Below the pieces are notes generated by a model. The model made no database searches. It had not been told where the DNA came from and saw only the letters and a list, made by a program, of their open reading frames with translations. Made by a program: the position numbers and the translations under genes. Shown here piece by piece: positions 1-22,199 of a DNA stretch of 22,199 bases. The stretch's first letter is position 1. Every line of letters starts with the position of its first letter. The DNA is from a virus. The stretch spans positions 1 to 22,199 of the IMG/VR virus record IMGVR_UViG_3300032116_001441; one strand, 5' to 3'.

Positions 1-4
1 AGCC

Positions 5-319
5 ATGACTGACCGCGAACTGCTTGAGGCCGCTGCGAAGGCAGCGGGTCTGACCATCGGCGCTTGGAGCGACAACTACGGCGCGTTTATGTACCGAGGT
101 GTGGAGCCGGGTAAAAGTTGGTGGAACCCCCTCACCGACGACGGCGATGCGCTGCGGTTGGCGGTGAAGTTGGAACTGCAGCTTGACCTGCGGCACAGTT
201 TCCACACGGTGCGCGTATACGGCGCAGCGGAAGGCCGAATTGACGAAAGTGGTGACCCCTACGCCGCCACCCGCCGCGCCGTCGTCAGGGCTGCGGCTGA
301 GATATTGGAAGGAGCATGA
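5..319 (+). CDS. Phage ABA-sandwich-like small protein
   Basis: This 104-aa protein has no assigned biochemical function. The N-terminus (MTDRELLEAAAKAAG) and the central NPLTDDGDALRLAVKL stretch are typical of small proteins in Burkholderiales phages and prophages that are annotated as 'phage ABA sandwich domain'. That family match is from memory, not a search. It has no signal peptide or membrane segment and looks cytoplasmic. The stop lies one base before the next start at 321, so the two genes are probably translationally coupled. Only four bases precede the ATG in the window, so the ribosome binding site and any longer start cannot be judged. The motif at the first methionine argues that this start is right. 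Confidence 0.82.
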   Translation: MTDRELLEAAAKAAGLTIGAWSDNYGAFMYRGVEPGKSWWNPLTDDGDALRLAVKLELQLDLRHSFHTVRVYGAAEGRIDESGDPYAATRRAVVRAAAEILEGA

Positions 320-320
320 A

Positions 321-653
321 ATGACTGACTTGATGTACACACTGAGCTATTACAAGCCGCAGACCACAACGGTGCTGGTGAGCCGACCTTGGTGGGCCTT
401 CTGGCGTCACGACAAACTGGAGCACAAGCAGACGATGACGCGGTTCGTCTTTGCCGGATTGCCAGAAGACGAAGCCAAGATTCTGATGGACGGTGGGGAA
501 TCCAGCGGCAAGCGACTCGCGTACAGACTGATGGGCTCTGACGCCACCATGTTTCAAATGACAACACGACCGGCAACGACTTACGCGACAACAACGGGCC
601 ACTACGTTGAAACGGCGGGGCACAACCTGATACGAAAGAGCGAACCGAAATGA
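321..653 (+). CDS. Hypothetical phage protein, 110 aa
   Basis: I do not recognise the family. The frame is open from 183, but the ATG at 321 is the likely start. It follows a GGAAGGAG-type ribosome binding site (about 307-314) and begins directly after the upstream stop, whereas a start at 183 would bury most of the preceding gene. The protein (MTDLMYTLSYYKPQ...) has a Trp/Arg-rich patch, SRPWWAFWRHDK, around residues 24-35 and a polar, Thr-rich C-terminus. There is no clear membrane span. Its stop overlaps the next start in an ATGA arrangement at 650-653, so it belongs to the same early operon. Function is unknown, probably an accessory early protein. Confidence 0.78.
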   Translation: MTDLMYTLSYYKPQTTTVLVSRPWWAFWRHDKLEHKQTMTRFVFAGLPEDEAKILMDGGESSGKRLAYRLMGSDATMFQMTTRPATTYATTTGHYVETAGHNLIRKSEPK

Positions 654-1012
654 CAACACTACGCGAAGTTGCTCAGCAGGCGCTGGAGGCGTTGGAGACG
701 GTATTCATGCCGCACCATCCTGCAGTCATCTCCCTACGCGCCGCGCTGGAGCAGCCGGAGCAGGAGCCGGTGGCGTGGATGGTTTACACGCAGGATGGGA
801 AGTCTGTGTGCGTGACCGACAACCCTGCTGACTTCATTGAGTGGCGCTCGTTTCCCCTCTACACCCACCCACCCCGCCGCGAGTGGCGAGGGCTGAGCAA
901 GGATGAATCGCTGAAGATGTGGGGCATGCGCAGCGACGGCCCCAGCAACCTTGAAATTATCGGCTTTGCCCGCGCCATTGAGGCCGCTTTAAGGAGCAAG
1001 AACTATGAGTGA
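650..1012 (+). CDS. Small phage protein with ALEALE/RAALEQPE motifs, copy 1
   Basis: This 120-aa protein has no known function. The N-terminal 40 residues carry QALEALE and LRAALEQPEQEPVAWM. A middle PLYTHPPRREWRGL segment follows, then a C-terminal helix (IIGFARAIEAAL). This motif set recurs, often in several copies, in phages and prophages of Burkholderiales-type hosts (recollection, not a search). The start overlaps the previous stop (ATGA, 650-653), and the end overlaps the next gene by 8 bases. The first 40 residues are clearly paralogous to the N-terminus of the gene at 1005, which suggests tandem duplication. The helical N-terminal part could be an oligomerisation unit; that is inference. 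Confidence 0.82.
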   Translation: MTTLREVAQQALEALETVFMPHHPAVISLRAALEQPEQEPVAWMVYTQDGKSVCVTDNPADFIEWRSFPLYTHPPRREWRGLSKDESLKMWGMRSDGPSNLEIIGFARAIEAALRSKNYE

Positions 1013-1253
1013 CCTGCGAGACGCTGCGCGTCAGGCGCTGGAGGCTTTAGAGTTCATGGCAGACGAATGGGGCTTTACGCAAAAGGCAAACAGACCTGAA
1101 CGATGGCAAGCAATTGACTCCCTCCGCGCCGCGTTGGAGCAGCCCGAACGCACTCTCACCGACGAGGTCATCGCTGACCTGTGGCATGCCAACGGTGGGT
1201 TCCATCATCACTTCGCTCGGGCGGTAGAGCGGTATCTGAAGGGGGAGAAATGA
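1005..1253 (+). CDS. Small phage protein with ALEALE/RAALEQPE motifs, copy 2
   Basis: This 82-aa protein shares its N-terminal half with the gene at 650: DxARQALEALE near residues 6-16, then SLRAALEQPE near residues 39-48. It lacks the PVAWM and PLYTHPPRREW segments and instead ends in TDEVIADLWHANGG and a His-rich FHHHFARAVERYL helix. The start is preceded by an AAGGAG ribosome binding site (about 991-996) inside the previous gene. The stop overlaps the next start (ATGA, 1250-1253). Function is unknown. Sequence similarity to its neighbour is visible at both the DNA and protein level. Confidence 0.82.
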   Translation: MSDLRDAARQALEALEFMADEWGFTQKANRPERWQAIDSLRAALEQPERTLTDEVIADLWHANGGFHHHFARAVERYLKGEK

Positions 1254-1453
1254 AATGTCCGACATGCAATGCCTGGACGGAGGTGGTATCCACGCGCAGT
1301 GTTTGGAGGCGCAGGCAGTGTGCGAACGGTCACCGTTTCAACACCGTCGAAACCCTGACAAAACTTGGCCCTTCCTCTTTTCATACAAAGAAGACAAAGT
1401 CTTCGTCAACCGAGCCAGACGAACAACCAAAGCGGACGCCACGAGAATGGTAG
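1250..1453 (+). CDS. NrdR-like zinc-ribbon protein, 67 aa
   Basis: This is a small single-domain zinc ribbon. C3 and C6 (MKCPTC) pair with C24 and H28 (QCANGH) in the layout seen in the N-terminal zinc ribbon of NrdR-type repressors and in many small phage proteins. The ATP-cone that makes full-length NrdR a ribonucleotide-reductase repressor is absent, so nucleotide sensing is not supported. Nucleic-acid binding is the safer inference. The C-terminal half is basic and Ser/Thr/Lys-rich. The frame is open from 1181, but the ATG at 1250 follows a GGGGGAG ribosome binding site, overlaps the upstream stop as ATGA, and starts exactly at the zinc motif. It is the last gene before the 223-bp gap. 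Confidence 0.78.
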   Translation: MKCPTCNAWTEVVSTRSVWRRRQCANGHRFNTVETLTKLGPSSFHTKKTKSSSTEPDEQPKRTPREW

Positions 1454-1676
1454 AAGACGCACTGTTTTAAGCGGGCATTGCATAGCTGCGGAAGCGGTTC
1501 TATCCTCACAGATGTGAAGCCGACACAAGACGCGGGCAACCGCGTCGCTCCGCGCAGTACACGCTGCCCGCTACATACTTTTGTGGCGTGTGCTGCCCCT
1601 CCGAAACCCAGAACCGAGGGGGCTGGGAATCTGTGTATCCCCCTCAACCCCCAACAACTAACCACACCCCAACATC
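1454..1676. other. Gap with weak promoter candidate and competing hairpins
   Basis: No confident gene lies here. A weak sigma70-like pair is present: TTGCAT (1478-1483), 17 bases, TATCCT (1501-1506). Inverted repeats follow. GCGGGCA (1532-1538) can pair with TGCCCGC (1565-1571). GAGGGG (1616-1621) can pair with the upstream CCCCTC (1596-1601), or as GAGGGGG (1616-1622) with the downstream CCCCCTC (1639-1645), but not with both. One forward frame (from a TTG at 1478) stays open through the gap into the next gene. It has no ATG or good ribosome binding site in the gap, so I do not call it as a gene. The gap probably serves as the leader of the replication operon; this is inference. Confidence 0.5.
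1478..1506 (+). promoter_or_regulatory. Weak sigma70-like promoter candidate
   Basis: TTGCAT and TATCCT are separated by 17 bases. The -35 matches consensus at only three of six positions and the -10 at four of six. Position supports it, since it is the first gap upstream of the polymerase operon, but the match alone is weak. Confidence 0.25.
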
Positions 1677-1952
1677 ATGCACAAACTCATGACCGAAGCA
1701 GACCTACAGATGCTGCAGGCCAAAGCGGTGGCGAATGCCACACAAGTGGGCGGCGCTCACTACAAACAGCACACCTACGAAACGTGGGATGTCATCCTCG
1801 ACTGGCAGCTAGGGTATCTAGACGGCAACGCTGTCAAGTACCTATCCCGCTGGCGCTCAAAGGGCGGCGTGCAAGACCTGAAGAAGGCGGCACACTACAT
1901 CCAGAAACTCATTGAAGTGGAGGAATTCAACGATGGCAACCCCGGAAAATAA
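1677..1952 (+). CDS. DUF3310 (SaV-like) protein
   Basis: This 91-aa protein shows the DUF3310 signature: GGAHY (residues 25-29), NAVKYLSRWRSKGG (51-64) and a final helix DLKKAAHYIQKLIE (67-80). The family is widespread in tailed phages. T7 gp1.7, reported as a nucleotide kinase, is usually placed in or near it, so a role in nucleotide metabolism is possible, but no kinase motif is visible here. Neither the ATG at 1677 nor the in-frame ATG at 1689 has a good ribosome binding site, so the start is uncertain by four residues. The C-terminus overlaps the nuclease gene by 20 bases, which suggests coupling. It is the first gene after the 223-bp gap. Confidence 0.88.
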   Translation: MHKLMTEADLQMLQAKAVANATQVGGAHYKQHTYETWDVILDWQLGYLDGNAVKYLSRWRSKGGVQDLKKAAHYIQKLIEVEEFNDGNPGK

Positions 1953-2235
1953 AGTCAAAGCTAAGTGCGTTGACATCATCAAGAAGTACAAAGGCTATTA
2001 CTTCTTCCCTGCACAGAATGGCTACGGTCGAGCAGGCATACCAGACATCATCGTGTGCTACCGAGGCATGTTCCTGGGTGTAGAATGCAAGGCTGGATTC
2101 AATAAGCCCACTGCTCTACAAGAGCGTGAGATGGCAGACATCCACCGTGCCGGTGGGTCCGCGATGGTGGTGCGCGAAGACACTACTGAACTGCTAGAAG
2201 AGTGGTTCCATGAGAGATCACAATGGACATCCTGA
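1933..2235 (+). CDS. VRR-NUC domain nuclease
   Basis: This 100-aa single-domain protein matches the VRR-NUC branch of the PD-(D/E)XK nucleases. E5 lies in the first helix. The catalytic core is GIPDII (D38), then GVECK (E51, K53), with Q63 in the following helix. Stand-alone VRR-NUC proteins in phages are thought to cut branched or junction DNA during recombination or replication; the substrate here is inferred. The frame is open from 1912, but the ATG at 1933 follows GGAGGA (about 1919-1924) at good spacing and gives the compact family length. It overlaps DUF3310 upstream by 20 bases and the DNA polymerase downstream by 13, so all three are probably co-translated. Confidence 0.9.
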   Translation: MATPENKVKAKCVDIIKKYKGYYFFPAQNGYGRAGIPDIIVCYRGMFLGVECKAGFNKPTALQEREMADIHRAGGSAMVVREDTTELLEEWFHERSQWTS

Positions 2236-4157
2236 CGTTGGATTTCGAGACCTATTACGACAAGGATTTCAGTCTCAGCAAGCTGACGATGGAGCACTAC
2301 ATCCGCGACCCGCGCTTCGAAGTCATCATGCTCGGGATTCGCTGGCCGGATGGCACCAAGGAGATCGTCACCGGCAGCCACGAGGAGGTGCAGTACCGGC
2401 TCGATGGCATCGAGTGGGGTAAGTACGCGGTGCTGTGCCACAACACGCTCTTCGATGCTGCCATCCTGTCATGGAGGTTTGGGGTCAATCCCGCTGCGTG
2501 GCTGGACACCCTGTCGATGGCACGTGCCATGTTCGGTATGAAGGGCAACTCGCTGGCCCTGCTTGCCAAGCGGTACGGGCTGGAGGACAAGGGCACTGCC
2601 GTGCAGAACGCGATGGGCAAACGTCGCTGTGACTTCACGCCGCAAGAGTTCAAGGAGTACGCTGACTACTGCCTGCACGACGTGCAGCTATGCCATGAAC
2701 TGTTCTTCCTGATGTCCAACGGGTGGTACAAGCCCGAGACGTTCGACCATCGAGACCCCTACCCCCGCAAGGAACTGGAGTTGATCGACCGGCTCATCAG
2801 GATGTACACCGAGCCCACGCTGCGCTTGAACGCGCAGAAGCTGGAGGAGCACCTTGCCGATGTGGTGCGGCGCAAGGATGAACTGCTGACCAAGGCGGGT
2901 ATCGCCAAGGAAGACCTGATGTCCAACCCGAAGTTCGCTTTGGTGCTGGAGTCGTTCGGTGTGTCCCCGCCGATGAAGATCAGTGCCACGACAGGCAAGC
3001 AAGCGTTCGCTTTCGCCAAGACCGACCCGGGTATGAAGGCCCTGCTGGAGCACCCTGACGACCGAGTGCAGGCTGTGGTGGCTGCCCGGATGGGGGTCAA
3101 GAGCACCCTGGAGGAGACGCGCACGCAGCGGTTCATCGACATGGCGCAGCGCAACCCGCTGTTCCCGGTGCCTCTGAGATATTCTGCTGCGAGAACGCAC
3201 CGCTTGGGTGGCACTGATGGTATAAACCTGCAGAACCTACCGGCCCGTGGGGCACAAGCCAACAAGCTCAAGAAGTGCATCGAGGCACCTCCGGGCCATG
3301 TGATCATCGACTGCGACTCGTCCAACATCGAGGCGCGGATGCTTGCGTGGCTGGCGGGGCAGGATGACCTCGTGCAAGACTTCGCCAACGGCGTGGATGT
3401 GTACTGCAAGATGGCGAGTAAGATCTTCGGTAGGCCGATAACGAAGGCGGATAAGGTAGAGCGGTTCGTAGGCAAGACGGTAGTTTTAGGTTGCGGCTAC
3501 CAAACGGGGGCGATGAAACTTCAGATCACACTGAAGGCGTCCGAGATGAACATGGACTTGGAATTGAGCGAGTGCAAGAACATCATCGACACGTACCGTA
3601 ACTCAGTGCCTGCCATCACGAGACTATGGAGGACGGGGGATAGCGCGATTGAAGCTATGCACAGGAATACGTCCATGTGGTTCGGGCGTGAAGGTGTTGC
3701 ACTGGTCGAGGGTAACAAAGGCATCAAGCTACCCAGCGGACTGTACATCAGCTACCCGCAGCTACACCGTGCGGTGAAGAGCAAGAACGGCATGGCGTTT
3801 GAAGCATGGCAGTACAAAGACGAAACCGGACTGGTGGATATATACGGAGGAAAAAGTGTTGAAAATCTGGTGCAGGCGCTGGCGCGTATCATTGTGATGC
3901 AGCAGCTACTAAAGATCTCTAAGAAGCTGCACGTGGTGTTGACTGTTCATGATGCGGTGGCTGCGATAGTTCCGGTAGGCGACGTGTCCAAGGCTATAAG
4001 GTACGACGAAGAGAAACGGTGCTACGTACCTGTTTCTGAAGAGGCGAAGGGCGCTGTTGCATACGTTGAGGAATGTATGCGTTGGGTTCCGAAGTGGGCA
4101 GCGGGCTGCCCTATCAACTGTGAAAGTGGGATTGGAAGGACGTACGGTGATTGCTGA
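2223..4157 (+). CDS. polA: Family A DNA polymerase with 3'-5' exonuclease domain
   Basis: This 644-aa protein is the replicative polymerase. The proofreading domain has Exo I DFET (D7, E9), Exo II HNTLFD (N74, D78) and Exo III YCLHD (Y149, D153). The polymerase domain has motif A DSSNIEAR (D365, E370, R372), motif B RFVGKTVVLGCGY (R414, K418, Y426) and motif C VHDAV (D577). There is no 5'-3' exonuclease domain, as usual for phage enzymes. Two residues differ from the Klenow pattern. Leu422 sits where Klenow has Phe762 and T7 has Tyr526, and Ala578 replaces the usual motif C Glu (HDA, not HDE). All other catalytic residues are present, so the enzyme is probably active. Codon use becomes less GC-rich from about 3410, roughly where motif A ends. 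The start overlaps the VRR-NUC gene. Confidence 0.97.
   Translation: MDILTLDFETYYDKDFSLSKLTMEHYIRDPRFEVIMLGIRWPDGTKEIVTGSHEEVQYRLDGIEWGKYAVLCHNTLFDAAILSWRFGVNPAAWLDTLSMARAMFGMKGNSLALLAKRYGLEDKGTAVQNAMGKRRCDFTPQEFKEYADYCLHDVQLCHELFFLMSNGWYKPETFDHRDPYPRKELELIDRLIRMYTEPTLRLNAQKLEEHLADVVRRKDELLTKAGIAKEDLMSNPKFALVLESFGVSPPMKISATTGKQAFAFAKTDPGMKALLEHPDDRVQAVVAARMGVKSTLEETRTQRFIDMAQRNPLFPVPLRYSAARTHRLGGTDGINLQNLPARGAQANKLKKCIEAPPGHVIIDCDSSNIEARMLAWLAGQDDLVQDFANGVDVYCKMASKIFGRPITKADKVERFVGKTVVLGCGYQTGAMKLQITLKASEMNMDLELSECKNIIDTYRNSVPAITRLWRTGDSAIEAMHRNTSMWFGREGVALVEGNKGIKLPSGLYISYPQLHRAVKSKNGMAFEAWQYKDETGLVDIYGGKSVENLVQALARIIVMQQLLKISKKLHVVLTVHDAVAAIVPVGDVSKAIRYDEEKRCYVPVSEEAKGAVAYVEECMRWVPKWAAGCPINCESGIGRTYGDC
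4134..4140 (+). promoter_or_regulatory. Ribosome binding site that sets a GTG start
   Basis: GGAAGGA sits six bases before the GTG at 4147, inside the end of the polymerase gene. It selects that GTG over the upstream ATG at 4057, which would overlap polymerase by about 100 bases and has no such site. Confidence 0.7.
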
Positions 4158-4326
4158 AGTTATTGACTACGCTTACCCCTGCATGATGGCAGAGAAGGCA
4201 CTGAAGGAACTGCATCAAGCGATGCTGAATAACGACTACGACGCTGCGCTTGAGCATGCGTTGACTGCGATGGCAGAGACCAAGCTGGCCTACAACGCCA
4301 TCCGGCACACCAAGGAATCGCAATGA
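4147..4326 (+). CDS. Small conserved phage protein, 59 aa, GTG start
   Basis: The function is unknown. The protein reads VIAEVIDYAYPCMMAEK at the start, followed by two helices with NNDYDAALEHALTAMAE. It has the look of a small all-helical protein often found next to phage DNA polymerases (recollection). The frame is open from an ATG at 4057, but the GTG at 4147 is chosen because of the GGAAGGA site at 4134-4140 and because the recognisable protein begins there. It overlaps the polymerase end by 11 bases and the next gene start by 4 (ATGA), so it is embedded in the replication operon. A polymerase accessory role is only a guess from position. Confidence 0.75.
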   Translation: MIAEVIDYAYPCMMAEKALKELHQAMLNNDYDAALEHALTAMAETKLAYNAIRHTKESQ

Positions 4327-5003
4327 GTCTGCCCGGTGCTTGGTCGTACAGTGGCCTGAAGAAGTTCAAGACGTGCCCGAAGCAGTTTGCCGAGGTCAAG
4401 GTCTACAAGAACTTCACCGAGCCGCCCTTCACTGAGGCCACACTGTACGGGACCAACTTCCACGAGGCGGCAGAACTCTACGTGCGCGATGGCACCCCGC
4501 TGTCTGAAGCGTTCGCATACGTCAAGCCGCATCTGGATGCCCTGCGGTCCATACCGGGGACCAAGCACTGCGAGTACAAGATGGGTCTGACCGAGGCTAT
4601 GGAGCCTTGCGCGTTCGACGCCCCTGGGGTATGGTGCCGGGGTGTGGCAGACCTGCTCATCGTTAACGAGGAGAAGGGTGTCGCCCGGGTGGTGGACTAC
4701 AAGACCGGCAAGTCAGCCAAGTACGCGGACACCGCGCAGTTGGAACTCATGGCGCTGATGGTCTTCAAGCACTTCCCCTCGGTGCACCGGGTCAAGGCAG
4801 GACTGCTCTTCGTGGTGGCGAACGACTTCAAGCGGGCCGAGTACGACAAGACTCAGGAGAAGAACTACTGGCGCACATGGATGCAGGACATCCACCGCCT
4901 GGAGACCGCGTACAAGACCGGGGTGTGGAACCCAAACCCGTCAGGACTGTGCCGTAAGCACTGCGTAGTTACATCCTGCCCACACAACGGAGTCAACAAA
5001 TGA
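4323..5003 (+). CDS. PD-(D/E)XK exonuclease with Cas4/AddB-like cysteines
   Basis: This 226-aa protein belongs to the RecB/Cas4-type PD-(D/E)XK nucleases (PDDEXK_1-like). Visible parts are the N-terminal SYSGLKKFKTCPKQF (C18), GTNFHEAAELY (H47), GVADLLIV (D110), VVDYKTGK (D125, K127) and Q139 in the helix after the core. Near the C-terminus are C210, C214 and C219. One N-terminal cysteine plus three C-terminal cysteines matches the iron-sulfur layout of Cas4 and AddB nucleases, so a 4Fe-4S cluster is plausible, though the spacing (x3, x4) differs from the common x2, x5. The likely job is end resection or recombination during phage replication. It is ATGA-coupled to the genes on both sides. 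Nothing CRISPR-related is nearby, so a Cas4 role is not implied. Confidence 0.92.
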   Translation: MSLPGAWSYSGLKKFKTCPKQFAEVKVYKNFTEPPFTEATLYGTNFHEAAELYVRDGTPLSEAFAYVKPHLDALRSIPGTKHCEYKMGLTEAMEPCAFDAPGVWCRGVADLLIVNEEKGVARVVDYKTGKSAKYADTAQLELMALMVFKHFPSVHRVKAGLLFVVANDFKRAEYDKTQEKNYWRTWMQDIHRLETAYKTGVWNPNPSGLCRKHCVVTSCPHNGVNK

Positions 5004-5206
5004 GCAAATGGGTGCAGTTAGAACTTGATTTTGGAGATCCATCATGCCCTACAAAGATCCCAACGATAGAGACCATCGTAAAGAGTACGCTGACTTCCTT
5101 GCAAACGGAGGCAGAGCAAAGCAGTCTGAGCGACAGCGTGCACGCCGAGCCTGGGACAAAGAACACGGTAAGGATTCTCGAAAGGGAAAAGCCCTTGATC
5201 ACGTGA
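5000..5206 (+). CDS. Possible short ORF overlapping the HNH-like gene
   Basis: An ATG overlaps the upstream stop (ATGA, 5000-5003) and follows a GGAG site at 4989-4992, so initiation here is plausible. The frame encodes 68 aa starting MSKWVQLELDFG, but from 5044 it runs out of frame beneath the HNH-like gene for 163 bases, where the residues look like a shadow. It may be a short leader peptide frame that carries ribosomes into the downstream start, a real overlapping gene, or chance. I recognise no domain. Confidence 0.3.
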   Translation: MSKWVQLELDFGDPSCPTKIPTIETIVKSTLTSLQTEAEQSSLSDSVHAEPGTKNTVRILEREKPLIT

Positions 5207-5313
5207 AGCCGATCAAGGACGGGGGCAAGAGCACCCCGGGTAACGTGAAGCTCAAGAGCTTCAGCGCAAACAGCGCAAAGAATTTCAAAGGTCCCCGCTC
5301 AGGCGGGCGTTGA
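5044..5313 (+). CDS. HNH-like endonuclease, 89 aa
   Basis: The C-terminal half has an HNH-like core: LDHVKPIKDGG (D52, H53), followed by GNVKL (N67) and a Ser/Asn helix (SANSAKN). The zinc-knuckle CxxC pairs present in many HNH proteins are absent, so it would be a minimal HNH fold. The N-terminal half is highly charged and basic, which suits DNA binding. The ATG follows GGAG (5033-5036) at seven bases. It lies at the end of the polymerase operon, and its stop codon overlaps the -35 of a promoter candidate. Possible roles are nicking, packaging-associated cleavage or homing; the sequence does not decide. The overlap with the frame starting at 5000 is unusual. Confidence 0.75.
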   Translation: MPYKDPNDRDHRKEYADFLANGGRAKQSERQRARRAWDKEHGKDSRKGKALDHVKPIKDGGKSTPGNVKLKSFSANSAKNFKGPRSGGR

Positions 5314-5338
5314 CGTGTAGCCCCGCTGGGGCTATGCT
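5310..5338 (+). promoter_or_regulatory. Sigma70-like promoter for exonuclease-helicase operon
   Basis: TTGACG (5310-5315) and TATGCT (5333-5338) are separated by exactly 17 bases. The -35 matches consensus at five of six positions and the -10 at four of six. The -35 overlaps the stop codon of the HNH-like gene. A hairpin, TAGCCCC/GGGGCTA (5318-5324/5328-5334), fills the spacer and reaches into the -10, so upstream read-through RNA would fold here. The site sits at the border between two operons. Confidence 0.55.
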
Positions 5339-5393
5339 TGTTTCCCCCGGCTCGACCGGGACTCGTGGCTCGATGGGATCACCCTATCGAGCC
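5318..5393 (+). other. Three consecutive hairpins in the 5422 leader
   Basis: Three stems lie in a row. The first is TAGCCCC/GGGGCTA (5318-5334) with a 3-base loop. The second is CCCGG/CCGGG (5346-5360) around CTCGA. The third is GGCTCGATGGG (5367-5377), loop ATCA, pairing with 5382-5393 with a single bulged T. None is followed by a clear T run, so they are not classic terminators. The first could end upstream transcripts weakly. The second and third would lie at the 5' end of RNA started from the 5310-5338 promoter and may protect or regulate that RNA. Confidence 0.6.
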
Positions 5394-5421
5394 GTTCTGC
5401 CATTCTCACTAGGAGATAAAA

Positions 5422-5958
5422 ATGACACAGATGAAGAACGTCATGATAGACATTGAGACGCTGGGTACTCGTCCCGGAGATACGATCTTGTCGATCGGTG
5501 CTGTGAAATTCACAGCCGAAGAAGGTATCACTGAAGAGTTCTATGTGACCATCGACCCAGAGACCTGCAAGAATGCGGGTTTGCGTGCGCAGAAGAGCAC
5601 GCTGGAGTGGTGGGAAAAGCAATCCCCCGAGGCCCGCGCCGCTGCGTTCAAAGGGGAACTGTCCCTCAACGTAGCACTCACCAAGCTGACGATGTGGATG
5701 CCCCCGCTGGACAGCGTGCTGGTGTGGGGTAACGGAGCGAACTTCGACAATACGCTGGTGGCTGCGGCGTACCGAGCCATGAAGATGGACGTGCCTTGGC
5801 ACTACTGGAACGATAGGTGCTACCGCACCATCGCCAATATGTTCCTGAAGACCCGCGTGGAGCGAGTAGGCACCGGACACCATGCGCTTGACGACGCCAA
5901 GACACAGACCTTGCGCCTGCTGAAGATGCAAGAAGAAGCCAAGTTCACGCTGAAGTGA
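5422..5958 (+). CDS. DEDDh 3'-5' exonuclease, Rv2179c-like
   Basis: This 178-aa RNase H-fold exonuclease has all four acidic DEDDh positions: MIDIET (D10, E12), NFDN (D109), and HHALDDA (H153, D158). The layout, the WGNGANFDN segment and the size fit the 3'-5' exoribonuclease Rv2179c-like family, which also covers T4 DexA-like phage exonucleases. It would degrade RNA or ssDNA from the 3' end in the cytoplasm, perhaps recycling host nucleic acid or trimming recombination ends; the substrate is not shown. The ATG follows AGGAG (5411-5415) at six bases. It is the first gene after the promoter/hairpin gap and is separate from the polymerase's own proofreading domain. Confidence 0.93.
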   Translation: MTQMKNVMIDIETLGTRPGDTILSIGAVKFTAEEGITEEFYVTIDPETCKNAGLRAQKSTLEWWEKQSPEARAAAFKGELSLNVALTKLTMWMPPLDSVLVWGNGANFDNTLVAAAYRAMKMDVPWHYWNDRCYRTIANMFLKTRVERVGTGHHALDDAKTQTLRLLKMQEEAKFTLK

Positions 5959-5966
5959 GGTAAGTC

Positions 5967-6164
5967 ATGGCTACGCAAAAAGAACTCAAAGATATCTGTC
6001 ATCTTATGTTTGAAATCTTGAGTGACAGTGACCTAACAAACTCAGAAGCACTGGAGATAGCACTCAACTTTTACGGGACAGTCTGCGTTCAAACTGATGT
6101 AACTGTTCATGATGCTGTAGGTGGGGTCATGACCTTCTACAAAAAACAACATGCAAATAGTTGA
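5967..6164 (+). CDS. Hypothetical small protein, 65 aa
   Basis: I do not recognise this protein. It is acidic to neutral and predicted helical (MATQKELKDICHLMFEILSD at the N-terminus), with no motif or membrane segment. The start is supported by GAGG (5957-5960) six bases upstream. It begins eight bases after the exonuclease stop and overlaps the helicase start by 14 bases, so it sits firmly inside the operon. Codon use is more AT-rich than its neighbours, which may mean a later acquisition. Confidence 0.72.
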   Translation: MATQKELKDICHLMFEILSDSDLTNSEALEIALNFYGTVCVQTDVTVHDAVGGVMTFYKKQHANS

Positions 6165-7692
6165 AGACAAAGCTCTGCTGCTCAAGCTCAAGCACCCCGA
6201 GCGGGTGCTGAACACCATCCCGAAAAGCAAACGCTTGGACGATGGGCAGGTGCTGGTGCGGTGGGGGCTTGAGGAAGCACAGGTGCTGAAGAACCTCGGT
6301 GTTCGGTCGGTGCCTTCTCCCATCGAGCGCAGGTACAAGTGGCCTGGGCTGTTCAAGCCCTTCGAACACCAGAAGGACACCGCATCGTTCCTTACCCTGC
6401 ACCGCAGGGCGTTCTGCTTCAACGACCCGGGCACGGGCAAGACTGCATCCTTCGCCTGGGCTGCTGACTACCTGCTGGACAAAAAGTACATCAGCCGTGT
6501 GCTGGTGATCTGCCCGCTGTCAATCATGAACTCGGCGTGGAGAGCAGACCTGTTCAAGACGCTGATGCACCGCAGGGTGGATGTGGCCCACGGCAGTCGG
6601 GACAAGCGGGTCAAGGTGATCAAGTCCGACGCTGAGTTTGTCATCATCAACTTCGATGGTGTGGAGACGGTGCTCGATGAACTCAGAGCAGGTGGGTTTG
6701 ACCTTGTGATTATTGATGAAGCAAATGCGGTGAAGACCGCTACGACGAAAAGATGGAAAGCAATCAACTCATTACTAACTCCCAACACATGGCTGTGGAT
6801 GGCAACGGGGACACCAGCATCTCAGGCCCCGACAGACGCATACGGTTTGGCCCGTATGTTGAACCCTTCCTCCGTGCCTCCGTACTTCTATTCCTTCAGG
6901 GATACAGTCATGTACAAGGCAACGCAATTCAAATGGACCGCAAAGAAAAACGCAGCAGAGATCGTCAACAAGGTGCTGCAACCCGCCATACGTTACACCA
7001 AGGATGAGTGCCTGGACCTGCCTGAGCTTCTGTACACGACACGTGAGGTAGACCTGACCCCGCAGCAGTCGAAGTATTACAAGATGCTCAAGGATCAGTT
7101 CATCATGGCAGCGGCAGGGGAGACAGTCACCTCAGTCAACGCAGCGACCAACCTGAATAAACTTCTTCAAGTGGCAAGCGGTGCGGTTTATACGGACGAT
7201 GGCAACACCGTCGAGTTCGACATCACGAACCGGTACAACGTGCTGGTAGAAGCTATCGATGAGAGCACCCACAAGGTGCTGGTCTTCGTCCCGTTCCGCC
7301 ATGCCATCGAGGTTCTGCGCGACAGGCTGCGCAAGGATGGGTACGCAGTGGAGGTGATTCACGGGGGCGTCTCAGTGACCCGCCGCACAGAGATCTTCCA
7401 AGCGTTTCAGACCGAGCCCGAGCCGCGCATCCTCCTCATACAGCCTGCGGCTGCATCGCATGGCGTCACCCTGCACGCTGCCAACACAGTGGTGTGGTGG
7501 GGTCCTGTCACTTCGAACGAGATCTGGCACCAAGCCAATGCACGGGTGCACCGTGCAGGCCAGAAGAACCCCTGCCTCGTGGTCAGGCTTTGCGGCTGCA
7601 ACGTCGAGCGCAAGCTCTACGCGGCTCTGGACCTGAAGACCGAGGACATGGACTCCCTTCTCAATTTGTACAAGGAGGAGCTTGACGTTTGA
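6151..7692 (+). CDS. SNF2-type superfamily 2 helicase
   Basis: This 513-aa SF2 ATPase has a phage-sized two-RecA-domain core. Motif I is NDPGTGKT (91-98, K97). Motif Ia is the VICPLS region near 119-124. Motif II is DEAN (189-192) in place of the SNF2 DEAH/DEGH. Motif III is TGTP (219-222). Motif V/VI is HQANARVHRAGQ (460-471), which carries the SNF2 arginine fingers and RxGQ. Such phage proteins probably translocate on dsDNA and remodel forks or strip proteins during replication. There is no accessory chromatin domain. The ATG has no strong ribosome binding site and lies 14 bases inside the preceding gene, so coupling is likely. Codons turn AT-richer from about 6700 to 6960, then GC-rich again. 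The stop overlaps the start of a promoter candidate. Confidence 0.96.
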   Translation: MQIVEDKALLLKLKHPERVLNTIPKSKRLDDGQVLVRWGLEEAQVLKNLGVRSVPSPIERRYKWPGLFKPFEHQKDTASFLTLHRRAFCFNDPGTGKTASFAWAADYLLDKKYISRVLVICPLSIMNSAWRADLFKTLMHRRVDVAHGSRDKRVKVIKSDAEFVIINFDGVETVLDELRAGGFDLVIIDEANAVKTATTKRWKAINSLLTPNTWLWMATGTPASQAPTDAYGLARMLNPSSVPPYFYSFRDTVMYKATQFKWTAKKNAAEIVNKVLQPAIRYTKDECLDLPELLYTTREVDLTPQQSKYYKMLKDQFIMAAAGETVTSVNAATNLNKLLQVASGAVYTDDGNTVEFDITNRYNVLVEAIDESTHKVLVFVPFRHAIEVLRDRLRKDGYAVEVIHGGVSVTRRTEIFQAFQTEPEPRILLIQPAAASHGVTLHAANTVVWWGPVTSNEIWHQANARVHRAGQKNPCLVVRLCGCNVERKLYAALDLKTEDMDSLLNLYKEELDV

Positions 7693-7710
7693 AAAGTTGC
7701 GAAGTAAACT
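7682..7710 (+). promoter_or_regulatory. Sigma70-like promoter for SSB/primase operon
   Basis: TTGACG (7682-7687) and TAAACT (7705-7710) are separated by 17 bases. Like the promoter at 5310, it uses TTGACG, overlaps the stop region of the preceding gene, and leads into the same CTCACTAGGAG box before the next ATG. Confidence 0.5.
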
Positions 7711-7736
7711 CTGGTTTCCCTCACTAGGAGCACAAC

Positions 7737-8141
7737 ATGGACGAGCAAGAAGAACTGCCGCCAACCAAAACTCTGGTCAAGGCGTACATCAAGATGCGCG
7801 ATGCCCGAGCGGCGTTGAGCGCAGAGTTTGAGGCGAAGGATAAGGACCTCAAAGAACAAATGAGGGTGGTTGAAAACTACCTGCAAGAAGCCTGCAAACG
7901 TGCAGGCGGCAACGTCAGCATTCCCGGTGTTGGCGTAGTCATTCGCGGCGTGGATACACGCTACTGGACTTCTGACTGGGAGTCTATGCACAACTTCATC
8001 AAGGAGAACAACGCACTAGAACTGCTTGAACGACGCATAGCACAACGCGCTATGGGGGAATTCTTGAAAACCAATCCTGACAAAATGCCCAAGGGCATGA
8101 ACGTCGAATCGAAGTACACAGTGACCGTAAGGAGGTCTTAA
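7737..8141 (+). CDS. Conserved phage coiled-coil protein, 134 aa
   Basis: No function is known. Residues about 10-55 form a charged helical region (VKAYIKMRDARAAL, then an Asp/Glu/Lys-rich stretch) that should make a coiled coil. It is followed by a small beta region (VSIPGVGVVIRGVDTRYW), an aromatic DWESMHNFIKEN and a final helix/strand ending GMNVESKYTVTVRR. This pattern is common next to phage SSB-like and primase genes (recollection), so a replication-accessory role is plausible but unproven. The ATG follows AGGAG (7726-7730) at six bases. The gene is first after the 7682 promoter, and its last codons contain the next gene's ribosome binding site. Confidence 0.83.
   Translation: MDEQEELPPTKTLVKAYIKMRDARAALSAEFEAKDKDLKEQMRVVENYLQEACKRAGGNVSIPGVGVVIRGVDTRYWTSDWESMHNFIKENNALELLERRIAQRAMGEFLKTNPDKMPKGMNVESKYTVTVRRS
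8128..8136 (+). promoter_or_regulatory. Near-perfect Shine-Dalgarno for SSB-like gene
   Basis: TAAGGAGGT matches the full anti-Shine-Dalgarno complement and lies eight bases before the ATG at 8145. It is the strongest ribosome binding site I see in the window and suggests high expression of the SSB-like protein. Confidence 0.75.
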
Positions 8142-8144
8142 ATC

Positions 8145-9074
8145 ATGTCTGAACTCACACTTTTCCAATCTGGCAGCGCTCTTCCTGCGCATCTTCGTCG
8201 CGGTGAACTCAGCGGCCTGACCAAGTCCCTGATGGGTGGCGGCAGCAGCAAGCGCATCAGCGTTGAAGGCAGTGTCTTCCGTATGCTGGTCGGTGGTAAA
8301 GAGGTTGCGGTCAACGAAGACCGTGCCATGCAGATGATCATCGTCCGTGCTGCTGAAGCAAACGCCCGCACCTACTACGGTGGACAGTACGAGAAGGGCG
8401 TCAAGGCCCGCCCCAAGTGCTGGTCCGACGACAGCGTCAAGCCGCACGACAAGGTGCAGAACCCGCAGCACAAGTCCTGCACGGGCTGCCCGCAAGACAT
8501 CAAGGGCTCGGGCCAAGGTGACTCCAAGGCGTGCCGTTACAGCCGTCGTCTGGCAGTGCTGCTGTCATCTGATATCCACGGTGACATCTACGCCATGAAC
8601 ATCAACGCATCCAGCCTGTTCGCGCAGGGTGAGGGGCGCAAGATGGGCCTGCAACAGTACGCACGGTTCCTTGGTGGTCACGGTATCGAGGTCAACGCAG
8701 TGGTGACTGAGATGCGCTTCGACACGAGCGGCCCGATGAAGCTGGTGTTCAGCGCTGTGCGTCCTCTGGAAGAGGATGAGTGGAAGCTGGTGCAGTCGCG
8801 CATGGACGAGCAGGCTGCGATCGACGCAGTGACCATGACCATCGCTGACATCGACGGTGTGGAAGAGGCTGCCCCTGCGGAGTCTCCTGTGTTCATCCAG
8901 CCACGCGCTGCGGCTCCAGCCCCTGCCGCTGAGTTCAAGGTGGACAAGCCCAAGAAGACCAACCCGGCTAAGGTTGAGGAAGTCGAAGAGCCCGTGGTCC
9001 GGGAGGCGAAGGCACCGGCACCGCCGAATGTCAAGTCCATCCTGTCCGACTGGGGTGATGACGCGGACGACTGA
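8145..9074 (+). CDS. Probable phage ssDNA-binding protein with zinc site
   Basis: This 309-aa protein probably coats single-stranded DNA at the phage fork. The conserved N-terminal region has KRISVEGSVFRMLVGG (36-51), then C92, C112, C115 and C130 (KCWSDD, SCTGCP, KACRYS), a likely zinc site, then a beta-rich core and FDTSGPMKLVF. From about residue 230 the protein becomes a low-complexity Ala/Pro/Glu/Lys linker that ends in an acidic tip, WGDDADD. An acidic C-terminal tail after a flexible linker is characteristic of bacterial SSB, T7 gp2.5 and T4 gp32 and usually contacts partner proteins. The family is commonly listed as hypothetical, so the function is inferred from architecture and position. 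The TAAGGAGGT site and strong codon bias indicate high expression. Confidence 0.85.
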   Translation: MSELTLFQSGSALPAHLRRGELSGLTKSLMGGGSSKRISVEGSVFRMLVGGKEVAVNEDRAMQMIIVRAAEANARTYYGGQYEKGVKARPKCWSDDSVKPHDKVQNPQHKSCTGCPQDIKGSGQGDSKACRYSRRLAVLLSSDIHGDIYAMNINASSLFAQGEGRKMGLQQYARFLGGHGIEVNAVVTEMRFDTSGPMKLVFSAVRPLEEDEWKLVQSRMDEQAAIDAVTMTIADIDGVEEAAPAESPVFIQPRAAAPAPAAEFKVDKPKKTNPAKVEEVEEPVVREAKAPAPPNVKSILSDWGDDADD

Positions 9075-9081
9075 GTAGGGA

Positions 9082-9099
9082 CGGGGGCTACGGCCCCCG
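9082..9099 (+). terminator. Hairpin with UNCG tetraloop, weak terminator or attenuator
   Basis: GGGGGC (9083-9088) pairs with GCCCCC (9093-9098) around TACG, giving a C(UACG)G closure, a very stable UNCG loop. A C-G pair extends the stem. Only three T residues follow (9101-9103), so termination would be partial. It stands eight bases after the SSB-like stop and ten before the HTH gene. Confidence 0.6.
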
Positions 9100-9108
9100 C
9101 TTTGCCAT

Positions 9109-9342
9109 ATGACCTACTCCGCCAAGATCATTCGGCTGAACGCGGATGCGGACCCGACGCTGCTGGGTGTCCAACTCGGACGCCTGTGCATCTACCGTCA
9201 GCACCCTGTCTCACAAGTCTGCCAAGACCTCGACGTTTCCAAGGCTGCCGTCTATCGGTGGTTCTCGGGTAAACACGAGGTCGGAAAGCACTTGCGCGAC
9301 AAGGTGCTGGCGTACTATCGTCGCCTCCTCCCTCCGGCCTGA
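9109..9342 (+). CDS. Small HTH DNA-binding protein, 77 aa
   Basis: This small protein has one helix-turn-helix. HPVSQVCQDLDVSKAAVYRW (about 32-51) has the helix-turn-recognition helix pattern of Cro/XRE-like and related domains, followed by FSGKHEVGKHLRDKVLAYYR. It could be a transcription regulator or an initiator-type DNA-binding protein; the location between the SSB-like and primase genes fits either. There is no ribosome binding site before the ATG, because the space is occupied by the 9082-9099 hairpin, so translation may be weak or structure-dependent. It ends 56 bases before the primase. No operator-like inverted repeat stands out close by. Confidence 0.78.
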   Translation: MTYSAKIIRLNADADPTLLGVQLGRLCIYRQHPVSQVCQDLDVSKAAVYRWFSGKHEVGKHLRDKVLAYYRRLLPPA

Positions 9343-9361
9343 TCAGCCGTCCCTTCACCGC

Positions 9362-9383
9362 ACCACGGTCCTGCACCTGTGGT
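9362..9383 (+). other. Short hairpin ahead of primase start
   Basis: ACCACGG (9362-9368) can pair with CTGTGGT (9377-9383), including one G-T pair, with an 8-base loop. It lies 15 bases before the primase ATG, which lacks a recognisable ribosome binding site. It may be chance. Confidence 0.3.
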
Positions 9384-9398
9384 CACCCCCTCGTCACC

Positions 9399-12206
9399 AT
9401 GTCTCATCTTGGATTCTTAGAAGGCATTCTTCCAGAAGGAACACGGTACTCTCTCAGGCACATCAACAAAGCATCTAATTCAGCGTTCAATAAGTTCTAC
9501 GACTCCGTCGCCAGCATGGCGGAGGCCGTGGCAAATCCGAAGGAAGGCTTTGACATTTACTACGTCACAGCAGGATTCGGAGCAGGACAGAGCGCAGTAT
9601 CAGAGAACGCTGTAGCAAAGAGAGAACTGTACGTTGACATCGATTGTGGCCCGACGAAGTCATACGCCGACAAAACTGCGGGCATCGCTGCACTGAAAGA
9701 TTTCTGTGTAGCCACAGAACTGCCAAGACCTACGATTGTGGATTCAGGCAATGGCCTGCATGCACATTGGATTTTCAAAGAAGCCGTGCCTGTGCACGAG
9801 TGGATCGGAGCAGCTAACGCGCTAAAAGCGCTGTGCAAAAACAAAGGGTTCGAAGTTGACAACGCATGTACCGCAGACATCGTGCGGGTGCTGCGCATAC
9901 CGGGCACCGTTAATAGCAAGGGGGGCAACACAGTCGCTCTGTTAACCCCACTCAGGTACTACGATTTTGAGAAGCTGAAAGGCATCCTTGGCGGTGGCCC
10001 ACCCGTCATGTCGTTTGAGAAAGCCAGGGAGCTTTCGAAGGGCGCATCGTCTAGCGTGACGAAGCATCTGGCAGCAAGTGATCCCAACAGGGTGAGCTTG
10101 TTTGAAACAATCTGGATGCGTTCTGTTGGAGGTACGGGCTGTGCTCAAATCAAAAATGCGATTGAGAATTCGGAGACACTTCCCGAGCCAACGTGGCGGG
10201 CAGTTCTATCTATCGCTTACCACTCAGAGGACAAAGACTGGGCAATACATAAGGTATCGGAAAATCATCCGAATTACTCTGCGCAAGAGACTGAACAAAA
10301 AGCTGCTGCGACAAAAGGTCCGTACACTTGCGAGACGTTCCAAGGTCTAGATACAGGGCACCTGTGCAAGGACTGCCCGCAAGCTAGCAAGATCAAGTCC
10401 CCGATCCAGTTGGGTGTGCAGATCAAGACAGCACCGGAAGGCCCAGCTAAGGTTGAGATTGCTGGCAGGAAGTTTGAGATTCCTGCCTTCGTGTGGCCCT
10501 ACAAGCGTGGTGCAAACGGTGGGGTGTACTTAGAAACCACCTCTGACAACGGCACCAAAGATGAATTGATCTACCCGTATGACCTGTATGTGTACCGACG
10601 CATGCGGGACTCAGAGATGGGTGATGTGATCTGGATGCGGCACCATCTGCCAAACGATGGCGTGCGTGAGTTCATGGTCGCGCAGAGGGAAGTGGGCTCC
10701 ATCGACAAGTTCCGGGACCGTCTCAACGAGCAGGGGGTCGCCGTATTCGGCCAAGCGCAACTGGTCAAGTTGCAGGGCTACGTAGCGAAGTCTATTCAGG
10801 ATCTACAACATCGGGATAAGGCAGAAGAAATGTACGGCAGGTTCGGTTGGACGAAGAACAACACGTTCATCGTAGGTGATCGGGAGTACACCAAGAAGGG
10901 TGTGATCTATGCACCTGTGACTCGGAATCTGGAGAAGTACATACATTGGTTCTCTCCCAAGGGTTCCCTGGAAGAGTGGAAGCGCATCGCCGCTGCCTAC
11001 GAAGACCCGAGGTTCGACCTGCACGCATTCGGTGTGCTGGCAGGGTTTGGCAGTGTCCTGATGAATCTGTCGCCTGAGAACGGCGCGGTGGTCAACTACT
11101 ACTCCAAGCGCAGCGGCACGGGCAAGACCACCATCCTGCGGGTGGTCAACTCGATCTTCGGAGACCCCAAGGCGCTGATGAAGGATGCGCAGGACACGCA
11201 GTTGACCAAGGTGCACCGCATGGGTGTGCTGAACGGCATCGCCATGTGCCTTGACGAGATGACCAACACCAGCCCGCAGGAGATGTCTGGGCTGCTCTAC
11301 GGTAGCACGCAGGGGCGGGCACGGGACCGTATGGAGGCAGGGCGCAACATGGAGCGCATCAACGACCTGATCTGGAAGCTGATTACCATCTGGTCGAGCA
11401 ACACCAACATCGAAGACCGGCTGAGCATGATCAAGGTGGACCCGCAGGGGGAGATGGCTCGCGTCATCGAGTTCTACCTACAGACACCCGTACCCTCTGA
11501 TGTGCTGGGGGCGCAGAAGTTGTTCAACGGTTTGAGTGATCACTATGGTCACGCAGGTGATGTGTTCTTGAAGTATGTGGTGCCCCACCTCGACGCAGTG
11601 CAGGGCATCTGGGAAGAGACGCGAGATGTTATCTACACGATGGGTAACTGGACGCAGACTGAACGGTATCGTCTTAATGCTGTGATCTGCGCTATTGCAG
11701 CGGGGGTAGTCACAAACACGCTGGGGCTGACCAACTACAACGTCAAGCGGATCATGCGTACTGTGCTTGACCACATCAAGAACACGGTAGAGCAGGCCAA
11801 GCAGCAGTCCACCAAGGCTACGGAAACCTTTGCCTCGTTCATCAACAAGAACGTCGGTAACATGCTGAGCATCGACTCCAGGCAGCGGGCGAATGGCTTG
11901 CAGAACGAAGCCTATGTGAAGCCCAAGGGGTCACTCATGATCCGCTACGAGCCTGATACGAAGGACCTGTACGTCGTGCAGAAGGACTTCAACAGGTGGT
12001 GTGCGGAGATCTACATCAACACACGGGAACTGCCCGACCTGTTCTTTGCAGAGACAGGGCATAGATTGGAAGTTATCAAGAAGCGTATGGGTGCTGGGTG
12101 GGACGCTGACTTTGGCGCAGTCAATGTCTACTGCATAAAGAATGCAGGGGCTGTGCTAGGATTTGCAGACCATGAGATGGTTACCGACAAGACCACTGAA
12201 GATTAA
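9399..12206 (+). CDS. AEP primase-polymerase fused to DUF927-type helicase
   Basis: This 935-aa bifunctional replication protein makes primers and unwinds DNA. The N-terminal archaeo-eukaryotic primase domain has YVDIDCG (D80, D82), DSGNGLHAHW (H121) and RIPGTVNSKGG (R166 onward), the three AEP motifs. A linker region carries C248 and then C311, C323, C326 (YTC, HLCKDCP), a probable zinc or Fe-S site. From about residue 365 a DUF927-type superfamily 3/D5-like helicase follows, with Walker A RSGTGKTT (571-578, K576) and Walker B CLDEM (D619, E620). The length fits phage primase-helicases. The ATG lacks a Shine-Dalgarno, but MSHLGFLEGILPEG looks like the true N-terminus. Third-position GC is visibly lower up to about 10380 than in the helicase half. 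It overlaps the next gene by 35 bases. Confidence 0.95.
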   Translation: MSHLGFLEGILPEGTRYSLRHINKASNSAFNKFYDSVASMAEAVANPKEGFDIYYVTAGFGAGQSAVSENAVAKRELYVDIDCGPTKSYADKTAGIAALKDFCVATELPRPTIVDSGNGLHAHWIFKEAVPVHEWIGAANALKALCKNKGFEVDNACTADIVRVLRIPGTVNSKGGNTVALLTPLRYYDFEKLKGILGGGPPVMSFEKARELSKGASSSVTKHLAASDPNRVSLFETIWMRSVGGTGCAQIKNAIENSETLPEPTWRAVLSIAYHSEDKDWAIHKVSENHPNYSAQETEQKAAATKGPYTCETFQGLDTGHLCKDCPQASKIKSPIQLGVQIKTAPEGPAKVEIAGRKFEIPAFVWPYKRGANGGVYLETTSDNGTKDELIYPYDLYVYRRMRDSEMGDVIWMRHHLPNDGVREFMVAQREVGSIDKFRDRLNEQGVAVFGQAQLVKLQGYVAKSIQDLQHRDKAEEMYGRFGWTKNNTFIVGDREYTKKGVIYAPVTRNLEKYIHWFSPKGSLEEWKRIAAAYEDPRFDLHAFGVLAGFGSVLMNLSPENGAVVNYYSKRSGTGKTTILRVVNSIFGDPKALMKDAQDTQLTKVHRMGVLNGIAMCLDEMTNTSPQEMSGLLYGSTQGRARDRMEAGRNMERINDLIWKLITIWSSNTNIEDRLSMIKVDPQGEMARVIEFYLQTPVPSDVLGAQKLFNGLSDHYGHAGDVFLKYVVPHLDAVQGIWEETRDVIYTMGNWTQTERYRLNAVICAIAAGVVTNTLGLTNYNVKRIMRTVLDHIKNTVEQAKQQSTKATETFASFINKNVGNMLSIDSRQRANGLQNEAYVKPKGSLMIRYEPDTKDLYVVQKDFNRWCAEIYINTRELPDLFFAETGHRLEVIKKRMGAGWDADFGAVNVYCIKNAGAVLGFADHEMVTDKTTED

Positions 12207-12390
12207 AGGGGCGGAGTTCAACGTGCCCTTTGGGCTCAACGTGAATCAGAGCTTCTTCATCCCGTCTCTGAAGCACAAGGAGACCTTCCACAAGGTGGCA
12301 GATTACTACTCACCCCACCTGTACAAACTGGTCTGGTCTGAGCGGATTGAGTCGGGGGTGCTTGGCATCCGCGTCTGGCGCGTTGCATAA
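12172..12390 (+). CDS. Hypothetical small protein at operon end, 72 aa
   Basis: I do not recognise this protein. It reads MRWLPTRPLKIKGAEFNVPFG, has a central VNQSFFIPS and ends in a basic GIRVWRV strand, so it is probably a small beta-containing protein. The frame is open from a TTG at 12163, but the ATG at 12172 is preferred, with AGGA (12158-12161) ten bases upstream. The start lies 35 bases inside the primase-helicase gene, suggesting coupled translation. It is the last + strand gene before the convergent terminator region. No function is suggested beyond co-expression with replication genes. Confidence 0.68.
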   Translation: MRWLPTRPLKIKGAEFNVPFGLNVNQSFFIPSLKHKETFHKVADYYSPHLYKLVWSERIESGVLGIRVWRVA

Positions 12391-12397
12391 TGCCCCT

Positions 12398-12411
12398 GCC
12401 GGTCAACCGGC
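12398..12411. other. Small GC-rich hairpin
   Basis: GCCGG (12398-12402) pairs with CCGGC (12407-12411) around TCAA. It lies just after the last + strand stop, ahead of the main terminator. It is not followed by a T run and may help end transcription or protect the 3' end. Confidence 0.45.
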
Positions 12412-12431
12412 GTCTCCCCTAGTGAGTGTTG

Positions 12432-12467
12432 CCCCCGGGTGTGGCGTAAGCCCCCGGGGGATTTTTT
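12432..12467 (+). terminator. Strong rho-independent terminator
   Basis: CCCCCGGG (12432-12439) pairs with CCCGGGGG (12453-12460), loop 13 bases, followed by A and six T residues (12462-12467). It ends the + strand replication operon. The T run stops one base before the stop codon of the convergent - strand gene. On the - strand the same hairpin has no downstream U run, so it works mainly for + transcripts. Confidence 0.87.
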
Positions 12468-12468
12468 C

Positions 12469-15400
12469 TCACCGACCCATCTGGATGTCCCGCGCCATCT
12501 TGCGCAGCATCTGCGCCTGCTGTGCCAGCTTGTTCTGCTCCACACGCAGTTCATCGATGCGCTTGCGCCGCTCCTCAGGGCTCAGGGAGGTGTCGCGGTC
12601 GATCATCATGGCGGCTTGGTTCAGGGCGCGGATGCCGCTCATGACCCCCTGCACCGGGCCACGGATCGAGTACAGGCCGATGTTGTCTTGGATGAACTGA
12701 TCCACGTCCTCAGGCTTGCGCTCCATCAGGCGGTTCACCGTGCCGTTGACCTGCTCCACGCGCTTCTCCAAGTCGTAGATGAAGTCAAGTTGGCGGGTGC
12801 CGATGGGGTCCTTGATGACCGCGCTCAGGCCCGTAAGTTGTGCACCTAGCTGCTGGTTCAGTGGCCGGTCGGTACGCCCGGGGTTGATCATCATGTCAGC
12901 CATCGACAGGCCCAGCCCTGCAGCCGTGCCGAAGATACCGCGCACAGCGTTCTCCAGCTTGATCGGAGAGACAGCGAAGGCTTCGATACCTGTGGCGTTG
13001 GCAGCGTCCTCCAAACTCTTGGCGAGGGCCTTCATCGCATCTGATGTGCCAGTACCGTACCGCTCAAACGGACGCAGTGCCTGCTGAGCCTGAGACTCCA
13101 GTGGTCTGCCAAGGAACCACGAGTAGTTCGTCATGTTCTCAACGAACGGGCGCAACACCTGCGGTGTGATGTTGGGCGATGAGAAAACATCGACCCCCCG
13201 CTTGGCTAAGTTACCCACCACGTCGAGTGCAGTCTGCTCCTCCTCGGTGCCATACATCTTGTAGTAGCGGACGATGCGCTCAGGGATGGCCTTGAAGAAG
13301 AACGCGAGTTCAGCAGGAATCGGGATGGCAGGTACGAAGCCCAGTTCCTTCCCGTAGGGCAGTATCCAGTTGGTATCCCGCACGTGGTCAGGTAGCTGCT
13401 GGTACTCCTCATCATCCTGCATCAACAGCGCATACAACAAGCCCATCGAGGTCATCACCCCCATGCGCTTGTAGAACATGGACCGTGCGGTGCCTGTGCT
13501 CTGCCCAACAACACCCCCAGCCGCTGCCGTTGCCAGCTTGTCCATGCCTCGCGCATAGGCATTGAAGAAGGGGATGACGCTGATCAGCAGATTCATTACC
13601 TGGGATGAACCACGGCGGCTGAAGTTGATGATCTCCCGTGCAGCAGACTCAGCCTGAGCCTTGTCACCGTTGGTCTCCTTCATCACCTGATCGTAGACAG
13701 CTTGACGCACTGCGAGGTCCGATGCCTTGGCACCGGCTTCCATCACGCGCATGATCTTGGAGCCAAGACCTTCTTCCTTCGCCCCAGCTTCCTCAAGGAT
13801 GTTCTTGAGGTTGCCCTGCTGGCTGAAGTCGAACGTGCCGACGATACCGAGGGCCTCCAAGTTCTTGATGTCCTTGGGCTTCTTCTTGAAGATCTCGTTC
13901 ACCCAGTTCTTGGGGAAGTTCAGCATCACGCTCTTGACAAGCGCTGCGTTGTTCTTCACCCCTGCGTAGGTGTAGGCACGGACGATGTCGTCGAAGACCT
14001 GCTTGATCGCAAACGGTGGCATGGATGTCACACCAGCACGCAGGATCTGAGAACCTTTCTGTAGTAGCTTGAACGAGTCTGGGATGACCGGGTCTTGGAT
14101 ACTGAACGCAATGAAGTGCGCTGGGTCCGGTACGTAGTACTCGACGGGCTTGCCGTTGTCGTAGACGGTGACCATGTCCCCCGGTGAGTCCTTGGCAGGC
14201 TTGGTCGGGCGCTTGAATGCTGCACCCATCAGGGCCATATCCTTGAGTGCACTCAGGGCGGCGTGGTTCTTCATCGCCTCCTTTGTTGCCCAGTCAACCA
14301 GCCCGGAGAAGTTCTCGACCGGTGAAGTCGTTTTGCGCCCACTGCCTTCCAGCTTGCGGATGTTACGTAGGGCTGCGACACCACGGTTGGCACCCTTGGT
14401 GGACTGATACGCCTTCTCGTAGTCACCGAGTCGGTTGAAGGGGATGTAGCCCGTGGCGTCCTTGTAGTCCTGGGCTCGATCCTTGGAGATGCGCCCTGTA
14501 TCAACCAGCGTGTCCAGCAGGTTGAAGCGGATGGTGTCGAGGTCGGCGGAGATCTGCTTGATGAAGTCGTCTTTCTGGAAGGCTGCTTCCAGTTCATCGA
14601 TCTTGGCGTCGGGCAGGAGTAGTTCGATCCGATCAGTCTTAGGCAGGGTCTTGTTGGTCTCACGCAGACCGTGCTCCCGGTGCCCGTAGAGAACCGTGTC
14701 GAGCTTGGTGCGGAAGGCTTCGTAGGTCTCACCCCGCTGTTTGGCAGCCTCAGCGATGCGGTTCAGCACGCCTGTGTAGCTGACGGGTCGGCCCTCGGCA
14801 TCCTGCAGATCCTTGGCAACGATGAGCCCGCTGTCGAAGCCCAGCCCACCTTGTTCCTGCACAGCCTTGCTGACGCGCAATGAGTCGAGCGCCCGGGACA
14901 AGAGCACCATCGGGTTCAACCGCCCCTTGGCAGTACGGGTAGCGCCACCGTAGGCGTTGACGAAGAAGTCTTCCAGCGGGGCCAGCGAGTCGGTGAACTT
15001 CATCCGCAGCTTGAGTGCGGGGTTGCCCTTGAGGTCCTGCGCGATGCGTTGGGTCAGCGTCTGACGCTCTTTCTCACCGATGACATCTACATCCTTGACG
15101 GCTGCTTCGGTCTGCGGGGTGAGGCGCGGGCTGGCCTGCGGGGTGAGATTGTCTGCAGCCTGCTTCAATTCAGCGAGTTCAGCGGGGGTAAATCCAGCAC
15201 CACTGTAGCTGCGAATGTCTACGTTAGTGACTATTACACCTTGCTTGGCAGCAACGTAGATTGTCTTGTTTGCAGTTGACGTACCTTCGTACAGGGCAAC
15301 AGGGCCTTTGTTCCATACAGGCTTCAGGCCACGAGATTCTTTCAGCACCCAACTTGGGATACCAGTTGTGTTAGCTTGCTTACCGAAAGACAACCCCCGC

Positions 15401-18400
15401 CTATTTGCTTCAGCGATATACGGAACCAGAGACTCGTCAAGAATCTCTTCAGACACAGCCATCAACCGTGCAAGCGCACTGGTTTCCTTACCCTTCAGCC
15501 CAAGCACCTGGGAGACGATGTTGAACATCCGACTGAGGAACGTGCCCCCAGACGGGTCAGTAATCGACGCTAGCCAGTTTTGGGTTTCTCCGTTGGTAAG
15601 GCCGTATGCTAGGAGTTCCTTGGGGTTCTCCAAAGCGTTGAGGATCACGCCCTTTTCAGTAGCAGTGAGAGTTTTAGCTTTATACCTTTGGTTATAGATA
15701 CTGACGAGTTCTTGCTGGAGAGCACGGAGCTTGATCGCTGCTGTACTCTGCGGAGCATATGTGATTTGGGCTGACGTTACGGCGTGAATTAGCTCGTGTA
15801 CCAACGTCTCTTGATTGATGGTGTTGCTTGGATTGCCTGTAAAGCCATTGAGTGTGACCTTGACAGCCATAGCGTCACCGAGCCCAGCAGGAGTCGTTGT
15901 TGCAACGCCAAGAGCACCTGTCAGAACCCTACCCTGCGGGGTAAGTTCGAAGTCGAACTGCACGCCGTTGTTCGCTAGTTCCTCAGCGCGGCGCTTGACT
16001 TTGACCAGAATCTGTCGATCGAGGTCATCTCGGGCGTTCCTGATCGCGTAGTCGATCGACTCGGTGAAAGACTTCCCACGCAGGGCGGCGTCCATCTGCT
16101 TGGAGTTTTCCAAGTCAACGGGGCCGGTGCGGGTCTGTTGGAAGTCAGTGTCTTCGTCGCTCAGTCGTCGTGTAGTGCTATCCCGCGCTGCCTCTGCTTC
16201 CGCTTCTGCCGCTGCCTCTGCTTGTGCTGCTTCCTCTTCGGTCAGCACTTGATCCGGTGCAACTTCCTCAGGGATGATTCCTTCTTCCTCTGTCTGCGCT
16301 TCTTCCTCTGCAACCAGCTTGCCATAGGCACGGTTGATAGCTGCGTCAGTACCCACTCTGTCAGCTTTGCGGCGGGCTGCAACCTCTGCGTTCAACTGCT
16401 GCATCACAGCAGTGTTGTCCTTGGCGTCGTACCGAGAAGCGCGTGAGTAGATGTCAGCCAGTTGGCGGGTGTCGAGCTTGCTGAAGTCAAAAGAACCCGT
16501 CTTGGTCAGTGCGGGGCGGAAGAAAGCCTGCACCTTTGGTGTAGCCTGCTTAAGCGCTTTCTCAGCTTCTTTGTATTCCTTGAAGTTAGGAGCGTCTTTC
16601 TTAGGAGCTTTACCGTCAACTTGTAGGGCTTTTACACGAGCAACAAGCGCGTCGTATTCCGCATCTGTTTGAACAGGTTTTGCAGGGGCTTCATACAGAA
16701 TCCCAGCCTTGGGGTTCTCCACCGAGATGCCGGATAGGCTTGCCTCAGAGACGTTCTTGGCAATACCGATAGCCCCAGTCTGCGCAGCCTGGAACCGGCT
16801 AATCACGTCAGCCGTGATGCCCAAGGTCTCAGCGATGCGGCGCACGTTGGCACCGGAGCTTTTTGCAAGTCCTACAGACTGTGCAGCTTCGTCGGCAGAG
16901 TAGGTAGTGGGCAGGTAGTCACCGTCCTCATCCACGCCAATGTAGGTCAGCACCGCCTTGAGCATCTTGGGGTCACGCCCCTTGAGCGCTTGCCGTACAG
17001 CCGGTATGTCGAGGATGGGCTTGCCGTCCCTCACTTCAAAGACGCCGGTTGCACCAGCCTTCTCCAGCTTCTGCTTGAGCGTGCCAGTTTCAGCAGGGCT
17101 GAGCGCATCCGACTGCGCTTGCCCCATCACTGTCGTGGGGGCTTCTTCAGCTTCACCCAGCAGTTCAGCACGGTAGTCGGCGGCCTGCTCTTCAGTGATC
17201 CGACCAGACTCAATCAGCGAAGTGAGTTCACGCTCAATCTGAGCGGGCGTGGGAGGCGTTACTGCAGGCGGCTCTGTTCCTTCTCTTCCAGCAGCCCCTG
17301 TAACATCCGCGACAGGAGAAACCACTCCATCTGGTTCAGGTCCAACTCCTTCGGCGGTGCTGACGGCAGCGGGTCCGCCAGCCACTGGAACGCCTGCTCC
17401 ACCTGCTTCTGGCTGAGGTTCTGCAACACTTGGGGTCTCCGGTTGTACTGGGGGTGGAGCAAACTTGGCCTTGAACTCCGTCAGCTTGGTACGGGACTCT
17501 TCAGTGCCGTTACCCCGCACAAGGTAGTTCTCGATGTCAGCAAGGACAGCGTCTCGTTGCGCAGGGTCCTCAAGATCTTTGCCCAACATGCGCCGATAGA
17601 TCGGCTGCTTTTTACTGACGCCGAGGGCTTCAATGTCAGCGGGCTGCAAGCCAGTCGCAGGGGGTTCACCGGGCTTTCTAACCTTGGGCTCTTCGATAGC
17701 TGCTGCGGGCTGCTCTTCAGCCGCTGCCGTGACTTCTTCACGGGGGGTGATCTGTGCTGCTGCCGCTTCTTCGGCAGTCATGAACCCCTTGGCTGCTTCG
17801 CTAGTGGAGCGCTGCTCCTCAATGTACGCTACGTTGAGTGCCTTGCGTTTTTCAGCCGCTGCCTTCAACGCCTCATCACGCTCCTTGGATTTCGGAAGCG
17901 TCTTCAGTTGTTCGCTGTACAGAACAAGTTCAGCGTAGGTGTCAGGCGGAGGTAGGATGCCCGCCGCAGGAGGTGCAGGGGGTTGTGCAGCAGCTTTAGC
18001 CGCAGCTTGTTCAGCAGCAAGGCGCTCGGCACGCTCGATGGGCTTTTCCCCGGGTAGGGTTCCCGGGGCAGGCTGCGCAGCACGTGCGCGACGACCCAAG
18101 GCCAAGTCCATCAAGCCCTGCACGATGGCACCAGTTGCACCACCGTAGGCCGCTGCCTCACCCAGCCCCTCGATGAGTTCCTGCTCAGGCTTGTAGACGC
18201 CCTTGGCGATCAGGTTCTGGGCGAAGTTCGACGCTGCTTCCTGAGCAGCTTCCTCACCACCTGCAAGCGCAGCACGCTTGACCAACTGCACGCCCTGAGC
18301 CGTGGCAGCATCAGGGATACGAGACAGGATGCGGAAGGGTGCGAAGACTTCCATCGCCCCGGGGATGATCCCGAGCGCCGTCGCGGTGCTGCGCTGCTCC

Positions 18401-18882
18401 GCAGTAGCACCTTCCTTCTCGGCACGTCCACGTGCTTCACCAGCACCGGCTCCAACACCCAAACCAACCGCACCGATACGACCCGCAAGGCCAAGAGGAC
18501 CCGCAGCCAAGAACGGCACCGTTGAGCCGAGGGCTTCGCCCAGCTTACGCCCGACTGACTCCTCGTACCCTGCAGAGGCAGCGAACGGTGCTTTGGCTGC
18601 GCCAGCGATGCTGGCAATCTTCTCCCGCGCCGTCTTCTCGTAGTCCTCAGGCAAGAGCGCAGAGGCACCCACAGCCGCTGATTCAACCAGCCCTACAGCA
18701 CCGGGCACCAAGCCCTTGAACGCTTCACCAACCTGCCCGAGGACGGTTGTTTCAGGCGGCGGCTTCGCCGCATCAGGGTACTGAGCAAGCAGGGCCTGGA
18801 CGATCAGCGCTTGAGGTGCCCCCGCAGGTCCCTCGATCTGATATGTCTTACCGTTCGGGGCTTGGACACGGTACAGCGCCAT
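12469..18882 (-). CDS. Giant polyvalent virion protein with metallopeptidase and LPD38
   Basis: This 2137-aa protein is probably packaged and injected with the DNA. Residues 1-45 (MALYRVQAPNGKTYQIEGP...) form a small beta unit seen at the start of similar phage proteins. Residues about 55-265 are Gly/Ala-rich and hydrophobic (such as GAVGLGVGAGAGEARG) and could contact or cross membrane. About 270-560 is a Pro/Ala/Glu-rich linker. A zinc metallopeptidase follows: TLVHELIHAV, with H1029, E1030, H1033. The C-terminal third, including SQVMNLLISVIPFFNAYARG near 1758, resembles large polyvalent protein domain 38 (LPD38). Such multi-domain proteins are described as phage polyvalent proteins that act on the host after entry. 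The targets of the peptidase are unknown. Codons around 15170-16680 look more AT-rich than the flanks. It is the last gene of the - strand operon, starting four bases after its neighbour. Confidence 0.93.
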   Translation of the reverse strand: MALYRVQAPNGKTYQIEGPAGAPQALIVQALLAQYPDAAKPPPETTVLGQVGEAFKGLVPGAVGLVESAAVGASALLPEDYEKTAREKIASIAGAAKAPFAASAGYEESVGRKLGEALGSTVPFLAAGPLGLAGRIGAVGLGVGAGAGEARGRAEKEGATAEQRSTATALGIIPGAMEVFAPFRILSRIPDAATAQGVQLVKRAALAGGEEAAQEAASNFAQNLIAKGVYKPEQELIEGLGEAAAYGGATGAIVQGLMDLALGRRARAAQPAPGTLPGEKPIERAERLAAEQAAAKAAAQPPAPPAAGILPPPDTYAELVLYSEQLKTLPKSKERDEALKAAAEKRKALNVAYIEEQRSTSEAAKGFMTAEEAAAAQITPREEVTAAAEEQPAAAIEEPKVRKPGEPPATGLQPADIEALGVSKKQPIYRRMLGKDLEDPAQRDAVLADIENYLVRGNGTEESRTKLTEFKAKFAPPPVQPETPSVAEPQPEAGGAGVPVAGGPAAVSTAEGVGPEPDGVVSPVADVTGAAGREGTEPPAVTPPTPAQIERELTSLIESGRITEEQAADYRAELLGEAEEAPTTVMGQAQSDALSPAETGTLKQKLEKAGATGVFEVRDGKPILDIPAVRQALKGRDPKMLKAVLTYIGVDEDGDYLPTTYSADEAAQSVGLAKSSGANVRRIAETLGITADVISRFQAAQTGAIGIAKNVSEASLSGISVENPKAGILYEAPAKPVQTDAEYDALVARVKALQVDGKAPKKDAPNFKEYKEAEKALKQATPKVQAFFRPALTKTGSFDFSKLDTRQLADIYSRASRYDAKDNTAVMQQLNAEVAARRKADRVGTDAAINRAYGKLVAEEEAQTEEEGIIPEEVAPDQVLTEEEAAQAEAAAEAEAEAARDSTTRRLSDEDTDFQQTRTGPVDLENSKQMDAALRGKSFTESIDYAIRNARDDLDRQILVKVKRRAEELANNGVQFDFELTPQGRVLTGALGVATTTPAGLGDAMAVKVTLNGFTGNPSNTINQETLVHELIHAVTSAQITYAPQSTAAIKLRALQQELVSIYNQRYKAKTLTATEKGVILNALENPKELLAYGLTNGETQNWLASITDPSGGTFLSRMFNIVSQVLGLKGKETSALARLMAVSEEILDESLVPYIAEANRRGLSFGKQANTTGIPSWVLKESRGLKPVWNKGPVALYEGTSTANKTIYVAAKQGVIVTNVDIRSYSGAGFTPAELAELKQAADNLTPQASPRLTPQTEAAVKDVDVIGEKERQTLTQRIAQDLKGNPALKLRMKFTDSLAPLEDFFVNAYGGATRTAKGRLNPMVLLSRALDSLRVSKAVQEQGGLGFDSGLIVAKDLQDAEGRPVSYTGVLNRIAEAAKQRGETYEAFRTKLDTVLYGHREHGLRETNKTLPKTDRIELLLPDAKIDELEAAFQKDDFIKQISADLDTIRFNLLDTLVDTGRISKDRAQDYKDATGYIPFNRLGDYEKAYQSTKGANRGVAALRNIRKLEGSGRKTTSPVENFSGLVDWATKEAMKNHAALSALKDMALMGAAFKRPTKPAKDSPGDMVTVYDNGKPVEYYVPDPAHFIAFSIQDPVIPDSFKLLQKGSQILRAGVTSMPPFAIKQVFDDIVRAYTYAGVKNNAALVKSVMLNFPKNWVNEIFKKKPKDIKNLEALGIVGTFDFSQQGNLKNILEEAGAKEEGLGSKIMRVMEAGAKASDLAVRQAVYDQVMKETNGDKAQAESAAREIINFSRRGSSQVMNLLISVIPFFNAYARGMDKLATAAAGGVVGQSTGTARSMFYKRMGVMTSMGLLYALLMQDDEEYQQLPDHVRDTNWILPYGKELGFVPAIPIPAELAFFFKAIPERIVRYYKMYGTEEEQTALDVVGNLAKRGVDVFSSPNITPQVLRPFVENMTNYSWFLGRPLESQAQQALRPFERYGTGTSDAMKALAKSLEDAANATGIEAFAVSPIKLENAVRGIFGTAAGLGLSMADMMINPGRTDRPLNQQLGAQLTGLSAVIKDPIGTRQLDFIYDLEKRVEQVNGTVNRLMERKPEDVDQFIQDNIGLYSIRGPVQGVMSGIRALNQAAMMIDRDTSLSPEERRKRIDELRVEQNKLAQQAQMLRKMARDIQMGR

Positions 18883-18886
18883 TTAC

Positions 18887-20608
18887 TTATCCCCCGACAG
18901 GAGTTACTTTGAACAGCTTGAGGATGTCAGGATCAATCCCACCAGCGGCAGGAGCAGCGGGGGTTTCTTTACCTACGATCCGATTGTATTCACGCTGAAT
19001 CAGAGTGTCGATAAACTTTTGCTGGTCAAACGGCCTACCAGTTTTCTGTGCTTCTATCTTCGCGTTCTGCAAAAGCAGGGGTAGGTTCTTGTCCTGCCTC
19101 ACATTGTCCGTAGCTTTTTCACGCAGGTTAGCCTTTTGAGATTCAGTCAGTTCACCAGATCCACGCATCGATGCAGCTTTTAGGGTGGCAGCTATCTGTT
19201 CTTGAGCGCTCAGTCGTTGCAGGTCCTGACCACGAGCAGTGAGTCTACGCTGTTCAGCGCGGTCCGCTTCGGTGGCACGCTCCTTCTGAATATTCAACCG
19301 GGTCAAGCCAAGGTTAGCCTTGGCTTCTTCAACCTTGAGCGCCGCATTGCGTTCACCCTGGACATCACCGGTTGTCTGCGCCAACTTGAGATCCGCTTGA
19401 GCTTGACGGAGTTGATCAAGTGCGTTCTGTTCTGCACGGTTCTCACGTTGTACAAGCTCTAGTGCCCTGCGCTGTTCGCCACGAATAGCCCCAGCTTCCT
19501 GACCGATGCTGCTGAACGCATCACCAATACGCTTGCCGCCCTTCATCGCGCCGAGCATGCGGAACAAGGCTTCTTGGTTGTCGAAGAGGCTTTGAGATAG
19601 CGGCATACCCGCAGCTTCCAACGCTCCTGCAGCGCGTTTTTCACGCTCACCAATACCCCGCTGGGCAAGCTCAGCGGCTTCCTTCCGAGCAGCGACGATG
19701 CGCGGGTCAACTTGAGCCTGCGACGCCAAAAGTTTCTGCAGTCCTTCGACTCGGGCGCGTTCATCTGCCTCAAGCTCAGCCAGCCGATCAGGCGCAGGGG
19801 TTCCCGTCTGCTCTACAGCACTACCAAGTTGTTGCAGGGGTGTAGCGGGTGCCGCTTGTGGGCGGTTTTGAGGACGCGGTAGCCCAGTACCCGGACGTGT
19901 CGCGCCTGGAGGGCGTGGTGCTGCAACGGGGGCAGCCTGCATTGCCGCTTCCATTTGTTGTGCAGTCATTGCTGTAGGAGTACGTGCTTTCTCAGCCGCA
20001 AGCACCTCGTCAATCCCGCTGGAATACGAAGGAGCAGCAAACTTACGAGACGTAAGCTCTATACCAGCAGCGCGGAGTTTTTCATTCTCCTCCGGCGTCC
20101 GTATCAGCGGACTCTTTTTCAGGATACGTTCGATTTCAGGGTTACCCCCGCTTTGGAACGCCACCGCACCGCCACCTGCGTAGCTGTGCATCTCGCCACC
20201 GTGCGCTGCCATGACGGGTGCTGCCTGGGGTTGGAGTTGACGACGGGCCTGTGCCACAACTTCGTCTGCAATCGTGCCTTGCTGCGCAGCGTTTTGTCGC
20301 ATAGCAAGTTCGTTTGCAACCGCCTTCTTCGTAGCAAAATTCTTCTGCTGTTCAATAATCGCAGCAAGAACTCGGTTCGCGGGCACTGGTGACCTGGGGT
20401 CAAACAGCATTTTCGTAAGTTCTTCAGTGTCGTAGCCCGCTGTCAAGGCAGGCACAAACGCCGTCAACCCAGGTTTCGGCCCCGACTGGCTAGGCATCAT
20501 CCCCGGCATCGGTGGTGTTTGCATAGGCGCTTGACCGGGCATCGGAGCTTGCGCCCCTTGTGGCATCTGCGCCCCTTGTGGCATCACCGAACGAATACCT
20601 TGCTGCAT
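18887..20608 (-). CDS. Probable internal virion protein, 573 aa, coiled coil
   Basis: No enzymatic domain is visible. Residues 1-50 are Met/Pro/Gln/Gly-rich with a duplicated MPQGAQ. Residues 137-155 contain HGGEMHSYAGGGAVAFQSGG, a Gly-rich motif common in structural proteins of podovirus-like phages. About 210-270 is Ala/Pro-rich. Residues about 275-480 are strongly helical and charged (rich in Glu, Arg, Gln, Ala), predicting long coiled coils. The C-terminus is short and Pro/Gly-containing. It sits between another coiled-coil protein and the giant polyvalent protein, an order that fits internal or ejection proteins. The start has AAGGA about six bases upstream; the gaps are 9 bases to the upstream gene and 4 to the downstream one. 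The virion role is inferred from context and composition. Confidence 0.88.
   Translation of the reverse strand: MQQGIRSVMPQGAQMPQGAQAPMPGQAPMQTPPMPGMMPSQSGPKPGLTAFVPALTAGYDTEELTKMLFDPRSPVPANRVLAAIIEQQKNFATKKAVANELAMRQNAAQQGTIADEVVAQARRQLQPQAAPVMAAHGGEMHSYAGGGAVAFQSGGNPEIERILKKSPLIRTPEENEKLRAAGIELTSRKFAAPSYSSGIDEVLAAEKARTPTAMTAQQMEAAMQAAPVAAPRPPGATRPGTGLPRPQNRPQAAPATPLQQLGSAVEQTGTPAPDRLAELEADERARVEGLQKLLASQAQVDPRIVAARKEAAELAQRGIGEREKRAAGALEAAGMPLSQSLFDNQEALFRMLGAMKGGKRIGDAFSSIGQEAGAIRGEQRRALELVQRENRAEQNALDQLRQAQADLKLAQTTGDVQGERNAALKVEEAKANLGLTRLNIQKERATEADRAEQRRLTARGQDLQRLSAQEQIAATLKAASMRGSGELTESQKANLREKATDNVRQDKNLPLLLQNAKIEAQKTGRPFDQQKFIDTLIQREYNRIVGKETPAAPAAGGIDPDILKLFKVTPVGG
20550..20585 (-). 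repeat. Two perfect 18-bp tandem repeats
   Basis: The 18-base unit TGCGCCCCTTGTGGCATC (as + strand) occurs at 20550-20567 and again at 20568-20585 without change. It encodes MPQGAQ twice near the N-terminus of the 573-aa protein. A recent slippage duplication is likely. Confidence 0.85.
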
Positions 20609-20617
20609 GTCGATTCC

Positions 20618-21667
20618 TTACTTCGGGTTCATGGCGTTGTACAGCGCCAGTCCAGCCAGTGCGCCTTGCAGGCCGGTAAACATCCCAGACTGTCCAGAGG
20701 TTTCAGAGTACGGTGTAGCTTGCAGCGGCAGACCACCCAACAACGACTGCATGTACGTAGCCTGCTGATACGGGAACTTCACCGACTCTTGGAACTGCTG
20801 GTAGCCAAAGTCCAGAGGCTGCTGTGCAATTGCACGTTCCTTCTCTCCCGCTGCCATCTGCGCCTGCAAGCCCTGAAGCCCTGCGCCAAACTGCTCCAAA
20901 CCATACTTGGCACCGAATTGGCTGGACTGTTCGCCCAACTGCTGCGACTCAAGACCCAACTTGGACTCTGCCAAGCGTTGTTGCATAGCGCGATCATAGG
21001 CACCTTGCAGGCCCTTGGTCGTGATGTCCTCCATCTGCTGCTGCAGATTGCGTTGACGCTCAGACTCCATGATGGCTTGGCGTGACCCACCATACGCACC
21101 GGCTTGAGCCAGACGCGCTTGCTCTGCTTGCCGCCCGATGTCCGCTTGGCGGCGCATCTCCCGCGAAGTAATGTCCGTGACAGCCGTTGTGTACGGACTC
21201 ATGTAGTCTTCGACAGACTTGAGCGAACCAAGACCAGTATCAAACTTAGTGCCCTGATACTCGCCAGTAGGTGCTGTTAACCCGGCAATACCCTTAAAAG
21301 CCGCTTTCAGACTTTCTGGTGTCTCAGCAAAACGCTGTCCTGTGAACGACTTATACGGCAGATTCGCCGCAATTTGCCCCTTCGCCAGCATGTCATAGAC
21401 ATACGACGAGAAGTTAGGGCTCAATGTGGACTGTGCCGCAGGGATTGTGGTGGTAGTTGCTGTGACAGGCGTGCCGGTATAGCCTTTGGTTTTCATCCAG
21501 TTAATGTCATTCTGAGGCACCCCAGCTTGTAAAAGCTGCGCTTCTGTAATGCCTTGCTTATTGAAGTAATCGATCTTCTCCAACGCATCATCGTATGCGC
21601 CACCTGCTACGCCCCATGTTGAGGGTAGTGTTTTACCAATTCTTGCGGCCATTTCTTGGGGGGTCAT
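20618..21667 (-). CDS. Probable virion protein, 349 aa, coiled coil
   Basis: This protein matches, from memory, a recurrent podovirus structural protein found beside the YAGGG-motif protein. Key parts are a YMSPYT segment (155-160), a basic/acidic helix with REMRRQADIGRQ (169-180), AGAYGGSRQAI (189-199) and a long Gln/Ala/Leu-rich helical stretch to about 300. A Gly/Leu-rich C-terminus (TGLQGALAGLALYNAM) could be a short amphipathic or membrane-active helix. No enzyme motif is visible. The start overlaps the preceding stop (TAATG at 21665-21669) and has GAGGAG upstream. Likely roles are internal core, tail-tube extension or DNA ejection; the sequence does not decide among them. Confidence 0.87.
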   Translation of the reverse strand: MTPQEMAARIGKTLPSTWGVAGGAYDDALEKIDYFNKQGITEAQLLQAGVPQNDINWMKTKGYTGTPVTATTTTIPAAQSTLSPNFSSYVYDMLAKGQIAANLPYKSFTGQRFAETPESLKAAFKGIAGLTAPTGEYQGTKFDTGLGSLKSVEDYMSPYTTAVTDITSREMRRQADIGRQAEQARLAQAGAYGGSRQAIMESERQRNLQQQMEDITTKGLQGAYDRAMQQRLAESKLGLESQQLGEQSSQFGAKYGLEQFGAGLQGLQAQMAAGEKERAIAQQPLDFGYQQFQESVKFPYQQATYMQSLLGGLPLQATPYSETSGQSGMFTGLQGALAGLALYNAMNPK

Positions 21668-22199
21668 TACGCACTCCTCTGCAACTTGTTCATGATTGCG
21701 TACATACGCTGTGCACCGCCTTGGTCATCAACTGCGGCTTTGGGGACGTACGCTTCACCGTTGGACACTTTGGCGGGGGTGATCCCGTTGGGGCCTCTGA
21801 TCACGGCGGGGATGTCGTCGCTTGTGCCTGTACCGGGGCCTTGGATCATTCTCGCACCGGGCACCAGTTGCTGTATACCCCTTGGGCCACCCGCACCGTC
21901 CACAGCCTTCTTGGTCATGACGAAGCCGCCATCTTCCATTTGTACCTTGCCGCCGTTGGCGTAAGCCTGCATCAAGCCGCCGTTGGCTGCGTAGGTCACC
22001 AGCGGGCCGTACTTGCCCTGGACTGTAGTTGGCGTGAGTTGTTTGGACGGGCCTGCGTAGGCTTGCGTTGTGCCACCGCCGTAGCTGGTGCCCTTCTGCC
22101 GGTCGAGGTAGCTGAGCAGCGCTAGGATACCCGCCATGCCGGTCTTTGATGTGGCAGCGTCGGCAGCCTTGGAGCCGAAAGACTTGATGAGATCCCACG
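21667..22199 (-). CDS. Partial Gly-rich virion protein, start beyond window
   Basis: The frame has an ATG at 22137, but it stays open to the right edge: the 20 codons before that ATG read WDLIKSFGSKAADAATSKTG, a protein-like sequence. The true start is therefore probably outside the window and the gene is cut by the edge. The visible part has GGLMQAYANGGKVQMEDGG, then GTSDDIPAVIRGPNG, VSNGEAYVPKAAVDDQGG and a C-terminal helix. The combination of a TSDDIPA motif with a following NGE(A/F)xxP motif is a known conserved C-terminal module of phage structural proteins (recollection). It has no enzymatic motif. It shares Gly-rich YAxGG motifs with the 573-aa protein. It is coupled to the next gene by a TAATG overlap. 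Confidence 0.87.
   Translation of the reverse strand, partial: WDLIKSFGSKAADAATSKTGMAGILALLSYLDRQKGTSYGGGTTQAYAGPSKQLTPTTVQGKYGPLVTYAANGGLMQAYANGGKVQMEDGGFVMTKKAVDGAGGPRGIQQLVPGARMIQGPGTGTSDDIPAVIRGPNGITPAKVSNGEAYVPKAAVDDQGGAQRMYAIMNKLQRSA

Follow-up and report, generated by a model that had tools for sequence, protein, structure and literature searches.

The locus examined here raises the question of how a family A DNA polymerase is built when it lacks a residue that textbook accounts list among the conserved active-site carboxylates of the family, Glu883 in Klenow numbering. The window, which is the whole analysed stretch of 22,199 nucleotides from IMG/VR virus record IMGVR_UViG_3300032116_001441, carries a polymerase gene with alanine at this position and with leucine at Klenow 762. 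The original prediction treated the two residues as a pair that might give the enzyme distinctive kinetics or fidelity. We asked whether they belong together, and what else changes when Glu883 is absent. The polymerase gene contains the following features.

2223..4157, + strand: family A DNA polymerase with DEDDy 3'-5' exonuclease, 644 aa (translation, PF00476, phrog_17, AlphaFold2, Foldseek)
2241..2681, + strand: exonuclease motifs D7-E9, D78 and Y149-x3-D153, all intact (codon read-out)
3270..3272, + strand: Lys350, at Klenow Arg690 (alignment columns)
3309..3311, + strand: Asp363, at Klenow Ser703, two residues before the motif A Asp (position -2); candidate replacement acid (alignment columns)
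3315..3332, + strand: motif A, from catalytic Asp365 (Klenow D705) to steric-gate Glu370 (Klenow E710), invariant in the alignment
3462..3500, + strand: motif B, R414-K418-L422-Y426, with L422 at Klenow 762 (alignment, codons)
3942..3944, + strand: Thr574, at Klenow Gln879 (alignment columns)
3948..3956, + strand: motif C, V-H576-D577-A578-V, with Ala578 at Klenow Glu883 (alignment, codons)

The window polymerase is a variant of a known enzyme family. It matched PF00476 in the profile search (E 9.6e-25, 87.7 bits against a cut-off of 34.3), the phrog_17 family 'DNA polymerase' (E 1.8e-88) and Klenow (E 3.6e-16), and it was the only protein of the 22,199-base record to match PF00476. When its AlphaFold2 model (pLDDT 92.9, pTM 0.90) was searched with Foldseek, the Klenow, Bst and Taq polymerases were hit at probability 1.00, the TM-score by query length being 0.59-0.68 among the matches listed, and the palm-fingers-thumb fold and the exonuclease domain were both present in the model. 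In an alignment of 38 relatives, D7, E9, D78, Y149 and D153 of the exonuclease were invariant, and so were Asp365, Glu370, Arg414, Lys418 and Asp577 of the polymerase domain. The proposal of a complete exonuclease-plus-polymerase enzyme was confirmed by these intact exonuclease motifs. The family A motif set (D365, E370, R414, K418, Y426, H576 and D577) was complete apart from Glu883, with Ala578 standing where the HDE triad has its Glu. The motif C Glu is no defining mark of family A membership, because many phage members also lack it. The fold and all other catalytic motifs are those of the Klenow fragment of E. coli Pol I, which differs from the window enzyme in Phe762, Glu883, Ser703, Arg690 and Gln879; whole E. 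coli Pol I has in addition a 5' nuclease that the window enzyme lacks. Judged by its sequence, the gene appears to encode an ordinary phage replication enzyme of predicted activity.

When the enzyme was aligned with T7 polymerase and further members of family A, L422 fell on Klenow position 762 and A578 on position 883. The motif B codons are CGG for R414 (3462-3464), AAG for K418 (3474-3476), TTA for L422 (3486-3488) and TAC for Y426 (3498-3500), so that Leu is the fourth residue after Lys, as had been read before. In motif C, VHDAV, the codons are CAT for H576 (3948-3950), GAT for D577 (3951-3953) and GCG for A578 (3954-3956), and codons and alignment agreed with the earlier reading that Ala replaces Glu. 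Sequencing error at positions 762 and 883 was ruled out by a second IMG/VR record (3300027793_000623; L002), and also by the close relatives, all of which carry Leu762 and Ala or Ser at 883. The polymerase of the second record is 100% identical to that of the window over 644 residues, so the two records probably sample a single phage. At position 883, the clade uses every one of the four Ala and six Ser codons. This codon saturation, with only Ala or Ser kept, indicated that the residue is under selection.

The genes flanking the polymerase are listed below, with their frequency in 60 long HD[A/S] loci where it was counted.

1912..2235, + strand: endonuclease adjoining polA (phrog_93, PHROG match), in 47/60 loci
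4323..5003, + strand: RecB-like PD-(D/E)XK nuclease (PF12705, E 1.1e-15), in 57/60 loci
5422-5958: second DEDD-type exonuclease, a separate gene of the same replication block (PF16473), rare, in 3/60 loci
6151..7692, + strand: SNF2-like helicase (PF00176, PF00271), in 54/60 loci
9399..12206, + strand: DUF927 / primase-helicase-like protein of the replication block (PF06048, E 1.1e-23; phrog_8841), in 50/60 loci
12469-18882, - strand: protein of 2137 aa whose LPD38 domain lies close to the C-terminus (domain match), probably a large virion protein

A gene of the phrog_93 type near another such polA in a relative was annotated as VRR-NUC. The PHROG search gave no match for the gene at 18887-20608 (- strand), next to that of the 2137-aa protein. 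RecB-like and SNF2-like genes beside polA are the layout described for the Leu762 Group I polymerases of virioplankton (Nasko 2018, PMC6302109), and the window shares with them both these neighbours and Leu762. The proposed kinship with virioplankton Leu762 enzymes was thus upheld, and on these two marks the phage may be assigned to a Group I type. The subclade of the window differs from Group I in its HD[A/S] motif, Asp or Glu at -2, Lys at 690 and Thr at 879.

We then compared the distribution of Leu762 with that of Glu883 loss. Leu762 was present in 113/113 representative relatives. The 80 closest viral contigs (49-100% identity over the best segment) all had Leu762 together with Ala or Ser at 883, and Glu in none. 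More distant Leu762 enzymes had HDE, among them those of Rhizobium phage RHph_TM3_14A, Pseudomonas phage KPP25, Aeromonas phage phiA008 and Bacteroides phage BO1, as well as enzymes on bacterial genome contigs; in total, HDE was the motif in 43/113 representatives. The phage enzymes of this kind (RHph_TM3_14A, KPP25 and a Pseudomonadales MAG contig, L096) share with the window enzyme about 32-48% identity, the domains, Leu762 and an overlapping neighbourhood, but have HDE, a small residue at -2 and Arg at 690. In a tree of the 113 representatives, built without the motif C columns, the split between HDE and HD[A/S] corresponded to exactly one change (SH-aLRT 93), with three further changes between Ala and Ser. 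The loss of Glu883 was fixed in the window's subclade, which is nested within the HDE-keeping Leu762 phages.

Outside the Leu762 clade, HDS was found in 81/81 HMO-2011-like enzymes (Phe762) and in T5-like, SPO1-like (BSP38), Thermus and Zobellviridae enzymes, and HDA or HDC in Friunavirus-type enzymes; in most of these lineages the Glu883-less motif is accompanied by Phe762. Glu was kept at 883 in 74/74 cellular or prophage rows from bacterial genomes, where an apparent 'VHDI' proved to be a pattern artefact, the true motif C being VHDEL. Viral contig searches with single distant proteins as query returned few or no relatives. Among the enzymes compared, many phage members have lost Glu883, and this loss is not tied to Leu762. 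The claimed link between Leu762 and HDA fails because Leu762 also occurs with HDE, and HDS or HDA commonly with Phe762; Leu762 is spread much more widely than HD[A/S]. The original prediction was to be refuted by another residue at 762, by a nearby Glu standing in for Ala578, or by HDA being common and neutral in the family: L422 held its place, but HD[A/S] turned out to be common and a candidate replacement acid, Asp363, was present in motif A, which largely counts against the prediction.

Some Leu762 polymerases had unusual contexts. Three with HD[A/S] (L093, L094 and L095) came from contigs that binning had assigned to an archaeon, to a Dehalococcoidia chromosome (CP070693) and to a Legionella MAG; these may be prophages or mis-binned phage contigs. 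Three with HDE (L097, L099 and L165) had in-frame inserts of about 120-290 aa in motif B, just past the conserved Lys-Thr. These inserts start with Cys and end with His-Asn before a Cys, and resemble inteins placed in the polymerase active site.

Within the Leu762 clade, contrasting HDE with HD[A/S] enzymes at each alignment column picked out position 363, which was Ala, Thr, Ser or another non-acidic residue with HDE, and Asp, Glu or Asn with HD[A/S]. Among 266 loci, D/E/N/Q at -2 was found in 0/64 phage enzymes with HDE and in 200/200 with HD[A/S] (195 D/E and 5 N). The HMO-2011 family has Glu at -2, and in two further scans, some records of which overlap the HMO-2011 set, all complete rows lacked Glu883 and had Glu or Gln at -2. 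In the cellular/prophage controls, -2 was A/S/T/V/I in the 71 readable rows of 74, and Klenow 690 was Arg throughout. The phage enzymes had Arg at 690 with HDE, and usually Lys when Glu883 was absent. The original prediction had also considered a nearby Glu standing in for Ala578; none was conserved in motif C, and the acidic candidate, Asp363, lies in motif A instead. In the structure model, Asp363 is predicted to share one strand (359-365) with Asp365.

That all Glu883-less enzymes have an acid at -2 was ruled out by phiYS40 (Phe), the T5-like SP15 (Ala), L338C (Ala), QDWS535 (Ser) and RHph_TM61 (His), which have neither acid nor amide there. Others had an amide: Gln in Quill and BSP38, and Asn in MEP401. 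Most Glu883-less enzymes thus have Asp, Glu, Asn or Gln at -2, but the swap of an acid to this position is not obligatory.

We also scanned 334 polymerase-domain columns for the same Glu/non-Glu shift in two separate groups, the Leu762 clade (43 with Glu and 70 without) and the non-Leu762 enzymes (38 with Glu and 51 without). The median column scored 0. The strongest columns were, in order, window positions 350 (Klenow 690), 578 (883), 574 (879), 401 and 363 (703). On loss of Glu883, the residue shifts from Arg to Lys at 690, from Gln to Thr at 879, conservatively from Val to Ile at window 401, and from small to acidic at 703. In the aligned sequences, enzymes without Glu883 thus differ in a specific way at three further positions of the active site, and this covariation recurs in a distant Phe762 clade.

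A two-trait likelihood test was performed on an 80-row tree built without the motif columns concerned. For association with Glu883 loss, p was 0.009 when the trait scored at -2 was an acid and 1e-4 when it was D/E/N/Q, and 5e-6 for a residue other than Arg at 690; the test is liberal, as p was also low, at 0.016, for the unrelated trait Leu762, whose association ran in the opposite direction. Independent losses of Glu883 were few, with 5 changes on a tree, 3 of them on well supported branches. In an independent-pairs test on the 3 well supported pairs, the acid shifted together with Glu883 loss in an average of 1.9 pairs and in no pair against it, which is the expected sign from too few pairs to reach significance.

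Four enzymes with LTVHDE, which have Thr at 879 and keep Glu (L099, L148, L153 and L154), sit among HDE relatives, and the deepest HD[A/S] rows (L095 and L186) have Asn at -2. These two groups may be intermediates, hinting at the order of events. The enzyme of Aeromonas phage phiA008 (L084), with HDE, Ala at -2 and Arg at Klenow 690, stood beside the window on a long branch in one tree and was placed elsewhere in another; if the former placement is true, all three positions would have reverted jointly.

The notion that Leu762 and HDA form a special combination with distinctive kinetics or fidelity starts from the presence of both in the window enzyme and from Leu762 point mutants, which made Taq slower and more accurate and were lethal on their own in T7 (PMC9069017, PMC13228545). 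It is improbable, since HDE accompanies Leu762 in 43/113 representatives, a Glu883-less motif C accompanies Phe762 in most other lineages, and Leu762 and Glu883 loss are negatively associated across lineages in the two-trait test. Even harder to credit is an impaired polymerase domain in a protein that serves mainly as an exonuclease or accessory factor. The lost residue is counted among the metal-site residues of Bst polymerase (PMC13207698), but the five polymerase-domain residues named above are invariant in 38 relatives, Tyr426 is present and the record holds no other PF00476 match. In addition, native Leu762 enzymes, taken without regard to their motif C, can be active (5/8 expressed; PMC9069017), and so can HDS phage enzymes (PMC9324360).

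A more serious alternative, possible though rather doubtful, is that phage family A polymerases can simply do without Glu883, which drifted to Ala, Ser, Gln or Cys, with Asp363, Lys350 and Thr574 as mere lineage markers. Tt72 polymerase, a natural HDS phage enzyme, is active, and its S616A variant keeps 76% of activity while D615A keeps 4% (PMC9324360), indicating that Glu is dispensable there. The enzymes of Thermus phage Tt72 and its relative phiYS40 lack Glu883 (HDS) as the window enzyme does, and phiYS40 also has Thr before VHD and Lys at 690; unlike the window enzyme they have Phe762, and the Phe read at -2 in phiYS40 means that no acid was relocated. Several lineages lack an acid at either place, and independent transitions are few. 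Against drift, the shifts at 690, 703 and 879 repeat in two distant clades and stand out among 334 columns, HDE was never seen with an acid at -2, and Ala/Ser is strictly retained despite codon saturation. The Puniceispirillum phage HMO-2011-like enzymes also lost Glu883 (HDS) and have an acid, Glu, at -2, but they differ from the window enzyme in Phe762, in their replication genes (DnaB-like helicase, RNR) and in their distant position in the tree.

We favour, with a probability of roughly 55%, the reading that the window encodes an active replicative and proofreading polymerase of a Leu762 Group I-type tailed phage, in which Glu883 was lost once and a co-evolved set of residues replaces it. 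The usual two-metal chemistry should hold through Asp365 and Asp577 because this essential pair is intact. Glu883, the third textbook carboxylate, would have been lost once in an ancestor, and the replacement set would comprise Asp363 (Asp or Glu at -2), Lys350 (where Klenow has Arg690) and Thr574 (where Klenow has Gln879). Asp363, perhaps paired with Lys350, may do the structural or metal-positioning job of Glu883 in an enzyme that we infer to be active. More tentatively, and at somewhat less than even odds, the third carboxylate may have moved at least twice independently from Klenow 883 to 703, with coupled changes at 690 and 879, giving a second wiring of the two-metal site. We found no description of this HD[A/S]/-2 acid/Lys690/Thr879 set in the literature searched, which covered few subscription papers.

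The combination of Leu762 and HDA is not special, and the co-evolved alternative active-site set is the more interesting result. The T7 study invoked unknown compensating changes for native Leu762 enzymes (PMC13228545). If the exchange described here is functional, it would bear on work with these enzymes. The compensation seen here goes with the loss of Glu883 and not with Leu762. Against its textbook conservation, Glu883 is absent from large phage groups, and a functional exchange would make these phages a natural experiment on the role of the Glu883 carboxylate.
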